Below the pieces are notes generated by a model. That model did no database searches and had not been told where the DNA came from. It saw only the letters and a program-made list of their open reading frames with translations. A program made the position numbers and the translations under genes. A DNA stretch of 64,000 bases from Verrucomicrobiota bacterium. Lineage in GTDB: Bacteria; Verrucomicrobiota; Verrucomicrobiia; Chthoniobacterales; UBA10450. Below, piece after piece: positions 1 to 64,000 of this stretch (the stretch's first letter is position 1; each line of letters starts with the position of its first letter). Where the stretch lies: positions 1 through 64,000 of the forward strand of contig QHOS01000024.1 in the NCBI GenBank assembly GCA_003219415.1. Direction: 5' to 3'.

Positions 1-2
1 AT

Positions 3-248
3 CAGCTAGCGATTGAAGGTTGGCTGGATCGGGTAGAGCGCGTGCGGTTCTGGTGTGGATTCCAGATCACACGTGCAGCAGATAACATGCTGATCGCCCA
101 ATGCCGCCAGATGCTTGCACTCATCGAGATGCCAGAAGGAAAGCTGCTTCGTTTACCCGAGCACTGGGAGAAATATCGAAGCAATGATTCCGCTGAGTCA
201 GAGCGCGAAGATAGGACTCCAATTTCTGGCAGGGAACCTGTTCAATGA
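3..248 (+). CDS. C-terminal end of an unrecognised protein (5' truncated by window)
   Basis: An open frame enters from the window edge and runs about 81 codons to a TGA at 246-248. It overlaps the ATG of the next gene by ATGA, the usual sign of translational coupling. The visible peptide is charged, with an aromatic stretch ([15 protein letters not shown]) and no recognised motif. I cannot name it. The absence of stops and the coupled junction support a real gene, but opposite-strand frames are also open here, so confidence is modest. Confidence 0.4.
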
Positions 249-2038
249 CTGCTGGCGCCCGCAGCCTAAGTCTAGAAGAAACTCTGCTCCAGCCACCGGC
301 ACTCCCTCCGCCGCCCATGCGCCGTGTCTTGTTCACGATTCTGATTGCGTTGGCAGGGCTGCTGCACGTGGCGACGATCGGCTCCGGCGATTTATATAGT
401 CAGACGGAAGGACAATACGCGGGCGCCGCCCGCGAGATGGTCGAGACGCATCATTGGCTTCTGCCTACCAACAATGGCGCGCCACGTCTGCAAAAACCAC
501 CGTTGCTCTACTGGCTGATCATCATTTCGTTCAAGCTCTTTGGTGTTAACGCGGCAGCTGCCAGGCTCCCGGTCGCGCTGGCAGTTGTCGCCTCGACTGC
601 CCTGATTTTTTTAATCGGGGAAAAACTCACGGACTACTGGCACGGTTTCATCGCAGGTCTGATTTATCTGAGTTTGTGCGGCACATTTCTGCTCGCGCGC
701 ATTGTCATGCCCGAACCAGTCGTGAGCGCATTCATTGCAGGTGCGATTTTTTGCGCGATCGGCGGTTATCAGCGCCGGCGTAACCGCCGCATCTGGTTCG
801 CCGGCTTCTGGATTTGCTCGGCTTTTGCTTGCCTGACCAAAGGCTTGCTCGGCATCGCTTATCCGGCCGCGATTTTTCTTATCCTCTCAGTTTTTTACCG
901 CGAAGCGCGTATGCGATTTCGCGGCCTGTTGCGATGGGAATATCTTGCGATCTTCATTCTGATCGTCGCGCCATGGCACATCTGGGTGCAATGGCATTTC
1001 CCCGGGTATTTTCATTATCAAATCAGCTCGGAGTGGCTTGGTCATCTGCGCGGACTTACCGATGAGACACACGATTTCCTAGGGATGCCCGCTTATCAAT
1101 TCCTGGTCATGCATCTGGCTTGGTGGTTTCCATGGTCGATTGCGCTTTTGCCCGGCGTTATTCTCGCCTGGCGCCGGGTGATTCGGCCACGCGAGATCAA
1201 TTTCGCGGACGCACTGCCGCTTTGCTGGATGGGTGTTGTCTTTATCCCGCTACTGTTTCTGGGACAACGCCAGGATTACTATTCAATGACCATGTGGAGC
1301 GCATTCGCGCTTTGGGCGGTCGTCGCGTGGGACCGAATACCGCAAAGGTTACGCGCGGCCGGTGTAATCGCTGTCGCCCTGGTCGGTATCATAATCGCGG
1401 TAGCGGTAATCTTTATTGCAGGCGCGGCGCCCGCTCTGAATGGAAACTGGGGGACTATGGACGCACGCTGGACGGCTTGGAAGGCATTGCAGGAGATGCC
1501 CGTTGCGACTTGGCTCGCATTTCGGCCTTTGGTTGCGATCTTTGGCGCGTCGCTCCTTTCTCTATCGCTGGCAGCCCTGTACTTCATTTCCAAGCAACGC
1601 GAGAGACTTGCGGCCATCGCCCTTGCGGCCTCGATGATCCCGGGCGGACTCAGCATGTTGGAAGCCGTCGCGCAAATCGCCCCTTATTTTTCACTTGCGG
1701 ATGTAGCGCGATTTCTAAATCCACGGCTCGATGCGCGTGGCGATACAATCTTTGAAGGACCGTTCGACGACAGTAGCAGCCTCATGTTCTATCTGAACCG
1801 GAAATTTTTCCTGGTTAATCAGAACCCACAGAAAGAGACCCCGATTGGCAAACCCCCTATTGACATCTTTTTGAATGAAGCCGCGGTGTTGGAAAGATGG
1901 GGGCAACCCAGCGCGATTTATCTAATTATCGAGGAAAGCCGGGCCGCTTATTGGAAACGGATCTTAACCGCCCACTTTCACATCTATCATCAACTCACGA
2001 CGTCGGGCACCTACGTGGTGCTTAGTAATCAATTATGA
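245..2038 (+). CDS. GT39/ArnT-like membrane glycosyltransferase
   Basis: A 597-residue polytopic membrane protein of the dolichyl-phosphate-mannose mannosyltransferase / ArnT superfamily. Such enzymes move a sugar from a polyprenyl-phosphate donor to lipid or protein on the outer face of the inner membrane. After an N-terminal membrane segment (about residue 28) comes a periplasmic-type loop with an acidic residue in [14 protein letters not shown], followed by KPPLLYW, both typical of the family's first loop. About ten further hydrophobic segments follow, then a soluble C-terminal tail of about 120 residues. ATG 245 is coupled to the upstream frame; MRRVLF at 317 is an alternative start that drops a Pro-rich leader. 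The acceptor is unknown. Confidence 0.85.
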
Positions 2039-2175
2039 AGGAAGTTGTTTTGATAAAAGGTGAAAGGAGACTCTGCCCGTTTCTTGAAAAATTGCTGCAT
2101 TGGTTTAATGTCCCCGCTCCCCTTCCGTTGCAACTTTGTAACCATTTAACTTTTAACGTTTCAACCAGGTAATTT

Positions 2176-2331
2176 ATGTCGCAACATCGCAGTTTAAAAG
2201 GAGCAAGCACGATCGCCGCCAGGCGCAATGTGCTAAAGCGCTTCGAACGGGTCGAGATTTTGAAAAAGCGCGGTCAATGGAAGGAAGGCCAGAAAGTCAT
2301 CGGTCTTCCCAAGACGAAGCCGGACGTTTAA
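2176..2331 (+). CDS. Small basic protein, Chlamydiae/Verrucomicrobia type (51 aa)
   Basis: This ORF, too short for the supplied track, encodes 51 residues beginning MSQHRSLKGAS and ending GLPKTKPDV, with a core KRFERVEILKKRGQWKEGQKV. It matches what I remember of the small basic protein family restricted to Chlamydiae and Verrucomicrobia (TIGR04137), thought to bind rRNA. It is rich in Lys and Arg. It lies 137 bp after the glycosyltransferase and 93 bp before an rRNA pseudouridine synthase, which fits a ribosome-related role, but the function is not established. It is the best lineage marker in the window. Confidence 0.82.
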   Translation: MSQHRSLKGASTIAARRNVLKRFERVEILKKRGQWKEGQKVIGLPKTKPDV

Positions 2332-2424
2332 CCGCTAGCGCGAGAAATGATTAGTAAGAAGTGGTTGGTGAAAAGTGACTAGTGGCGCTTTCACCTATTT
2401 ACGTCTCACTTCTCACTCGCTTAA

Positions 2425-3162
2425 GTGCGTCTCAACCGCTTCCTTGCTGCTGCCGGTCTAGGTTCACGCCGGCATTGCGATGAATTGATCGCTGCCGGCC
2501 GCGTCACAATCAATGGCAAAGTTTGCACAAACTTCAGTGCGCAGCCAGGAGCGCGCGACCACGTCAAAGTCGATGATAAGCTTGTTCACACCGCTCCGCC
2601 GCTGACGATCATGTTGAATAAACCCGCCGGATTCGTTTCGACTCGAAAGGATCCGCACGCGCGTGACACCGTCTTTGATCTCATACCAGGAAAATTTTCC
2701 CACCTCTTCACGATCGGACGTTTGGACGCGCAAACTCAAGGTTTGCTGCTTCTGACGAATGACGGCGAATTGGCGCAACAGCTCAGTCATCCGCGTTTCA
2801 AAGTGGACAAGGAATATGAGGTCACGCTCGACCGACCATGGGATCCGGCGCTTGCTCCGAAACTGGAACGCGGAATTCGTCTCGACGGCCAGCGCGCGAA
2901 AATTGCGCAGATTCGCTTACTGTCGTCTACGCGTCTTCGCGTTATCTTGCGGCAGGGAATAAACCGGCAGATTCGGCGCATGTTCGAAGCTGTCGGATAC
3001 CGCGTCGAACGGCTTCTCCGCATTCGAATCGGAAACCTTCGGCTCGGGGATTTGCCATGCGGGCATTGGCGAGCACTGACGAAAAGCGAGCTACAATCCT
3101 TAAAGTGGCGAGTCCCGGCGAGCCCGCATCCGGCATCGCGGAAGCTTCACCCTCCATTGTGA
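2425..3162 (+). CDS. rRNA pseudouridine synthase, RsuA/RluB family
   Basis: A 245-residue protein with an N-terminal S4 RNA-binding domain (MRLNRFLAAAGLGSRR, residues 1-50) and a pseudouridine synthase domain with the catalytic-aspartate motif GRLDAQTQGLLLLTNDG near residue 95. It isomerises a specific uridine in rRNA. Length and domain order fit RluB (23S) or RsuA (16S), and I cannot separate these by eye. Translation starts at GTG 2425, exactly where the S4 domain begins. The stop is one base before the ATG of the next gene, so the two are probably cotranscribed. Confidence 0.9.
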   Translation: MRLNRFLAAAGLGSRRHCDELIAAGRVTINGKVCTNFSAQPGARDHVKVDDKLVHTAPPLTIMLNKPAGFVSTRKDPHARDTVFDLIPGKFSHLFTIGRLDAQTQGLLLLTNDGELAQQLSHPRFKVDKEYEVTLDRPWDPALAPKLERGIRLDGQRAKIAQIRLLSSTRLRVILRQGINRQIRRMFEAVGYRVERLLRIRIGNLRLGDLPCGHWRALTKSELQSLKWRVPASPHPASRKLHPPL

Positions 3163-3163
3163 A

Positions 3164-3961
3164 ATGAAACTTGACGGTTGTAACACGCTGATCACCGGGG
3201 CCTCCGCTGGGATCGGCCGCGAATTTGCGCGTCAACTAGCCGGTCGCGCCAAATCGCTCATTCTCATTGCGAGGCGGGAGCAAAAGCTCAACGAACTGCG
3301 TGACGAATTAAATCAACAATATCCGAACGTCGCGATCTCCGTTCGCAAGACTGATCTCGCTGATCTTGCGCACCTGAAGGAACTGCTGGCATGGCTGGAT
3401 CATGAAAGAATTGACGTCGATCTTTTAATCAATAATGCCGGACTGGGCGATAGCGGCGCCTTCTCGACCAGCGATCCAATTCGGAACGAGCAAATGACCC
3501 TTGTGAACATTGTCGCGCTCACCACGCTCACTCGCCACTTGCTTCCGCGAATGATCGCGCGACGATGTGGCGGTATTTTGAACGTTAGCTCGTCGGCTGG
3601 ATTTCTTCCGATTCCCGATTTTGCGGTTTACGCAGCGAGCAAAGCCTACGTTACAAGCTTCTCTGAAGCGCTTCGCGCCGAACTCCGCGGAACAGGCGTA
3701 AGCGTCTGTTCTCTTTGCCCGGGTCCCGTGCACACGGAATTTCAGGAAGTCGCCAAACGCCCGGGGGGTCAGCCGGATACCGGCCCGGAGTTCGTCTTCG
3801 TTTCGGTCGAAGAAGTCGTGCGCGATGCGCTTGCAGCACTAGAGGCAGACCGTCCGCTTGTTATTCCCGGCTTCCCGATGAAAATCGGAATGTTTCTGGT
3901 TAGGATAATACCGTTGCCGATCTTGCGGTTGCTGTCGCGCTTCTCACCAAGACGGGGTTGA
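3164..3961 (+). CDS. SDR family oxidoreductase
   Basis: A 265-residue classical short-chain dehydrogenase. The cofactor motif TGASAGIG is at residues 11-18, NNAG near 90, the active-site serine in LNVSSSAGF and YAASKAYV supply the Ser-Tyr-Lys set. The pattern TGASAGIGREFAR resembles the DltE/YqjQ-like subgroup that prefers NADP(H). The substrate is unknown. The C-terminus has a hydrophobic stretch (IGMFLVRIIPLPILRLL) that could associate with the membrane. It follows the pseudouridine synthase by one base. Confidence 0.9.
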   Translation: MKLDGCNTLITGASAGIGREFARQLAGRAKSLILIARREQKLNELRDELNQQYPNVAISVRKTDLADLAHLKELLAWLDHERIDVDLLINNAGLGDSGAFSTSDPIRNEQMTLVNIVALTTLTRHLLPRMIARRCGGILNVSSSAGFLPIPDFAVYAASKAYVTSFSEALRAELRGTGVSVCSLCPGPVHTEFQEVAKRPGGQPDTGPEFVFVSVEEVVRDALAALEADRPLVIPGFPMKIGMFLVRIIPLPILRLLSRFSPRRG

Positions 3962-4039
3962 ACCTTTCTGTGTTCATCCAAGCAAAGTGATTTTGGCGCT
4001 AATCCAAGGCCGCCAAGAGCCATGCGATGTGAGCAGAAA

Positions 4040-4061
4040 CGGCGGTCGTCTCCGACCGCCG
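4040..4061. terminator. Palindrome between convergent genes
   Basis: CGGCGGTCG and CGACCGCCG form perfect 9-bp arms around TCTC. It sits between the convergent SDR gene (ends 3961) and the redoxin gene (ends 4097) and could act as a bidirectional terminator. No strong T-run follows. The core GGCGGTC/GACCGCC recurs at 20093-20165, so it is also a member of a dispersed repeat family. Confidence 0.5.
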
Positions 4062-4096
4062 CTTTGAAATCTTTTGGTTATATACCCGCTAGACCT

Positions 4097-4711
4097 TTAC
4101 GAAGACTTGTATTTGACCGAGCAACCGTATGGCTTGGTTTGTGGCGTGGAGATAGATTTGCCTGCCAATGATTGATCCAACGCTGCCTTAATATAGTTCG
4201 TCGAGCTGGGAATATCTGCTGGGTTCGGCGTCGCCTTGCTGTCGATCGCTCCTTCGTAAGCGATTTTTCCTTCTGGATTGATTATCACCATGTTTGGCGT
4301 GTTCTTTGAGCCGTAAGCGCGGCCCACTTTGCCGTCCGGATCGAGAAGCAACGCAGTCTGCTGCGTTTTCCAAGAGGTTGCGACTTTCTGGGCCTGTTCC
4401 GGCGTCAAATTGCCTTCGGTACCAGGCGCGTTGGAATCGATGGTTAGCCATACCACGCCCTTGTCTGTGTATTCTTTCTGCAGTTTTTGCATGTTATCGC
4501 TGCCGTAATGCTTTTTCACAAACGGGCATTCCGGATTAAACCATTCGAGCACCACGTACTTGCCTTTGTATTGGGAAAGCGAGTGCGTCTGGCCTTTCGC
4601 GTCGGCTAGCGAAAAATCCGGCGCAGCGCTGCCCACTGGCGGCGGCTCCAAGGCAAAAACTGCAGTAGCGATCAGTGATGTGAGAACGGTCAAAGTTATT
4701 TTTTTATTCAT
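4097..4711 (-). CDS. Exported thioredoxin-like redoxin (AhpC/TSA type)
   Basis: A 204-residue protein with a signal peptide (MNKKITLTVLTSLIATAVFA) and a redoxin fold: VGSAAPDFSLADAKG, then YVVLEWFNPECPFVKKHY near residue 60. Only one cysteine is present at the active-site position, not CxxC, as in the peroxiredoxin-like (PRX_like1) group. TPNMVIINPEGK carries the cis-proline region. A second Cys (YGCSVKY) is almost at the C-terminus. It probably handles thiol redox in the periplasm. It lies just downstream of the DsbD-like gene on the same strand, which could supply its electrons. That link is inferred. Confidence 0.82.
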   Translation of the reverse strand: MNKKITLTVLTSLIATAVFALEPPPVGSAAPDFSLADAKGQTHSLSQYKGKYVVLEWFNPECPFVKKHYGSDNMQKLQKEYTDKGVVWLTIDSNAPGTEGNLTPEQAQKVATSWKTQQTALLLDPDGKVGRAYGSKNTPNMVIINPEGKIAYEGAIDSKATPNPADIPSSTNYIKAALDQSLAGKSISTPQTKPYGCSVKYKSS

Positions 4712-4842
4712 AAACGGATTAGAAAACGAAGTGGTTAAGGTAGTTCAATTTTCTTGCAATCAACATATTGGCAAGGAACGGCAGGAACACAAATACAGCG
4801 GTTTTAGGGCGCGACAACCGGGAGCAGGCGTTCAAAAAAACC

Positions 4843-6969
4843 TTATTGTGCGGCAACACTGCGCGCCGCGGTTTGAAGTTTTTCCAGAACCATGCCTTTG
4901 GTGAGCACTTCCGGGAAAACAATCGGTTCTTCGTTTTTTCCAGGGTAGAGCACATATAACGGAACGCCCGGGCGGCCAAACTTTTGCAGCAATTTCGTGA
5001 TCGCTGGATCACCGTTCGTCCAGTCCGCTTTCAATTTGACGGTCGCGTGACGTTGAAAGGCGTCTCGCACCTCTGCGCTCTCGAGTACATTGGCCTCATT
5101 AAATTTGCAAGTAAGACACCACGCGGCGGTAAAATCGACAAACACGGAGTGCCCTTGCTCCAGCTCCGCTTGCAAACGTTCGGGCGTAAACGCCTGCCAA
5201 TCTCCTGGTAGTCGTGAATCGGCTAACCCGACATTGGTAGATCGAAATTTGCCGACGACGAAATACATACCGCTTCCGAGCACGAGCACGAGCATGAGTA
5301 CGAGCACGACACTTCGCTTCGCTATTGATGCAGTCGGAAGAACGAAAGCACCCTTCATCCAGCAAGCGACACTGATCACGAGAAGAAAGCAGCTTGCCCA
5401 AATCGCTCCTTCCAAGCCGCGCTGAGCACCCAGCACGTAAAGAAGAAACAGCAACGTGGCCAACAGCAGAAAGCCCATGAATTGTTTCACATGCAGCATC
5501 CACGGACCTGGCTTTGGCAGAAATCGCAGCCAGGCAGGCTGAGCACTCAAAAGCAGGTACGGGGCACTCATTCCAGCGGCAATCGCAACGAACATCGCCA
5601 GGATAACCGCAGGCGATTGCGAAAACGCAAAGCCGAGCGCGGTGCCGAGAAACGGGGCAGTGCAGGGCGTCGCCAGAACGGTGGCAAACACACCCTGGAG
5701 AAACGAACCCAGATCGTTCTTGCGCTCGGTGGTTGAAAGCAGTCCGCGTGTCAGGCCTTGTGGCAGGGAAATTTCGAACACGCCAAAGAGGTTCAGCGCG
5801 AACACGAGGACAATCACGCTCAGTGCAAGAACGAAATAGGCGTTCGTGAATTGAAATCCGCCCCAGGTCACGTCGCGCCCGGCGCCTTTAAGCACAATCA
5901 GAAGCAGCGCAAGCCCGAGGAACCACGCGAAGATTCCAACCGCAAACGCGATACCGCTCCGCAAAACTTTTCGCCGGCTTTGGCCAGCCTGCTGAATAAA
6001 TCCAAAGATTTTCAGCGAAATCACCGGCAACACGCAGGGCATCAAATTCAAAATGATGCCTCCCAGAAAACCGAAGAGCAGGAAAGTGAAGATTCCATGT
6101 GCGGGCGCTGCGCCAGCCGCCGAAAGAGTCGGCGCGGCTGAAATTTGCCACGCTGAACGGTCTTCCCCATTTGCCTGCTGGGAAAAGACGATCAGGCCCG
6201 GAATGGACGACAAATTCTTCTCCGACGACTCAATGGGAACTCGAAAGGTAACCTCATTCTTGTTGCGTGATTCGATCCTTGGATGGCCAACGACAACGTT
6301 CTGTCCTGGCAGTGGGAAAAAATCCAGCGCCGGATAATTAGCAAGGGTTTCGCTGGTAATCTTTAGACGGAGATCATGTCCAATCCGACTCCAGTTTATC
6401 GAAGCCACATTCGATTCTGGCCAGTTTTGCGGCAACAAACGCCGGTAGCGCGCGAAGAGTTCCGAGTTCGCCGGCTGACTCGTTGTCGATACCGGTAACT
6501 CCAGCTGCGGTGTTGCGCTGCCAGGAATGCAGATTTTCTCGCAGACCAGCCAATTTGCCTCAGCTGAAAGCTTTACTCTTGAACTGTCGAGTTTCTGCGG
6601 CGGCGTGATTTCCTGCATCAGCAGGACTTCATTTTCATAGCCGTAAGTCTCAATGTCGCCGGGATCGATTGTTTTCAATGGTATTGGCCATTGAATCTCG
6701 CCAACTTTCCAGCCCGATGGCAGTTTCCATTTCAATTCTGTGGGAAGACCGGCGTCGCCAGAGAACGCCCAGTAGGTATGCCACCCCGGAGCCATCCGAA
6801 GCAGCAAACCGATAGTGAACGGTTTTCCGGGAACAATGGCGTTCGCATCAGCAAGCAGCTCGGCCTTGACGAGTTCCTTTCCTTGATAAACCTGCGCCCG
6901 GCTCTGCGACCCCAAAGCCAGGATAGACAAAGCAACCAAGTACGTCCCTACTCGCGATGCCAGTCTCAT
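4843..6969 (-). CDS. DsbD-like thiol:disulfide interchange protein
   Basis: About 708 residues in three parts: a signal peptide and periplasmic DsbD-alpha/DsbC-like N-terminal domain with GWHTYW and CEKICIPG, a central eight-helix DsbD transmembrane domain (GGIILNLMPCVLPVISLK and FATVLATPCTAPFLG carry the paired membrane cysteines), and a C-terminal thioredoxin domain with WCLTCK near residue 617 and a GVPLY cis-proline. It carries electrons from cytoplasmic thioredoxin across the membrane to periplasmic partners. I use ATG 6969 (MRLASRVGTYLV), which starts a clean signal peptide, rather than the ORF start at 7008. The redoxin downstream is a likely partner. Confidence 0.9.
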   Translation of the reverse strand: MRLASRVGTYLVALSILALGSQSRAQVYQGKELVKAELLADANAIVPGKPFTIGLLLRMAPGWHTYWAFSGDAGLPTELKWKLPSGWKVGEIQWPIPLKTIDPGDIETYGYENEVLLMQEITPPQKLDSSRVKLSAEANWLVCEKICIPGSATPQLELPVSTTSQPANSELFARYRRLLPQNWPESNVASINWSRIGHDLRLKITSETLANYPALDFFPLPGQNVVVGHPRIESRNKNEVTFRVPIESSEKNLSSIPGLIVFSQQANGEDRSAWQISAAPTLSAAGAAPAHGIFTFLLFGFLGGIILNLMPCVLPVISLKIFGFIQQAGQSRRKVLRSGIAFAVGIFAWFLGLALLLIVLKGAGRDVTWGGFQFTNAYFVLALSVIVLVFALNLFGVFEISLPQGLTRGLLSTTERKNDLGSFLQGVFATVLATPCTAPFLGTALGFAFSQSPAVILAMFVAIAAGMSAPYLLLSAQPAWLRFLPKPGPWMLHVKQFMGFLLLATLLFLLYVLGAQRGLEGAIWASCFLLVISVACWMKGAFVLPTASIAKRSVVLVLMLVLVLGSGMYFVVGKFRSTNVGLADSRLPGDWQAFTPERLQAELEQGHSVFVDFTAAWCLTCKFNEANVLESAEVRDAFQRHATVKLKADWTNGDPAITKLLQKFGRPGVPLYVLYPGKNEEPIVFPEVLTKGMVLEKLQTAARSVAAQ

Positions 6970-7043
6970 ATTATTACCTAGCACTCGCTCCGGTTCGCGG
7001 CAATCCACGATGGTACGGCCCCGACCGCCGGTCGCGTCGCAAT

Positions 7044-7580
7044 TTATGGAACGACAAAAATCTTATCGGTCCAAGGATCCTTTACTTTACTGCCGGAAGC
7101 ATAACCGCTCACATCGACATATCTCTTATCAGTGTCAAAGGGACTAAACACGTACCCTGGTTTGCCAGGGACTGCCTTCGCAGTGGGAAATTCCGACTGT
7201 GGAGAAGAGACTTTTCGCTGGGATGATGGTTTTGAACTGGCGGTTTCTCTACGGCCCGTCTGCGGAGCAGAGGCCGAGGTGCTTTGCGGACTCTGCCTTG
7301 TAGACCGCGGCGGCTGTCGCGGCGCAGAAGCCACCTCGGGCTGCGGAACAGGTTGACCTGGCTGGTTAACGTCTGAGGGCACGGTTTGTGTCGTCATTGC
7401 CGTGTCGGATTCACCGCCATGCCGCCGAAAGGCATAATGCACAGGCGCCGTAGCAACACGATAAGAACCGACCGCAACATCGCGCGTTACATGATAAGAA
7501 CTCACTGCAACGTTGCGGGTCGTTCCACATCCGGCAAGCAAGACCGCGCCTAATATCAAACTTCGCCCTAATTGTTTCAT
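7044..7580 (-). CDS. Putative lipoprotein, Pro/Ser-rich
   Basis: A 178-residue protein with a lipoprotein signal (MKQLGRSLILGAVLLAGCGTT, lipobox LAGC). Then comes a near-repeat, NVAVSSYHVTRDVAVGSYRVA, and a low-complexity middle rich in Pro, Ser, Gln and Thr (residues 70-130), likely a flexible linker. The C-terminal 40 residues (GKPGYVFSPFDTDKRYVDVSGY) look folded. I recognise no family, only this lipoprotein plan: anchor, linker, small exposed domain. It ends 75 bp before the DsbD-like start and reads the same way. Confidence 0.75.
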   Translation of the reverse strand: MKQLGRSLILGAVLLAGCGTTRNVAVSSYHVTRDVAVGSYRVATAPVHYAFRRHGGESDTAMTTQTVPSDVNQPGQPVPQPEVASAPRQPPRSTRQSPQSTSASAPQTGRRETASSKPSSQRKVSSPQSEFPTAKAVPGKPGYVFSPFDTDKRYVDVSGYASGSKVKDPWTDKIFVVP

Positions 7581-7620
7581 GTTGTTTGTAACAGATGTTG
7601 TCTTATCTCGATCTGTTCAA

Positions 7621-8655
7621 TCATTTTATCGCAGCGACGTCGGCAACTAGATGGGAGATTTGCTCCTCGGTTGTCGACCAGGAACACATCAAGCGGTAAA
7701 CATCGGGCTCGATAAACTTGTAAAAACGCCATCCGCCCGTTTGGATGCCGCGCGCGACTTGGTCATCCAGCCGAACAAACACTGCATTTGCGTCCACGGG
7801 GAAGACAACCTCGACCTTCGGCTCACTTTGCAGGCGCCTCGCAAGGTGACGTGCGGCGCGGTTCGCGTGCTGAGCATTCCGCAGCCATACGTCCCCCGTC
7901 AAAAGTCCAGTCCACGACGCAGCCAGAAAACGCATCTTGGAACCGAGCTGTCCGGTTTGTTTCACTCGATAGTCGAACTCCCGCGAAACCTGTTTGTTAA
8001 AAAATATCACTAACTCGCCAGCGGCCGTCCCATTTTTTGTTCCGCCAAAGCACAGAACATCAATGCCAACTTCCCATGTGATCGTTTTTGGTGCGCAGTT
8101 AAGGGACGCGACTGCGTTCGCAAAACGCGCACCGTCCATGTGCACAAACAATTGATAGGAACGCGCCAGGCCAGCGACTGTCGCAATTTCGTCGCGCGTA
8201 TAAACCGTTCCGAACTCGGTTGCCTGCGCAATGCTGATCACGCCCGGCTGGTGCGAGTGCAACTCATTCTGACGCATAAGCAGCGCTTTGGTCTGGCCAA
8301 TATCGATCTTGCCGTTTCCGCCCCCGACCAGGAGCAATTTCGATCCGCCGGTGAAAAATTCCGGCGCGCCGCATTCGTCGGTCTGAATGTGAGCGTTCTG
8401 ATGGCAGATGATGCTGCGAAATGACTGGCACACTTGCGCGAGCGCCAGCGCATTGGCTGCCGTGCCAGTAAAAACAAAATAAACGTCGCAATCGGTCTCA
8501 AAGATTTCACGGATCCGATCGCACACACGCGCTGTCCAACGGTCCTCGCCATACGCTGCGGCATAATCCGTATTGGCTTCCTGCAGTGCGGCCCACGCGT
8601 CCGCACAAATCGGCGCGGTGTTATCGCTCGCAAATTCATGGTGCTCAACAGTCAT
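7621..8655 (-). CDS. ltaE: Threonine aldolase-like PLP lyase
   Basis: A 344-residue fold-type I PLP enzyme of the beta-eliminating lyase / low-specificity threonine aldolase family, which splits L-threonine or allo-threonine to glycine and acetaldehyde. Signatures are FASDNTAP at the N-terminus, FVFTGTAANALAL for phosphate binding, HMDGARFANA with the PLP-contacting aspartate, and GGTKNG with the Schiff-base lysine near residue 206. Length is normal. The substrate is inferred from family membership. The upstream 389 bp is a structured non-coding gap shared with divergent putA. Confidence 0.85.
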   Translation of the reverse strand: MTVEHHEFASDNTAPICADAWAALQEANTDYAAAYGEDRWTARVCDRIREIFETDCDVYFVFTGTAANALALAQVCQSFRSIICHQNAHIQTDECGAPEFFTGGSKLLLVGGGNGKIDIGQTKALLMRQNELHSHQPGVISIAQATEFGTVYTRDEIATVAGLARSYQLFVHMDGARFANAVASLNCAPKTITWEVGIDVLCFGGTKNGTAAGELVIFFNKQVSREFDYRVKQTGQLGSKMRFLAASWTGLLTGDVWLRNAQHANRAARHLARRLQSEPKVEVVFPVDANAVFVRLDDQVARGIQTGGWRFYKFIEPDVYRLMCSWSTTEEQISHLVADVAAIK

Positions 8656-8832
8656 GACACTGTTTGCTACCCGACTTTCTGTGCTCGATCAATTAGAACC
8701 GATCTCGCAGGCGGCAATGAGTGCGCTAAGCGCTGGCGGCCAGCTGGCAAGGCACGACGAAAGCAGCGGCAAAAATCAAATCTCCAGCAACGCAGCCGTT
8801 CCCTATTTGCGAGACGGCTTCCAGCACAAAAA

Positions 8833-8887
8833 GAGATTGCCTGACAGATCCAAGCCCTGGGCCTTCGGACTCTGCCAGGCAAATCTC
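8833..8887 (-). ncRNA. Long imperfect hairpin followed by T-run (terminator or small RNA)
   Basis: Read on the minus strand, GAGATTTGCCTGGCAGA pairs with TCTGTCAGGCAATCTC through about 16 pairs with a single bulged T and one G-T pair. The apical part (TCC...GGA, GCC...GGC) can pair further. CTTTTTGTG follows immediately on the minus strand, as in a Rho-independent terminator. The only minus-strand sequence upstream of it before the putA start is about 150 bp, so it could end a short transcript, or act as a structured leader of the PLP-enzyme gene. Confidence 0.4.
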
Positions 8888-8903
8888 CTCCACTTGCTCC
8901 TCA

Positions 8904-8922
8904 AAATTGCTTAAAGCAATTT
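8904..8922. promoter_or_regulatory. Perfect 9-1-9 palindrome, possible operator
   Basis: AAATTGCTT A AAGCAATTT is an exact inverted repeat in the gap between the divergent PLP-enzyme gene and putA. AT-rich perfect dyads in such gaps are often repressor sites, and PutA proteins without a DNA-binding domain need a separate regulator. No regulator gene is adjacent, so the role is inferred. Confidence 0.35.
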
Positions 8923-9044
8923 CATTCTATCTTCGGAAACCGGCCCCAAACCGACCGTGTCCGGACGTAAATTTTTTTTTGAACCCGATGAAGGCGGCTG
9001 GTTCCGTCTTTGCTTAACGCATGGGGGCGAACTAATTTCGTAAA

Positions 9045-12000
9045 ATGACGTCGCTCCAAAGCGAAATCGAGCAGCGCGGCAAGCGCATCTTCGAGCTGGT
9101 TGATAAATACCCAGAGTCGCTTTTTAGCAAGGCCGGATTCTATCAGCGACTGATGACGCTCTCGATGCGTGATGAGCAGCTCAAATTGCAATTGTTTCGC
9201 TTTGTCGCTGTTCTTCCTTCGCTCCACACCTCAGATGAAATTATTGAGCATCTCCAGGAATATTTCGCTGATGGGCACGAGTCACGAAAGGTCGCGCAAT
9301 TTCTCGGGGTCGGCATTCGGCTGGCGGGCATCGCTCCGTGGATCAGCGGGCCTATCCTGCGCTGGAATGTTTCCGAAATGGCGCGCCAATTTATCGCCGG
9401 ACGAAATCCCATTGATGTAATGAGGACACTTCGCAAGCGTCAGGCCCAAAACATTGGCTTTACCGTCGATCTTTTGGGAGAAGCTGTCGTCAGCGAAACA
9501 GAGGCCGATGAATATGCGGCGCGTTATCTGGATTTACTAGAGGGCCTCGCGCGTGAAACAAAAAACTGGACCGACGCCCTGGAAAACAATTCGGAGCTTT
9601 TCCCGGTTGTAAACCTTTCGGTTAAAATTTCTGCGCTTTATTCGCAAATTAGTCCGGACGACCCGGCGGAGACAATCGCCCATCTCGCGCCGAAGCTGCG
9701 GCCGCTTTTGCGTCGTGCGCGAGAGCTGGGTGCATTCATCAATTTCGACATGGAAAGCTATGCGCACAAAAATAGTACTCTTGAACTGTTCAAAACCGTT
9801 TTTACAGAGGAAGAGTTTAAGGACTGGCCGCATGCGGGAATCGTTATCCAAGCCTACCTGCGAGATTCTGACGCGGATCTGCGTGACCTGATTGAGTGGG
9901 GTCGCGCCCGCGGAACGCGGTTCGCTGTACGGCTGGTCAAAGGCGCATATTGGGACTACGAAACAACGAAATCGCGCCAGAATGGCTGGGATTGCCCTGT
10001 TTATCTGCAAAAGCCAGAGAGTGATGCGAATTTCGAAATGCTCACGCGGTTACTGTTGGAAAATGAATCCATTGTTACCTCCGCATTTGGCTCGCACAAT
10101 GTTCGGAGCATCGCTCATGCACAGGCGCTCGCGGAGCAACTCGGAATCGATCGCAGCCGCTTCGAGTTTCAGTTGCTCTATGGGATGGCCGGACCAATCA
10201 AGCGCGCGTTGGTGGAAATGGGTTATCGCGTCCGCGAATATTGCCCCGTCGGTGAACTCCTTCCCGGAATGTCCTACCTCGTCCGCCGCCTGCTCGAGAA
10301 CACCTCAAATGAAGGATTTTTGCGTGCAAAATTTTCCGAGAACGCCACTGCAGAAGAATTGCTGCGCGATCCGCGCGAAATTTTGCGCCGAAGCCGAAAC
10401 GGCGTTCTACAGCCACCAAATGCCACCATAAATATGACAACAACCACACCCAAGACACAGCTGGGCGCTCACTATGAAAATGCGCCCCTAACGAACTTCG
10501 CGTCGCCCGAGAACCAGGAAAAAATGCGGGCTGCGCTGCGCGAACAGCGCAACCAATTTGGGCGCAAAGTTCCGCTCACGATCAACGGCGAAAAGATTTG
10601 GACCGATAAGATGTTTTCCTCGGTCAATCCGAGCCAGCCAGACCAAATCGTCGGCTACGCCGCCGAAGCCGGAATTCCCGAAGCTGAACGCGCCGTCGCC
10701 GCTGCACGCGCGGCATTCGAGAAATGGGGTCGCACTTCGTTTGAAGAGCGCTGTCAATTGCTCGAACGCGCCGCTGAAATTCTCGAGCGCCGCCGGTTTG
10801 AGCTTTCCGCGCTCGAAGTCTTTGAGGTCGGCAAGCCGTGGGCGGAAGCGGACGGCGACATTCGCGAAGCCATCGATTTTTGTACCTTCTACGCCCGCCA
10901 GATGCGCTTGATAGGTCGGCCGCGGCTCACGCAAAATGTGCCCGGCGAAGAAAGCTATCAGCATTACTGGCCGCGCGGCGTCGCGCTGGTCATCGCGCCG
11001 TGGAATTTTCCGATGGCGATCTTGTGTGGCATGGTCAGCGCCGCGCTCGTCACGGGCAACACCGTGATCATGAAACCGTCCGAGCAATCGGTCATCATCG
11101 GCGCCATGTTGATGGAAATTTACGAGGAAGCCGGCGTGCCGCCTGGTGTGTTGAATTTTCTCAATGGCAAAGGCTCGGTCATCGGCGCGCACATGGTTGA
11201 TCACAAAGATGTCGATTTGATCGCCTTCACAGGGTCGCGCGAGGTGGGACTTTGGATTTGGGAGAGCGCCGGCAAAACGCGCGAAGGCCAGCGCGAGCTT
11301 AAACGCGTCATTTGCGAGATGGGCGGCAAAAATGCCATGATCGTGGATTCCGACGCCGATCTCGATGAGGCCATTGTCGATTCGATTTATTCTGCGTTCG
11401 GTTTTCAAGGCCAGAAATGTTCCGCGCTCTCAAGGCTGATCGTTCTCGAAGAAAATTACGACCGCGTCATGGAGCGTTTACTCGGTGCCGCCGCCAGCGT
11501 GCGCGTCGGTAATCCGGAAGAACCGGGCATCATGGTCGGGCCAGTAATTGATGAAGCCGCTTACCGGCGCATTCTGGATTATATCGAGGTTGGCAAAAAC
11601 GAGGCGACACTCGCCTATCAGGCAAAGGACCTCCCGCCCCATGGTTATTTCATTCCGCCGACGATTTTCACCGGACTGAAACCAAACATGCGGATCGCTT
11701 GCGAAGAGATTTTCGGCCCAGTGCTAAGTGTGATCAAGGTGCGCGACCTTGACGAAGCAATCGAAGTCGCCAACGGCATTGATTATGCGTTGACGGGCGG
11801 CTTTTTCTCGCGCAGCCCTGCCAACATCGAGCGCATCAAGGCGCAGTTGGAAGCCGGCAATGTTTACATCAACCGCCCGTGCACCGGTGCAATCGTCGGC
11901 CGTCACCCGTTCGGCGGATTCAAGATGAGCGGCAGCGGCACTAAAGCGGGTGGCAAAGATTATTTGCTGAACTTCCTCATCCCGCGCGTCGTGACCGAAA

Positions 12001-12074
12001 ACGTCGCCCGCCACGGGCTTGCTCCGGAAAAGACGCCCGAATACCGTGACGAATTTCTCTGGCCAAAGCACTAG
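9045..12074 (+). CDS. putA: Bifunctional proline dehydrogenase / P5C dehydrogenase
   Basis: A 1009-residue fusion that oxidises proline to glutamate in two steps. Residues about 95-460 are the FAD-dependent proline dehydrogenase barrel (INFDMESYAHKN, RLVKGAYWDYE, YGMAGPIKRAL, with REYCPVGELLPGMSYLVRR at its end). Residues about 500-985 are the NAD-dependent aldehyde dehydrogenase, with CEMGGKN carrying the general-base Glu near 757 and QGQKCSALSR the catalytic Cys near 792. No N-terminal ribbon-helix-helix DNA-binding domain precedes the barrel, so this is the short enzymatic form, not the self-repressing PutA of enterics. ATG 9045 is the only good start. Confidence 0.93.
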   Translation: MTSLQSEIEQRGKRIFELVDKYPESLFSKAGFYQRLMTLSMRDEQLKLQLFRFVAVLPSLHTSDEIIEHLQEYFADGHESRKVAQFLGVGIRLAGIAPWISGPILRWNVSEMARQFIAGRNPIDVMRTLRKRQAQNIGFTVDLLGEAVVSETEADEYAARYLDLLEGLARETKNWTDALENNSELFPVVNLSVKISALYSQISPDDPAETIAHLAPKLRPLLRRARELGAFINFDMESYAHKNSTLELFKTVFTEEEFKDWPHAGIVIQAYLRDSDADLRDLIEWGRARGTRFAVRLVKGAYWDYETTKSRQNGWDCPVYLQKPESDANFEMLTRLLLENESIVTSAFGSHNVRSIAHAQALAEQLGIDRSRFEFQLLYGMAGPIKRALVEMGYRVREYCPVGELLPGMSYLVRRLLENTSNEGFLRAKFSENATAEELLRDPREILRRSRNGVLQPPNATINMTTTTPKTQLGAHYENAPLTNFASPENQEKMRAALREQRNQFGRKVPLTINGEKIWTDKMFSSVNPSQPDQIVGYAAEAGIPEAERAVAAARAAFEKWGRTSFEERCQLLERAAEILERRRFELSALEVFEVGKPWAEADGDIREAIDFCTFYARQMRLIGRPRLTQNVPGEESYQHYWPRGVALVIAPWNFPMAILCGMVSAALVTGNTVIMKPSEQSVIIGAMLMEIYEEAGVPPGVLNFLNGKGSVIGAHMVDHKDVDLIAFTGSREVGLWIWESAGKTREGQRELKRVICEMGGKNAMIVDSDADLDEAIVDSIYSAFGFQGQKCSALSRLIVLEENYDRVMERLLGAAASVRVGNPEEPGIMVGPVIDEAAYRRILDYIEVGKNEATLAYQAKDLPPHGYFIPPTIFTGLKPNMRIACEEIFGPVLSVIKVRDLDEAIEVANGIDYALTGGFFSRSPANIERIKAQLEAGNVYINRPCTGAIVGRHPFGGFKMSGSGTKAGGKDYLLNFLIPRVVTENVARHGLAPEKTPEYRDEFLWPKH

Positions 12075-12116
12075 CGCAGACATCTTATCCGCCAGTTGGG
12101 GACGGGCTCGTGCCGC

Positions 12117-12153
12117 GGCAAGCTTGGGGGGACCGTCGGGCGTCTCGCTTGCC
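12117..12153. repeat. Inverted repeat in convergent gap
   Basis: GGCAAGC and GCTTGCC arms flank a G-rich 23-nt loop between the convergent putA and the 101-residue ORF. Part of it (GGGCGTCTCGCTTGCCGGAG) closely resembles sequence at about 46780-46800 (GGGCGGCCTCGCTTGCCGAG), which suggests a dispersed repeat. It may also terminate transcription. Confidence 0.4.
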
Positions 12154-12199
12154 GGAGCGCTTATTTGAGAAAGATTGCCGTCGACCAGATCGCAGATCT

Positions 12200-12505
12200 C
12201 TACTGATCCAGGGGGCGACCCCTACTCAGCAGTTTCACCACCGTGACCACCATATAGAGCACCGGCCACGCCGAGGTCAGAACAATTAATGCAAATACCG
12301 CCATCTCCCTGGCACGTTCCCTTGCGGCTTCAATACGATATTCGCGCCCCAAATTGTAAAAATTCCTGAATCCGTATTTGTCCTCTCCGTCGTAAGGCGA
12401 AAAATAGCCGCCGCGCCATTGGCCAAAACCAGAATGGAAAAAGTAGTCGGTATGCGGAAATTGGCCTTTTCCGCCCGTGGAAGGACTCCTGGGTTTCATA
12501 ACCAA
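12200..12505 (-). CDS. Unknown small protein with one C-terminal membrane helix
   Basis: A 101-residue ORF. The N-terminal half is rich in aromatic residues, Gly and Asp (FFHSGFGQWRGGYFSPYDGEDKYGFRNFYNLG). It is followed by a charged helix (EYRIEAARERAREMA) and one membrane segment (VFALIVLTSAWPVLYMVVTVVKLL). I recognise no family. The clean split of charged, hydrophobic and basic tail residues favours a real gene. The orientation fits a small membrane protein with a soluble N-terminal domain. Confidence 0.55.
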   Translation of the reverse strand: MVMKPRSPSTGGKGQFPHTDYFFHSGFGQWRGGYFSPYDGEDKYGFRNFYNLGREYRIEAARERAREMAVFALIVLTSAWPVLYMVVTVVKLLSRGRPLDQ

Positions 12506-12575
12506 ACCTCGCGTGCGAACGACAACTATGATACCACGTTCAAAAAAGGAATCAGCCTGAAAAATAGCCCCTCCT

Positions 12576-14360
12576 ATGGCGGCGATTCAGCGAAACACTC
12601 AAGCAGCACAAATCGAAATGACATCTTATCGCGCTGGGAAGCTGTTGGTAAGGCTGCTGTTTGGCTGTGTCACGCGTGTTCACGTAATCCGGCCCGAAAA
12701 TGCAAATCGGACCGGCGGATTTTTGCTGGCCGCCAATCACATCAGCCATTTCGATCCATTCATTATTTCGTTAGTGATTCGACGGAAAATCGACTGGTTG
12801 ACGATGGCAGAATTTTTCCAGTCGTCGGTCGTGGGTTTTCTTTTGCGTGCGGTCGATGCGTTCCCGGTAGATCGAGATCGTGCGAATCGCACAACCATCC
12901 AGACTGCCATTGACCGCCTGAAAAAAGGACGCGTTGTTGGTCTCTTTCCCGAGGGCGGGATTCGCGACGGCGCGCGATCGCTGCTGGAAGGCGCGCAGCT
13001 TCGTCCCGGCGCATCAACGCTTGCGCACATCGCCGGCGTTCCAATTTTGCCGTGCGTTATCCTTGGCAGTGACCGTCTTTATTCAATAAAATCCCTGAAG
13101 CTTTCGGCATTGCGGCGCACCCCAGTCTGGATCGCGTTTGGAAATCCAATTTCACATTCTCCCAGTCTCGAAAAATCAGAGGCGAGAGAGAGAGTCGAAT
13201 CTGAATTGGCGTCTTCATTCAAAAATCTCTACGGGGAACTCCAACAGACATTTCACCTGACGAGGGATGATCTGCCGCACTCGCCGCGAGAACGGATGAA
13301 GCGTAGGATCGGACCGCCGGGCCGACCGGACTCCGCAGCGCGGCGTCTCTCCCGTAAAGTTCAGATCCGCCGTGGCGAAACCAAAGGCAACGGATTTCAC
13401 CGCTTCGCTGCGAGCGGAATCGATGCATTTCTATGCGCATCGATCAACTTCGTTCATACTCGCCACCGGCTAAATGGGAGCAGTCGCGACGAGATGGAGC
13501 GCTACGTGGAGGAATGCGAGCGGCTCAACGCCCAGCAGTATTACGCCTCGCCGCACGACAATAATCTTGTTGAAGCCCTGAAAAACGGTGGCGCAACCAT
13601 CGAATGGCGCAGCCCGATCGAGACCCAATTCGCAGCGAACAATGTTGCGCGCGCAGATGTTTTTCCTTCAGAACGTGGTCGAAGCGCACCGACGGTTCTC
13701 ATTTTGCATGCGCTAATGTCCGCGAGCCGGGTTGGCTACCGACGTTGCGCAGAGCGGTTCAACGAACTCGGCTGGAACGCATGCTTCATTCATCTGCCAT
13801 ACCATTATTCGCGTGTCCCGCGGGGCTATTGGAACGGCGAGCTTGCGATTACCTGCGATCTCATCCGCAACGCGGAAGGATTGCGGCAAAGCGTAACGGA
13901 GCTGCGGCAATTGATGAGCGCATTTCGCGAACGCGGCTCCGGCGAATTCGGCGTGCTCGCGACCAGCTACGGCGGATGGATCGGCGCGTTGCTTGCGATG
14001 GTCGAGCGCGACCTGCGTTTCGCTGCCTTGATGGCGCCGATCGTAAATATCGAGCACGCGATCTGGCAGAGCCCCGCAGCGCGGTCAATCCGCCGCGAAC
14101 TGCGTAGTGCCAATATCGAGCCGTGTCTCGTCGCCCGACATTTCCATCTGAGCTCACCGATCCACAACGCACCGCTATGCGACGCGGCGCGAGTACTGTT
14201 TGTTGCGGGCGAGTTCGACTCGATCGCGCCACTCGAACAGATCGAGACGATCCAGCAAAAATGGCGTGGCTCTGAATTGCTACGCGTTCGCCAGGGCCAT
14301 TTTGGTTACCGTATGTTGCGTGACACGATCGCTCGATTGAAAGACCGTGGAGATTTGTAA
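12576..14360 (+). CDS. PlsC-type acyltransferase fused to an alpha/beta hydrolase
   Basis: A single 594-residue frame with two domains. Residues about 15-225 are a 1-acyl-glycerol-3-phosphate acyltransferase: NHISHFDP (H-x4-D motif), FPEGGIRDG substrate motif, and VPILPCVILGSDRLY. Residues about 275-590 are an alpha/beta hydrolase with LATSYGGW (nucleophile Ser), AGEFDSIAP (acid) and RQGHFGYR (His). They are joined by a basic, low-complexity linker at about 232-265. The first domain would acylate lysophosphatidate; the hydrolase's substrate is unknown. Start may be ATG 12576 or 12618 (MTSYRAGKLL). No stop or clear frame break lies at the joint. Confidence 0.82.
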   Translation: MAAIQRNTQAAQIEMTSYRAGKLLVRLLFGCVTRVHVIRPENANRTGGFLLAANHISHFDPFIISLVIRRKIDWLTMAEFFQSSVVGFLLRAVDAFPVDRDRANRTTIQTAIDRLKKGRVVGLFPEGGIRDGARSLLEGAQLRPGASTLAHIAGVPILPCVILGSDRLYSIKSLKLSALRRTPVWIAFGNPISHSPSLEKSEARERVESELASSFKNLYGELQQTFHLTRDDLPHSPRERMKRRIGPPGRPDSAARRLSRKVQIRRGETKGNGFHRFAASGIDAFLCASINFVHTRHRLNGSSRDEMERYVEECERLNAQQYYASPHDNNLVEALKNGGATIEWRSPIETQFAANNVARADVFPSERGRSAPTVLILHALMSASRVGYRRCAERFNELGWNACFIHLPYHYSRVPRGYWNGELAITCDLIRNAEGLRQSVTELRQLMSAFRERGSGEFGVLATSYGGWIGALLAMVERDLRFAALMAPIVNIEHAIWQSPAARSIRRELRSANIEPCLVARHFHLSSPIHNAPLCDAARVLFVAGEFDSIAPLEQIETIQQKWRGSELLRVRQGHFGYRMLRDTIARLKDRGDL

Positions 14361-14370
14361 TTTTCCTTGC

Positions 14371-14489
14371 TCTCATTAACACCGCGCTTCAGCGCGGTGC
14401 ACCGATAAGCTGGGAATGAAAGCCGTTTAAGCGGCTTTTCGGAACGGTGCCTCGCGGAAGCACCTAGCTGAAGCCAGGTGTTAATGAGA
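14371..14489. repeat. 119-bp MITE-like element with 13-bp terminal inverted repeats
   Basis: TCTCATTAACACC at 14371-14383 is exactly inverted as GGTGTTAATGAGA at 14477-14489. Between them lie nested hairpins: CCGCGCTTCAGCGCGG, AAGCCGTTTAAGCGGCTT and GGTGC...GCACC. It fills the gap between convergent genes, and its right end supplies the TAA stop of the SGNH hydrolase gene (14481-14483). There is no coding capacity. It may be a non-autonomous mobile repeat that now works as a bidirectional terminator. Confidence 0.65.
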
Positions 14490-15563
14490 TGGCGGCTTAA
14501 GTCCAAGAAATTCCAGACTTGGTCCGAGATCGCGAAACGCGGCCTCTGCGAGAACATTGTGGCCTTCGATCGAAGCATGCCAGCCATCGATCGGGTGAAG
14601 CAGTTCAACGCGACTCAGGTCAGCTGTCGCCAAGGCATCCGAATATTGCAATAGAATATTGGGCTTGTCAGCGAGTTCGCCCTTCAAATCATCTACGATC
14701 GCGCGCAACTCCTCATTCACCATCCCTGCAAGCCGAATCAGATTAGCGCGGTATGCTGGCCGGAAGGATCTGAAATATTTGTAAGTGGTTGGCAAATGCG
14801 GATAGCGAGATGCACCGTTCGCTCGCAGGCGCTCTGCAATTTCACGCCCTCGGAAGTATGACCCGAAATTAACGAGTCCATACACGACGATTGCGATCCG
14901 TTGACGCTGCATGCGGACCCCACCAATCAGCCGACGCATCTCTCGCGCGAAATTTTCTCGGAAACGCCGGCTGAGCTGTTGCAAATGGTTCTCCGGCTGC
15001 TCAAGCTCCGCGGGAACGCACCACCACGTCCAATCAACGTTGTTGTGTCCGATCGAGATGAGCGTCAAATCGGGGAAACGTTTCATCGTCAGCAAGTCGC
15101 CAATTTGCCCGGAGAAATTGCGTGTCCGAAGAATTCTTCGCCAAAAATTCTGCCCTTGCCCTTCATAATCGACTAGCGCGCCGATGCCTGCGCATTCAAT
15201 TGCAACAAATGGAGTGAACTTTTCGAGTCTTTTCGAAACGCTCTGAATCCCCGCTGGCACGGGGTTAGTGTCGAGGAACCAGTTATTGCCGCGGCAAGTG
15301 CGGGCGCGCCAAAACGTGCCCCAAATCGATGAGACGTAGACTCCTGTGCAAACACTGTCGCCGATCAGGGCGACGTGCGGCAGCCGCGCGATCAACTCAT
15401 TCCAGCTAATCTCCTGATTGCGGTAAGCCAGGTAATCAGAATGAATTGGTGACGACGGTTTAGAGATCCGTCTCAGAACTTCCCCACCAATCACCCGAAC
15501 AGGCCTCCTCATGAGTTCCGTCAGTTGGTCCCGAAAGCTCTCGGGGTTGTTGGAATTTGTCAC
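14481..15563 (-). CDS. SGNH/GDSL-type hydrolase
   Basis: About 360 residues with the SGNH hallmarks: IGDSVCTGVY (block I, nucleophile Ser), SIGHNNVDW (block III, Asn) and HPIDGWHAS (block V, Asp-x-x-His). Such enzymes are esterases or O-acyl hydrolases; the substrate is unknown. The track ORF begins at 15917, but its first 118 codons only shadow the upstream gene in another frame. I use GTG 15563, preceded by GAAAGATGG and 10 bp after that gene's stop. ATG 15512 (MRRPVRV) is the alternative. Its stop codon lies inside the terminal repeat at 14481. Confidence 0.8.
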   Translation of the reverse strand: MTNSNNPESFRDQLTELMRRPVRVIGGEVLRRISKPSSPIHSDYLAYRNQEISWNELIARLPHVALIGDSVCTGVYVSSIWGTFWRARTCRGNNWFLDTNPVPAGIQSVSKRLEKFTPFVAIECAGIGALVDYEGQGQNFWRRILRTRNFSGQIGDLLTMKRFPDLTLISIGHNNVDWTWWCVPAELEQPENHLQQLSRRFRENFAREMRRLIGGVRMQRQRIAIVVYGLVNFGSYFRGREIAERLRANGASRYPHLPTTYKYFRSFRPAYRANLIRLAGMVNEELRAIVDDLKGELADKPNILLQYSDALATADLSRVELLHPIDGWHASIEGHNVLAEAAFRDLGPSLEFLGLKPPSH

Positions 15564-15573
15564 TATCCATCTT

Positions 15574-17100
15574 TCAGTCCAACCAATCCATCGCTTCGAG
15601 CAAGCGACGGAACTCTGAGTTGTCCGTCGACAGAGCAGGCAACCATTCGCCAATTGGCTCGCTCTTCCACCACGCTTTCTCGCCGATCGGAGCGAATCGA
15701 TAACGATAGAGTCGCGCACGAATGTAGTGAGGCGGCGCGTTCGGAAAAGGATTGTTAGCAAGGAGCGAGAGCGTGCCCGCATCGTTATGCAGAAGTTTCC
15801 AAGCAAAATGCAATGTCCACGGATATTCCTCGGGTGAAGCCATCGCGGCGAACCAGATTTGCCAGTCAATCCGCGGTTGATACGGTGCGACGAACGGCGG
15901 CCGCCGATTTGGATCACCCGGCTTTGCTTTGAACTCGTATTCTTTCCACTTGGTGTCGCCCGCGATGACTGAATCCTCGGTGCCTTCGAAAATGATTTCG
16001 TGGCGCTCCCGTCCGACTGTACCGAACGCTCCGTAGGTATTTACAAGATCGAGCGGATCGTAGGAATAATTCATCAGCTGTCGTCCTGAAACGAGATTGA
16101 GCACCGGCGCGGCGCTCAGATAGACAATGAGAATCGACAGCGCTACCGCGATTGTGTTGTTGATGCGCGACGGCTCCGATTCCTGCGCTGCGCGTTCGGC
16201 ACGTCTGACCAATACCTTCGGCAGAAAATGGCACAGGAATGTATCGTCAAAGCACGCCAGGAACGGAACGATCGTCAGATAATTGAGGAACGAAAGATTG
16301 CCGCTGATAATGAGAAAGATTTGAAACGTGACGAGCAAGACACCTGCGACATGACGCACCTGTCGCAGGCCGAATGAAAACCACGGCACAATCAGTTCGA
16401 CGAAATGGTTCCACGCCGTCTCAAATTTGTGAAACCAATGTGGCGCGAAATGCAAATAACGGCTGATGGGGCTCGGGATCGGCTGTGTCTCGTAGTGATA
16501 GTAAAGACAGGTTAGATCGCGCCAGCACGGGTCACCGCGCAATTTGATCAGACCCGCGCCGATCATGATGCGAAACCCAAGCCATCGAAAGAGCCAGATA
16601 ACGAGAATCGGCGGCCTGCATTTGGGGAACGGACGCCCATCGATCAACGGACAAAGAAAGATCGACAAAAAGCCGGTCTCGAGCAGTTGAATCTCCCAGC
16701 CATAACCGTACCAAATCTGCCCAACGTGAACGATTGACATGTACATCGCCCAGAGGACGCCAAGGAGAATTGCGTTGGCGTAGCCGCCAAGCACAACCAG
16801 CGACAAGCCGAGACCAATCCACGCGAAAATCGACAATGCATTGTCGGAAATTCCGAACCAAAAGAGCGTCGGCACTCGAAGCATCCCAGCGGTTCGCGAA
16901 CCGAGTTGTGTTTGAACGCTCTCGAGAAAATGATTGGCCGGCGTTAACCCATGCCCGCCAATAAGCGGCACCGACTGTTGGGCCGCTACCAGAAAAGCGA
17001 CTGCATAAACAAAGCCGAGTAGTCTCAGAATTACGAAACGCGTCAGCCAATACGAATTTCCGGCAGCGAAAAGTTTTTGGAGAAAACTCTCATCGTTCAT
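15574..17100 (-). CDS. Lipase maturation factor family membrane protein
   Basis: A 508-residue multi-pass protein similar to the lipase maturation factor (LMF1) family: membrane segments over roughly residues 15-380, family-like stretches WYGYGWEIQLLETGF, LGFRIMIGAGLIKLRGD and HYETQPIPSP, and a soluble C-terminal domain with RPPFVAPYQPRIDWQIWFAA. In animals LMF1 helps secreted lipases fold; the bacterial role is unclear. ATG 17100 (MNDESFLQKLF) is chosen over the ORF start at 17145, as it directly precedes the conserved N-terminus. The next gene is an SGNH hydrolase, so a maturation or export link is tempting but unproven. Confidence 0.82.
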   Translation of the reverse strand: MNDESFLQKLFAAGNSYWLTRFVILRLLGFVYAVAFLVAAQQSVPLIGGHGLTPANHFLESVQTQLGSRTAGMLRVPTLFWFGISDNALSIFAWIGLGLSLVVLGGYANAILLGVLWAMYMSIVHVGQIWYGYGWEIQLLETGFLSIFLCPLIDGRPFPKCRPPILVIWLFRWLGFRIMIGAGLIKLRGDPCWRDLTCLYYHYETQPIPSPISRYLHFAPHWFHKFETAWNHFVELIVPWFSFGLRQVRHVAGVLLVTFQIFLIISGNLSFLNYLTIVPFLACFDDTFLCHFLPKVLVRRAERAAQESEPSRINNTIAVALSILIVYLSAAPVLNLVSGRQLMNYSYDPLDLVNTYGAFGTVGRERHEIIFEGTEDSVIAGDTKWKEYEFKAKPGDPNRRPPFVAPYQPRIDWQIWFAAMASPEEYPWTLHFAWKLLHNDAGTLSLLANNPFPNAPPHYIRARLYRYRFAPIGEKAWWKSEPIGEWLPALSTDNSEFRRLLEAMDWLD

Positions 17101-17167
17101 CACAGCACGCTTGTGCCAGAAGCTCATTCGATCCGCAATCGGCAATCCGGACTCCGCATTAGAGAAC

Positions 17168-17239
17168 TGCCAGGGGGGAGATTTGAACTCCCGACCAAGG
17201 GCTTATGAGTCCCCTGCTCTACCACTGAGCTACCCTGGC
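17168..17239 (-). tRNA. tRNA-Met (anticodon CAT)
   Basis: The minus strand folds as a full cloverleaf: acceptor GCCAGGG/CCCTGGC, D stem GCTC/GAGC, anticodon loop CTCATAA, T stem GGGAG/CTCCC with TTCAAAT loop, discriminator A. A G1:C72 pair rules out the usual initiator form, so it is elongator Met or a lysidine-modified Ile. CCA is not encoded. The anticodon stem has an A31-G39 mismatch and a G27-T43 pair. It lies 68 bp upstream of the LMF-like gene start on the same strand. Confidence 0.93.
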
Positions 17240-17272
17240 TTCTATTTCGTACAAAAAAGTCTAGCGAATTCT

Positions 17273-17330
17273 CTTAAACGACCAACCCCGAATGCTTTCG
17301 GGGCTGCTCTGGCACCGAGCTACCCTTGCG
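17273..17330 (-). pseudogene. Degenerate tRNA-like fragment containing a hairpin
   Basis: On the minus strand, GCAAGGGTAGCTCGGTGCCAGAGCA copies the layout of a tRNA 5' half: a 7-nt acceptor strand, TA, D stem GCTC-7-GAGC. It is followed by a strong stem CCCCGAA-AGCA-TTCGGGG (17286-17303) where the anticodon arm would be, then TTGGTC as in the intact tRNA. T arm and 3' acceptor are absent. It lies about 30 bp upstream of the intact tRNA and may be a partial duplicate, or a terminator for the gene ending at 17490. Confidence 0.45.
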
Positions 17331-17489
17331 AAATCGGCGGCGACAAAGCTCAATCGCATGATTTGCGCTGTCAACGCGAACGCAAATCGCGCATTTCTTT
17401 TCCTACTCTTTTTCCTGCTCGTGCTCTTGATCCTCGAATCAACGATATTCAAGCGAGAGCATACGCAGGAACGAGAACCGAAACTGCTG

Positions 17490-18263
17490 CTACTGCTTTG
17501 GTCCAGAAAGATACGGCTCCAAGTCTTTCTCTCGGCCTTGTAGGGCGGCCATGAAGCAAACGCCGTTGTGTTCCGTAACTGCACCGACCCACCCTTCCTG
17601 ATGCACATAACGCCAACCGGGAAACGCCAACACGGCCCCGGTCTTGCTGTCTCTCTCTGCCGGGAAAAGAAAAAACTGCATGCGTTTTTCAGCCACCCAG
17701 ATTTGGGCGATCCTCTGCGACTCGTCGTCGTCAAAAACGCGGCAGCCGATCGTGCGAAAATCGGCGAACTCGTCTGGAACGTCGTAGTGTTCAAGCCCGT
17801 GTTTCATAAAGAACAGATCACTTAGTGTTCCCGCTTCGGCGCTCACCGGATCGAGCGTGACCGATCGAGTGGAGCCGGCCACCGTCAATAATTTCCGCGC
17901 TGTTGCCGATCCTGGAAAATCATTTAGTCGACCGAGCACTTGGAACGTGAAAACCCCGGCGATTACCACGAGCGCAATGCTGATCGCGAGGACGGCAGGA
18001 TTGAGGATGATTCTTCTCCACGTCCACTTCGGGCGGCGAACCGCCTCCTTGTCTAAGAACCATTCAGCCGACTCGGGTGGTAGCGGGACAAGACGAATTA
18101 GTTCCGCCACAGCTCGATCAAAGTTCTGTTGGTTAACAAATTCATCAGAACCGTCTGCACGTGATACCGCGGCGCGCATGGACCGGTCAGCTAAATGGTC
18201 GTGGCTGATGGGCGCGCAATTCAAAAGAGCGCGGCGCCGACGTAATAACCCCAGTGCCGTCAT
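17490..18263 (-). CDS. Membrane protein paired with sigma-like gene (putative anti-sigma)
   Basis: A 257-residue protein with one central membrane helix (NPAVLAISIALVVIAGVFTFQVLG, about residues 88-110), a basic cytoplasmic-type N-terminal part and an extracytoplasmic C-terminal domain of about 140 residues (FRTIGCRVFDDDES, MQFFLFPAERD, GWVGAVTEHNGVCFMAAL). The N-terminus includes FDRAVAELIRLVPLPPESAEWF, which could be a sigma-binding helix, but no HxxxCxxC zinc motif is visible. Its ATG overlaps the stop of the sigma-like gene (ATGA). The architecture suggests a transmembrane anti-sigma factor. That is inferred from context. Confidence 0.65.
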   Translation of the reverse strand: MTALGLLRRRRALLNCAPISHDHLADRSMRAAVSRADGSDEFVNQQNFDRAVAELIRLVPLPPESAEWFLDKEAVRRPKWTWRRIILNPAVLAISIALVVIAGVFTFQVLGRLNDFPGSATARKLLTVAGSTRSVTLDPVSAEAGTLSDLFFMKHGLEHYDVPDEFADFRTIGCRVFDDDESQRIAQIWVAEKRMQFFLFPAERDSKTGAVLAFPGWRYVHQEGWVGAVTEHNGVCFMAALQGREKDLEPYLSGPKQ

Positions 18264-18742
18264 ATCTCGGGTGCTCCGGTGTGCTTAGCGTCCAACCACG
18301 CCTGCAACTGTCGCCGACCCTGCGATAAGCATCGCGACAGCATGCTCAGTTTGAGCTCGGCGATGTCGAGAATCTCTAGGTAATTGAATTCGTCGAGATA
18401 AAAGAGCGCCAACGCGGTCCTTTGGGGATCGGGTGCGGCGGAAATCCAAACTGCCAGTTGCGCCGGCTCGAGCTGCTTGATCTGTGACGCAGCGCCCGGA
18501 GTTACGTCGTGCTCCTCGATTTCCAGCGATTCTGGTTGCAGGTCCGTCTTGCTTGCCTCTAAACAACGCCAGCGCGCCTCGCGAAAGAGCCAAAAGGATT
18601 CCGTGGGTAATTCTCCCTGTGCAGCGCGCACAGCCGCTTCGCGCAACGTCGTGTTAAAGACTTCTTGTGCCTTGCGCAAGTCGCCCAGCATCAAGAAACA
18701 AAAGCGATAAAGTTGTGGTAAATTTTGCTTTCGATCCGACAC
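18260..18742 (-). CDS. ECF sigma factor-like protein, divergent
   Basis: A 160-residue protein laid out like a short ECF sigma factor. Residues 8-40 (LPQLYRFCFLMLGDLRKAQEVFNTTLREA) resemble region 2.1-2.2, and residues about 100-150 (DPQRTALALFYLDEFNYLEILDIAE, MLSRCLSQGRRQL) resemble region 4. The usual region 2.4 promoter-reading part is weak, and the region 4 helix-turn-helix lacks common conserved residues. It may be a true but divergent sigma factor or a protein-binding derivative. Translational coupling to a single-helix membrane protein supports a signalling pair. Confidence 0.6.
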   Translation of the reverse strand: MSDRKQNLPQLYRFCFLMLGDLRKAQEVFNTTLREAAVRAAQGELPTESFWLFREARWRCLEASKTDLQPESLEIEEHDVTPGAASQIKQLEPAQLAVWISAAPDPQRTALALFYLDEFNYLEILDIAELKLSMLSRCLSQGRRQLQAWLDAKHTGAPEI

Positions 18743-18856
18743 TCTCCCATCCTTCGTCTTTGCAAAATTTAGCGCACTCTACGCAGTTACCTACCATCGA
18801 CAAGAGGCGATTCGCTTATCTTGCATGAACGCTGCCCGCGTCTTAAGCGAAACCGA

Positions 18857-20089
18857 CTACAACTTCTGTAACCGGCGCGCTACTTCCTCCGCGTTCTCCC
18901 GGCTGTTGAACGCCGAAATGCGAACATAACCTTCGCCTTGTGCGCCAAAACCTGCGCCGGGTGTGATGACGACATTCAACTCCCGCAGCATTCGATCGAA
19001 CATTTGCCAGCTCGTTAGGCCATTGGGTGTCTTCACCCAGATGTACGGCGCGTTTATGCCGCCGAAAACACCGAGACCAGCGTTCGCCGCGGCGTTGCGA
19101 AGAATCCTTGCATTGCCCATGTAATGCTCAATTAGCGCGCGAGATTGCTTGCGACCTTCCGGCAGGTAAAGCGCCTCAGCACCCCGTTGCACTGGATAAC
19201 TCACGCTATTGGATTTCGTGCTCCAACGCCGCTGCCACAGCGAATGGAGAGGAAGCCGGCGACCGTTCTCCGTTCGCGCGAGCACAGATTTCGGCATGAC
19301 TGTAAATCCGCAGCGCACGCCGGTGAATCCGCCGTTCTTGGAAAAACTGCGCAATTCAATCGCGCACTCGCGGGCGCCCGGAATTTCGAAAATGGAATGC
19401 GGAATATCCGGGTCCGAAATATAGGCTTCGTACGCGGCATCGAAGAGAAGCAGCGCTTCGTGCTCGCGCGCGTAATCGACCCAGCGCGAGAGCTGTTCAC
19501 GCGACGCAACGGCCCCCGTCGGATTATTGGGAAAACAGAGATAAACAAGATCGGCGTGTTCTGCCGGTGGGTCGGGGACAAATCCGTTTTGAGCTGTGCA
19601 CGGCAAATAAAGAATTCCCTCGTAGCTCCCGTCTTTTCTCGCCGGGCCGCTGCGGCCCGTCATCACGTTCGTATCGACGTAAACCGGATAGACCGGATCG
19701 GGGACCGCGACTTTGTTTTGATCGCCCAGGATATCCAGGACATAACCGCAATCGCATTTTGAGCCGTCAGAGACAAAAACCTCGTCGTCAGAGATGTCGA
19801 TGTTGCGGTCGCGATAATCGTGCTGAGCGATTGCCGACCTCAAAAATTCGTAGCCGTGTTCGGGACCATAGCCGCGAAACGTCTCGCGATGTCCAAGTTC
19901 TTCGATAGCCCGCTTCATCGCATCAATTGCCGCACGTGGCAGCGGCTCGGTGACGTCCCCGATTCCGCAGCGAATCAATCGCTTGGCCGCTTCGGGATTC
20001 GCTTCGCAAAATTCGCGCACCCGCCTCGCGACTTCCGGGAAGAGATAGCCCGCCTGAAGTTTAAGATAGTTTTCGTTGAGATAAGCCAT
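18857..20089 (-). CDS. dapL: LL-diaminopimelate aminotransferase
   Basis: A 410-residue class I PLP aminotransferase that converts tetrahydrodipicolinate and glutamate directly to LL-diaminopimelate, for lysine and peptidoglycan. DapL signatures are [34 protein letters not shown] and [19 protein letters not shown] and [14 protein letters not shown] carry the PLP-contacting residues and Schiff-base lysine. Length is normal. I use ATG 20089 ([11 protein letters not shown]), where the family starts, not ORF start 20131, which would translate the upstream repeat. The start lies only 3 bp from a 73-bp inverted repeat element and has no clear Shine-Dalgarno. Confidence 0.93.
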
Positions 20090-20092
20090 GCG

Positions 20093-20165
20093 CTGCTGTA
20101 GCGGCGGTCTGCGACCGCCGAGCGGGTACAAGTTTAGCGGCGGTCATCGACCGCCGCTACAGCAG
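20093..20165. repeat. 73-bp element with 17-bp terminal inverted repeats
   Basis: CTGCTGTAGCGGCGGTC at 20093 is exactly inverted as GACCGCCGCTACAGCAG at 20149-20165. Each end also folds on its own (CGGCGGTC-TGC-GACCGCCG and TAGCGGCGGTC-ATC-GACCGCCGCTA). It occupies the gap between sodA and dapL, directly in front of the dapL start. It shares its core with 4040-4061, so it is a paired form of a dispersed palindrome like REP doublets. Confidence 0.65.
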
Positions 20166-20182
20166 AACTGGCGAAACGCCAG

Positions 20183-20782
20183 TCAGTAATTCTTTGCGAC
20201 CTCGTCCCAGTTTACCACGTTCCACCAGGCTTTGAGGTAATCGGGCCTTCGGTTTTGATACTTAAGATAATAGGCGTGCTCCCAAACGTCGACGCCGAGG
20301 ATCGGCGTGTTGCCGTCCATTAGCGGGCTGTCTTGATTTGGTGTCGAAACGATTTCGAGCTTTCCGTTCTTATTCTTAATCAGCCACGCCCAGCCACTGC
20401 CAAAACGTCCCACACCAGCGGCACCAAATTTCTCTTTGAAATCATTAAAGCTGCCGAACGTTGATTTGATGTCATCGGCGAGTTTGCCTTTCGGTTCACC
20501 GCCGGCGTTCGGTCCCATTATTTTCCAAAAGAACGAATGATTTGCGTGACCTCCGCCGTTGTTTCGCACAATTGTGCGAATGTCTTCCGGCACCGATTTA
20601 AGATCACTGATCAAATCCTCGACCGACTTGTTTTCGAGATCGGTTTTGCCTTTGATCGCTTTGTTGACATTGTCGATGTAAGCTTGGTGATGCTTGGTAT
20701 GGTGGATTTCCATCGTCTTCGCATCGATATGCGGTTCCAACGCATCGTACGGATAAGGTAATTTTGGTAATTCGTAAGCCAT
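20183..20782 (-). CDS. sodA: Superoxide dismutase, Mn type
   Basis: A 199-residue Fe/Mn superoxide dismutase that converts superoxide to oxygen and peroxide in the cytoplasm (no signal peptide). Metal ligands are in [20 protein letters not shown], and [22 protein letters not shown] with GSGWAWL points to manganese, as in E. coli SodA, rather than iron. Length and start ([15 protein letters not shown]) are standard. It reads toward the dapL gene on the same strand with the 73-bp repeat between them. Confidence 0.95.
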
Positions 20783-20869
20783 AATCTATACAGTTAGATC
20801 GAATTATGGCGCGCGACAGGTTTTATTTTTCGCGCGATTAGAACCGATGCAGCGCGCCCGGGGTCGCGC

Positions 20870-22870
20870 CTATCGATCGCAGCGATAAAAACCCGGACGA
20901 TGTCCGCCGCCGCTGCGATAATTGACATAGGTCGCCAAGGCGAGCAGCGGGAAGTTTTGACGATACATGTCGTACTTCAAATAGAACACGCGTGGAAAAC
21001 CGGTGCCCGTAATTTGCTCTTCGTCCCATGATCCATCGGGCTTTTGCGAATTGAGCAGGTAGCGCAAACCTCGCTGGATACTCGGTCGATCGAGATCACC
21101 GCACGCACAAATGCCCATGATTGCCCATGCCGTTTGCGACGCCGTGCTTTCGCCAATGCCTTTGGTTGATGGGTTTTCGTAGGTGCCGCAAGTCTCACCC
21201 CAACCACCGTCGTTATTTTGACAACTTTCAAGCCAATCGCGACCGCGCAATATCCAGGCCTGCGTCATGTCCTGATCAATCGCGCGCAAACCGCGCAGCA
21301 CCTGCCAGGTGCCGTAGATGTAATTGACTCCCCAGCGCCCGTACCACGAGCCGTCCTTATCTTGAGTATCGATCAGGTACTGGATGGCATCGCGGACAGA
21401 TGGCGTGTTGAAATCGAACCCGATATAGCCAAGCAGTTCAAGCGTGCGGGCAGTAAGATCACTGCAGGTCGGATCAAGGATTGCATTGTGATCGGCAAAC
21501 GGCATGTCTTCCAGCCACGGCGTGGTCACGTTTTTATCAAATGCTGCCCAGCCGCCATCCCGACACTGGAAGCTGAGCTGCCAATCCAATGCGCGACGAA
21601 AGATTTTATTGAGCGCTTGAGGATCGTTTGGCTGCACTAGCCGCAATGCCATCAACACCATCGCTGTGTCGTCGGTGTCGGGATAATAAACGTTGTTATA
21701 TTCGAATGCCCATCCGCTCGCTTGTGGATACGAATTGTTTGCAGACCAATCGCCGCGGATGCGCACTTCTTTGTTAACGAGCCATTCAGCGCCCTTTTGG
21801 AGAGCAGGATGCTCGGCAGGAAGGCCTGATTCAGCCAACGAAATGATGTTGATCGAAGTGTCCCAGACTGGCGAGAGACATGGCTGGATACGGAAGTCCT
21901 CGGGATCGTCAATGAAGAGTCCGGCGAAGTCTTTTTCCGCTTTGGCGTAAATCGGATTTGATTTTGAGTAACCGAGAGCGCGCAATGCGATCAAACAATT
22001 CAGCATCGCCGGAAACACGGCCGCGAGGCCATCGCTGCCCTCGCCAATCCGCTCGAGCATCCAGCGCTCCGCCTCCTCCAGCGCGCGCCGGCGCAGCGGG
22101 CGAATCCGAAGGGGCTGAAGGAACTTGAACGTGTCGTCGAGCCGCAAGAAGAAATTCCGCCAGGTCCAGAACGGCTCACCGCGGGGCAAGCGCAAATCGC
22201 TTTGCTCGGTACCGAGTGGATAAAGTTCGTGCAACTGCTTTTCGCCGGGCAAAACTCGAGTCGGTTTGAAATGGTTAATAATCGCCAGCGGCATAAGCAT
22301 GGCCCGGCTCCACGACGACATCTTGTAAATGTGAAACGGCGCCCACTTTGGCAGGAGAACCATTTCCACCGGGATCGCCGGTAGATATTTCCAGGGAAAC
22401 TGGCCCAGCAACGCAAGGTAAAGCTTGCTAAAGGTGTTCATCTGCGGAATACCGCCGAGCCGCATGATAGTTGCACGCGCGTCCTGCATAAATGGCGCGT
22501 CCACCGAACAGCCGGCAAGCTTCAGCGCAAAATACGCTTTGGCCGACGCATTAATCTCACTCGGGCCGCCATGATAAATGTTCCATCCTCCGTCCGGCAG
22601 TTGGCGTCTGAGAATGTGGCGCACGCATCGCCGCTGCAATGGCGCGTCCACTTCGCCGCACCAATGCATGAAAAGGATGTAGTCCGAGCAGAGGGTGCTA
22701 TCGACGATCAGTTCCCCGCACCAATGGCCGTCTGGCTTTTGCTGGCGCAGCAGGTTTTCTTGCGCACGCGTGATTGCATGCGCAATCTCTTCGTCATTCG
22801 CCGGATAAGACTCCGATATCTCCGGTCGCGCGCTCGGCAACGCAATGAGGTTCCTCGAAAATTCCGGCAT
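20870..22870 (-). CDS. shc: Squalene-hopene cyclase
   Basis: About 666 residues. It cyclises squalene to hopene at the inner face of the membrane. The catalytic aspartate motif PDTDDTA is near residue 398, and several QW repeats are visible (QKPDGHWCGEL, QLPDGGWNIYHGG, CRDGGWAAFD, QDKDGSWYGRWG, QNNDGGWGETCG). Length is normal. ATG 22870 (MPEFSRNL) is preferred to the ORF start at 22903, which overlaps hpnH by 20 bp; the two are otherwise 13 bp apart on the same strand. The residue order downstream of PDTDDTA matches squalene, not oxidosqualene, cyclases. Confidence 0.94.
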   Translation of the reverse strand: MPEFSRNLIALPSARPEISESYPANDEEIAHAITRAQENLLRQQKPDGHWCGELIVDSTLCSDYILFMHWCGEVDAPLQRRCVRHILRRQLPDGGWNIYHGGPSEINASAKAYFALKLAGCSVDAPFMQDARATIMRLGGIPQMNTFSKLYLALLGQFPWKYLPAIPVEMVLLPKWAPFHIYKMSSWSRAMLMPLAIINHFKPTRVLPGEKQLHELYPLGTEQSDLRLPRGEPFWTWRNFFLRLDDTFKFLQPLRIRPLRRRALEEAERWMLERIGEGSDGLAAVFPAMLNCLIALRALGYSKSNPIYAKAEKDFAGLFIDDPEDFRIQPCLSPVWDTSINIISLAESGLPAEHPALQKGAEWLVNKEVRIRGDWSANNSYPQASGWAFEYNNVYYPDTDDTAMVLMALRLVQPNDPQALNKIFRRALDWQLSFQCRDGGWAAFDKNVTTPWLEDMPFADHNAILDPTCSDLTARTLELLGYIGFDFNTPSVRDAIQYLIDTQDKDGSWYGRWGVNYIYGTWQVLRGLRAIDQDMTQAWILRGRDWLESCQNNDGGWGETCGTYENPSTKGIGESTASQTAWAIMGICACGDLDRPSIQRGLRYLLNSQKPDGSWDEEQITGTGFPRVFYLKYDMYRQNFPLLALATYVNYRSGGGHRPGFYRCDR

Positions 22871-22883
22871 GTCGGTCCGATTC

Positions 22884-24173
22884 TTAGGAGGCCTGCGCTG
22901 CAACTTCTGCGCGTTTCCCGGTCAGGTGACCGTTACCGGAGCTCACGCCATTGAAAGCAAGTACTTCGCTGCCACGGCCGGAGGGTTTCGGTTTCGAGCC
23001 GAAATTGAATTTGACCGTTTTCCAGGTGTCTCCCCGCCGCGCTTGCAGCCCCAATGTCGCTGTTGGCTCATAACCGCAATGCACCATGCAATTTTCGCAG
23101 CGGCTATCGCGCGCCACGCCGTTCACGACGCCATACCGGTCCCATGTGGTCTTTTCCAGTAACTCCGCATAGCTCGAGTAGTGTCCGTCGGTCATCAGAT
23201 AGCATGGGCCTTTCCAGCCGCGGATATTTCGAGTCGGAATCGCCCATGCCGAACAGGTCAGATCCCGTTTCCCGGCAAGAAACTCGAAATAGATCGGCGT
23301 GCCCAAAAAGGTATAACGATTCATCCACTCTTCGACTTTTTGGAACTTCTCGACCGTCATTGCGCGGGTAAGAAAGAAGTTTTCCGGGCGCAGGTTGAGC
23401 CGTTTGATCATGTCTCTCTTGGCGGCGTCGTAATCGTATCCAGGGGTGATGGTGTGACCATCCACGCCAAGATCGGAAAGATAATCGAACATCTGTTCGA
23501 TCTCCTGCATATCGGTTTCCTTGTAGATCGTTGCGTTCGTCGCCACTTGATAGCCGAGCAGCTTCGCCATTTTGATTGCGAGAATGCATTCCTTGAAGAC
23601 GCCTTCGCGTTCGACGATCAGGTCGTGTGTTCGCTCCAAGCCATCGAGATGCACGTTCCAGTACATCCATTTGGTCGGACCAATAGTTGGCTTTGCCGGA
23701 TCTTTTGGTCCCTTGCGAATTTCGGTCGCATCTTTTTCGCTGAGTAATCCCGCACCGAGCAACGCAGTGATTTTTTCTTCCACGAATTCCGTGCGGATCG
23801 ACAACTGCGAGGCCAACCAGTCGCGCATTTTCTTGCGCATAAACATGGCATTGGTACAGATATAAACGATCCGATTCTGCGCGAGCAGTCCTTGAACGAG
23901 CGCCTCGATATGGGGATAGATCAGCGGCTCGCCGCCGCAGATGGAAACCATGGGCGCATTACACTCCGTTGCCGCCCCGAGACAGTCCTCCAGGCTCATC
24001 ATGTCCTTGAGCGATGTGGAATACTCTCGAATCCGTCCACAACCCGTGCAGGTAAGGTTGCACGTATGCAACGGCTCGAGCTGAAGCACCGTGGCGAATT
24101 TCTTCGTGCCACGTAACTTATGCCCAATCACGTAGGCCGCGATTTTCGCTGTAAGTGGTAAAGGAAATCTCAT
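22884..24173 (-). CDS. hpnH: Radical SAM adenosyl-hopene transferase
   Basis: A 429-residue radical SAM protein. HpnH joins a 5'-deoxyadenosyl radical to hopene, the first step toward bacteriohopanepolyols. The cluster motif CNLTCTGCGR is near residue 37, followed by SICGGEPLIYP. Further on are TPGYDYDAAKRD and a C-terminal cysteine set (SRCENCMVHCGYEP) resembling a second cluster or SPASM-like segment. I use ATG 24173 (MRFPLPLTAKIAAYVIG), which matches the family N-terminus; ORF start 24311 adds 46 unsupported residues. The C-terminal tail of about 55 residues is extra. It is followed by shc. Confidence 0.92.
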   Translation of the reverse strand: MRFPLPLTAKIAAYVIGHKLRGTKKFATVLQLEPLHTCNLTCTGCGRIREYSTSLKDMMSLEDCLGAATECNAPMVSICGGEPLIYPHIEALVQGLLAQNRIVYICTNAMFMRKKMRDWLASQLSIRTEFVEEKITALLGAGLLSEKDATEIRKGPKDPAKPTIGPTKWMYWNVHLDGLERTHDLIVEREGVFKECILAIKMAKLLGYQVATNATIYKETDMQEIEQMFDYLSDLGVDGHTITPGYDYDAAKRDMIKRLNLRPENFFLTRAMTVEKFQKVEEWMNRYTFLGTPIYFEFLAGKRDLTCSAWAIPTRNIRGWKGPCYLMTDGHYSSYAELLEKTTWDRYGVVNGVARDSRCENCMVHCGYEPTATLGLQARRGDTWKTVKFNFGSKPKPSGRGSEVLAFNGVSSGNGHLTGKRAEVAAQAS

Positions 24174-24383
24174 TGGAGCGAGGATAGTAACAGGACGTGC
24201 TGGAGTGTCAATCACCCGACCTGAAGCACTCAGTTTGTTAATTGAATCGGCCCCGACGCCTGATTTGGACTTTGCTGCTCGCAGAATATCCGGTTGCGAC
24301 CTAAAACGCAAAATAAAGATGCGACTGTCGATAGTTTCTGTGGTTAAATAGTCACAAGTGAGTCTCTAAACAAGGTAAACAGT

Positions 24384-24794
24384 ATGAAACGATTATTCTT
24401 GGCAGCATTTGCCGTTGGCTTGATCGGCTGCGCACAACAGCCCGCCCCACCACCCGGTCCGGCAGTAACGGGAGGTTATACTTACGATCGCTACGCGCGG
24501 AGCGCGGACGCGTGGGGACATTCAAGTCCGGTTTACAAGAACTGGACCACGGAGCAGTTACAGAAGCGCCGCTTGGATCTCTACGCCCAAGTTCCCTTCA
24601 CCAGGAATCGAAACGAAGTGCCCGCCTACATCTATTCGGGAATGGCGCTTCCACAGCAGGATGAGATCAAGGCGATTGAAGTTGAGCTAAACCGGCGATA
24701 TGCGGCCGGCGACAAGAGCGCAGAACTAAAAGAATTCTGGCCCTCATCGCGCAGGCACATTGCCAGCGGCTCACGTGTAGAAACACTTTTTTAA
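24384..24794 (+). CDS. Putative lipoprotein, unknown function
   Basis: A 136-residue protein with a lipoprotein signal (MKRLFLAAFAVGLIGCAQQ, lipobox IGC) followed by a short Pro-rich spacer and a mostly polar domain (NWTTEQLQKRRLDLYAQVPF, DEIKAIEVELNRRYAAGDK) likely alpha-helical. AAGGT lies 8 bp before the ATG as a Shine-Dalgarno. I recognise no family. It is divergent from hpnH, so the 210-bp gap probably holds both promoters. Confidence 0.75.
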   Translation: MKRLFLAAFAVGLIGCAQQPAPPPGPAVTGGYTYDRYARSADAWGHSSPVYKNWTTEQLQKRRLDLYAQVPFTRNRNEVPAYIYSGMALPQQDEIKAIEVELNRRYAAGDKSAELKEFWPSSRRHIASGSRVETLF

Positions 24795-24837
24795 CTTCGA
24801 ATAACATTCGAAGTGATGGAAACCGGCGAGATGCCGG
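24794..24837. terminator. Two hairpins between convergent genes
   Basis: ACTTCGAA-taaca-TTCGAAGT (24794-24814) is a perfect 8-bp stem, followed by CCGGC-gagat-GCCGG (24823-24837). They lie between the lipoprotein gene (+) and marC (-). No strong T-run follows either, so termination is inferred from position and structure. Confidence 0.45.
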
Positions 24838-24880
24838 CGCCAAGAGCACTGTTTAGAGGCTAGCTTGCTGCTGCAGTTAA

Positions 24881-25456
24881 TCAGGCCGGGCTGTTCCAGC
24901 CGCGACGAATGAGGCTGACAGCAATCGCGGCGAGAAGGAGGGCGACTATCTTCGACACACCGCGCAACCCTTGTCTGCCCATCCAACGCGTGAACCAGTC
25001 TGCATTCCAGAATGCCACTGCAACCAAGGCGAGATTAACCAGAAGGGACACCAGCGTGAACACCAAGCCTACTGTATCGACGAGAATGAGGAGTGCCGTA
25101 AGCAACGCCGGGCCGGCGATTAACGGCATCCCCAGCGGCACGATTCCGAATTCGTCGCTGGCGTCACGGTTGGCCGCCCCGAGACTTAGCAACTCGCGTC
25201 CTGCCAGGCCAAGCAGAATAAGACCGCCCGCGACTTGAAAGTCCGCATCCGTGATCCCCAGCGCGTCGAAAATAATCTCCCCGAGAAAAATAAATCCGAT
25301 AGCTACGCAGAGAGCCGTAACGATTCCCAGAAACGCTTGTCGTTTCCGCTGCTCCGGCGAAGTGTTGGCAGCGAGTCCTGTAAAGATCGCGACAAGTCCG
25401 ATTGGATCGATGGCGACAAAGATTGGGATAAAGGCGAGGAAAAATTTCTGAATCAT
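24881..25456 (-). CDS. marC: MarC family integral membrane protein
   Basis: A 191-residue protein with six predicted membrane segments and the MarC features IDPIGLVAIF at the N-terminus, GGLILLGLAGRELL and PLGMPLIAGPALLTALL in the middle. Length fits the family. Despite its name, MarC is not clearly tied to multidrug resistance; it resembles a transporter of unknown substrate. The start ATG (MIQKFFLAFIP) is unambiguous. It is transcribed away from the M3 peptidase gene. Confidence 0.9.
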   Translation of the reverse strand: MIQKFFLAFIPIFVAIDPIGLVAIFTGLAANTSPEQRKRQAFLGIVTALCVAIGFIFLGEIIFDALGITDADFQVAGGLILLGLAGRELLSLGAANRDASDEFGIVPLGMPLIAGPALLTALLILVDTVGLVFTLVSLLVNLALVAVAFWNADWFTRWMGRQGLRGVSKIVALLLAAIAVSLIRRGWNSPA

Positions 25457-25631
25457 CGTGGCGCATGTTTCTTAGCTTAGCGCCACGGTTAAACGCAACC
25501 TGAGAATCGCGCCCATGTGCCCGCTTGACAAGCGGCGGTGGGCTCCTCCGCGCAATCGCGCCCAACGCTTTTCCGCTGAATTTGCCTTTGCGGCGGCGCG
25601 CGCATACAGGTGTGAGCCAACTTCGACCACT

Positions 25632-27773
25632 ATGAAATCCTCGTTTCTTTTCTTGTCATTCGTTTTCGCCGTGACGAGTCCAAGTCTTCCAGCGGCTGAA
25701 ACGAAAACTGTCGATGATTTTCGGACCGCGGCCGCGAAGGCCAACGCTGTCTTGACGATTCCCGATTGGGAGCAAACGCCGAAAGCCGTTGAGGCCATGA
25801 TGAACGACGCCATCGCGAAGGCGAACAAGGCACTGGATCAAATCGGCTCGCAAGATCGGAAAAAGGTCACGTTTAAGAGCACAGTCGTGGCACTTGATGA
25901 TCTCACTTACGAGGCAGGACTCGCGGCGAACAGGGCCACCATCATTAAAGAGACAAACACAAATCCAGAAATGCGCGCCGCTGGCGAGAACGCGGTAAAG
26001 GCCTTTCAGGATTGGGCTGTCGGCATCGATTACCGTGAGGACGTTTACAAGGCAATCAAGGCTTTCGCCGATACACATCCCAAGCTTTCGGGCGAGGACG
26101 AAAAACTGCTGAACGAAACGTTGCGTGATTATCGCCGTGCTGGCTTAGACCTTCCGCCCGATCAGCGCAAAGAAGTTGAGCAATTGCGGAAGGAATTATC
26201 CAAACTCGGGACTGATTTCGACACAAACATCGTGAAGGCCAACGCGCCGGTGATTTTCACAAAGCCCGATTTGGATGGACTGCCGGACAGCTTCTTCGCT
26301 TCACCCGGCATCCGGACAGGAGACGATGCCTACACAGTGATGGCAAATATCACATGGCAATTCAATACGGTCGAGGAAAACGCAAAGAGCGAAGAAACGC
26401 GCAAACAGCTTTATGTCATTCGCGAGACGCTCGCCAAAGAAGCAAACGTTCCTGTTCTCAATCAAATGCTTGCGCTTCGGAACAAGATCGCGCTGCGGCT
26501 CGGTTACAAATCGTGGGACGACTATCAGACTGAAGTCAAAATGGCCAAGAAAGGGGCGAACGCGGAGAAATACATTAGCGATCTGGTTACCGGAATTCAG
26601 CCCAAGTTTGAGAGTGAAATCGCAGAATTACAAAAGTTGAAGGCCGCCGAAACGAACGATCCGAACGCTGAGATCGAGGTGTGGGATTGGCGCTATTACG
26701 CTAACCAGCGGGACAAACAAAAATACGCCGTCGATAAGGAAGCGTTGCGCGCATATTTCCCGTTCCAAAAGGTGCTCGACGGCATGTTCAATATTTATCA
26801 GAGCATCTTTGGTCTTAAGTTTGAGAAGATCGCTGCGCCTTACAAATGGATCGACGATCTCCAGCTCTACATGGTGACCGATTCCTCCACCGGCGAGCCG
26901 CTCGGGATGTTTTATCTCGATATGTTTCCGCGCGAAGGAAAATTTAATCACTTCGCCCAATTCGAAATCATCAGTGGCAAACTGTTGCCGGACGGAAAAT
27001 ACCAGCGGCCAACTGTCGCCTTGCTTTGCAATTTTTCCCCTCCGGCAGCGGACAAGCCGTCTTTGATGACACACCAGGAAGTCGAAACTTTGTTCCACGA
27101 ATTCGGTCACGCGCTTCATTCGATTGTCACTCGCGCGAAGTACGGCCGTTTCGCCGGAACGCATGTGCCGGGGGATTTCGTAGAAGCGCCATCGCAGATG
27201 CTGCAGAATTGGGTCTGGGACAAGAAAGTGCTCGATACGTTTGCGGCCGATTACCGCGATCCATCGAAGAAAATTCCAGGGGAAATTATCAAAAAAATGA
27301 ATGACGCGAAGCTGGCGAATGCCGGTGTTCTTTATCGACGCCAGTTCGCCTTCGCATCGCTCGACCTCGAGTTGCACAATCAGCATGCTGAGGATATGCC
27401 CTTCGATTGTGTGGCCATTTCGAATCCGATCCTGGAAAAGGTCTTTCTCCCAATTGATCCGAGCACTACCTTCGTTTCCTACTTCGGCCACCTGAATGGC
27501 TATGACGCCGGTTACTACGGCTATGCATGGGCCGACGCCATCGCCGCAGACATGGCAACCGTTTTCGAAAAGGCAAAGGATGGCTACCTCGACAAGCAAG
27601 CGGGTATGAAGCTACGCCACGAAATCTATGAGCCGGGCGATTCGCGTGACGTCACCGTTTCCATCGAGAAGTTTCTCGGCCGCAAACAATCGATCCAGCC
27701 GTTCTTGAAAAAAATCGGCATTCCCCGAGAAAAAACGGAAGCGGTCAGCGGCTCATCGCAAAAAGGCCGCTAA
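25632..27773 (+). CDS. M3 family metallopeptidase, exported
   Basis: A 713-residue zinc peptidase of the thimet oligopeptidase / Dcp type. The zinc site is LFHEFGHALHS near residue 489, with the third ligand in VEAPSQMLQNWVWD. Also present are GYYGYAWADAIAADM and RHEIYEPGDSRD near the C-terminus. These enzymes cut short peptides. ATG 25632 begins a signal peptide (MKSSFLFLSFVFAVTSPSLPAAE); ORF start 25515 would hide it. Export suggests peptide breakdown in the periplasm, unlike cytoplasmic PrlC. It is followed by an exported M28 peptidase. Confidence 0.9.
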   Translation: MKSSFLFLSFVFAVTSPSLPAAETKTVDDFRTAAAKANAVLTIPDWEQTPKAVEAMMNDAIAKANKALDQIGSQDRKKVTFKSTVVALDDLTYEAGLAANRATIIKETNTNPEMRAAGENAVKAFQDWAVGIDYREDVYKAIKAFADTHPKLSGEDEKLLNETLRDYRRAGLDLPPDQRKEVEQLRKELSKLGTDFDTNIVKANAPVIFTKPDLDGLPDSFFASPGIRTGDDAYTVMANITWQFNTVEENAKSEETRKQLYVIRETLAKEANVPVLNQMLALRNKIALRLGYKSWDDYQTEVKMAKKGANAEKYISDLVTGIQPKFESEIAELQKLKAAETNDPNAEIEVWDWRYYANQRDKQKYAVDKEALRAYFPFQKVLDGMFNIYQSIFGLKFEKIAAPYKWIDDLQLYMVTDSSTGEPLGMFYLDMFPREGKFNHFAQFEIISGKLLPDGKYQRPTVALLCNFSPPAADKPSLMTHQEVETLFHEFGHALHSIVTRAKYGRFAGTHVPGDFVEAPSQMLQNWVWDKKVLDTFAADYRDPSKKIPGEIIKKMNDAKLANAGVLYRRQFAFASLDLELHNQHAEDMPFDCVAISNPILEKVFLPIDPSTTFVSYFGHLNGYDAGYYGYAWADAIAADMATVFEKAKDGYLDKQAGMKLRHEIYEPGDSRDVTVSIEKFLGRKQSIQPFLKKIGIPREKTEAVSGSSQKGR

Positions 27774-27866
27774 TACGTTCGGTCATCACCAAAACGAAGT
27801 GAGGAACCTCACAACGCCCGTATCGACAACATTGCGTTGCTTAAAGAGGGTCGTTACAGAGTGGAC

Positions 27867-29546
27867 ATGAAAATTTCGGGCTGGTTGATTGCGATTCCTC
27901 TTACCGCTGCGACTTCGCTTTTCGCTGTGGATGAATTGACGTTGCGTCTGGAACCGGCGTTGGAGGCGATTACGCCGGACGGTTTACTGGCGCACATTAA
28001 GGTTCTTGCGTCGGATGAATTCGAAGGACGCGCACCGGGGACAAAAGGCGAGGAACTTTCCGTTAATTACATAACGGATCAGTTCAGGAAAATCGGGTTG
28101 AAACCGGGAAGCCCGGACGGCAGTTACACGCAGGAGGTTCCGTTGGCTGGAATCAAAAGCGAACCACGAATGTCGTTCGCGGTACGCGATGGGACGATCG
28201 ATCTGAAGTACCCCGACGACTTCATTGCGTCCTCCGCGCGTCTTCAACCGGAAATTAAGATCAATAATTCGGAAGTCGTCTTCGTCGGGTACGGCGTCGT
28301 CGCACCGGAATACGGATGGGACGATTACAAGAATGTCGATGTTCGCGGCAAGACGCTGCTGATGCTGATTGGCGATCCACCGATTCCCGATCCCAAAGAT
28401 TCATCCAAACTCGATGAAAAAATGTTTAAAGGGAAAGCGATGACCTACTACGGTCGCTGGACTTACAAATACGAGATCGCAGCACAAAAAGGCGCTGCAG
28501 CCGCTGTGATCATCCACCAGACCGAGTCGGCTGGATACCCTTATTCCGTGGTAAGAACGAGTTGGGGCAAGGAGAATTACGAGATCGATTCGCCAAATAA
28601 GAACACGGACACCGTGGGAGCGCGCTCGTGGATGACGCTCGATGCCGCGAAGAAGTTGCTGGCCGCTTGCGGTCAGGATTTTGACGCGCTGAAGAAGTCG
28701 GCGATTACAAAAGAGTTCCGGCCGGAGGTGCTCGATACAAAGGCTAATATCGACATCAAGCAACAGCTTCGCTCCTTTAAATCGCACAACGTCATCGGCA
28801 AACTCGAGGGAAGCGATCCAAAGTTGCGCGACGAATATATCATTTACACGGCGCACTGGGACCACCTCGGACTTAATCACAATCTGCAAGGCGATCAGAT
28901 CTATAACGGCGCGGTCGATAACGCCTCCGGCGTCGCATCGCTTATCCAGCTCGCGTCGGCATTCGCAAAATTAAATCCGCCGCCGAAACGATCAGTTTTG
29001 TTCATGGCCACGACTGCTGAAGAAGCAGGATTGCTCGGCTCGAAATTTTACGCGCTTCGTCCGCTCTATCCGCTGGAAAAAACGCTGGCTGACATCAACA
29101 TCGACACCGTGAATCCCTGGGGCAAAACGCGCGACATCGAAGACCTGAGCAACAACAATTCAACGCTCGATGATCTGCTGACCGCTGCCGCTAAACGCAA
29201 CGGCCGAGTGACGCAACCGAACAGTCAGCCGGAGAAGGGCGGTTTCTATCGCGCCGATCATTTCGAATTTTCCAAGCGCGGCGTGCCCTCTCTCTACACT
29301 GGCGGCGGTAAGGATTTTATCGGGAAACCAGCAGACTTCGGCCAGCAACAGAAAGACGATTACATCGCGCACCACTATCATCAGGTCTCGGACCAAATTA
29401 ATCCAAACTGGGACCTCTCCGGCGCGGTGCAGGATATTCAACTTCTGTTCGAAGTTGGCTATCAGGTAGCGAACGGAGACAAACTTCCAGAGTGGAAACC
29501 TGAAAGCGAGTTTAAGGGGAAGCGAGATGAAATGTTAAAGAGGTGA
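27867..29546 (+). CDS. M28 family zinc peptidase, exported
   Basis: A 559-residue aminopeptidase-like protein. Following the signal peptide ([20 protein letters not shown]) is an M28 domain interrupted by a PA-like segment (about residues 120-260). Zinc ligands appear in [30 protein letters not shown] and NIDTVNPWG, with the late His in [10 protein letters not shown]. It likely removes N-terminal amino acids from peptides outside the cytoplasm. ATG 27867 gives the signal peptide. It follows the M3 peptidase by 93 bp and could complete peptide breakdown with it. Confidence 0.9.
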
Positions 29547-29626
29547 TGTTACCGAGCAATGTGAGAACTGAGTTGCATTGCAGCGCATCTGATGGTTGAA
29601 TCCGAACTCGCGAATTTAAAAATCGA

Positions 29627-29731
29627 ATGGGCTCTCTCAAGAAAAGACGAAAAGCGAAAATTGCGAAGCATAAGCGCCGCAAGCGCATGAAGGCGAATCG
29701 GCATAAGAAACGGCTCCGATATAAAGCGTAA
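29627..29731 (+). CDS. Very small basic protein (34 aa), AURKAIP1/COX24-like
   Basis: An ORF missed by the track encodes MGSLKKRRKAKIAKHKRR... to RYKA, 34 residues, about two thirds Lys, Arg or His. It matches the short bacterial AURKAIP1/COX24-domain proteins (SLKKRRKxKIxKHKRRKR pattern) believed to attach to ribosomes. CGAATCGG-like basic codons run to a clean TAA. It stands alone between the M28 peptidase and a TPR gene. Assignment is by pattern memory; the ORF could not be checked by search. Confidence 0.75.
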   Translation: MGSLKKRRKAKIAKHKRRKRMKANRHKKRLRYKA

Positions 29732-29857
29732 CAGGAGTTTGTCGCGAGGCTATAACGGGCCTGCCGCCCGCATCCATGAGAAGCACAGCCAGCACGGTCG
29801 CCTCTACAGGTTAGGGTAAGGTTTGCGGAGGCTGTGCCCAAAGCTACCATTTAAGAT

Positions 29858-31681
29858 GTGAGGAGGCCCAAAAAGCGGAGCGTTTCGCTGCGCCGGTGGT
29901 TTTTCATTGCGTTCGCTTTTCTCATTAGCGCGAGTGCAGCGGTCGCTCGAACGCCGAAATCTTCATCGGCGGCACCAAAAAAGACTGGTCGCCAGGACGA
30001 TTCGCTCTATGCCAAGCCGGCTGCCGATCTTGCCCTGCGTTCGGAAGGCGCACATAAAGCGGATGCGCTGATCCATTTTGTCGAGGGAATGTCATTCGAA
30101 GAAAATGGCGAGATGGATCGTGCGCTGGAGGCGTATCGCAAAGTGCTAAATGTCGATCCCGGCCAATCGCAACTCGCTTCGCGCGTTGCGGCTTTGCTGA
30201 TAGAGCAGGATGATTTTCCGCAGGCGATTGACGTGTTGAAAGATGCAATCAAGGCAAACCCGAAAGATGCAGACCCGTATCAACAACTCGCATTCATTTA
30301 TGCGAAATATCTTAAGAAAACCGATCAGGCTATCGATTATGCCAATCGGGCAGTTACCCTCAATCCCGGGGACATCGAAGGTTACCAGCGCCTCGTGGAA
30401 ATCGAAGTTGCGGCCGGGCAAGAGAAAAAGGCGCTGGAAGTTCTGGATCGTGCCACAAAGGTTCGCAGCAACGACGCCAACTTCTGGATGCGTCTGGGCA
30501 AACTTTACGTGGCCATTCTTTTCAAGTCCGATTCACAGCCGAAGCCTGACGAACTGAAAAGGACCAACGAAATTTTCAAAAAGGCAGCCGAACACGCCGG
30601 CGATGATCCTGCGATTCTAAAAGATGTCGCCGATTACTATGCAGCCTCGCAGCAATTGAAAGACGCAATTCCGCTTTATCTGCACGTTCTCGAGTTGCAA
30701 CCGGACGATGCAAATGCGCGAGAGAAACTGGCGACTGGTTTTATCCTTACGAATCAGCGCGGTAAGGCAGTTGAGATGCTCGAGCAAATCATCAAAGAGC
30801 ATCCTGAAAAGTACCAAACCTACGATTTATTAGCGCAGGTGCTGGATGATGAAGCACGATCGCTCCAACGCGCCAAAAGAGTTGACGAAGCAAAAGCGAT
30901 CTTTGCGAAAGTGGCCGCAAATTATGAGCAAAGCCTGCTGATTAATCCAAATCACGTGGGCACATACTTGCATCTGGCGGAACTGCTGCTTGGCCCTTTA
31001 AAAGATGCCGATCGCGGGGTCAGATTGCTGACAGAAGCCCGGCGTCGATTTACGGGGGCGCCGGAGATCGTTTACTATCTGGCCATTGCCCAAAGCGAGG
31101 CGAAACAGACCCAGCAGGCCGTGGCGACCTTTGAGGAGGCACTCCGCGAAGCGCAACTCGACCAGGGCAATGACATGGTAAATGCCAAGTTCTATTTCAA
31201 CTATGGCGCGACAGCAGAGCAGGCCGGCCTGTACCAAAAGGCAGCTGATCTTCTTCGCAAATCGATCGCTCTAGATCCGGCGAACTCTGCGGAAGCCTGC
31301 AATTATCTCGGCTACATGTGGGCCGATCACAACATGAACCTGGACGAAGCCGAAACGATGATTAACCGCGCGCTCGAGATAGAACCTAATAACGCTTCTT
31401 ACCTCGACAGCCTCGGTTGGGTTGAGTACCGAAAAGGCAAACCTGATCAAGCTTTGAGCAACCTGCTCCGTGCTGCAAAAACTGCCGACCACGATGACCC
31501 AGTTATCTTTGAGCACATTGGCGACGCCTATTTCAAATTGAATCGCCTTTCGGAAGCGCTGGAATCCTGGCAAAAAGCGCTGGCGCTCGATCCAAAAAAT
31601 AAGAACCTGGCGAACAAGATCGAAAGGACGAAGGCGCCCATTGGCAACGGTCCTCCAACAAAGACAAATCCAACCCAGTGA
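29858..31681 (+). CDS. Exported TPR-repeat protein
   Basis: A 607-residue protein with a signal peptide or anchor (RRWFFIAFAFLISASAAVA) and at least ten tetratricopeptide repeats from residue 60 on, for example ALEAYRKVLNVDPGQSQLA, AIDYANRAVTLNPGDIEGY and ALESWQKALALDPKNKNLA. TPR arrays are protein-binding scaffolds; the partner is unknown. The start is GTG 29858. Its TGA overlaps the GTG of the AI-2E transporter gene by GTGA, so the two are coupled. Confidence 0.85.
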   Translation: MRRPKKRSVSLRRWFFIAFAFLISASAAVARTPKSSSAAPKKTGRQDDSLYAKPAADLALRSEGAHKADALIHFVEGMSFEENGEMDRALEAYRKVLNVDPGQSQLASRVAALLIEQDDFPQAIDVLKDAIKANPKDADPYQQLAFIYAKYLKKTDQAIDYANRAVTLNPGDIEGYQRLVEIEVAAGQEKKALEVLDRATKVRSNDANFWMRLGKLYVAILFKSDSQPKPDELKRTNEIFKKAAEHAGDDPAILKDVADYYAASQQLKDAIPLYLHVLELQPDDANAREKLATGFILTNQRGKAVEMLEQIIKEHPEKYQTYDLLAQVLDDEARSLQRAKRVDEAKAIFAKVAANYEQSLLINPNHVGTYLHLAELLLGPLKDADRGVRLLTEARRRFTGAPEIVYYLAIAQSEAKQTQQAVATFEEALREAQLDQGNDMVNAKFYFNYGATAEQAGLYQKAADLLRKSIALDPANSAEACNYLGYMWADHNMNLDEAETMINRALEIEPNNASYLDSLGWVEYRKGKPDQALSNLLRAAKTADHDDPVIFEHIGDAYFKLNRLSEALESWQKALALDPKNKNLANKIERTKAPIGNGPPTKTNPTQ

Positions 31682-33072
31682 CCCCCGACGTTCTCGCGAC
31701 GAACATAAGCGGTTATCCTACGCCGTGGCAGCGCAAGGTGATGTGGGCGGCTCTCACAGCCTTCTGTGTGGTTCTTCTCATCGTGATTATCGGCACGATG
31801 ATTTGGGCCAGCGCTAATGTCATTAGTTTCCTCCAACCGATCCTGATCCCAGTGGCCATCGCGGTTATTCTGACTTATCTGCTGGACCCGCTGGTGACAA
31901 AAATGTCTCGCGGGACGCTCAGTCGCACCAAGGCGGTGGCTCTTCTTTTTGCCATTGCCTTTTTTGCTCTCGGTGGATTGGCCGCGTGGCTCGTCCCGAC
32001 CATCTCAATACAAAGCGCGAATTTCGCAAAGCAAGTTCCTGCTTATACCGAGCGAGCCCGCGACTACATTGTGGATCTAATCTATCGATTCGATCAGACA
32101 TTCGGATTCCTCGGTAGTGGCCGTACGAAATCTGCATCGACAAGTTTTACCAACTGGCTCGTCGGACCGGCGCCCTCTCCTTCTCCTCATGCGCAACCGA
32201 CTGTCTCTCCTACACCTAAAGCTTTCGAGACGACCCCCGCTGCTGAAGCAATCGCGCCGAGCCCGCCAAAGCTGACCACTGCCGAACGCCAGCGCATCCA
32301 GGCGTACGTGGAAAAACAGATGCCTAATTTGCAGCAGGCACTTCCGACACTGATGGAAAAGTTCTGGGATATCCTTAAGAAAAGCATCGGTGGCTTTCTT
32401 GGTGTCACAGGATTTTTGCTCAGCCTAATCCTGGTGCCCATCTACCTTTTTTTTCTGTTGAACGAAAGGCCGCGGATTGAAGCGCACTGGAGAGAATATT
32501 TGCCTTTACGCGCGTCGCCCCTCAGAGACGAAGTCGCGGAGCTCTTGTCAGAAATCAACAGCTACGTCACCGCGTATTTTCGAGGGCAACTACTGGTGTG
32601 TCTGGTTGATGGGATCCTCATCGGCACAACGCTGACGATATTCCCCGGTCTCAATTTTGCGCCGGTGATTGGTGCACTCGTTGTCGTGCTGACCATGATT
32701 CCCTACATCGGGATCATCATCTGCTGGGTGCCGGCAGTTCTGATTGCAGCTTTCCAATGGGGCGACTGGACGCATCCTCTAATTGTGACTGGCATTTTCA
32801 TCATTGTTCAAAATCTCGAAGGCATATTTTACGCCCCGCGAATTGTTGGGAATTACGTTGGGTTGCATCCAATGACGGTGATCGTGTCGATCTTTGTCTG
32901 GGGTTTGATCATTGGCGGGATAATCGGTCCCCTTCTTGCCGTCCCGCTTACAGCCACCGTAAAGGTGTTATTGGGACGATATGTTTGGAGCCGGCGTTTG
33001 AGGGAGAAGATCGAGGACTCGGTGAAATCAATTCCTGTAGTTGAAGAGCCAGAGGTAGCCACGCGCTCTTAG
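31678..33072 (+). CDS. AI-2E family transporter (PerM-like) with Pro-rich insert
   Basis: A 464-residue membrane protein of the AI-2E/PerM family: ANVISFLQPILIPVAIAVILTYLLDPLV near the N-terminus, PIYLFFLLNERPRI, YFRGQLLVCLVDGI, and PYIGIIICWVPAVLIA with HPMTVIVSIFVWG in the C-terminal half. Members export autoinducer-2 or act as Na+/H+ antiporters; the substrate is unknown. Residues about 163-197 form an insert of Pro, Ser and Thr (PAPSPSPHAQP...) before a periplasmic-type segment, which makes it about 100 residues longer than usual. GTG start coupled to the TPR gene. Confidence 0.88.
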   Translation: MTPDVLATNISGYPTPWQRKVMWAALTAFCVVLLIVIIGTMIWASANVISFLQPILIPVAIAVILTYLLDPLVTKMSRGTLSRTKAVALLFAIAFFALGGLAAWLVPTISIQSANFAKQVPAYTERARDYIVDLIYRFDQTFGFLGSGRTKSASTSFTNWLVGPAPSPSPHAQPTVSPTPKAFETTPAAEAIAPSPPKLTTAERQRIQAYVEKQMPNLQQALPTLMEKFWDILKKSIGGFLGVTGFLLSLILVPIYLFFLLNERPRIEAHWREYLPLRASPLRDEVAELLSEINSYVTAYFRGQLLVCLVDGILIGTTLTIFPGLNFAPVIGALVVVLTMIPYIGIIICWVPAVLIAAFQWGDWTHPLIVTGIFIIVQNLEGIFYAPRIVGNYVGLHPMTVIVSIFVWGLIIGGIIGPLLAVPLTATVKVLLGRYVWSRRLREKIEDSVKSIPVVEEPEVATRS

Positions 33073-33136
33073 CCTCGGCAGCGGGCACGGGTGTGATGGA
33101 TTAGAACAAGCGGATCGTTGCGCCCCCAGACACGAC

Positions 33137-34984
33137 ATGAAAATCGCGGAGCGAGCCGAAGAGGCTGGATATAGAAGAATCGGCCAATCTCTCTTTGGTC
33201 TTGAATCCTTCTTCCGACGACAGCTCTGGCCAGCTCGTGTCGCTCTTGTAGCTGCTGGATTGGCAATTGCCATTGTACTTGGCACTCTTTTTCTCAGGTA
33301 CGGCTTGAAACTCTATGAAGACTGGCGCCAAACCCGCTTGCTACACGAAGCCGCTTCGATGTTGCAGCAGGGAAGATTTAGCGAAGCAACGCAGACCGCG
33401 CGAGAACTCTTGGCACAACATCCCAATTCTTTGCCGGCCCTCTATGTATTAGCTGAGGCAGCGGAGAAACAGAATCTCGAAGAAGCCATTTCATGGCGCG
33501 AACAAATCGTGCGCCTGCGCCCAAAAGATCCGGACAATCAGCTTAATCTCGTTTCCGCGGCACTGCGTTTTGGAAAGCTCGATCTTGCTCGAAAGGCGCT
33601 CGATCAGATTCCCGCCGGTGATCGTGACAGGGCTGCGTTTCACGTTGTTGCAGGCTGGTTGGCTTGCGCCGAAGGAAACTTTGCCGAACAAGAAGAACAA
33701 TTTGCCGTTGCCGTAAAAAAAGAACCTAAGAATGATCTCTACCAGTTCAATCTCGCAGCGCTGCAAATCCACGATGCACAAAAGAACGCGAACGCCCGCG
33801 AAAATCTCGAGCGACTCAGCAAGCTCGCGCCCTATCGGACCGGCGCGCTGCGCGCTTTGCTTAATGATGCTGTGGCACGCAATGACCTGTTAGTGGGGGA
33901 TAACTTCGCGCAACAGCTCCAAATGTCGCAGGAGGTCACCTTCGGCGATTATCTTCTCTGCCTGAATTTTTATCGAAAGCTCGATGAGAAAAAATTCCAT
34001 CTACTGCTGGAACGCGTAAAACCTTTTGCCGCAAAGAATCCATCCGATCTCGCATCGCTTATGAGATGGATGAACGAAAATGGACTTGCTGGAGAGGTTG
34101 CCAAGTGGATCGAGAAGCTTCCGGCCGAGAAACTGACTGCACCGCCCGCCGCTGTTGCGGTGGCAGACGCTTACGCCAATGCGAAAAATTGGGTGCGTTT
34201 GAAACGATGGACTCGCAAGGGAATGTGGGGCGAATCCGATTACCTGCGCCTTGCATATCAGGCAATTGCCACGCGTCAATCACGACAAGATGGTGTGGAC
34301 AGAGAATACCATGCGCTTTGGCGCGCCGCAGAACAATCGACACACGACCAGCCCGAGCGCGAAGTTGTCCTCGCGCGTCTCGCTTCGAAATGGAATCTGG
34401 AGAAAGAATCCGAACAATTGTGGCTGCGCGTCGCAGAAGATCCCCCCATGCGACGCGAGGCGCTGGACGCGCTTCGCCGGCTTTATCGCAAGACCAACGA
34501 CACCGAAAAACTTTACGATGTTCTCCAGCGTCTACACGATAGCTCTCCAAACGAAGCGCCGATCACGGCGGATCTGGCGCGACTAGGCCTGAACCTCGAG
34601 CGAAACGTAGAACGCTCGCATGAACTCGCGAAAGAGGCCCATGACCGCGCGCCGAACGAGGTCAACTGCGCCGTGACTTATGCGTTCTCTCTGTATCGCC
34701 TTGGCCGAAACCCGGAGGGCCTTGCAACTATTCAAGGATTGTCAGCAGACCAATTACGCGACCCGCACGCAGCAGTTTACGCGGCGCTATTGCTGGCCGA
34801 CGCAGGCCAAATCGACACCGCAAAGGATTACGTGACCGCTGCGGACGACGAGATTTATCCGGAAGAAAAATTAGTGCTCGACGAGGCGAAAGCAAAAATC
34901 GCCAGAGTATCTGCAGCTCCGCCGCCAGCAGTTTCACCAGTTTTTGCCCAACCGAGTCCAATGCCAGCGGCTTCGCCACGTTGA
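33137..34984 (+). CDS. Membrane-anchored TPR protein
   Basis: A 615-residue protein with a cytoplasmic N-terminal stretch (residues 1-32), one membrane helix (ARVALVAAGLAIAIVLGTLFL, about 33-55) and long periplasmic TPR-like repeats (LLHEAASMLQQGRFSEATQTARELL, LARKALDQIPAGDRDRAAFHVVAGWL). The C-terminus is a Pro-rich tail (SAAPPPAVSPVFAQPSPMPAASPR). It fits a scaffold that organises envelope proteins. It is 64 bp after the transporter and transcribed the same way. I recognise no specific family. Confidence 0.8.
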   Translation: MKIAERAEEAGYRRIGQSLFGLESFFRRQLWPARVALVAAGLAIAIVLGTLFLRYGLKLYEDWRQTRLLHEAASMLQQGRFSEATQTARELLAQHPNSLPALYVLAEAAEKQNLEEAISWREQIVRLRPKDPDNQLNLVSAALRFGKLDLARKALDQIPAGDRDRAAFHVVAGWLACAEGNFAEQEEQFAVAVKKEPKNDLYQFNLAALQIHDAQKNANARENLERLSKLAPYRTGALRALLNDAVARNDLLVGDNFAQQLQMSQEVTFGDYLLCLNFYRKLDEKKFHLLLERVKPFAAKNPSDLASLMRWMNENGLAGEVAKWIEKLPAEKLTAPPAAVAVADAYANAKNWVRLKRWTRKGMWGESDYLRLAYQAIATRQSRQDGVDREYHALWRAAEQSTHDQPEREVVLARLASKWNLEKESEQLWLRVAEDPPMRREALDALRRLYRKTNDTEKLYDVLQRLHDSSPNEAPITADLARLGLNLERNVERSHELAKEAHDRAPNEVNCAVTYAFSLYRLGRNPEGLATIQGLSADQLRDPHAAVYAALLLADAGQIDTAKDYVTAADDEIYPEEKLVLDEAKAKIARVSAAPPPAVSPVFAQPSPMPAASPR

Positions 34985-35019
34985 ACGTTAAGTTCGATCC
35001 ATTGTAACGTTGTAACGAA

Positions 35020-35850
35020 TCACACGGGCTTGCCCTGCGCCTTTTCCTCTCTCGCGATCGCCCTTGTCCAATGCGCAATATCCTTGGCATTCATATGGAC
35101 ACGTTGCTGCAGTCTCGCATCGCGAAATCCCCGCTCGTGAATGTCCATGAGATATTGCTTTCGCGAAAGCAGCGTGCCGCGACAAATGCGGTCAGCTCCG
35201 GCAGTGCGCTTCTCGTTTTGCAACCGCCCAATCAAATCGTCCATGATTGCGGCGGGAATTTTATCGCGCTCGCTCGGATAAATGTAACCGAACAACACCA
35301 AATGACTGAGCAACACTGGCCAGTCCGGACCGAAGCGACGAACCAGGTGCGCCCAGTCGAGTTTCTCTGCGCAACTTTGAAGGATGTGCGCAATGTCGGC
35401 GCCGTCGAACCGTTCGCGTTCCATAATGTACGCCTTCATCCAAATCATTTCCTCTGGCGCACAAAGCTTCACCGACAAGCCAAGGAACTCGTGACCATGC
35501 GCCCGCTCGAACCATGAGTCATCCACTTCGCACAATCCGTTTCCGGCGCGAAAAATCATATCAACATGATCGCGGCCGCGGCTGGCTTTGGCGAGCCAAT
35601 GCGGAAAAGTCTTTTTCGTCTTGTAGCCCGCGCGCTTAAGTGCGTCGAGGGCCAAATCGACATGCTGCGGTCGCAAGTATAGATCGAAGTCTTTTGTCTG
35701 ACGCGAGACGCCTGCGTAAACTTCCACTACGTAAGCGCCGCCGATCAAAAACGGAATGTCCGTATCCTGCAATGCGACCACTGATCTGCGATGAAGGCGA
35801 TCGCTTTTGTCTTTCCTTCTCTTAGCTGCTGCCCTCGTTGGCGTCATCAC
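35020..35850 (-). CDS. Nucleotidyltransferase-fold protein
   Basis: A 276-residue protein with the NTase signature FLIGGAYVVEVYAGVSRQTKDFDLYL (the GG and the D-x-D pair) near residues 35-60. The Asp-x-Asp and a later acidic residue (RDHVDMIF) would bind metal. After it come KLCAPEEMIWMKAYIMERERFDGADI and a basic C-terminus. It is like the nucleotidyltransferase of AbiEii or similar families, often a toxin or transferase of NMP. No antitoxin-like gene sits beside it, so a toxin-antitoxin role is not supported here. Confidence 0.75.
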   Translation of the reverse strand: MMTPTRAAAKRRKDKSDRLHRRSVVALQDTDIPFLIGGAYVVEVYAGVSRQTKDFDLYLRPQHVDLALDALKRAGYKTKKTFPHWLAKASRGRDHVDMIFRAGNGLCEVDDSWFERAHGHEFLGLSVKLCAPEEMIWMKAYIMERERFDGADIAHILQSCAEKLDWAHLVRRFGPDWPVLLSHLVLFGYIYPSERDKIPAAIMDDLIGRLQNEKRTAGADRICRGTLLSRKQYLMDIHERGFRDARLQQRVHMNAKDIAHWTRAIAREEKAQGKPV

Positions 35851-35981
35851 CCATCATAACGCAACTAAAGCGCGTGACACGCGCATGGAGGAGTAAGTTC
35901 CCGCGAACCCGTTCAAGGCTTCGCAACGCTTTCCTGCTCCGAAACGTCCATTGAAGCGAGCGATTACGTTTCTCAAAGAGA

Positions 35982-36701
35982 ATGGCTAAGCGAGCGCTAC
36001 GAATCGCTGCGACCGCGGACCTTCATTACGGTAAACACTCGCGTGGCACGCTGCATGAGGCATTCGCCGAGATTTCAAGCAGCGCTGATATCCTGTTGCT
36101 TTGCGGCGACCTCACCGATTATGGACTTCCTGAGGAAGCTGAGGCACTCATTGCTGATATTCGATCTGCCGTGAAAATCCCGATGCTTGCAGTGCTTGGT
36201 AATCACGATTTCGAATCAGGAAAACCGGAATTGGTTGGCAAGGTGCTCGATGACGCGGGAATCAATGTGCTCGATGGCGAAGCCATTGAAATCGCAGGAG
36301 TCGGCTTTGCCGGCGTCGCTGGTTTCGGGGGCGGTTTCGGCCGGCGGATGTTAAACGCATGGGGCGAACCGCTCATCAAACAGTTCGTGCAAGAATCAAT
36401 TAGTCACGCCGTACGGCTGGAACAGGCGCTCGCTAAGTTGCAAACAGAACAGCGAATCGTAGTGCTACATTACTCTCCTATTCGGGCCACGCTGGAAGGA
36501 GAAGATCCTGAGATTTTTGCTTTTCTCGGTTCCAGCAGGTTGGAAGAGCCGATCAACCGGTTCCGGGTCAACGCAGTATTTCACGGGCACGCCCACAACG
36601 GAATTCTCGAAGGAAAAACTTCGACGGGCATTCCCGTTTATAACGTCTCTGCGCCGGCACTTCGTAAAACCGGCAAACCTTACCGCATTGTCGAGGTGTA
36701 G
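35982..36701 (+). CDS. Calcineurin-like metallophosphoesterase
   Basis: A 239-residue protein with the five metal-binding motifs of the family in order: TADLHYG, CGDLTDYG, GNHDFESG, VLHYSPI and GHAHNG. It hydrolyses a phosphomonoester or diester in the cytoplasm; no signal peptide. The substrate is unknown. Length is compact, without extra domains. It is convergent with the 2H phosphodiesterase gene, with a palindrome between them. Confidence 0.9.
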   Translation: MAKRALRIAATADLHYGKHSRGTLHEAFAEISSSADILLLCGDLTDYGLPEEAEALIADIRSAVKIPMLAVLGNHDFESGKPELVGKVLDDAGINVLDGEAIEIAGVGFAGVAGFGGGFGRRMLNAWGEPLIKQFVQESISHAVRLEQALAKLQTEQRIVVLHYSPIRATLEGEDPEIFAFLGSSRLEEPINRFRVNAVFHGHAHNGILEGKTSTGIPVYNVSAPALRKTGKPYRIVEV

Positions 36702-36720
36702 GGCGTCTGTGTCAGACGCC
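36702..36720. terminator. Palindrome at convergent gene ends
   Basis: GGCGTCTG-TGT-CAGACGCC is a perfect 8-bp stem that begins at the last base of the phosphoesterase gene and contains the stop codon of the 2H gene (36712-36714). It resembles the hairpin at 46460-46478 (GGCGTTTG-ACA-CAGACGCC) and so belongs to a repeat family. Likely bidirectional terminator. Confidence 0.5.
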
Positions 36721-37251
36721 AATCGATCCGAGCGGTTTCTCACTCATAACGCGCCATGCTTCTACATCGGCGCGGTTTCGTGTCGGGGAAACGCATCGGA
36801 CAGCTTTCAATGAATCAAACGTCACTTCCGGAAACGGCACTTCAATTGAGCGGGCCAAATGGCGCCGTGTTTGCACCGACATCCTCTTATAAATCAAGCT
36901 TAAGTGCGGCTTGAGATCGTAACCGGACGGATTTTGTGCGGCGCCACGAATGGCTTGATTAAGCTGCCGCAATTTCGAGTTCAGCCCGAATTCGACAAAG
37001 AGTGTTTTGATAAATTCATCGGAATGGCTGACCTCGAGCGCTTGGAGCGCGATGGGCTCGCAATCTCGAGCGGCCTTTGAAAGTGTTGCATTAACTGCAT
37101 CTGTGCTATCCGCTCCGACGTAAATCGTCACGTGCGGCCCGAAAACAGGCGCATCATATCGGCGCGCGAGATCGTTAATCAAATCCTGAAAGAAGCGGCG
37201 CGCCGGCTCAGCCGGTATGAGCCAGTGAGCAATAACAGTTCGTCTAGACAC
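36712..37251 (-). CDS. 2H phosphoesterase / cyclic phosphodiesterase-like
   Basis: About 179 residues with two HxTx-type motifs: GPHVTIYVG near residue 40 and KPHLSLIYK near 116. These are the hallmark of LigT/CPDase enzymes that open 2',3'-cyclic phosphates. The N-terminus (IAHWLIPAEPARRFFQDLI) matches the CPDase entrance strand. I use GTG 37251 because the ORF start at 37353 would overlap the VOC gene's C-terminus in another frame. The substrate is unknown. Confidence 0.7.
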   Translation of the reverse strand: MSRRTVIAHWLIPAEPARRFFQDLINDLARRYDAPVFGPHVTIYVGADSTDAVNATLSKAARDCEPIALQALEVSHSDEFIKTLFVEFGLNSKLRQLNQAIRGAAQNPSGYDLKPHLSLIYKRMSVQTRRHLARSIEVPFPEVTFDSLKAVRCVSPTRNRADVEAWRVMSEKPLGSIGV

Positions 37252-37276
37252 GGGCAGGGCGCAGAACAATCTGCGG

Positions 37277-37732
37277 TTAACTCCACTTCTGCAATTCAAC
37301 AATATTTCCTTCAGGATCTCGCGCATACACGACTCGAAGAACCCCGACGTCATCTACTTCTGTGGTAACCGTGTTTCCGACTGTGCTGCCGCCAGCCGCA
37401 ATCACTGCCCGCAACGCCTCGTCTACATCGTCCACGGCAAACGCGATGTGACCGAACCCGCACTGGTTCGCGGACGGCAGTTCGGGCTCGACCAATTGGT
37501 TATAGCTGAAAATCTCAAGCGTTGGACCATCATCGCCGTAACCGGGCAATTGCAGATGAACGCCGCTAAGATGCGCGTTCCGAAGCGAAGTCAATTGATC
37601 CAGCCAGGCGCCAGACATATCGCGCTCCGGACGCTTGGGCTCACATCCGAAGACTTCGGAATAGAATCGAACCAGTCTTTTCCAATCTCTGGCAATCAGA
37701 TTTGTGTGAACGTATTCGGCGCGGATTGGCAT
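37277..37732 (-). CDS. VOC family (glyoxalase-fold) protein
   Basis: A 151-residue glyoxalase/dioxygenase-fold protein: EYVHTNLIARDWKRLVRFYSEVFG, then GPTLEIFSYN, GHIAFAVDDVDEAL and YARDPEGNIVELQ, with His and Glu positions of the metal site. The function (glyoxalase, dioxygenase or antibiotic binding) cannot be read from sequence. It precedes the 2H gene by 25 bp on the same strand, so they are probably cotranscribed. Confidence 0.85.
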   Translation of the reverse strand: MPIRAEYVHTNLIARDWKRLVRFYSEVFGCEPKRPERDMSGAWLDQLTSLRNAHLSGVHLQLPGYGDDGPTLEIFSYNQLVEPELPSANQCGFGHIAFAVDDVDEALRAVIAAGGSTVGNTVTTEVDDVGVLRVVYARDPEGNIVELQKWS

Positions 37733-37783
37733 TATCGCCTCCTTTGCTAAAGTCTTTCAGATACTAGCGCGTGATCTTCCTTT

Positions 37784-38146
37784 ATGCCGACCAATGTTCT
37801 TGGAACTGAACTGAAATGTTGTTGTCGGGATCCGATGACTGGATTTTACCGGGACGGATTTTGTCGAACGGGCCCTGAAGACCTTGGTCTTCATACGGTC
37901 TGCGTGAAAGTCACGCAGGAATTTCTCGATTTCTCGATGCTCGATGGAAACGACCTTATCACGCCGCATCTGGAATGGGGCTTCCCCGGACTGAAGCCGG
38001 GTGACAAATGGTGCGTGTGCGTGACGCGCTGGAAAAGCGCTCTGGATCACAATCGCGCGGCTCCGATTGACCTTGAAGCCACGCATGCCTCCGCTCTCGA
38101 GTTCGTCACGCTGGAAGAACTAAAGGCGCACGCGCTCTCACAGTAG
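37784..38146 (+). CDS. DUF2237 family protein
   Basis: A 120-residue protein matching the DUF2237 pattern: NVLGTELKCCCRDPMTGFYRDGFC, GPEDLGLHTVCVKVTQEFL, GNDLITPHLEWGFPGLKPGDKWCVC and RWKSALD. Function is uncharacterised. The conserved Cys pair and invariant Asp/His suggest metal binding or an enzyme. Full length, no signal peptide. It stands alone between a divergent VOC gene and the permease. Confidence 0.9.
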   Translation: MPTNVLGTELKCCCRDPMTGFYRDGFCRTGPEDLGLHTVCVKVTQEFLDFSMLDGNDLITPHLEWGFPGLKPGDKWCVCVTRWKSALDHNRAAPIDLEATHASALEFVTLEELKAHALSQ

Positions 38147-38193
38147 CGTGCGCGGTTGAATTAGAGTCCGTTTGCCGCCACGCTAACGCCGAA

Positions 38194-39486
38194 TTGAAAC
38201 TGCCGTTTAGTCTTTTTCTGGCGCTGCGCTACCTGAAACCAAAGCGCACGTTTCTCTCGATTATCACACTGATCTCAATTCTCGGCGTGATGCTGGGCGT
38301 AACAGTGCTGATCCTGGTGATTTCTGTCATGACCGGGTTCGATCGTGAGCTGCGTCAGAAAGTGATCGATTTCGATGCACACATTCTCGTGAGCACGGAG
38401 GACGTGTTGCGCGACTGGCGAACACTCAAAACAAAAATCGACAACACGCCCGGCGTGGTTGCGACGGCTCCCTACATCCAGGGACCGGTGATCGTCGAAT
38501 TTCAAAACAAGCGAGTCGCCCCAATGATTCGCGGTGTCGATCCCGCAGAAGAAGAGAAGGTCATCCCTCTGAGAAAATTCATCAAATACGGCAATCTCAA
38601 TCTGGAAGGCGAATCGACCGTACTTGGGATTGAGCTTGCGCGAAAACTGCAGGTAAACGTTGGGGACAAAATCACAGTCTATTCGCCGGGCAATCTTGGA
38701 CAGATTCTCGATGGCATTAAAAAATTGGAAAATGCCCAGGGGGAGGAAGAAAAAAAAGCGATCGATCAATTGCGCGACGTAATCCTGCCGAAAGAACTGA
38801 CCGTTACCGGTATTTTTGAGACAGGTCATTACCTGCACGATTCGGAGTTTCTGCTAGTGCCGATCTATGTCGGACAGGAGTTATACGGACTGGGAGACGG
38901 ATTGCACGGCATTACCGTCAGGACTGAGAACCCCTACGGCGCTGAGCGCGTGAAACAAGCAATCGAACGATTTCTTGAGCCACCGCAATACGCGCAAACC
39001 TGGATCGACATGAACAGCCAGTTTTTCGAAGCAGTGCGGCTCGAGCGCACTGTGATGTTTTTCCTGTTGTTCTTCATCGTGGTCGTTGCGGCCTTCGGAA
39101 TCATGAGCACGCTCATTACGGTAACGGTTCAAAAGCGGCGGGAGATCGGAATCGTGAAAGCGCTCGGGGCAAACATTGCCCAAATCATCTGGGTCTTTCT
39201 TGGCCAGGGAACAATCGTTGGGCTCTTTGGAACTCTGACGGGGCTAGGACTTGGAATGACGTTGATCCGTTACCGCAACGAGTTCAGTCACTGGCTCGCA
39301 TCGACATTGCACATCGAGATTTTCCCGCGCGAAGTCTATCAATTTTCATCGATTCCCGCGGAAGTGATTCCGCGAGATGTCGCTATCATTTGTATCAGCG
39401 CATTTTTTATTTGCTCGATTGCCGCGCTCATTCCGGCGTACTTCGCCGCGCGCCTCGATCCGGTTAAAGCGCTGCGTTATGAATGA
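38194..39486 (+). CDS. FtsX-like ABC permease (LolC/LolE type)
   Basis: A 430-residue permease with four membrane helices: one near the N-terminus (RTFLSIITLISILGVMLGVTVLILVI), a large periplasmic domain (residues 55-285) and three at the C-terminal end (FFLLFFIVVVAAFGIMSTLITV, GTIVGLFGTLTGLGLGM, DVAIICISAFFICSIAALIPAYF). The start is TTG 38194. LolC/E extract lipoproteins from the inner membrane for delivery to the outer membrane. No ATPase (LolD) gene is within the window nearby. It overlaps the convergent carrier-like gene by 10 bp. Confidence 0.85.
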   Translation: MKLPFSLFLALRYLKPKRTFLSIITLISILGVMLGVTVLILVISVMTGFDRELRQKVIDFDAHILVSTEDVLRDWRTLKTKIDNTPGVVATAPYIQGPVIVEFQNKRVAPMIRGVDPAEEEKVIPLRKFIKYGNLNLEGESTVLGIELARKLQVNVGDKITVYSPGNLGQILDGIKKLENAQGEEEKKAIDQLRDVILPKELTVTGIFETGHYLHDSEFLLVPIYVGQELYGLGDGLHGITVRTENPYGAERVKQAIERFLEPPQYAQTWIDMNSQFFEAVRLERTVMFFLLFFIVVVAAFGIMSTLITVTVQKRREIGIVKALGANIAQIIWVFLGQGTIVGLFGTLTGLGLGMTLIRYRNEFSHWLASTLHIEIFPREVYQFSSIPAEVIPRDVAIICISAFFICSIAALIPAYFAARLDPVKALRYE

Positions 39487-39977
39487 TTTTGCGTCCTGCT
39501 CCTGCTCGTGTTCTTGCTCATAATCGAGTTTAGAAAGATATCCAATACTTGAGCAGCATAACCATATCCCTCCGGCCATTCGCTTTGACGCGGGCCAGCC
39601 ACATTAAGGATCTCGATGTTGTTCTCGCAGACAAAATCGGCGATCAACTGCGCGGCCTTTTCAGTGGAAATGTTGGAGGCATCGATCAGTTCGTGCGGCC
39701 GTCGTTGCTCAACGCAGAAATGAAGCGTTTGTTCAGTTCCGCCACTCAGTTTTCCAGGGTAAATGATAATAGTCCCATCGGAATCTTTGACATTCTGCAA
39801 AGTTCGCTTAGTCGATCCACCGTTTTCCAACTCCTTAACTGGATAGCGATCCGGAATCCTACCGGATTCATCGAGACGTCCAGTTGGACACCAACCGCCG
39901 GATTCGATTCCATGTCTTGGCGCGGCATCGAGAGCTGCGCGATCCACACCCGTTTGTCCGCCCGAAATGATTTTCAC
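39477..39977 (-). CDS. Putative molybdenum carrier / YpsA-like Rossmann protein
   Basis: A 166-residue protein starting MKIISGGQTGVDRAALDAA, the start pattern of the putative molybdenum carrier family, whose SLOG/LOG relatives bind nucleotides. Also seen are GWCPTGRLDESG and DGTIIIYPGKLSGGTEQT. Function is unproven; the name comes from a homologue that binds molybdenum cofactor. The last 15 residues (KNTSRSRTQNHS) look like added sequence. The C-terminal coding end overlaps the permease gene on the other strand. Confidence 0.8.
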   Translation of the reverse strand: MKIISGGQTGVDRAALDAAPRHGIESGGWCPTGRLDESGRIPDRYPVKELENGGSTKRTLQNVKDSDGTIIIYPGKLSGGTEQTLHFCVEQRRPHELIDASNISTEKAAQLIADFVCENNIEILNVAGPRQSEWPEGYGYAAQVLDIFLNSIMSKNTSRSRTQNHS

Positions 39978-39991
39978 TGCCTTCGGTGCAT

Positions 39992-40378
39992 TTAGTCGCC
40001 GGTAGGAACAATGTCCGCACGTTCCACCATCAAGATCACCGTTCGTCCAGGCGCGCGTGTGCGATGGCGCACACCTTTAGGCACAACGAAGCCCTGCCTC
40101 GGCGCAAGGTCGATAACGCGATCTTCAAGGTCGATCAGGAAATGTCCATCGAGCACGAAAAAGAATTCATCGATATCTTTATGTTCGTGCCAATGATATT
40201 CGCCTTCGATCACAGCCAGCCTGACGACCGAGTCGTTCACCTTGCAGAGCGTCTGGTTATACCACTTGTCGGTGCAGGCATCGGCGAATTTCTGCACATC
40301 GATAAGCTCAAGCGGTCCGTGCAAAATGTTGAGGTAAGTCTTGTACGGAAAATCTTGCGCTGCTTTGTTTGGATCCAT
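39992..40378 (-). CDS. Cupin domain protein
   Basis: A 128-residue single-cupin protein. Metal-binding motif 1 is GEYHWHEHKDIDEFFFVLDG (two His, Glu), and motif 2 is PRQGFVVPKGVRHRTRAP. Function is unknown; such proteins bind a metal and often a small acid. It ends 14 bp upstream of the carrier-like gene start and is on the same strand. It is a different subfamily from the two cupins 300 bp away. Confidence 0.85.
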   Translation of the reverse strand: MDPNKAAQDFPYKTYLNILHGPLELIDVQKFADACTDKWYNQTLCKVNDSVVRLAVIEGEYHWHEHKDIDEFFFVLDGHFLIDLEDRVIDLAPRQGFVVPKGVRHRTRAPGRTVILMVERADIVPTGD

Positions 40379-40645
40379 GATTGGAATTTGGATACAAAGC
40401 AGGCCCCGAGCAAAAGATTCTCCTTCAGACGAGTGTGGAATACTCGTCTTCTGTCATTCCGAGCGAAGTCGAGGAATGGAACGACCCGGATGAGCGACAT
40501 AGACGGTGGCGCCGCGAGGGTAGCGGCGAGAGAGTCGGGAGACGAACGAATCATCTCTGGATTTTTCTTTGCATGCCAGTGAATGGAGAGATGTCTCGAC
40601 GGAGCCTGTCCTGAGCAAAGTCGAAGGGCTCGACATGACAATTGA
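40379..40645. repeat. Intergenic region with short inverted repeats
   Basis: This 267-bp gap separates two cupin genes. It contains AGACGAGT-gtggaat-ACTCGTCT (40427-40449), CATTCC-gagcgaagtcga-GGAATG (40455-40478), and GTCTCGACGGAGCCTGTCCTGAGCAAAGTCGAAGGGCTCGAC-type sequence near 40590-40635 that looks like a genome-wide repeat. The minus-strand ORF 40237-40659 runs over it with Ser/Arg-rich content and is not supported. Confidence 0.55.
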
Positions 40646-41161
40646 TTACTCTTCGCCATCGAAATAATCAGTTTCTTGGCCCTTTACGACGACGCGATCC
40701 GCTGCCGATGACTTGTTCACTTTCCACTTGCCACTATCCGGGTAGTAGTTCGATTCGCCAATTGGGTTATCTGCGATTACGTAATAGACGAGGTCTTCCT
40801 GCCCGGAGTTACTCAATTGATGCGGTTCGTCCGGGCCAAAAACGAACGCATCTCCAGGCACGACCTCCGTCGTTCCATCCTTGTGACGAACGCTCCCTTT
40901 TCCAGAGACCACTAAGTAGAGCTCCCATTGCGCCGAATGCGCGTGATAAGGAAAAGCTCGTTTCCCGGAAGGCACTCGATTCCATTCCAAATCAAATGGA
41001 TGACGCTTGGACAAATCAAGCGAAGTCGGTTCGCGTCCGAGCGCTTCGGAAATTCCTTTGAACGACACGGCATATTTTCCGCCTCGCGATTGCCACGGGT
41101 CTTCCTTGATTTCGTTTAGATTTACTTTGCGCATAACTGCCTGAACCGGCATCGGGTTCAT
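40646..41161 (-). CDS. Cupin domain protein (tandem paralogue 2)
   Basis: A 171-residue cupin with FPYHAHSAQWELYLVVSGKGSVRHKDG (motif 1: His-x-His, Glu) and GDAFVFGPDEPHQLSN (motif 2). It is closely similar to its upstream neighbour: both share LGREPxSLDLSKRHPFDL and end KGxxTDYFDGEE. Start is either ATG 41161, which overlaps the neighbour's stop by ATGA, or 41134 (MRKVNLNEI), which aligns with the paralogue's start. The substrate is unknown. Confidence 0.85.
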   Translation of the reverse strand: MNPMPVQAVMRKVNLNEIKEDPWQSRGGKYAVSFKGISEALGREPTSLDLSKRHPFDLEWNRVPSGKRAFPYHAHSAQWELYLVVSGKGSVRHKDGTTEVVPGDAFVFGPDEPHQLSNSGQEDLVYYVIADNPIGESNYYPDSGKWKVNKSSAADRVVVKGQETDYFDGEE

Positions 41162-41658
41162 TCTTCACCATCGAAATAGTCAGTCTTCGTCCCTTTCACG
41201 ACGACTTCGTCCCGTCCATCTGTTGTCACCGCCCATTTTCCGCTGTCAGGATAATAACAAGAATCACCCGTGGTGCCGCCGCTACGCGGGTTATCGGCGA
41301 TCACGTAATAAACAAAGTCCTCATCGCTCGCATTCCAAAGCTGGTGCGCTTCACCTGGCTGAAACAAAAATGCGTCGCCCGGTCCCACTTCAATTGTCCC
41401 ATCCTTGTCGCGGACGCTGCCGCGGCCGGAAACGACGAGATAAAGCTCCGACTCTGCAGCATGCGCGTGATAGGGACAAAGGAATTTGCCTTTTGGAATT
41501 CGGACCAGCGTGAGGTCAAACGGATGCCGCTTTGACAGATCGAGCGACTCCGGCTCGCGCCCGAGCGCGATGGAAATATGTTTCATGAATCGCCCGAACT
41601 TTCCTTTCGGCGATTTTCGTTCCTGCTCCGGAATATCTTTGAGATTTGCTTTGCGCAC
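41158..41658 (-). CDS. Cupin domain protein (tandem paralogue 1)
   Basis: A 166-residue cupin with CPYHAHAAESELYLVVSGRGSVRDKDG and GDAFLFQPGEAHQLWN. It has the same layout as the following gene, from MRKANLKDIPEQ to KTDYFDGEE, so the pair arose by tandem duplication. The His-x-His/Glu/His metal site is intact. Function is unknown; a small-molecule binding or isomerase role is possible. Its stop is coupled to the next gene. Confidence 0.85.
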   Translation of the reverse strand: MRKANLKDIPEQERKSPKGKFGRFMKHISIALGREPESLDLSKRHPFDLTLVRIPKGKFLCPYHAHAAESELYLVVSGRGSVRDKDGTIEVGPGDAFLFQPGEAHQLWNASDEDFVYYVIADNPRSGGTTGDSCYYPDSGKWAVTTDGRDEVVVKGTKTDYFDGEE

Positions 41659-41673
41659 GTGAGAATTTTCAAT

Positions 41674-41934
41674 CTATCCAGACGAGAGTCGCCTTCTAGC
41701 CGCAATCGAAAAAACTGCTATCCCAGCCCAAATCACGTTCACAAAAGACGAAGGATATGCGCGATAAAAGATCGTGTTAGCAACCAAGAAAAGGCTGCCG
41801 ATGATGTTGAGGAGTTGGTACGCAGTTGAGTCTGCCTCCAATTTTTTAGAGGAAACCATCGCGTAAGCCACCAGGAGAAAGGCTGCTCCCGTCCATCCAG
41901 TCGCATCGAACCATATGTGATTGTTCATGCTCAA
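41674..41934 (-). CDS. CBU_0592-like small membrane protein
   Basis: An 86-residue protein with three membrane helices: GWTGAAFLLVAYAMVSS, AYQLLNIIGSLFLVANTIFY and FVNVIWAGIAVFSIAARR. This order with WTGAAFLL and LLNIIGS resembles the CBU_0592 family of unknown function. The start is ATG 41934 or 41928 (MNNHIWFD). It lies 15 bp before the cupin pair and on the same strand. Confidence 0.7.
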   Translation of the reverse strand: MSMNNHIWFDATGWTGAAFLLVAYAMVSSKKLEADSTAYQLLNIIGSLFLVANTIFYRAYPSSFVNVIWAGIAVFSIAARRRLSSG

Positions 41935-41955
41935 AAATTGTTTTCCGTGTGAACC

Positions 41956-42873
41956 CTAAATATTCCACTTCGTCGGCAGTTTTTGTTTCAGTTTCTCGAC
42001 CTGTTCGAAGAGGTCGCCGAGTTTGTCCACGCGAACAAGGACTTGATCTGAACGGAATTTCAACAGCTCGGCTTTTTTCTTTTTCAGGCAATTTTCAACC
42101 TCCTGCCAGGTGACTGGAGTTGAAACGGTCGGTTCTTCTCTGGCACGGAGTGAATAGACACAAATGGTGGTTTTGTGTTCGTCGTTCTGGCTCCAATCGA
42201 CGAACACTTTGCCTTTGCGCACGGCCTTAGACATATTCGAGGTGACCAAGTTCGCATGCTCGTGCTCCAGATATTGAGCGAGAGAGCGCGACAAATTCTT
42301 GGTTTGATCGTAGGTCACCGAAGTATTCAGCGGCACGTAAACTTGCAGTCCCTTGGATCCGCTCGTTTTTGCGAACGATTTAAGTTTCATTTTGGCTAAC
42401 AAATCGCGAAGCCATAGGCCCACATGGCAGCATTGGACGATGTGGGCAGGCGCCCCGGGATCAAGATCGAACACCATCATCGTCGGGCGGTCGAGGTCGT
42501 CTTTGCGTGACAGCGATGTGTGGAGCTCTAGATCTGCGAGGTTTGCAGCCCACACGAGCGTCGGCAAATCGTTGGCGAGGCAATAATTCATCGTACGTTG
42601 GTTACCTTCACTCCACACCTTTGCTGTCTGGACCCATTTCGGGCGATGTGACGGACAGTTCTTTTCGTAGAAAAATTCGCCGTCCACACCGTCGGGGTAC
42701 CGTTTCATGGTGAGCGGACGATCCCTTAGATGCGGCAAAAGGACTGGCGCGATGCGGATGTAGTAATCGATCACCTGCCCCTTCGTGAATCCGGCTTTGG
42801 GATAAAGCACCTTCTCGAGATTCGATACCTGAATCTTGCGATCTTCGACAATTAGCTCGGCTTTTTGAGACAT
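41956..42873 (-). CDS. ligD: LigD-type DNA polymerase/primase, stand-alone
   Basis: A 305-residue protein matching the polymerase domain of bacterial LigD (archaeo-eukaryotic primase fold), used in nonhomologous end joining. Catalytic signature MVFDLDPGAP (D-x-D) near residue 142, SGSKGLQVYVPL, and HANLVTSNMSKAVRKGKVFVDW are present. ATG 42873 (MSQKAELIVEDRK) matches the family's start; ORF start 42900 adds nine residues. In many bacteria this domain is fused to phosphoesterase and ligase; here these are a separate gene at 53440. No Ku gene is in the window. Confidence 0.92.
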   Translation of the reverse strand: MSQKAELIVEDRKIQVSNLEKVLYPKAGFTKGQVIDYYIRIAPVLLPHLRDRPLTMKRYPDGVDGEFFYEKNCPSHRPKWVQTAKVWSEGNQRTMNYCLANDLPTLVWAANLADLELHTSLSRKDDLDRPTMMVFDLDPGAPAHIVQCCHVGLWLRDLLAKMKLKSFAKTSGSKGLQVYVPLNTSVTYDQTKNLSRSLAQYLEHEHANLVTSNMSKAVRKGKVFVDWSQNDEHKTTICVYSLRAREEPTVSTPVTWQEVENCLKKKKAELLKFRSDQVLVRVDKLGDLFEQVEKLKQKLPTKWNI

Positions 42874-42933
42874 TGATTTAGGCAAACGTCCAACGCCCAA
42901 CGCCCAAGGTCCAACGTTGAATTGAGAAAAGCA

Positions 42934-44124
42934 TCAGGCGAAGAACCTCTCGGGAGGCAGCAGAGGCTGTGGTTTGCAAATGCGCGCCACACAATGCTCC
43001 CAGCTTTCGTGTCCGCTAAGAATTTCAATCTCCACCCGCAAAAAATAAATGGGCACTTTTAGTTTACCGTCGGGCAAACGCGGCATGCGCACCGAATCTT
43101 TTTCAGTTGTCACAATCATCTCCAGGTCGCGTCGGATACAACGTTTGATGAAACTGATTAGCTCCGCTTCGGTATAGTAGTGGTGATCGATGTAACGCTT
43201 GGCCAGGTCGACGTGCGCGCCGAGCTTTTCCAGTGCGCCTTCGAAGCTTTCGGGCGCGGCGATGGCGCTGATCGAACCGACAAAAGTGTCACGCAAGCGC
43301 TCCAGTGGCACTTTTTCGCCAGTGAAAACATTCTGCAGGTAGAGCGGCTTGTGCGCGCATTCGATAATCTCCGCGGTGCGATTGTAACGGCGAATCCGTT
43401 TCACAAGTACGTCGTTGGATTCCCCTGTGCTTTTCGTGATAAAGATGTAACTGGCGCGTCGAAGGTTTCGTGGCGCCTCACGCAGCGTGCCACGCGGAAG
43501 AAGAAATTCATTGCCGAACGGCGCCTGCCGATCCACAAGCACGATGTCCAGCCGATGTTTGAGATGGAGATACTGCAAGCCGTCGTCCAGCAGGAGGGTA
43601 TCGACTTTCCATTTGTCGATGGCAAGCAGACCGCTTTTGACGCGATCTTTGTCCACGAGAACGATCACGTTCTTCAAGTTGTGCGCCAGCATGTACGGCT
43701 CATCACCAGCTGTACGCGAATCAAGCAAGAGCGAAGTGCCATCGGAGACAATCCGCGGAGGATCAGGATTTCCGTTGTAGAGGCGACTTAGCAAGCTTCG
43801 TCTGCGCGGCATGCTTTTGTAGCCGCGACTGAGAATCGCCACCCGGCGCCCGCCTGTCTGCAGCGCGCGGGCAATCTTTTCCACAATAGGCGTTTTGCCT
43901 GTACCTCCCACAGTTAGGTTGCCCACGCTAATCACGAGAACGCCAAGCGCGCGCTCGCGAAAAATTCTTTTGCGATAAAAATAAAGCCGCATTTGTACGA
44001 GCCGATCGTAAGCGAACGAGAGCGCGTAGAGGATTCCCCGCAAAATCGAGGCGCGAACGCCATGACGGCGCTCGAGCACAACGTCGATTCCAAACTGTTC
44101 CAGGTTTTCAAGCCGCCGGCCCAT
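42934..44124 (-). CDS. lpxK: Tetraacyldisaccharide 4'-kinase
   Basis: A 396-residue kinase of lipid A synthesis that phosphorylates the 4' position of the disaccharide at the cytoplasmic face of the inner membrane. [21 protein letters not shown] is the P-loop near residue 60, LSRGYKS and the DDGLQ pattern ([21 protein letters not shown]) follow. The first 45 residues hold the membrane-anchoring helix. It shows the organism makes lipopolysaccharide-type lipid A. The stop of thrB (44134) lies nine bases before its start. Confidence 0.92.
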
Positions 44125-44133
44125 GGCAAATGG

Positions 44134-45078
44134 TCAGTGATCCCTGATCGGTGATCGGATAATACGCGCGCCTTGGTTATCGGCACGCGTGACGATTGTA
44201 CGCGACAGTGACGACCGGGCGGCACGCTTCATCGCCGCAGCAACCCGATCTGGCTGTTGCAACGTGATCGCGCAGATTGTCGAGCCGCTGCCGCTAAGGA
44301 AAGCGCCAAGCGCACCTGCTTTTTCGGCACCGGCGATGACCCCTGGAAGAAACGAAATCAGTTTTCCCCGAAACGGCTGATGCAAATAATCTGCAAAAGC
44401 GCCGCGCAGTTTTTGGTAATCTTTTGAGGCGAAGGCAGCGGCAATCGCACACGCATTTGCACAATTTGCAACCGCGGCGGCATGCGAAATTTTCGATGGC
44501 AGAAGCTTTCGCGCGATCGAAGTTCGAATTTCAAGGTCTGGAACCAGTAAAACGAAGTACAAACGCGGGGAAACTTCGAAGCGTTGAAACATAGGGACGC
44601 CGCGCTGTCCCAAACGTCCGCCAGTCACACGGACTCGTCCCGTGACGAGCTTTTGGGAGTCGACGCAGCGCACCGAACTTGCCACTACCGTAAACCCACC
44701 AAAAGCTGCCGGTGCAGCGTTATCAGGGTGACCTTCCAAGTCAGCGCACAATTGGAAAATCGTCAGTCGGCCGAGCGGATTGCCACTGAGCTGGTTGAGC
44801 GCATACAAAATACCGAGGCGAATGGTTGCACTGCTGCCAAGGCCACGCGAACGCGGAATTTTTTCTACGATCGAAAAAGAAAACGGAAAGGCGCGGCGAC
44901 GTGCCTGTTTGAAAAACCGGCCGGCTGCCTGCGAGACAATTTGAGGATGGGGTTGTTCGCGCGATCGACAGCGAGTAACTGTTACGCTGTTATAAATGCG
45001 CAGTGCGACACCGAGGCAATCGAAACCAGGACCGAGATTCGAGGTGCTCGCCGGAACGCGAACGGTAACTTGCTGCAT
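44134..45078 (-). CDS. thrB: Homoserine kinase
   Basis: About 314 residues of a GHMP kinase. Homoserine kinase phosphorylates homoserine for threonine synthesis. The start is VRVPASTSNLGPGFDCLGVAL, then PRSRGLGSSATIRLG (ATP loop), EGHPDNAAPAAFGG and GAFLSGSGSTICA. I use ATG 45078 (MQQVTVRVPAST) since ORF start 45252 overlaps the divergent methyltransferase and adds unconserved sequence. Length is normal. It leads into lpxK on the same strand. Confidence 0.9.
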   Translation of the reverse strand: MQQVTVRVPASTSNLGPGFDCLGVALRIYNSVTVTRCRSREQPHPQIVSQAAGRFFKQARRRAFPFSFSIVEKIPRSRGLGSSATIRLGILYALNQLSGNPLGRLTIFQLCADLEGHPDNAAPAAFGGFTVVASSVRCVDSQKLVTGRVRVTGGRLGQRGVPMFQRFEVSPRLYFVLLVPDLEIRTSIARKLLPSKISHAAAVANCANACAIAAAFASKDYQKLRGAFADYLHQPFRGKLISFLPGVIAGAEKAGALGAFLSGSGSTICAITLQQPDRVAAAMKRAARSSLSRTIVTRADNQGARIIRSPIRDH

Positions 45079-45173
45079 TCGGAGACGGAGTGTAGCGACG
45101 CCCGGCTTCAGCGGCAACCGATCCGTTAGGCCATGCCGAATCGAAAGTATGCCCGTAGGTACGGCTAACGAAA

Positions 45174-46085
45174 ATGAGTCCTGGCTGGATTGATGCAAGC
45201 TTGTTTCGCGATTTCCAAGCCGAGGGGACGGCCGCGCATCGGCTCTGCACAATGGAGGATGGCTGGGTGGAGCGCTTCGGGCACGACATTCTCATCTCGT
45301 TCAAGCGAGTCCTGGTTCGCGAGCGGCTCATTCAGGAATTGAAGGAATGGGCAGATGGTATCCCTTTCAAGTTTGAACGCATTTTCGCCCGATTCGTTCC
45401 TCGAAAAAGTGAACAACGCGAACCGCCTCGGCTCATATGTGGGAACCCGACTGAAAATCTACAGACGATCGCTACCGAGCGACGTTTGAAATTTGGGATC
45501 GACTTCGGCGCGGGCTTCTCCGTGGGCCTATTTCCAGATCAGAGAGAAAATCGCAGCTTTGTCCGTCACATCGCGCCCAAGCGCCTGTTGAACTGCTTTG
45601 CCTATACCTGCTCCTTTTCTGTGAGCGCGGGCTACGTCGGAGCAACAACTCTCAACATCGACCTTTCCAAAAAATCTCTGGCACGCGGACGCGAAAATTT
45701 TGCGCTGAATAGCCTTTCCACTACGGGTCATCGCTTCATCAACGATGATGTGATGGCGGTATTACCGCGGTTAGCGGGGAAAGGTGAGAAATTTGACGTC
45801 ATCATTCTCGATCCGCCAACTTTTTCGCGCTCACCTGGAGGAAAAACCTTTCACGTCGAAGACGATTTCGAAAAATTACTGGTTGATTCCCTCGAACTGA
45901 CAGAACGAAGCAGCCATGTTCTAGTCTCGACTAATTGCTCTACATTAGGTGAGCATGCGTTGGAAGTGATGGCCCGCTACGGACTCAAGGCAGCACGCCG
46001 CGCCGGCACACTGCGCCGATCGCCTCCACTGCCTGATTTCCCACCCGGCACAGGTGCAAGCTCGATTTGGCTGACCTTGCGCTGA
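45174..46085 (+). CDS. Class I SAM-dependent rRNA methyltransferase
   Basis: A 303-residue protein similar to RlmI/RlmK-type 23S rRNA cytosine methyltransferases. The N-terminal part (residues 1-110) resembles the EEHD/PUA-like lead. The methyltransferase core has LNCFAYTCSFSVSAGYVGA, NIDLSKKSLARGRENFALN and FDVIILDPPTFSRSPGG (motif IV). Its start overlaps nothing once thrB is trimmed. The gene is divergent from thrB. Target position is inferred from family, not seen. Confidence 0.85.
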   Translation: MSPGWIDASLFRDFQAEGTAAHRLCTMEDGWVERFGHDILISFKRVLVRERLIQELKEWADGIPFKFERIFARFVPRKSEQREPPRLICGNPTENLQTIATERRLKFGIDFGAGFSVGLFPDQRENRSFVRHIAPKRLLNCFAYTCSFSVSAGYVGATTLNIDLSKKSLARGRENFALNSLSTTGHRFINDDVMAVLPRLAGKGEKFDVIILDPPTFSRSPGGKTFHVEDDFEKLLVDSLELTERSSHVLVSTNCSTLGEHALEVMARYGLKAARRAGTLRRSPPLPDFPPGTGASSIWLTLR

Positions 46086-46133
46086 CAGCTCGATGCGCGC
46101 AGGACAGGATCAGAATCCGAATCATTAAACGAA

Positions 46134-46415
46134 ATGGACCGATCAACTGCTGAAGTCGCCGCTGAATTTCCGGAACGCGGACTGCATTGGGTGAAAGAAC
46201 AGGTCGAGACAGCTCTGAGCGAAACTGAGAATTACATTCGCGAAAAACCGGCACAGTCACTTCTGTGCGCGTTTATGGCCGGCTACATTTTGAACCGGCT
46301 GCCGCTGGGCCGAATTCTGGGTGGTCTTTTTCGATTGCTCGTTGTGGCATTGAGGCCCGCTATTCTGATTTACGGTGCCGCCAAGCTGTATCAGGCGGCG
46401 CAGGAAGAAGAATGA
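46134..46415 (+). CDS. Small protein with C-terminal membrane helices
   Basis: A 93-residue protein with an amphipathic N-terminal helix (VKEQVETALSETENYIREKPAQSLLCAFMAGYILNRLPLG) and a hydrophobic C-terminal part (LLVVALRPAILIYGAAKLYQAA). The layout resembles DUF883/ElaB-type membrane-associated proteins: a coiled-coil then a short membrane segment. Family identity is uncertain. It lies 48 bp after the methyltransferase. Confidence 0.7.
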   Translation: MDRSTAEVAAEFPERGLHWVKEQVETALSETENYIREKPAQSLLCAFMAGYILNRLPLGRILGGLFRLLVVALRPAILIYGAAKLYQAAQEEE

Positions 46416-46452
46416 TGCTGTAAGCGGAACCGGCTGCGGCAAGCGCTGAGCT

Positions 46453-46489
46453 CCTGATCGGCGTTTGACACAGACGCCGCTACATCAGG
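46453..46489. terminator. Two-level hairpin after the small membrane protein gene
   Basis: An inner stem GGCGTTTG-aca-CAGACGCC (46460-46478) is enclosed by CCTGAT ... ATCAGG (46453-46489). It ends inside the dodecin gene stop (46485-46487) and sits between convergent genes. Closely matches the palindrome at 36702-36720. Confidence 0.5.
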
Positions 46490-46694
46490 CCTCCAAGGTG
46501 AAACCAATCTTGAGTGTCACCTGCCAATGACCGACCTTGCCGTTTTCGATGTATCCGCGTGTCTCAGTCACCTCAAACCACCGCATATTACGGACGGTTT
46601 TCTCGGCGCGTGCCAGCGCATTCGTTATTGCGTCTTCAAATCCGTTCGGCGAAGAGCCGACGACCTCAATCTTTTTGTAAACATGGTCAGACAT
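46485..46694 (-). CDS. Dodecin
   Basis: A 69-residue dodecin: [42 protein letters not shown]... The dodecamer binds flavin in pairs, with the conserved Trp in NMRWFEV stacking on the ring, and serves as flavin storage in the cytoplasm. ATG 46694 is the standard start; ORF start 46748 adds unrelated residues. It sits in the region with flavin-using genes but is not in an operon with them. Confidence 0.9.
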
Positions 46695-46790
46695 GGGCCC
46701 ATTATTTCCTGAGAGCGTCGGGAAAAACAATAAAAAGGCGAGTCTCACCTGGCACGGAGATCTTGTCGGTGGGAGCCGGCGGGCGGCCTC

Positions 46791-46817
46791 GCTTGCCGAG
46801 TCGCAAGCAAATTTGCT
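46791..46817. repeat. Two short palindromes before the secreted ORF
   Basis: GCTTGC-cgagtc-GCAAGC (46791-46808) is followed by the perfect palindrome AGCAAATTTGCT (46806-46817). The surrounding G-rich sequence resembles 12117-12153. It lies 36 bp upstream of the next GTG start and could be a regulatory site or repeat. Confidence 0.35.
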
Positions 46818-46852
46818 TTACAAACCCATTGTAATTTCGGCAGCCTCGCCGC

Positions 46853-47371
46853 GTGGGGAAATCGCTGGCGATCTCAGTATCACTGCTGCTGACTGCTCTT
46901 TCCTGCCTGCGCGCTCAGGACCAAGAGCGCAAGCTCGTCGATCGCCTGCTGAGGCCGGACATGACTCTGCAAAGCAGCGAACAGAAGAAGAAATTCATCG
47001 CTGATGGCACATCAATAAACAAGAAGGCGAGGGTCGGTACGTTTTACGTCGAGAAAAAATCTAAGTCGAAAACGTTTTTCGGAACACGTGAACTCTCGAC
47101 GCAGGAGTTCACTTCCCAGCCTTTCCACGGTAGCCGCAGCGCATTTCAGAATTCATCGCAGCAAGCCGCGGGAAATTCTCGACTTGCTTATCCCACTCAA
47201 TCAGCCCGCGGACCTCGTGACGCCCCTCAATCCGACAAAAAGGTTGCTAGCCACGCATACGCAGAGAACCGACCTTTTCTGGATCAGGGTAAGAGCCAAA
47301 AGTCGCTCAACCGGCAAAACGCACCGCTCACGATCGACCAAGTGCGCGAGTTGCTGAACAAAAACAAGTAG
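46853..47371 (+). CDS. Secreted protein of unknown function
   Basis: A 172-residue protein with a signal peptide (MGKSLAISVSLLLTALSCLRAQ) from GTG 46853. The mature part is rich in Ser, Gln, Lys and Arg with no hydrophobic core (KSKTFFGTRELSTQEFTSQPFHGSRSAF, SSQQAAGNSRLAYPTQSARGP), so it is probably disordered or loosely folded. The C-terminal APLTIDQVRELLNKNK may form a helix. No family recognised. Directly upstream of tyrS. Confidence 0.7.
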   Translation: MGKSLAISVSLLLTALSCLRAQDQERKLVDRLLRPDMTLQSSEQKKKFIADGTSINKKARVGTFYVEKKSKSKTFFGTRELSTQEFTSQPFHGSRSAFQNSSQQAAGNSRLAYPTQSARGPRDAPQSDKKVASHAYAENRPFLDQGKSQKSLNRQNAPLTIDQVRELLNKNK

Positions 47372-47400
47372 CGCGCGGGCCGGGCGCGCTATTGTTGATC

Positions 47401-48576
47401 ATGCAACCGGATGAAGTTCTGGCGTTGCTAAAGCAAGGCGCCGCGCAACTCATCGACGAAAAAGAACTGCGCGAAAAACTCGCCCTTGGCCGGCCGTTGC
47501 GTGTGAAATTAGGTGTCGATCCAACCACCTCCGACATTCACCTTGGGCACACAATTGTTTTGCGAAAACTGCGGCAGTTTCAAGACCTGGGGCACCAAGC
47601 AATTCTAATCATCGGCGATTTCACGGGAATGATTGGCGACCCGAGTGGTCGATCTGTGACAAGGCCACAATTGACGCACGATGACGTCCAAGCGAATGCG
47701 GCGACTTACCGCGAGCAGGCTTTTAAGATTCTCGATCCGGAGCGAACAGAAACCGTCTGCAACGGCGACTGGTTTCGAGCCATGTCGTTTGAAGATGTTA
47801 TTCGACTCAATAGCCGGGTGACGTTGCAGCAAATGTTGCAGCGCGAAGACTTCAAGACGCGAATCGATAACGAGCAATCGATTCGCGCTCACGAAATTCA
47901 ATATCCAATCATGCAGGGCTGGGATTCGGTAATGGTAAAGGCTGACGTGGAACTTGGGGGAACGGACCAGCTCTTCAACATCCTAATCGGGCGCGATTTC
48001 CAAAAAGAGGAAGGGTTGCCGCAGCAGGTTGTTTTTCTGCTCCCGATTCTCGAGGGGTTGGATGGCTCCAGGAAAATGAGTAAGAGCCTCGGCAACTTTG
48101 TCGGAATTAACGAACCGGCCTCGGAGATGTTCGGGAAACTGATGAGCATCTCAGACGCTTTGATGGCGCGATATTATGACTTGCTCCTGGGACGCACTCC
48201 ACCAGTTGAAGTGCATCCGCTCGAAGCCAAGAAGCAGCTCGCGTTCGAGATTGTTCAGACGTACCACTCGCCTGCTGTTGCTCAAAAAGCGCTCAATGAA
48301 TGGAATACTCGCTTTAGCAAGCGCGATTTGGAACACGCCGATCTGCCTGCATTCTCAGTGATTTCAGCAGAGGGTCTACCAGCGGTGGCGCTCGTCTCGA
48401 AGATTTATCGGGAAGTATTCAATCTGGAAAAATCGCGCAGCGAAGCCTCGCGGCTGATTAAACAGGGAAGCGTAGAAATCGACGGAGCGAAAATTCGCGA
48501 CCCTAAAGCCACACTTACCCTTAAGTCAGGTCAAACTCTTCGCCTCGATAGAAAACACGCCGTGCGGGTGCACTGA
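47401..48576 (+). CDS. tyrS: Tyrosyl-tRNA synthetase
   Basis: A 391-residue class I aminoacyl-tRNA synthetase that charges tRNA-Tyr. HIGH-like DIHLGHTI near residue 47, KMSKS in SRKMSKSLGN near 225, and a C-terminal S4 RNA-binding domain (LIKQGSVEIDGAKIRDPKATLTLKSGQTLR). It belongs to the TyrS-2-like group with the longer insertion DVELGGTDQLFNILIGRDFQ. ATG 47401 is used rather than the TTG at 47392. No T-box leader is seen upstream. Confidence 0.95.
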   Translation: MQPDEVLALLKQGAAQLIDEKELREKLALGRPLRVKLGVDPTTSDIHLGHTIVLRKLRQFQDLGHQAILIIGDFTGMIGDPSGRSVTRPQLTHDDVQANAATYREQAFKILDPERTETVCNGDWFRAMSFEDVIRLNSRVTLQQMLQREDFKTRIDNEQSIRAHEIQYPIMQGWDSVMVKADVELGGTDQLFNILIGRDFQKEEGLPQQVVFLLPILEGLDGSRKMSKSLGNFVGINEPASEMFGKLMSISDALMARYYDLLLGRTPPVEVHPLEAKKQLAFEIVQTYHSPAVAQKALNEWNTRFSKRDLEHADLPAFSVISAEGLPAVALVSKIYREVFNLEKSRSEASRLIKQGSVEIDGAKIRDPKATLTLKSGQTLRLDRKHAVRVH

Positions 48577-48634
48577 TCGACAGCACGCGCAACGCGGCGC
48601 GAACGGCACTCCACTGTTTCAGACACTGGCTTTG

Positions 48635-49087
48635 TCAGGCGGTGGCCGTTTGGAACATCGGCAGAACGCGCGCATGATCCAGGTAACTGGCAGCGATGCC
48701 TTCAAAGTGCGCACGGATACTGCGCAGTTCGGCGGTGACAAAATTGTCGACAAAATGCAAGCGCCGATCCAGCCAGGCAAACAGCTTATTCTTGATGTCG
48801 TAGTGAACCGCTAGCGTGACTTCGGTGCAATTTGGCCGAATCTCAGCAAAATCAACGATGCCCATCAGCGCAATATTTCCGCCGACGGACTCGAACGCGT
48901 ATTGGTCAGATGAGTCGCTCTCCACCGACAGGAGGACTGTATGGGCTTCAAAGCCCAACGGGCCTCGGAAGCTGAAATCGACCGTCTTGGACGAAGTCAC
49001 AGTTGCCCGTGTGACCATCAGAAACTGCCGCCGATACGACTGAATGCTGGCAAGACGTGCTTTGCACTCTGCCACCGGTTGACTCAT
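48635..49087 (-). CDS. SRPBCC-like protein, unknown ligand
   Basis: A 150-residue protein that may have a START/Bet v1-like helix-grip fold: GGNIALMGIVDFAEIRPNCTEVTLAVHYDIKNKLFAWLDRRLHFVDNFVTAELRSIRAHFEGIA reads like its last strands and long C-terminal helix. I do not recognise a specific family. ATG 49087 (MSQPVAECKARL) is preferred to ORF start 49111. It follows bioD on the same strand after 150 bp. Confidence 0.6.
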   Translation of the reverse strand: MSQPVAECKARLASIQSYRRQFLMVTRATVTSSKTVDFSFRGPLGFEAHTVLLSVESDSSDQYAFESVGGNIALMGIVDFAEIRPNCTEVTLAVHYDIKNKLFAWLDRRLHFVDNFVTAELRSIRAHFEGIAASYLDHARVLPMFQTATA

Positions 49088-49237
49088 GTGTAAGGTTTTT
49101 TGTAAGAGCATAAAAATAAACGATTTTTTGGGATAAAGAGAGCAACAGGGATGCCAATCTCATTTCCCAGTAGGAGCGCACACAGAATCCCGAGGAAAGT
49201 GTTCGTTTTTTTTACAACTCTGTATCGACACGACACG

Positions 49238-49888
49238 CTAGGAGTCGATCGTCGAATCCAGCATAAGTCGCCAGTCAGCAGGCAATTCCGTAAGGTTTTC
49301 CCCTAGTCCGCAGAGCACTGGAACATCCAGAATTTTTCTGAGAATATCGGCATTGGTCAGAGCCGCTATGTCGCCCGTATCTTGCGCGTTGTTCAATACA
49401 AGCCCCACACAACGGAGTCCGTCTCCCACAACGCTTTGGACAGTGAGCGCCGCGTGATTGAGACAACCGAGTCGATTGTATGCGACCGCTAGGACTGGCA
49501 GCTCCATCGCCACAGCCAGGTCACTGATGAAATAATCAGGACGAATCGGTACCATCCAGCCGCCTGCCCCTTCGACGATGACGTGTTCAACCCGGTTCTG
49601 AAGAGCATGAAAAGCAGCGAGGATATCTTCGATATGGATATTCGTTTTCTCAACCAGGCTGCCCACGATAGGCGCCGCAGGCGTTTTTAACCAAACCGGA
49701 TTGATATCTTCGATTGTCAGACCGTCACAACCAGCGGCTAGTAGAAGCTCCGCATCCCGACGGTCTCCGCAGCAGATCGGTTTCATTCCGGCACAGGACG
49801 CGCCCGATGCGCGCAATAGCTGCAAAAGCCGGGTGGCAGTATACGTCTTGCCTACACCCGTGTCCGTCCCGGTGACGAACAGGCTCAC
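49238..49888 (-). CDS. bioD: Dethiobiotin synthetase
   Basis: A 216-residue P-loop ATPase that closes the ureido ring of dethiobiotin in biotin synthesis. FVTGTDTGVGKTYTATRLL (P-loop, residues 3-21), MKPICCGDRRDAELLL, EGAGGWMVPI and LGCLNHAALTVQSV are diagnostic. Length is normal. Its ATG overlaps the purQ stop by ATGA, so it is translationally coupled to purine genes; no other bio gene is in the window. Confidence 0.92.
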   Translation of the reverse strand: MSLFVTGTDTGVGKTYTATRLLQLLRASGASCAGMKPICCGDRRDAELLLAAGCDGLTIEDINPVWLKTPAAPIVGSLVEKTNIHIEDILAAFHALQNRVEHVIVEGAGGWMVPIRPDYFISDLAVAMELPVLAVAYNRLGCLNHAALTVQSVVGDGLRCVGLVLNNAQDTGDIAALTNADILRKILDVPVLCGLGENLTELPADWRLMLDSTIDS

Positions 49889-50622
49889 GCAACCTGCTTT
49901 ACGCGCTCTGATCTGCGCGCCGCGCGACTCGCGCTGATACTTTGCACCATTGACCGGAAGATCTTCGCACCATCCATACTGCCAAGTCGCGCATCCGATG
50001 CACGATCAGGATGAGGCATGAGTCCAAACACGTTTCGCTCGCGACTGCAGACGCCTGCGATGTTTTCGATCGACCCATTTGGATTTGCTTCCGGCACAAT
50101 GCAACCTTTGTTGTCAGTGTAACGCAAAATCACTTGTCGATTTGCGTTCAGCTCGCGCATTGTCGCTGCGTCTGCGAAGAAACAGCCTTCGCCGTGCGCT
50201 ACCGGCAGTCGGAGAAGTGTCCCCTTTGGGCAACCGTGAGTGAATGGTGAGTCATCCACTTCCACGCGGGTATTGACCATATCACACACGAAACGCAGCG
50301 AACGATTGCGAACCAGCGCGCCCGGCAGCAGACCGGCCTCGCATAAAACTTGGAATCCGTTACACGTCCCGAGGACAAGCTTCCCAGCGCGTGCCTCACT
50401 AATCACCGCCTTCATGATCGGTGAAAAGCGAGCAATGGCGCCGCAACGCAGGTAATCGCCGTATGCAAAGCCACCCGGCAGCACAATTGCGTCAAAATCG
50501 TCCAGGGAGGTTTCCTTGTGCCAAACGTATTCGGCGTGCAATCCGTCGAGTCCATTAATTGCCGCAAAACAATCCTGATCGCAATTTGAACCGGGAAACT
50601 GAATAACCGCGAATCTCATCAT
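49885..50622 (-). CDS. purQ: FGAM synthase glutaminase subunit
   Basis: A 245-residue class I amidotransferase, the glutaminase part of phosphoribosylformylglycinamidine synthase in purine synthesis. [13 protein letters not shown] at the start, [27 protein letters not shown] (catalytic Cys) and [11 protein letters not shown] (His) are present. ATG 50622 (MMRFAVIQ) is chosen over ORF start 50688, which would overlap the Pmp3-like gene. PurS is two genes upstream; purL is not in the window. Confidence 0.93.
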
Positions 50623-50626
50623 CAAT

Positions 50627-50809
50627 TCAGTGCGCGGCAGCGCGCTGCTCCGCGTGATAATCATTGACGACCAGGCAAGCGTGAACAACGCCCGGAATCC
50701 AGCCCAGCAACGTCAAAACGAGGCTGAGAAAGAAACTGGCGATGCGACCTGTCAACAGCACCGCAAGCGGTGGCAACACAACGCAGAAAAAATATCGCAG
50801 CGCCTTCAT
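50627..50809 (-). CDS. YqaE/Pmp3-like small membrane protein
   Basis: A 60-residue protein with two membrane helices: YFFCVVLPPLAVLLTG and FFLSLVLTLLGWIPGVVHACLVV, then a basic C-terminus. LPPLAVLL and LGWIPGVVHA are the signature of the YqaE/Pmp3 proteolipid family linked to membrane potential and stress. Its ATG overlaps the purS stop by ATGA and it ends 4 bp before purQ starts, so it is embedded in the purine run. Confidence 0.85.
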   Translation of the reverse strand: MKALRYFFCVVLPPLAVLLTGRIASFFLSLVLTLLGWIPGVVHACLVVNDYHAEQRAAAH

Positions 50810-51108
50810 TTTCCTTTCCTCGCCTTTGGTTTGCGCAGTTGAGCGTTGGGCGTTTTCTTGTCCTCTTCGTCCTCCGCTTTTTTCAACTGGTAATCTTCAA
50901 TCACCGGATTTGAAAGCAAATCGCGACAGAGACCGCGCAATCGCGTTTCAAGATCACCATTTTGCCCATCGATATCTATCTCCATGTATTTCCCAATTCT
51001 AACGCTGCGGACTTCCGGCATGCCCAGGTGCCGCATGGCATCACGCACTGCATTACCCTGAGGATCGAGCACCACAGCCTTCGGCATGACGATGACCTTT
51101 GCTTTCAC
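50806..51108 (-). CDS. purS: FGAM synthase subunit PurS
   Basis: A 100-residue protein of the PurS family, which bridges PurL and PurQ in the multi-subunit FGAM synthase. The core is KAKVIVMPKAVVLDPQGNAVRDAMRHLGM and VRSVRIGKYMEIDI, then a charged tail (EDEEDKKTPNAQLRKPKARKGK) longer than usual. GTG 51108 is preceded by GGTGAAG, a good ribosome site. The track ORF start at 51420 adds 104 residues that only shadow the debranching gene's C-terminus. Confidence 0.88.
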   Translation of the reverse strand: MKAKVIVMPKAVVLDPQGNAVRDAMRHLGMPEVRSVRIGKYMEIDIDGQNGDLETRLRGLCRDLLSNPVIEDYQLKKAEDEEDKKTPNAQLRKPKARKGK

Positions 51109-51161
51109 TTCTTCACCATATTTGCCTGCGTCGTGCGAACAAGCGCAATTCAAAAACGGGA

Positions 51162-53339
51162 TTACTTCAAAACAACGACATCCAACGCTCCTTGGCGGCG
51201 AAGCACATTGACCCCGACGTCTCCTGCGTCGTGTCTGGTAAGCAAAAGATCCGCGCGCCCGTCTGCTACCTTTAATCCGCGGATCGTCACCTGTTGGAGG
51301 AAACGCGGTAAGACCGGCTTCGAGAACGTCAGTCTTCGTTCCGAAGCCGAAACGCTCAGGCCCAGGCAAGCTTCCAGCAGAAGAAACACAGCGGCCGACG
51401 CCCAGGATTGTGGAGCACAAGCTACAGGATACAACGTCGGGGCTTCACCGGGGCGTCTGGGGAAACCGCAAAACAGTTCGGGGAGACGGTGCAGATCAAA
51501 GAACAGGCTCGCATCGAGCAGACCAGCGAGGACGATCGCTGCCGATTCTTTCAGATCGTAGCGGGCGAACCCGGCGGCGATTAACGAGTTGTCATGGGGC
51601 CAGACCGATCCGTTGTGATACGACATCGGATTGTAACGCGCCTCGCTGGTAGCGACTGTCCGAATTCCCCAGCCGGAGAAGGACGTTTCATGTGTCAGTG
51701 TCGCAGCAATACGACGCGCATGCTCTGCGGATGCGATTCCGGCAAAAAGGCAATGACCCGCGTTCGACGTTCGTACCCTGCAGGGTTGCTTCCTGCCATC
51801 GAGCGCAAGCGCGTAGGTGGAAAGCTCATCACACCAGAAACTCTCTTCGAATCGTTGGAGGAGGGTTTTGGCTTGCTTCGACAAATCACGCGCCCGTGCA
51901 TCATCGCCGAAGAGCTCAGCCAATCCGGCCGCCGCCATCTTCGCAGCGTAAACGTAGCCTTGCACTTCGCACAGCGCGATCGGTCCCTCGGCAGAAGTGC
52001 CGTCCGCGTGGAAAACTGCGTCGTGAGAGTCCTTCCAGCCTTGATGAACAAGCCCAAGTTTCGATCTGCGAGTATATTCCACAAAGCCGTCGCCATCGAT
52101 GTCGCCATAATGATCGATCCATGCGAGCGCCCGCTCCACGTTCGGCCAAATTAACTCGACAAATGCGCGGTCACCGGTACGCCTGTAGTACGCGCCGGCA
52201 AGAATGATGAAAAGTGGGGTTGCGTCGATCGTTCCGTAATAACGCTTGAATGGAATCTCGCCCAGGACGGCCATCTCGCCCGCGCGTGTCTCGTGAAGGA
52301 TTTTGCCTGGTTGTGCATCTTGCTCGGCGTTCTCTGCATCCGCTTGCGTAGCAGCCAGGTACGCCAGAACGCCGCGCGCGAGGGTGGGATCGAACCACAT
52401 GCACTGGAGCGCGGTAATAATTCCGTCTCGCCCAAATTCCGTGCTAAACCACGGAACACCAGCGTAAGGATACGGCCCATACGGAGTTTCGGTCCGCATC
52501 ATTTCAAGATCGGCGAGCGAGCGATGCAACCAATCGTTGAATTGCTCATTTGAGGTAAAAATCAGAGGCTGCCGGGAATGCGCCAATTCCAACGCGGTCG
52601 CCGCCTCCTGGACGACCCTTTCATAACAAGGCTTGATCTGCCCTCGTGAGCCAGCATCCACTTCGCATGCGATTACCCATCGATAACTGGCGTCCTCGCC
52701 AGGCTCGAGCCGAATTTGGTAGTTGGCCGCAGATTCGCTTAACCGAGTGGGCGGCGGATCGAAAACGATTCGCGTTCGACGAGGTCGTCCATCCAATCCC
52801 TCGTATGCGAGCACAACCTCATCCTGCGCAATTTTTGTCTCTAACCGGCGGCCGCGGCGCTCCCGCATCGTGCCTCGCAATTCGAAAATGTCAGCGAAAT
52901 CGGCATCGAATTCGATCGAGAAAGAAAAATCCATTGCCGTCCGTCCGTAGTTATGAATTCGAAGCCGCTCCTGACACGTTCTCTTCCACAAAATCTTCGA
53001 GCGAAAGATGTGGATTATGCCTCGCGGGACCGCTGTCTCACCGTTGCGAAATACGTCCGGGTTTGTTGAATCCACCGCCAAAACAGCATTGTCTTCTCTG
53101 ACGGTGGAACTAAGCAACAGGGGCCGATCTTTCCCAAGCTTCAACGTCAAGCGGGACAAAAATCGGGTGTCCTGATAGTATATGCCAAGTTCGCCGGTAC
53201 CGAATGTGTCGATGTCGCCGAACCGATCGAACACCGCGAACGTGTCTCCCTGTTTGAGAACGCGGGTACGAACGTCGATGCGAGATGATGACGAGCGAAT
53301 GTAAAACGCGTCCCGGACGCGGATAACTTCCCTGGCCAT
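51162..53339 (-). CDS. Amylo-alpha-1,6-glucosidase (glycogen debranching type)
   Basis: A 725-residue enzyme with a glycogen debranching N-terminal beta domain (residues 1-250: TFAVFDRFGDIDTFGTGELGIYYQDTRFLSRL) and an alpha/alpha barrel C-terminal domain (PWFSTEFGRDGIITALQCMW, GEIPFKRYYGTIDATPLF, WKDSHDAVFHADG). The Asp/Glu pairs sit in FGRDG and GTIDAT. It likely removes alpha-1,6 branches from glycogen or a similar glucan in the cytoplasm. It precedes purS by 53 bp. Confidence 0.87.
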   Translation of the reverse strand: MAREVIRVRDAFYIRSSSSRIDVRTRVLKQGDTFAVFDRFGDIDTFGTGELGIYYQDTRFLSRLTLKLGKDRPLLLSSTVREDNAVLAVDSTNPDVFRNGETAVPRGIIHIFRSKILWKRTCQERLRIHNYGRTAMDFSFSIEFDADFADIFELRGTMRERRGRRLETKIAQDEVVLAYEGLDGRPRRTRIVFDPPPTRLSESAANYQIRLEPGEDASYRWVIACEVDAGSRGQIKPCYERVVQEAATALELAHSRQPLIFTSNEQFNDWLHRSLADLEMMRTETPYGPYPYAGVPWFSTEFGRDGIITALQCMWFDPTLARGVLAYLAATQADAENAEQDAQPGKILHETRAGEMAVLGEIPFKRYYGTIDATPLFIILAGAYYRRTGDRAFVELIWPNVERALAWIDHYGDIDGDGFVEYTRRSKLGLVHQGWKDSHDAVFHADGTSAEGPIALCEVQGYVYAAKMAAAGLAELFGDDARARDLSKQAKTLLQRFEESFWCDELSTYALALDGRKQPCRVRTSNAGHCLFAGIASAEHARRIAATLTHETSFSGWGIRTVATSEARYNPMSYHNGSVWPHDNSLIAAGFARYDLKESAAIVLAGLLDASLFFDLHRLPELFCGFPRRPGEAPTLYPVACAPQSWASAAVFLLLEACLGLSVSASERRLTFSKPVLPRFLQQVTIRGLKVADGRADLLLTRHDAGDVGVNVLRRQGALDVVVLK

Positions 53340-53439
53340 TACACGAGCACCTCCAACACGTTGTTCTGCCTGTTGTTGATTAGTCGCTTATAAACCCGCA
53401 CGTAACTACTAGCTCACGAGCAATTATTGTCGCTTGCCT

Positions 53440-55161
53440 TTAGACTTCGCGAACAACGTCGGTCGGATTTTTATCTTCACGCAACCCAAGGAAAACCGGC
53501 GCACGGAGTTTCCGGTCGCGGGTCCACTCCGCAAATTTGATTTCGCAAACGAAAACTGGGGTTACCCAATGCATTTTGCGCATCATCGAAGGCGTGATGT
53601 CTTGAATCCACTGCCCATTTTGCTTTGATGGTAGATCGACAAAAGGGCAATGATCGCGCGCTTCTTTCTGAAATTTCTTGTACAAGATCGACAACGATTT
53701 TACAGTGAAGCCAGTGCCAACTTTGCCGGCGAAAGTGAGTTTCTTGTTCTCATAGTAACCAACGAGGATCGCACCGAAATATTTGCGAGACCCCTGCGGC
53801 GGCGTGTATCCGCCGATAACGAATTCCTGTTCGTTGACACATTTGAGCTTTATCCACGCGCCGCTTCTGCGCCCGGGTTCGTAAACAGAGTTACGTTGTT
53901 TGCCGATAATCCCTTCCAAGCCGCGGCGCTTTACCTCTTCGAGAAGTCGTTTGGCATCGCCGCCGATCGCGTCTGAGTAACGGATCGCGTCACTGGCGTC
54001 AGCGCAGAGTTTTTCCAAAGCGTTTTTGCGCGCCTCTAACGGCAGCGGAATCAGACTCTTGCCGTCGAGCTGGAGCAGATCGAAAGCGTAAAAATAAACT
54101 GGTGTCTTTCGCCCCTCCATCTCGCGTGCTTGCAGGAGTTGAAACGAAGAACGCCCCTCCTCGTCGAGCGCGACCACTTCGCCATCGATTACAAATTCAC
54201 GGGCTGGCAAAGTTTTTATCGCTCCAACGATCTCGGGGAACCGCCCAGCCAATTCATTTTCATTTCGCGATAGCAGTGAAACTTTTTCGTCCCTTTTGAC
54301 TCCGATCAGACGGATCCCGTCGAATTTGAGTTCGTAAATCCAATCGCCGGTCGCTGGTGGTTCCTCGACCAGCTTCGCTTTCATCGGCTCGCTGAAACGA
54401 GCTTTTGCCGAGGGTAAATTTGGTAGGGACGCTATTTTAGAGCGAGCGGTTCGGTCGACGCGCTTTGCGGCCGGCATGCGATGTGCCTGTCCTACAACCG
54501 CGTCTTTCGCCTTTTTTTTTATGGCGGCACGGACGCGCGCTTTGAATTGCGATGAGGAGCTCTCGTCTGCTTCGCGACCGGATTCCCACTCGGCATCGCG
54601 AGCTTCTGCGATTTGCTCCATTGTGCGTCCAGTTTTGACCGAATGGTTTTCCTTTTTTTTCGATATCGGTTTCGCATCGTCTCCCGTTTTCAGGATCAGC
54701 CACTGATTTTTTTCATCATCACGACCGCGAATTCGCACAAGTGTCCATTCGCCTTTTGCTTTTTCGCCTTCAAGAACGAGATGGAGCTTGCCTTCCTTAA
54801 GCGATTTCACCGGTTGTTCGCCATAAACGCGGTAATTCCCACGATCCCACACCATCACCGTGCCGCCGCCATATTGCCCCTCCGGGATAATTCCTTCGAA
54901 GTCGGCGTATTCGATGGGATGATCTTCCACTTCCACTGCGAGATGTTTTTCACCTCGTTTCCAGGGAAGCCCTTTGGGCAAAGCCCATGATTTTAGCACG
55001 CCCTCCATCTCCAAGCGGAAGTCGTAGTGCAAGCGGCGCGCAGCGTGCTTTTGAATGACGAAACGCGACGCACCTTTGATTTTCTCGGGCAGTGGCTTGC
55101 CTCCGGCAGGCTCAGCTGTCTTCTTGAAATCCCGTTTCCGCTTGTATTCGGCCAGTCCCAT
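53440..55161 (-). CDS. ligD: LigD-type 3'-phosphoesterase / ATP-dependent DNA ligase
   Basis: A 573-residue two-domain protein. Residues about 30-160 are the LigD 3'-phosphoesterase (FVIQKHAARRLHYDFRLEMEGVLKSWALPKG, HPIEYADFEGIIPEGQYGGG). Residues about 255-565 are the ATP-dependent ligase with YELKFDGIRL (active-site lysine near 280), FVIDGEVVALD, LEGIIGKQ and WIKLK. A Lys-rich linker (190-240) joins them. ATG 55161 replaces ORF start 55197. The polymerase is a separate gene at 41956, so the LigD functions are split. Confidence 0.93.
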   Translation of the reverse strand: MGLAEYKRKRDFKKTAEPAGGKPLPEKIKGASRFVIQKHAARRLHYDFRLEMEGVLKSWALPKGLPWKRGEKHLAVEVEDHPIEYADFEGIIPEGQYGGGTVMVWDRGNYRVYGEQPVKSLKEGKLHLVLEGEKAKGEWTLVRIRGRDDEKNQWLILKTGDDAKPISKKKENHSVKTGRTMEQIAEARDAEWESGREADESSSSQFKARVRAAIKKKAKDAVVGQAHRMPAAKRVDRTARSKIASLPNLPSAKARFSEPMKAKLVEEPPATGDWIYELKFDGIRLIGVKRDEKVSLLSRNENELAGRFPEIVGAIKTLPAREFVIDGEVVALDEEGRSSFQLLQAREMEGRKTPVYFYAFDLLQLDGKSLIPLPLEARKNALEKLCADASDAIRYSDAIGGDAKRLLEEVKRRGLEGIIGKQRNSVYEPGRRSGAWIKLKCVNEQEFVIGGYTPPQGSRKYFGAILVGYYENKKLTFAGKVGTGFTVKSLSILYKKFQKEARDHCPFVDLPSKQNGQWIQDITPSMMRKMHWVTPVFVCEIKFAEWTRDRKLRAPVFLGLREDKNPTDVVREV

Positions 55162-55244
55162 TCCACGGCAACTTAACTGCGGATCAGCCGTGTGCACGCG
55201 ACGTTGTGGTGGTTGCTTGTATCAAGCAGCCTATAACTACGTCC

Positions 55245-55266
55245 GGCGTTCGCAGCGGCGAACGCC
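55245..55266. terminator. Palindrome downstream of tsf
   Basis: GGCGTTCGC-agcg-GCGAACGCC is a perfect 9-bp stem just after the tsf stop (55278). It reads out of the rpsB-tsf pair on the minus strand and probably ends it. It resembles the other GC-rich palindromes in the window. Confidence 0.5.
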
Positions 55267-55277
55267 GCTACAACGGC

Positions 55278-55895
55278 CTACGCTTCACTCGCTAGCGCCT
55301 CGCCGACGAGATAGCGGACAAAACGGCGGATGATGATATTCTCGCCCAGCTCGGAAATCTTGGCGTTGAGCAAATCCTTGATGGTCACATCAGGATTCTT
55401 GATGAAACCTTGTTCGAGCAAGCAAACGGTGCTGTAGAATTTGTCGAGTTTTCCTTCGACAATTTTGTCGGCAATGTTCGCCGGTTTGCCTTTGACCTGG
55501 GCTTTGTAAATTTCGCGCTCGGCTTCGATGAGATTGCCTGGCACATCTGCACGGCTGACGTAAAGCGGGTGGGCTGCCGCAATATGCAGTGTGATATCCT
55601 TCACGAATTCGCGAAAATTCTCGTTCCTCGCCACGAAGTCGGTCTCACAATTCACCTCCACGAGCACGCCAACCTTCCCTTGCAGGTGAATATAAGAAGC
55701 CACGACGCCTTCTTTCGTTGCACGCGAAGCTTTCTTTCCCGCGCTGGCAATTCCTTTAGTCCGCAAAATCGTCTCCGCTTTCTCCAGATCGCCGCCGCTC
55801 TCCACAAGAGCGCGCTTGCAATCCATAAAACCTGCGTTGGTCTTCTCGCGGAGCTGTTTAACTAATTGGGGATCGATCTCAGCTGTTGTCTTCAT
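55278..55895 (-). CDS. tsf: Elongation factor Ts
   Basis: A 205-residue guanine-nucleotide exchange factor for EF-Tu. The N-terminal UBA-like region (LVKQLREKTNAGFMDCKRALVESGGDLEKAETIL), GVVASYIHLQGKVGVLVEVNCETDFVARNENF and DLLNAKISELGENIIIRRF are conserved. It is the short form with one core subdomain reduced, typical of several phyla. It lies 73 bp downstream of rpsB, the usual order. Confidence 0.96.
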   Translation of the reverse strand: MKTTAEIDPQLVKQLREKTNAGFMDCKRALVESGGDLEKAETILRTKGIASAGKKASRATKEGVVASYIHLQGKVGVLVEVNCETDFVARNENFREFVKDITLHIAAAHPLYVSRADVPGNLIEAEREIYKAQVKGKPANIADKIVEGKLDKFYSTVCLLEQGFIKNPDVTIKDLLNAKISELGENIIIRRFVRYLVGEALASEA

Positions 55896-55968
55896 TAAGT
55901 GATAAGAGTGTTAAAAGAGAATCCAGCGCAGGTTAACTATCAACCATCGGCTATTGGCTATTGGCTGG

Positions 55969-56700
55969 CTACGCTGAAACGCCAGCCATTTCGACTTGCT
56001 CGCGGATTCGCGCTTCGTTGCTTGCCGAAACAATAGCATCCACGAGCTTCTGCAGAATCACGCGAATCGCGCGGATCGCGTCATCGTTGCCAGCGATCGG
56101 GTAATCGATGATGTCTGGGTCCGCATTCGTGTCCACGATGGCAACCACTGGAATCCCAAGGCGCCGCGCTTCGTTCACGGCGTTTTGTTCACGAATCGTA
56201 TCGATCACCACAAGGACGTCGGGCAATTGCGACATCTCGATTATGCCCTCGAGATTGCGCCGGAGCTTTGCCGCCTCACGATTAAGAGCAGCCAGTTCCT
56301 GCTTGCCCATCTTCTTGTATTCGGGTGATTTCTCGATTTCTTCGATATATCTCAGTCGCCCGATGCTCTTGCGAATGGTCGCGAGGTTGGTCAATGTGCC
56401 ACCCAGCCAACGCTGATTGACGTAAAACTGACTGCAAGCCAAAGCAGCCTCCTTTATCGCTTCCTGCGCCTGTTTCTTGCAACCAACGAATAAAATTCTG
56501 CCTCCACGGCGTGTGACTTCCTGCAGAAATTCCGTGGCCCGCCGAAGCTGGAGCACGGTTTCGTCCAAATTAATGATGTAAATCTGATTGCGCTGTTCGA
56601 AGATGAACGCCTTCATCTTCGGATTCCAGCGCTTCGTCTGATGCCCAAAATGAACACCAGCTTCCAAAAGCTCAGGTACTAATTCTGTTGTATCTGCCAT
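55969..56700 (-). CDS. rpsB: 30S ribosomal protein S2
   Basis: A 243-residue S2 protein: LLEAGVHFGHQTKRWNPKMKAFIFEQRNQIYIINL, GGTLTNLATIRKSIGRL, LPDVLVVIDTIREQNAVNEARRLGIPVVAIVDTNADPDIIDYPIAGNDDAIR. It binds the small subunit near the platform. Length normal. AGGAG lies a few bases ahead of the ATG (position 56700). Followed by tsf. Confidence 0.97.
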   Translation of the reverse strand: MADTTELVPELLEAGVHFGHQTKRWNPKMKAFIFEQRNQIYIINLDETVLQLRRATEFLQEVTRRGGRILFVGCKKQAQEAIKEAALACSQFYVNQRWLGGTLTNLATIRKSIGRLRYIEEIEKSPEYKKMGKQELAALNREAAKLRRNLEGIIEMSQLPDVLVVIDTIREQNAVNEARRLGIPVVAIVDTNADPDIIDYPIAGNDDAIRAIRVILQKLVDAIVSASNEARIREQVEMAGVSA

Positions 56701-56748
56701 AGGAGAAAATCCGCGAGAGGGGAACTTCAGAGCGGGACGGTGAAGATG

Positions 56749-57333
56749 CTACAGCAAGCGTCGATGTGCAACCTGAAATTCAGCGTTATTACTGCCTTCA
56801 CTAAGTGCCGTATTGGGATTCGTGGTAAAGGGCTTTGGATGTCTGTCTGTCGCGCCTTGGGACGCAAGACGCGATCGGGTTCGAGATTGACCCGAAGGGC
56901 GTGTCCTCCTTCCCAGAAAGATGTGGATCAGCAGTAAGATCGGCAAAACCAGGCCGATAGCGAGATGAATCCAACTCGTCCACGCACGCAATCTTTCGCC
57001 GCCCGCGTAATAAAGGCCGTAGCCGGTGATGGTCAAAACAGCGAACGCACTCAGAAACACCGAGCCGTTTGCGCGGTTACGGCCCGCGCGCCATGCGAAT
57101 CTCACATGGCCATTCAACAGCATGCCGATCAATACCAGAATCGCCATCGCGGCCGCGCCATGGATCTTCATCGCCCAGCTTTTCGCGCTTGTTTCAAAAT
57201 CGCCCGGCGACACAGCCAGATAGTTCCAATATGTCCACGCGACGCCGCTGAAAAAAAGCAGCGCTACCACGGCGTAGAGAAAATATCTCTGCAAGTGCTT
57301 CAATCGAATCGAGTCTGGTCGCGGGTGTCGCAT
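56749..57333 (-). CDS. Four-helix b-type cytochrome-like membrane protein
   Basis: A 194-residue protein with four membrane helices (YFLYAVVALLFFSGVAW, IHGAAAMAILVLIGMLLNGH, VFLSAFAVLTITGYGLYYAGG, WIHLAIGLVLPILLLIHIFLG). Two histidine pairs, one in helix 2 (IHG...NGH) and one in helix 4 (WIH...LIH), are placed as in b-heme proteins. It resembles DUF4405/cytochrome b561-like families; exact family is not certain. The start overlaps the ApbE end by 34 bp. Its C-terminal tail of about 50 residues is soluble. Confidence 0.75.
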   Translation of the reverse strand: MRHPRPDSIRLKHLQRYFLYAVVALLFFSGVAWTYWNYLAVSPGDFETSAKSWAMKIHGAAAMAILVLIGMLLNGHVRFAWRAGRNRANGSVFLSAFAVLTITGYGLYYAGGERLRAWTSWIHLAIGLVLPILLLIHIFLGRRTRPSGQSRTRSRLASQGATDRHPKPFTTNPNTALSEGSNNAEFQVAHRRLL

Positions 57334-58196
57334 GGCGAGTGAAACATCCAGGATGGCGTACCATTGCGCTCAAGCAACAGCGCGTCTGCACGATACTGCG
57401 CCAGCAAGCCCGCGGCTTTTCCACGCAGCGTAAAAACAAGTTTGGTCAGTGCGTCCGCTATCATGCATTCGGCAGCCGCGACGGTCACGCTGATTAGTTC
57501 GCAGGCAGATTGACCAGTATGTCCGTCGAGTATTGGGCCCACATACTTGCCGCGATATTTTCGACGCTCGAAATAGACTCCCGAGGTCGCCATGGCACGC
57601 TCGCGCAGGCGCACCGCCCCGGCAATGCGTGTCGGCTCGGCGGGATGACGCACATAAACAACCTCCGAAGCCGATCCAAATGTTCGCAGATCACCGCCGG
57701 CGTTTACGATTCCGGCCGTGACAGAATTATTTTTCAACGCTGCAACAGCGCGATCAACCGCAAAGCCCTTAGCAATGCCTCCCAGATCAACGATCAGCCG
57801 GCGGCGGAATCGAACGTTGTATTCATCGTCGAGAACGATGTCGCGCCAGCTCCCGCCACTACAAAGCCGCGTGTCAGGTCTCGGAAGATAATCCCATTTC
57901 ACGAGTTGCCGGGCCATTGTGATGTCGAAAACGCCATCGCTTTTACGTGAAAATTCCTGTGCGGATTTCAAAACGCGCCATGTCCATGGATGAACTTTGA
58001 CCGGGCGGCGCGAAGCGTGGCAATTCATTCGGGCCACATCGCTGGTAGGATCGTGAAAACTCATCAGCCGCTGCACTTTTTCCATCGCGGTGAAGGCGCA
58101 ATCTATATCGCGAGGCGATCCCTGGCATGCAATCTCCACAAGCGTGCCGAGTAATGGGCGGCAGCGACGAATTTCAATGCCTGAGTGCGATCTCAT
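57300..58196 (-). CDS. apbE: FAD:protein FMN transferase
   Basis: A 298-residue ApbE. It attaches FMN from FAD to a threonine in a target. RCRPLLGTLVEIACQGS, FDITMARQLVKWD, IVDLGGIAKGFAVDRAVAAL and IVNAGGDLRTFG are conserved, with GPILDGHTGQSA for the substrate side. Members of the family are usually exported lipoproteins; no lipobox is seen here, and no clear signal peptide. It overlaps the FMN-binding protein gene by 23 bp, its probable target. Confidence 0.9.
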   Translation of the reverse strand: MRSHSGIEIRRCRPLLGTLVEIACQGSPRDIDCAFTAMEKVQRLMSFHDPTSDVARMNCHASRRPVKVHPWTWRVLKSAQEFSRKSDGVFDITMARQLVKWDYLPRPDTRLCSGGSWRDIVLDDEYNVRFRRRLIVDLGGIAKGFAVDRAVAALKNNSVTAGIVNAGGDLRTFGSASEVVYVRHPAEPTRIAGAVRLRERAMATSGVYFERRKYRGKYVGPILDGHTGQSACELISVTVAAAECMIADALTKLVFTLRGKAAGLLAQYRADALLLERNGTPSWMFHSPCDTRDQTRFD

Positions 58197-58701
58197 AAAC
58201 TGCCAGAAGGCGTTTCACGCCGTCGGTGATGTGCCGGCAACTCAAAGTTGCTCCACTGATGTTCTTGACATCGCTATCGAGTTTAAGCGTGGATTTGCTG
58301 GTCTTTCCCACAAATTGGGCTCGCCATTTTTGATCGCGAATCTGGCCTCCATAAGTCTCGCGATAATCCATGATTTCAATCTGCTTGACCGAACCGTCGA
58401 GATTGAGTCCGGCCGCATAAGTGATGAATTCATGTTTGCCGACAACTTCATCGACGATAAACCAACCACCGCCACTGACGCGCCAGACCTGCTGCTCGTC
58501 ATGCAAGACGCGGACGCCGCTGGCCTGCTCAATGGCTTTGCGTTGAACGCTCGTCAGCTTTACCGGCGCCGCCGTGAATGATTTGCCGGGAAAAATCGCC
58601 TGCTGCGCTTGATCGACGGTGAGGTATCGAACGGCAAACGCGGATGGTGCGATCAGCGCGGAAACAGGCAGCGCGATGAATGCGAACTCCGATTTCATCA
58701 C
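58174..58701 (-). CDS. FMN-binding domain protein (RnfG/NqrC-like target)
   Basis: A 175-residue exported protein (MMKSEFAFIALPVSALIAPSAFA signal peptide) with an FMN-binding domain. The flavinylation motif is SGATLS (ISGATLSCRHI) near residue 152, where the Thr would carry covalent FMN added by the neighbouring ApbE. AVRYLTVDQAQQAIFPG and GGWFIVDEVVGKHEFITYAAGLNLDG fit the domain. It likely passes electrons to or from the membrane cytochrome. Confidence 0.88.
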   Translation of the reverse strand: MMKSEFAFIALPVSALIAPSAFAVRYLTVDQAQQAIFPGKSFTAAPVKLTSVQRKAIEQASGVRVLHDEQQVWRVSGGGWFIVDEVVGKHEFITYAAGLNLDGSVKQIEIMDYRETYGGQIRDQKWRAQFVGKTSKSTLKLDSDVKNISGATLSCRHITDGVKRLLAVYEIALRH

Positions 58702-58704
58702 GCG

Positions 58705-59616
58705 CTAGAAGTTAATTCCCATTCTGAAGCGCACGTAGTATTTTTCATGCTCGTCGCCAAAGATGTAGCCGTCGTGCGCGGCAAACTCCTTGTTATCGTG
58801 ACTAAACGCCTGTCCGATTGGTAACTGATGAAGGAATCCAAGGGTGGCCCACCAGCGTTCGCCGCCATAATGAATCGTCGGTCCCAAAAAGTAGGCTGAA
58901 TGCTCGTGAACCGTGGCATCGGCAAATTCGTGATGATTCCAAAATTCCAAACCTGCTGACCAATTGCGCACGAAGCGGTAAGAAAGTCCGGTGAACCATT
59001 CGAACTTGCCGTCCCGCTCGTAGCCGCCACCGTCCTCCTTTTCGAATTCGAGTTCGTAATTGACGTTTAACGCCCAAACAAGCCGGTCTTCGAGCCAGTT
59101 CTTTTGCAGCAGAATTTTCCATTCCAATTCCGTTTCCTGATCACCCACCGATGGTTCGAAATAAAGCGCGAGACCGAGCGGATCCTTGTAGGGACTCAAG
59201 AGCCGATAAATTCCTTCCAGAGAGACCGACTCAAAATGATAACTGTCGAACACCGTCGCCGGATTGTGTCCGGCGTGTACATCTTCACCGCCGGTTACGT
59301 AAGCGCCGCGCAAACGATTGCCAGGATGCGCTGGATCTTCAGCCGGAACATCATCATTCGCGTGGACATAATGATGGTTGAGATAGATCGCGAGCTGGAA
59401 ATTATCCGTCACGCCATATTCGAACTCCTCACGAAAATCGATAACGCTATAGCTACCATGCTCCTTTTCCCAACGAGTGGTAATCCATTGTTCACATTCG
59501 CCATGACCTTTCGGAGTCAGGTCAGTCGTGTAAGTCCACGAAAAGATCGCTTCGTGCCCGTGCGACGTGGAAACAGCAACCAAAAGAGCAGCGACAAAAG
59601 TTAATCCGAATTTCAT
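58705..59616 (-). CDS. Outer-membrane-like beta-rich protein, unknown
   Basis: A 303-residue exported protein with signal peptide MKFGLTFVAALLVAVSTSHG. The mature sequence is a chain of alternating amphipathic strands ending in phenylalanine (RFRMGINF), as in outer-membrane beta barrels. YGVTDNFQLAIYLNHHYVHAN and GPTIHYGGERWWATLGF are examples. It is rich in His and aromatic residues. I do not assign a family number. ATG 59616 gives the signal peptide. It ends 3 bp before the FMN-binding gene begins, so it heads the redox cluster. Confidence 0.72.
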   Translation of the reverse strand: MKFGLTFVAALLVAVSTSHGHEAIFSWTYTTDLTPKGHGECEQWITTRWEKEHGSYSVIDFREEFEYGVTDNFQLAIYLNHHYVHANDDVPAEDPAHPGNRLRGAYVTGGEDVHAGHNPATVFDSYHFESVSLEGIYRLLSPYKDPLGLALYFEPSVGDQETELEWKILLQKNWLEDRLVWALNVNYELEFEKEDGGGYERDGKFEWFTGLSYRFVRNWSAGLEFWNHHEFADATVHEHSAYFLGPTIHYGGERWWATLGFLHQLPIGQAFSHDNKEFAAHDGYIFGDEHEKYYVRFRMGINF

Positions 59617-59678
59617 TGCGACGATGCATAACACGCAACGATAAATGTTGCTGCCGGAGGTTTGCCAATTTTTGACGC

Positions 59679-59697
59679 TGAATTGCAGCGCAATTCA
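59679..59697. terminator. Hairpin after adenosyltransferase gene
   Basis: TGAATTGC-agc-GCAATTCA is a perfect 8-bp stem located 24 bp downstream of the adenosyltransferase stop (59721), on its minus-strand exit side. On that strand CAGCGTCAAAAATT follows, with no strong T-run, so termination is inferred. Confidence 0.4.
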
Positions 59698-59720
59698 AGG
59701 TGCGCCACAGCAATGCGCCG

Positions 59721-60266
59721 CTAATGGGAATTCCGCGAGTCTTTCTCGACGTACCTCGCCAGGATCCACAAGAGATCCGAAAGGCGATTTAGGTAGCGCA
59801 AAATCTCGATGTTAAACTCCGAGTCACTGGTGCTCAAACCGGCGATGTGCCGCTCGGCGCGGCGGCACGTTACGCGAGCAAAATCAAGAGCGGCAGACAT
59901 CAATGTTGCCCCGGGAATCACCCAGTCCTTCGGATAAAGCGAATCGTCTTTCTCGAGACCGACAATCACGGCGGTGACCCGGTCGACCATCGCTGCTGTG
60001 GTAAGTTGAAAACCATCTTTGACGAAACGCTCCCGATCCTTTTGCGCCGTTGCCAGTTCTCCCATGAGAACGATTAAGTCTTTTTGTACGGCGAGAATTT
60101 CTTCTGAAATAAATTTGTCAGTCGAAACGGACCTAGCCAAGCCTAGGGCTGCAGTCAGTTCATCGACACAGCCATACGCGTCGACGCGTGAATCACCCTT
60201 CGATACGCGATGGCCGTACATCAGAGACGTTTCGCCTTTATCGCCCGTTTTGGTGACGATCGACAT
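59721..60266 (-). CDS. Cob(I)alamin adenosyltransferase, PduO type
   Basis: A 181-residue enzyme that moves adenosyl from ATP to cob(I)alamin to make coenzyme B12. TKTGDKGETSLMYGHRVSKGDSRVDAYGCVDELTAALGLARS is the N-terminal signature, and FARVTCRRAERHIAGL carries the active-site Arg/His set. Length normal. It implies a B12-dependent enzyme elsewhere. Alone between rpoC and the redox cluster, on the same strand. Confidence 0.93.
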   Translation of the reverse strand: MSIVTKTGDKGETSLMYGHRVSKGDSRVDAYGCVDELTAALGLARSVSTDKFISEEILAVQKDLIVLMGELATAQKDRERFVKDGFQLTTAAMVDRVTAVIVGLEKDDSLYPKDWVIPGATLMSAALDFARVTCRRAERHIAGLSTSDSEFNIEILRYLNRLSDLLWILARYVEKDSRNSH

Positions 60267-60358
60267 GGCGATTCTAGGTGGAGTATTGGAGCGATAGAGT
60301 AAGAGAGTAAGGGGATTTGTTGTCGCCCATTACTTCATTACTCCGCTGCTCCCAGAGC

Positions 60359-63300
60359 TTACCCGATGGCCGGCTGTGGCTCGGCTTCTTCCATCACCGG
60401 TGCACCAATTGGCTCACCTTTTTCTACCAACTTGATCTCGCGGTGCTCGGGGAAACCGGTACCGGCGGGGATCAAGTGACCCATGATCACATTTTCCTTG
60501 AAACCGCGCAGCCTATCCACCTTACCCAGTGTAGCCGCTTCTGTAAGAACACGAGTCGTATCCTGGAATGAAGCAGCAGAGATAAAGCTGTCCGTCTCGA
60601 GTGAAGCCTTCGTGATGCCGAGTAAGACGGGAACGGCTTCTGCCGGCTTACCACCCTTCTCGACGACCTTCTTGTTTTCCTCCTCGAAATCGAGCTTGTC
60701 GACCTGATCGCCCCAGAGCAACGATGTATCGCCAGGATCGGTAATCTTCACTTTTCGCAACATTTGACGCACGATGATTTCGATGTGCTTGTCGTTAATC
60801 TCCACACCCTGCAACCGATATACCTCTTGCACTTCATTGACGAGGTGCTCTTGCAAATCCTGCGGTCCGCAGACCTCGAGGATTTCATGGGGAACGACGG
60901 GTCCCTCGGTAAGTTGCTGACCCTTCTTTACGAAATCGCCCTTAAACACGATAATGTGTTTGTTAAGCGGGATTAGGTGTTCTTCCTCCGCTCCGGTGTC
61001 GGGATCCTTCAAAATCAAGCGTCGCTTTCCGCGGACGGTGCCGCCCATCTCAACAACGCCGTCGATTTTTGCAATCTCCGCCGCATCTTTTGGCCGACGC
61101 GCTTCGAATAATTCCGCCACACGCGGCAGACCTCCAGTAATATCTTTGGTCTTTGCTACCTTCCGGGGCGTCTTGGCCAGTAGCGCGCCACCACGCACCT
61201 TTTGGCCTTCTTCCACGATCACGTGGGCGCCAGCCGGGATGGAATAACTCGCGAGTACCTCCTTCTTGTCATCCACGATAACGATTTGTGGATGCAAATC
61301 CTCTTTGTGCTCAATAATAACGGTGCCCATCAGGCCGGTCGCCTCATCGACGTCGCGTTTGATCGTGACACCGGCGATCATATCGCGGAATTCGATCTTG
61401 CCACCTTTGTCGGTGAGAATAGGCACATTGTATGGATCCCATTGAACGAAGGTTTCGCCCTTCTTAACCGAGCCTCCGTCACCTTTGGAGATCATTGATC
61501 CGATCACCACGTTGTAACGCTCGAGTTCGCGGCCTTCTTCGTTGTGCACACTGATCGAACCGTTCTTGTTCAAAGCGATCCAACTGCCGTCGAGCGCCTG
61601 CACTGTCCGCAAGTCGTTGAAGCGGACGGTGCCGTCGTTTTTGGCCTTGATGATTGGTTGCTTGAAGGTCTGGCTGGCGGTGCCGCCGATGTGGAACGTG
61701 CGCATCGTTAATTGTGTTCCCGGCTCGCCAATCGATTGGGCTGCGATAATCCCTACCGCTTCGCCAAGCTTAACGAATTGGCCCGTAGCCAGATTGCGCC
61801 CATAGCACATTGCGCAGACGCCCCGGCCACACTCACAGGTAAGAACCGAACGAATCTTCAAGCTCTCGACGCCCACTCGCTGAAGATCCGCAGCGATCTT
61901 TTCATCGATCAACTGATTCGCTTTGACGATCTTCTTCTTTTTGTCCACCGGATCAGCGATCGTTTCGCAGCTTACGCGTCCGATAATGCGCTGACCAAGA
62001 TCGACTACTTCTTCGTCGCCCTCGTAAATTGAGCGCACTACGATGCCGTTTACAGTGCCGCAGTCCTGTTCATTGATAATGACGTCCTGTGCAGCGTCGA
62101 CCAGTTTGCGCGTTAGATAGCCGGAGTCAGCCGTCTTTAGCGCGGTGTCAGCAAGACCCTTGCGAGCACCGTGTGTAGAAATGAAATACTCGAGCACGCT
62201 CAGCCCTTCGCGGAAGTTCGATGTGATCGGTCGCTCAATGATTTCACCTGAAGGTTTGGCCATCAAACCGCGCATACCTGCGAGCTGACGGACCTGCTGG
62301 CGGTTGCCACGTGAACCGGAATCGACCATCAAGAAAACAGGATTCAACTCCTTGCGGCCGTCATTGTGTTCCAGAGTGCGGAACATAGCACTGGAAATTT
62401 CGTCACCGGCGTGCGTCCAGATATCGATAATCTTATTGTAGCGCTCGCCATCGGTGATGATGCCTTTGCGATATTGCTGATCAACCTGTCGAATCTGCTT
62501 ATAGGCGTTTTCCAGCTCGGTCTCTTTTTCTTTCGGAATGATCATGTCCGAAATCCCAATGGAGATGCCAGCTTTGGTGGCCTCGGCAAAGCCGAGCTCT
62601 TTTAATTTGTCCAGCGTCGCGACAGTTTCGGCTGGTCCTGCAATTTGATAACAGCGCCAGATGATGTCGCTAAGTTGCTTCTTGCCGGCGGGTCTGTTGA
62701 AAAATCCAAGCTGCTTGGGCCAAATCTCATTAAAAACGACGCGACCCGAGGTGGTTTCGATCGTTTTGGCTTCAGCATTTCCATAGATCGTTTGCTTACC
62801 GAAATCCGGGTTCTTAATCCGGATACGGTCATGTGCGCGAATGCTTCCTTCTGCCATTGCGAATTCTACCTCGGCCGCATCGCCGAAGAGCGGGAGCCGC
62901 TGGCCATCTTTAGCGCCGCGAGGGTTCTGGGTGAGGTAGTAACAACCGAGGGTGATATCCTGGGAAGGCGTCGTAATGGGTTTGCCACTGGATGGGGAAA
63001 AAATGTTATTCGGCGCGAGCATTAGCATGCGTGCTTCCATCTGGGCCTCCACCGAGAGCGGTACATGCACTGCCATCTGGTCCCCGTCGAAGTCCGCATT
63101 GTAAGCTGTGCAAACCAAGGGGTGAATGCGAATGGCTTCGCCTTCGATCAATTGCGGTTCAAAAGCCTGAATGGACAATCGATGTAGAGTGGGCGCGCGA
63201 TTGAGCAGCACCGGATGACCTTTGGTCACTTCATCGAGAATGTCCCATACCTCGGGCGTCTGACGCTCGATCATCTTTTTCGCGCTGCGCACCGTGTGCA

Positions 63301-64000
63301 CGTAGCCCAAATCTTTCAGCCGCCGGATAATAAACGGCTCGAAAAGCACCAGCGCCATCTTCTTCGGCAATCCGCACTGATGCAGCTTTAGCTCTGGGCC
63401 GATCACAATTACGGAGCGGCCTGAGTAATCGACGCGTTTGCCAAGCAAATTTTGACGGAAACGCCCACCCTTGCCCTTGAGCATGTCGCTCAGGGACTTC
63501 AGAGGCCGATTCCCGGCGCCGGTTACAGCGCGACCGTGTCTGCCATTGTCGAACAAAGCGTCCACCGCTTCCTGCAACATCCGCTTTTCATTCCGAATGA
63601 TGACGTCCGGCGTCTTAAGCATGAGCAGGTTTTTCAGCCGGTTATTACGATTAATAACCCGGCGATAAAGATCGTTCAGGTCTGAGGTGGCAAACCGTCC
63701 GCCCTCGAGGGGAACCAAAGGGCGCAGATCCGGCGGAATAACCGGCAATACATCCAGAATCATCCATTCCGGACGCGCATGCGAATTTTGGAAGCCCTGG
63801 ATGAGCTTGAGGCGCTTCGCGAGTTTCTTGCGAATCTGTTTGCTCTTTGTGGCGCCCATTGCCTTCTCAAGCTCTTTGTTGAGCTTGTTGAGATCGATCT
63901 CGGCCAGAAGTTTTCTGATCGCTTCCGCACCCATGCCCGCGACGAAATCTTCGCCGTACTGCTCCTGCGCCTCGCGGTATTCGACTTCGTTAAGCAGTTG
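60359..64000 (-). CDS. rpoC: RNA polymerase subunit beta' (5' part missing)
   Basis: The visible 1213 residues of RpoC run from the clamp helices to the end (QPAIG). The N-terminus lies beyond the window edge; the frame stays open to base 64000 ([21 protein letters not shown]). The active-site motif [12 protein letters not shown] holds the catalytic Mg. Zinc site 2 is [13 protein letters not shown], and the bridge/trigger region includes [17 protein letters not shown]. The C-terminal part has the usual sandwich-barrel repeats. Expect rpoB upstream. Confidence 0.97.

Follow-up and report, generated by a model that had tools for sequence, protein, structure and literature searches.

A four-gene operon in the genome of a soil verrucomicrobium appears to encode a flavin-based reductase of the cell envelope, most likely one for ferric iron or ferric chelates; for this reading as a whole we would put the chances at about even. 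Distantly related bacteria carry the set too, in many cases next to genes for iron uptake, and it is therefore probably a flavin-based reductase that has gone undescribed. The parts of the proposal differ in strength. The four genes are a real and conserved unit, and as a unit they are probably new to the literature. A mechanism in which heme and flavin carry electrons through the envelope is likely, iron as its substrate is moderately likely, and outward electron transfer across the outer membrane is unlikely. Such a system would give flavin-based electron transfer in the envelope a component in the outer membrane, and abundant soil bacteria possibly a reductive route to iron.

The window analyzed here is a stretch of 64,000 nucleotides (contig QHOS01000024.1, positions 1 to 64,000, assembly GCA_003219415.1). 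The operon runs on its minus strand from 59616 to 56749, and its features are as follows.

59679..59697, no strand assigned: palindrome TGAATTGC-GCT-GCAATTCA, candidate operator upstream of A (arms co-vary in relatives).
58705..59616, minus strand: gene A, DUF6662 protein with a signal peptide, predicted 12-stranded outer-membrane beta-barrel (PF20367, AlphaFold, Foldseek).
58174..58698, minus strand: gene B, exported FMN-binding protein with an RnfG-like FMN_bind domain and SGAT (PF04205, profile match to RnfG).
57300..58196, minus strand: gene C, ApbE (FAD:protein FMN transferase) of a group without a signal peptide, with the motif ADALTK (PF02424, N termini, motif alignment).
56749..57333, minus strand: gene D, four-helix inner-membrane b-type cytochrome candidate (PF01292, conserved histidines, model).

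The earlier note on this DNA had described four genes with overlaps or near-zero gaps, and the open reading frames bear this out: A (303 amino acids) and B are separated by 3 to 6 nucleotides, B having an alternative GTG start at 58701, while B and C overlap by 23 nucleotides and C and D by 34. On one side lies a cobalamin adenosyltransferase gene (59721-60266, following rpoC) and on the other rpsB-tsf. This setting is kept in close relatives (L015 to L021), and in other lineages the unit sits in unrelated places. The organism is close to "Ca. Udaeobacter": the closest matches to B, at 95% identity, come from Verrucomicrobia metagenome-assembled genomes (MAGs) and one "Ca. Udaeobacter" MAG. 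Measured against two clean relatives (L015 and L019), dN/dS is below 0.4 for all four genes; a comparison of A with L021 was left out. Conservation and purifying selection together rule out chance or an annotation artefact as the origin of the cluster.

How constant is the arrangement? The earlier note had called for a gene-neighborhood survey and had named an unconserved cluster, or an outer-membrane gene unlinked in relatives, as findings that would count against it. The survey, seeded with B, finds the cluster conserved and the outer-membrane gene linked: across 31 loci A lies directly upstream of B in every one, D follows in 30, and 26 include C. A local apbE is missing from, among others, the loci of Cycloclasticus, Methylophaga, and UBA652 (L039, L043 to L045) and from L031. 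An independent sample seeded with DUF6662 gave the family in 11 of 399 Pseudomonadota genomes, ten of which have A-B-C-D; the eleventh, that of the seed Cycloclasticus, has A-B-D with PepSY_TM. The order A-B-C-D extends over Verrucomicrobiota and Pseudomonadota and also occurs in MAGs labelled Omnitrophota and Chlamydiae, dozens of genomes in all. Within the family of the window genome, B is carried by 12 of 83 genomes, so the operon is accessory and patchy.

Protein distances correlate at 0.78 to 0.90 across the four genes, and those of A with the other three at 0.78 to 0.81. These figures bear on the proposal that A is a porin with no part in the system, in the operon by coincidence, B-C-D alone being the redox unit. 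Lone DUF6662 genes do exist (L073 and L080 to L084), the family is sometimes solitary among the eight DUF6662 carriers, the window genome included, found in 195 Verrucomicrobiota genomes (G065, G149, G176, and G167), and B-C-D can stand with other porins. Against this are the distance correlations of A, its place directly before B in all 31 B-seeded loci, and the fact that another barrel fills the slot before B when A is missing, and we rank this the least likely of all the alternatives. Second DUF6662 copies occur in tandem at two loci, in split pieces at L017:5145-5994 and intact at L031:4075-5939.

Gene A was left without an identity in the earlier note, and a family can now be assigned: it belongs to Pfam DUF6662 (PF20367; 8.9e-19, 68.5 bits against a cut-off of 27), on which a literature search found no paper. 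It has no significant sequence relatives in the PDB. Its AlphaFold model (pLDDT 84.5, pTM 0.81) has about 12 long strands, and the top Foldseek matches, FapF, a COG4313 channel, and NanC, are all outer-membrane channels. A is therefore predicted to be an outer-membrane barrel. The DUF3570 family is itself flavinylated, and the same was considered for DUF6662; it is ruled out here, as the sequence of A has no [ST]GA[ST] motif.

The second and fourth genes supply the putative redox centers. The earlier note's reading of B as a signal-peptide FMN-binding protein with SGAT holds. B matches FMN_bind (PF04205) at 3.9e-11, above the cut-off, and RnfG structures in a profile search (8e-10). SGAT occupies residues 149 to 152, with Gly150-Ala151-Thr152 invariant in 34 aligned sequences. 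In L040, L041, L042, and L071 the sequence of the signal peptide points to the twin-arginine type. As read from its sequence, the protein consists of one FMN domain with neither a lipid anchor nor a heme motif. An FMN_bind domain with the [S/T]GA[S/T] motif, and an ApbE gene beside it in 26 of the 31 loci, would together place the operon among ApbE-dependent flavinylation systems.

D had been noted as a four-helix membrane protein with paired histidines, and its model agrees, with four membrane helices (pLDDT 82.9), His58 and His76 in helix 2, and His123 and His137 in helix 4. An alignment of 29 sequences keeps all four invariant or almost so, and a second one, of 27, shows no exception. The match to prokaryotic cytochrome b561 (PF01292, 3e-7) is marginal, at 30.8 bits against a cut-off of 30.1, and several homologues fall under that cut-off; for DUF4405, D itself scores below the Pfam threshold (18.1 against 26.7 bits). 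The PDB holds no significant sequence relatives, and the top Foldseek match, a hydrogenase cytochrome b, is weak (E = 0.14). Going by the positive-inside rule, His58 and His123 would face the periplasm and His76 and His137 the cytoplasm, an orientation in which two hemes would span the membrane.

In the scheme we favor, D would receive electrons on the cytoplasmic face of the membrane, with quinol as the probable donor because the operon encodes no NAD-binding partner. The electrons would cross D by way of the inner heme (His76/His137) and the outer heme (His58/His123) and pass to an FMN held covalently on Thr152 of periplasmic B, where it would have been attached by C. This FMN would then reduce a substrate admitted or held by barrel A. 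We infer the heme and FMN contents, the donor, the direction of flow, the substrate, and the role of iron in the lineage of the window. The earlier note had imagined an electron path between the inner membrane and the outer membrane or periplasm. As a prediction, a path from the inner membrane to the periplasm or outer membrane is well supported by gene linkage, the invariant heme-type histidines, the flavinylation motif, and the barrel fold. A crossing of the outer membrane is unsupported, because A and B lack CxxCH and A lacks a flavinylation motif.

The operon might still be pictured as an outer-membrane conduit in which A holds B and electrons exit to extracellular acceptors, a flavin counterpart of the porin-cytochrome conduits. 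The barrel fold predicted for A would suit this, as would the fact that, whichever barrel family is present, its gene always comes before that of the flavoprotein. Yet B offers a single FMN domain and lacks a heme motif, [ST]GA[ST] is absent from A, the operon encodes no further extracellular redox protein, and a one-domain flavoprotein without a lipid anchor would be unlikely to span a barrel; we judge the conduit quite unlikely. The MtrCAB-type conduits themselves are similar in that a barrel gene adjoins a periplasmic redox gene, but here there is no multiheme cytochrome, and flavin takes the place of hemes: no CxxCH occurs in A, B, or D, and the operon contains no cytochrome c gene.

The third gene presents a puzzle. 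The earlier note had called it ApbE, rightly (PF02424, 1.5e-51), but it departs from the canonical exported lipoprotein form in both its N-terminal signal or lipobox and its Ser-His-Asp triad. The PLLGT core motif begins no more than about 20 residues after the start codon, and inspection by eye of the 38 loci listed found no hydrophobic leader; the longer N termini in L040 and L041 are probably start-codon artefacts. Relative to the triad of Vibrio ApbE (Vc Ser241, His257, and Asp285; PMC12052999), Asp248 and Ser205 of C are invariant in the alignment, while the catalytic histidine position is a proline in the window. That histidine is missing from most relatives and retained in some. Lys252, within ADALTK, is shared by all 22 cassette ApbEs in the alignment and by those of 17 out of 19 additional loci. 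By contrast, the ApbE of L125, beside a Porin_O_P cassette, has a twin-arginine signal, HHILDP, and ADGWST. How, then, could C modify B? Since C has no signal peptide and, in the window, no catalytic histidine, flavinylation of the exported B is not straightforward. Flavinylation before export, followed by passage through Tat, would fit a few loci and leave the Sec-like majority unexplained. Exported flavoproteins are held to receive their flavin outside the cytosol, a view that a signal-less ApbE with an altered site would call into question.

What might the system reduce? The earlier note had suggested metals or quinones, and the neighbors and operators in relatives favor iron, quinones being less favored. 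In a MAG labelled Chlamydiae (G198, locus L029), fur lies directly before A with the palindrome TGAGACTCTGTCTCA between them, and elsewhere in the genome an exact TGAGACNNNGTCTCA occurs just once, after a second fur gene and ahead of another predicted outer-membrane gene. In three Opitutia loci, similar palindromes precede A, two of the loci having exact tandem copies at a spacing of 30 bp; at the same stringency those genomes, which have Fur, hold no other copy. The gene hemP precedes A in six loci (five Bradyrhizobium and L024), hemP together with FTR1 does so in L032, and L043 and L044 have PepSY_TM and a TonB receptor after A-B-D. Upstream of the cassettes, Fur-box scores are higher than before the other genes of those loci (DUF6662 cassettes, p = 4.5e-5; Porin_O_P cassettes, p = 2e-4; related loci counted as independent).

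The window genome itself looks different. No FUR-family gene was matched by profile in this 96.5% complete genome (G000), in a search that was positive in 13 of 14 control genomes, nor in four close relatives. A profile search for FeoB likewise gave no match, and there is no Escherichia coli-type Fur box upstream of A in the window. With neither Fur nor FeoB found, the iron role there is deduced from relatives only. It is accordingly possible, and an alternative that we take seriously, that the electron path is as described and the substrate something else, such as another metal like Cu(II), a protein partner, or an acceptor that is organic or resembles a quinone, with the iron link being secondary in some lineages. 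Most verrucomicrobial loci have no iron gene adjoining the cassette, a Methylocystis plasmid carries a related cassette next to multicopper oxidase genes, and an Ideonella plasmid has a di-heme peroxidase, NicO, and a two-component system nearby. Iron nevertheless keeps the lead, in that fur, hemP, FTR1, TonB/PepSY, and Fur boxes appear independently in several unrelated lineages and no other metal recurs as often. The same evidence bears on the direction of flow. Nothing in the sequence fixes it, and PMC8238504 notes that reversal is possible, so that periplasmic Fe(II) or another donor might be oxidized to feed the quinone pool. Fur-type control and hemP or FTR1 neighbors fit the scavenging of scarce iron and not the oxidation of abundant iron, which makes inward flow very unlikely.

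The palindrome before A in the window (TGAATTGCGCTGCAATTCA) differs from the fur-linked palindromes of relatives. Its arms change together in L017 and L020 (TGGATTGC...GCAATCCA). GRATTGCNNNGCAATYC occurs once in the window genome and is found in L015, L017, and L020, being absent from L019 and L022. Its uniqueness rules out a genome-wide repeat, and, by eye, no T-run follows it, which rules out an intrinsic terminator. In G198, the second fur is followed by the palindrome TGAGACACTGTCTCA and a 293-amino-acid outer-membrane-like gene without a Pfam family (L136:5441-6874), which may be a co-regulated outer-membrane component. Its kinship with DUF6662 is unsupported (hhalign probability, 34%), and a widened TGAGA palindrome pattern gave mostly sites inside genes in G198, which we took as noise.

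How does the operon compare with known systems? The flavinylation surveys PMC8238504 and PMC11334425 cover NapH, MsrQ, PepSY, DsbD, NQR/RNF-like, and DUF4405 systems. A term search of their main texts found neither a porin or barrel nor a b561 partner; their supplements might list the cassette unnamed. Our literature searches for a porin with FMN-binding, ApbE, and b561 proteins, or for a porin with Fur and iron, found nothing. The nearest parallel is with the PepSY-like clusters (Meheust et al. 2021, PMC8238504; ferric reductases of the FoxB/VciB type), which that paper ties to iron reduction and which share a heme-b inner-membrane protein, ApbE, a flavinylated periplasmic protein, and an association with iron genes and Fur. 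There, however, the flavinylated partner is mostly DUF2271, the inner-membrane PepSY protein has three transmembrane helices, and, in the main text, no dedicated barrel is described and TonB receptors belong to some clusters only. The DUF4405/FezC cytochromes linked to ApbE (Huang et al. 2024, PMC11334425) are similarly small heme-b membrane proteins with conserved central histidines, but they have six helices in that account, whereas D has four, with histidine pairs on helices 2 and 4. B resembles RnfG/NqrC in domain, motif, and profile match, and differs in being a free exported protein with no Rnf or Nqr subunits nearby and a score under the NCBIfam rnfG cut-off. In the P19/FTR1 clusters of PMC8238504, an FMN_bind gene is linked to FTR1, which recalls L032, where FTR1 precedes DUF6662; those clusters are mostly Gram-positive, the passage on them describes no barrel or ApbE, and P19 was not seen at the loci here. 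Finally, the cytoplasmic ApbE of Klebsiella (reviewed in PMC12052999) lacks a signal peptide, as C does, but its substrate is a soluble cytoplasmic fumarate reductase, whereas B, the linked putative substrate of C, carries a signal peptide. Judged from sequence, the operon would best be filed as a variant of ApbE-dependent envelope electron transfer that works like a flavin-based ferric reductase and is not a member of the PepSY or DUF4405 groups.

The cassette is also modular. Seeding Pseudomonadota with the B profile uncovered B-C-D after barrels other than DUF6662: an unclassified porin-like protein on Bradyrhizobium and Methylocystis plasmids (L088 and L090) and in L120, and a BBP2-like porin in Ideonella (L089) and L119. 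Remoter FMN_bind genes have Porin_O_P upstream and PepSY_TM downstream, with D instead in two cases. What stays constant is the order barrel, flavoprotein, (ApbE), heme-b membrane protein; the barrel and cytochrome families vary independently. We suggest, tentatively and with some doubt, that these cassettes form a general unnamed class of three-compartment flavin reductases, in which a barrel would be the dedicated partner of a flavoprotein and a heme-b protein, the families would be swappable within a fixed order, and a cytosolic ApbE with an altered site (often with no catalytic histidine and with the lysine of ADALTK) would flavinylate its substrate before export. DUF6662 and several porins so far without a purpose are given a testable role by the operon. 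On the Ideonella dechloratans plasmid (L089:1173-10750), the porin-FMN_bind-ApbE-D cassette lies near a TonB receptor, a NicO metal transporter, a two-component system, and a di-heme peroxidase. Small Rieske-domain proteins adjoin the cassette in gammaproteobacterial loci (L045:8160-8588 and L071:6841-7233), with homologues in L039 and L043.
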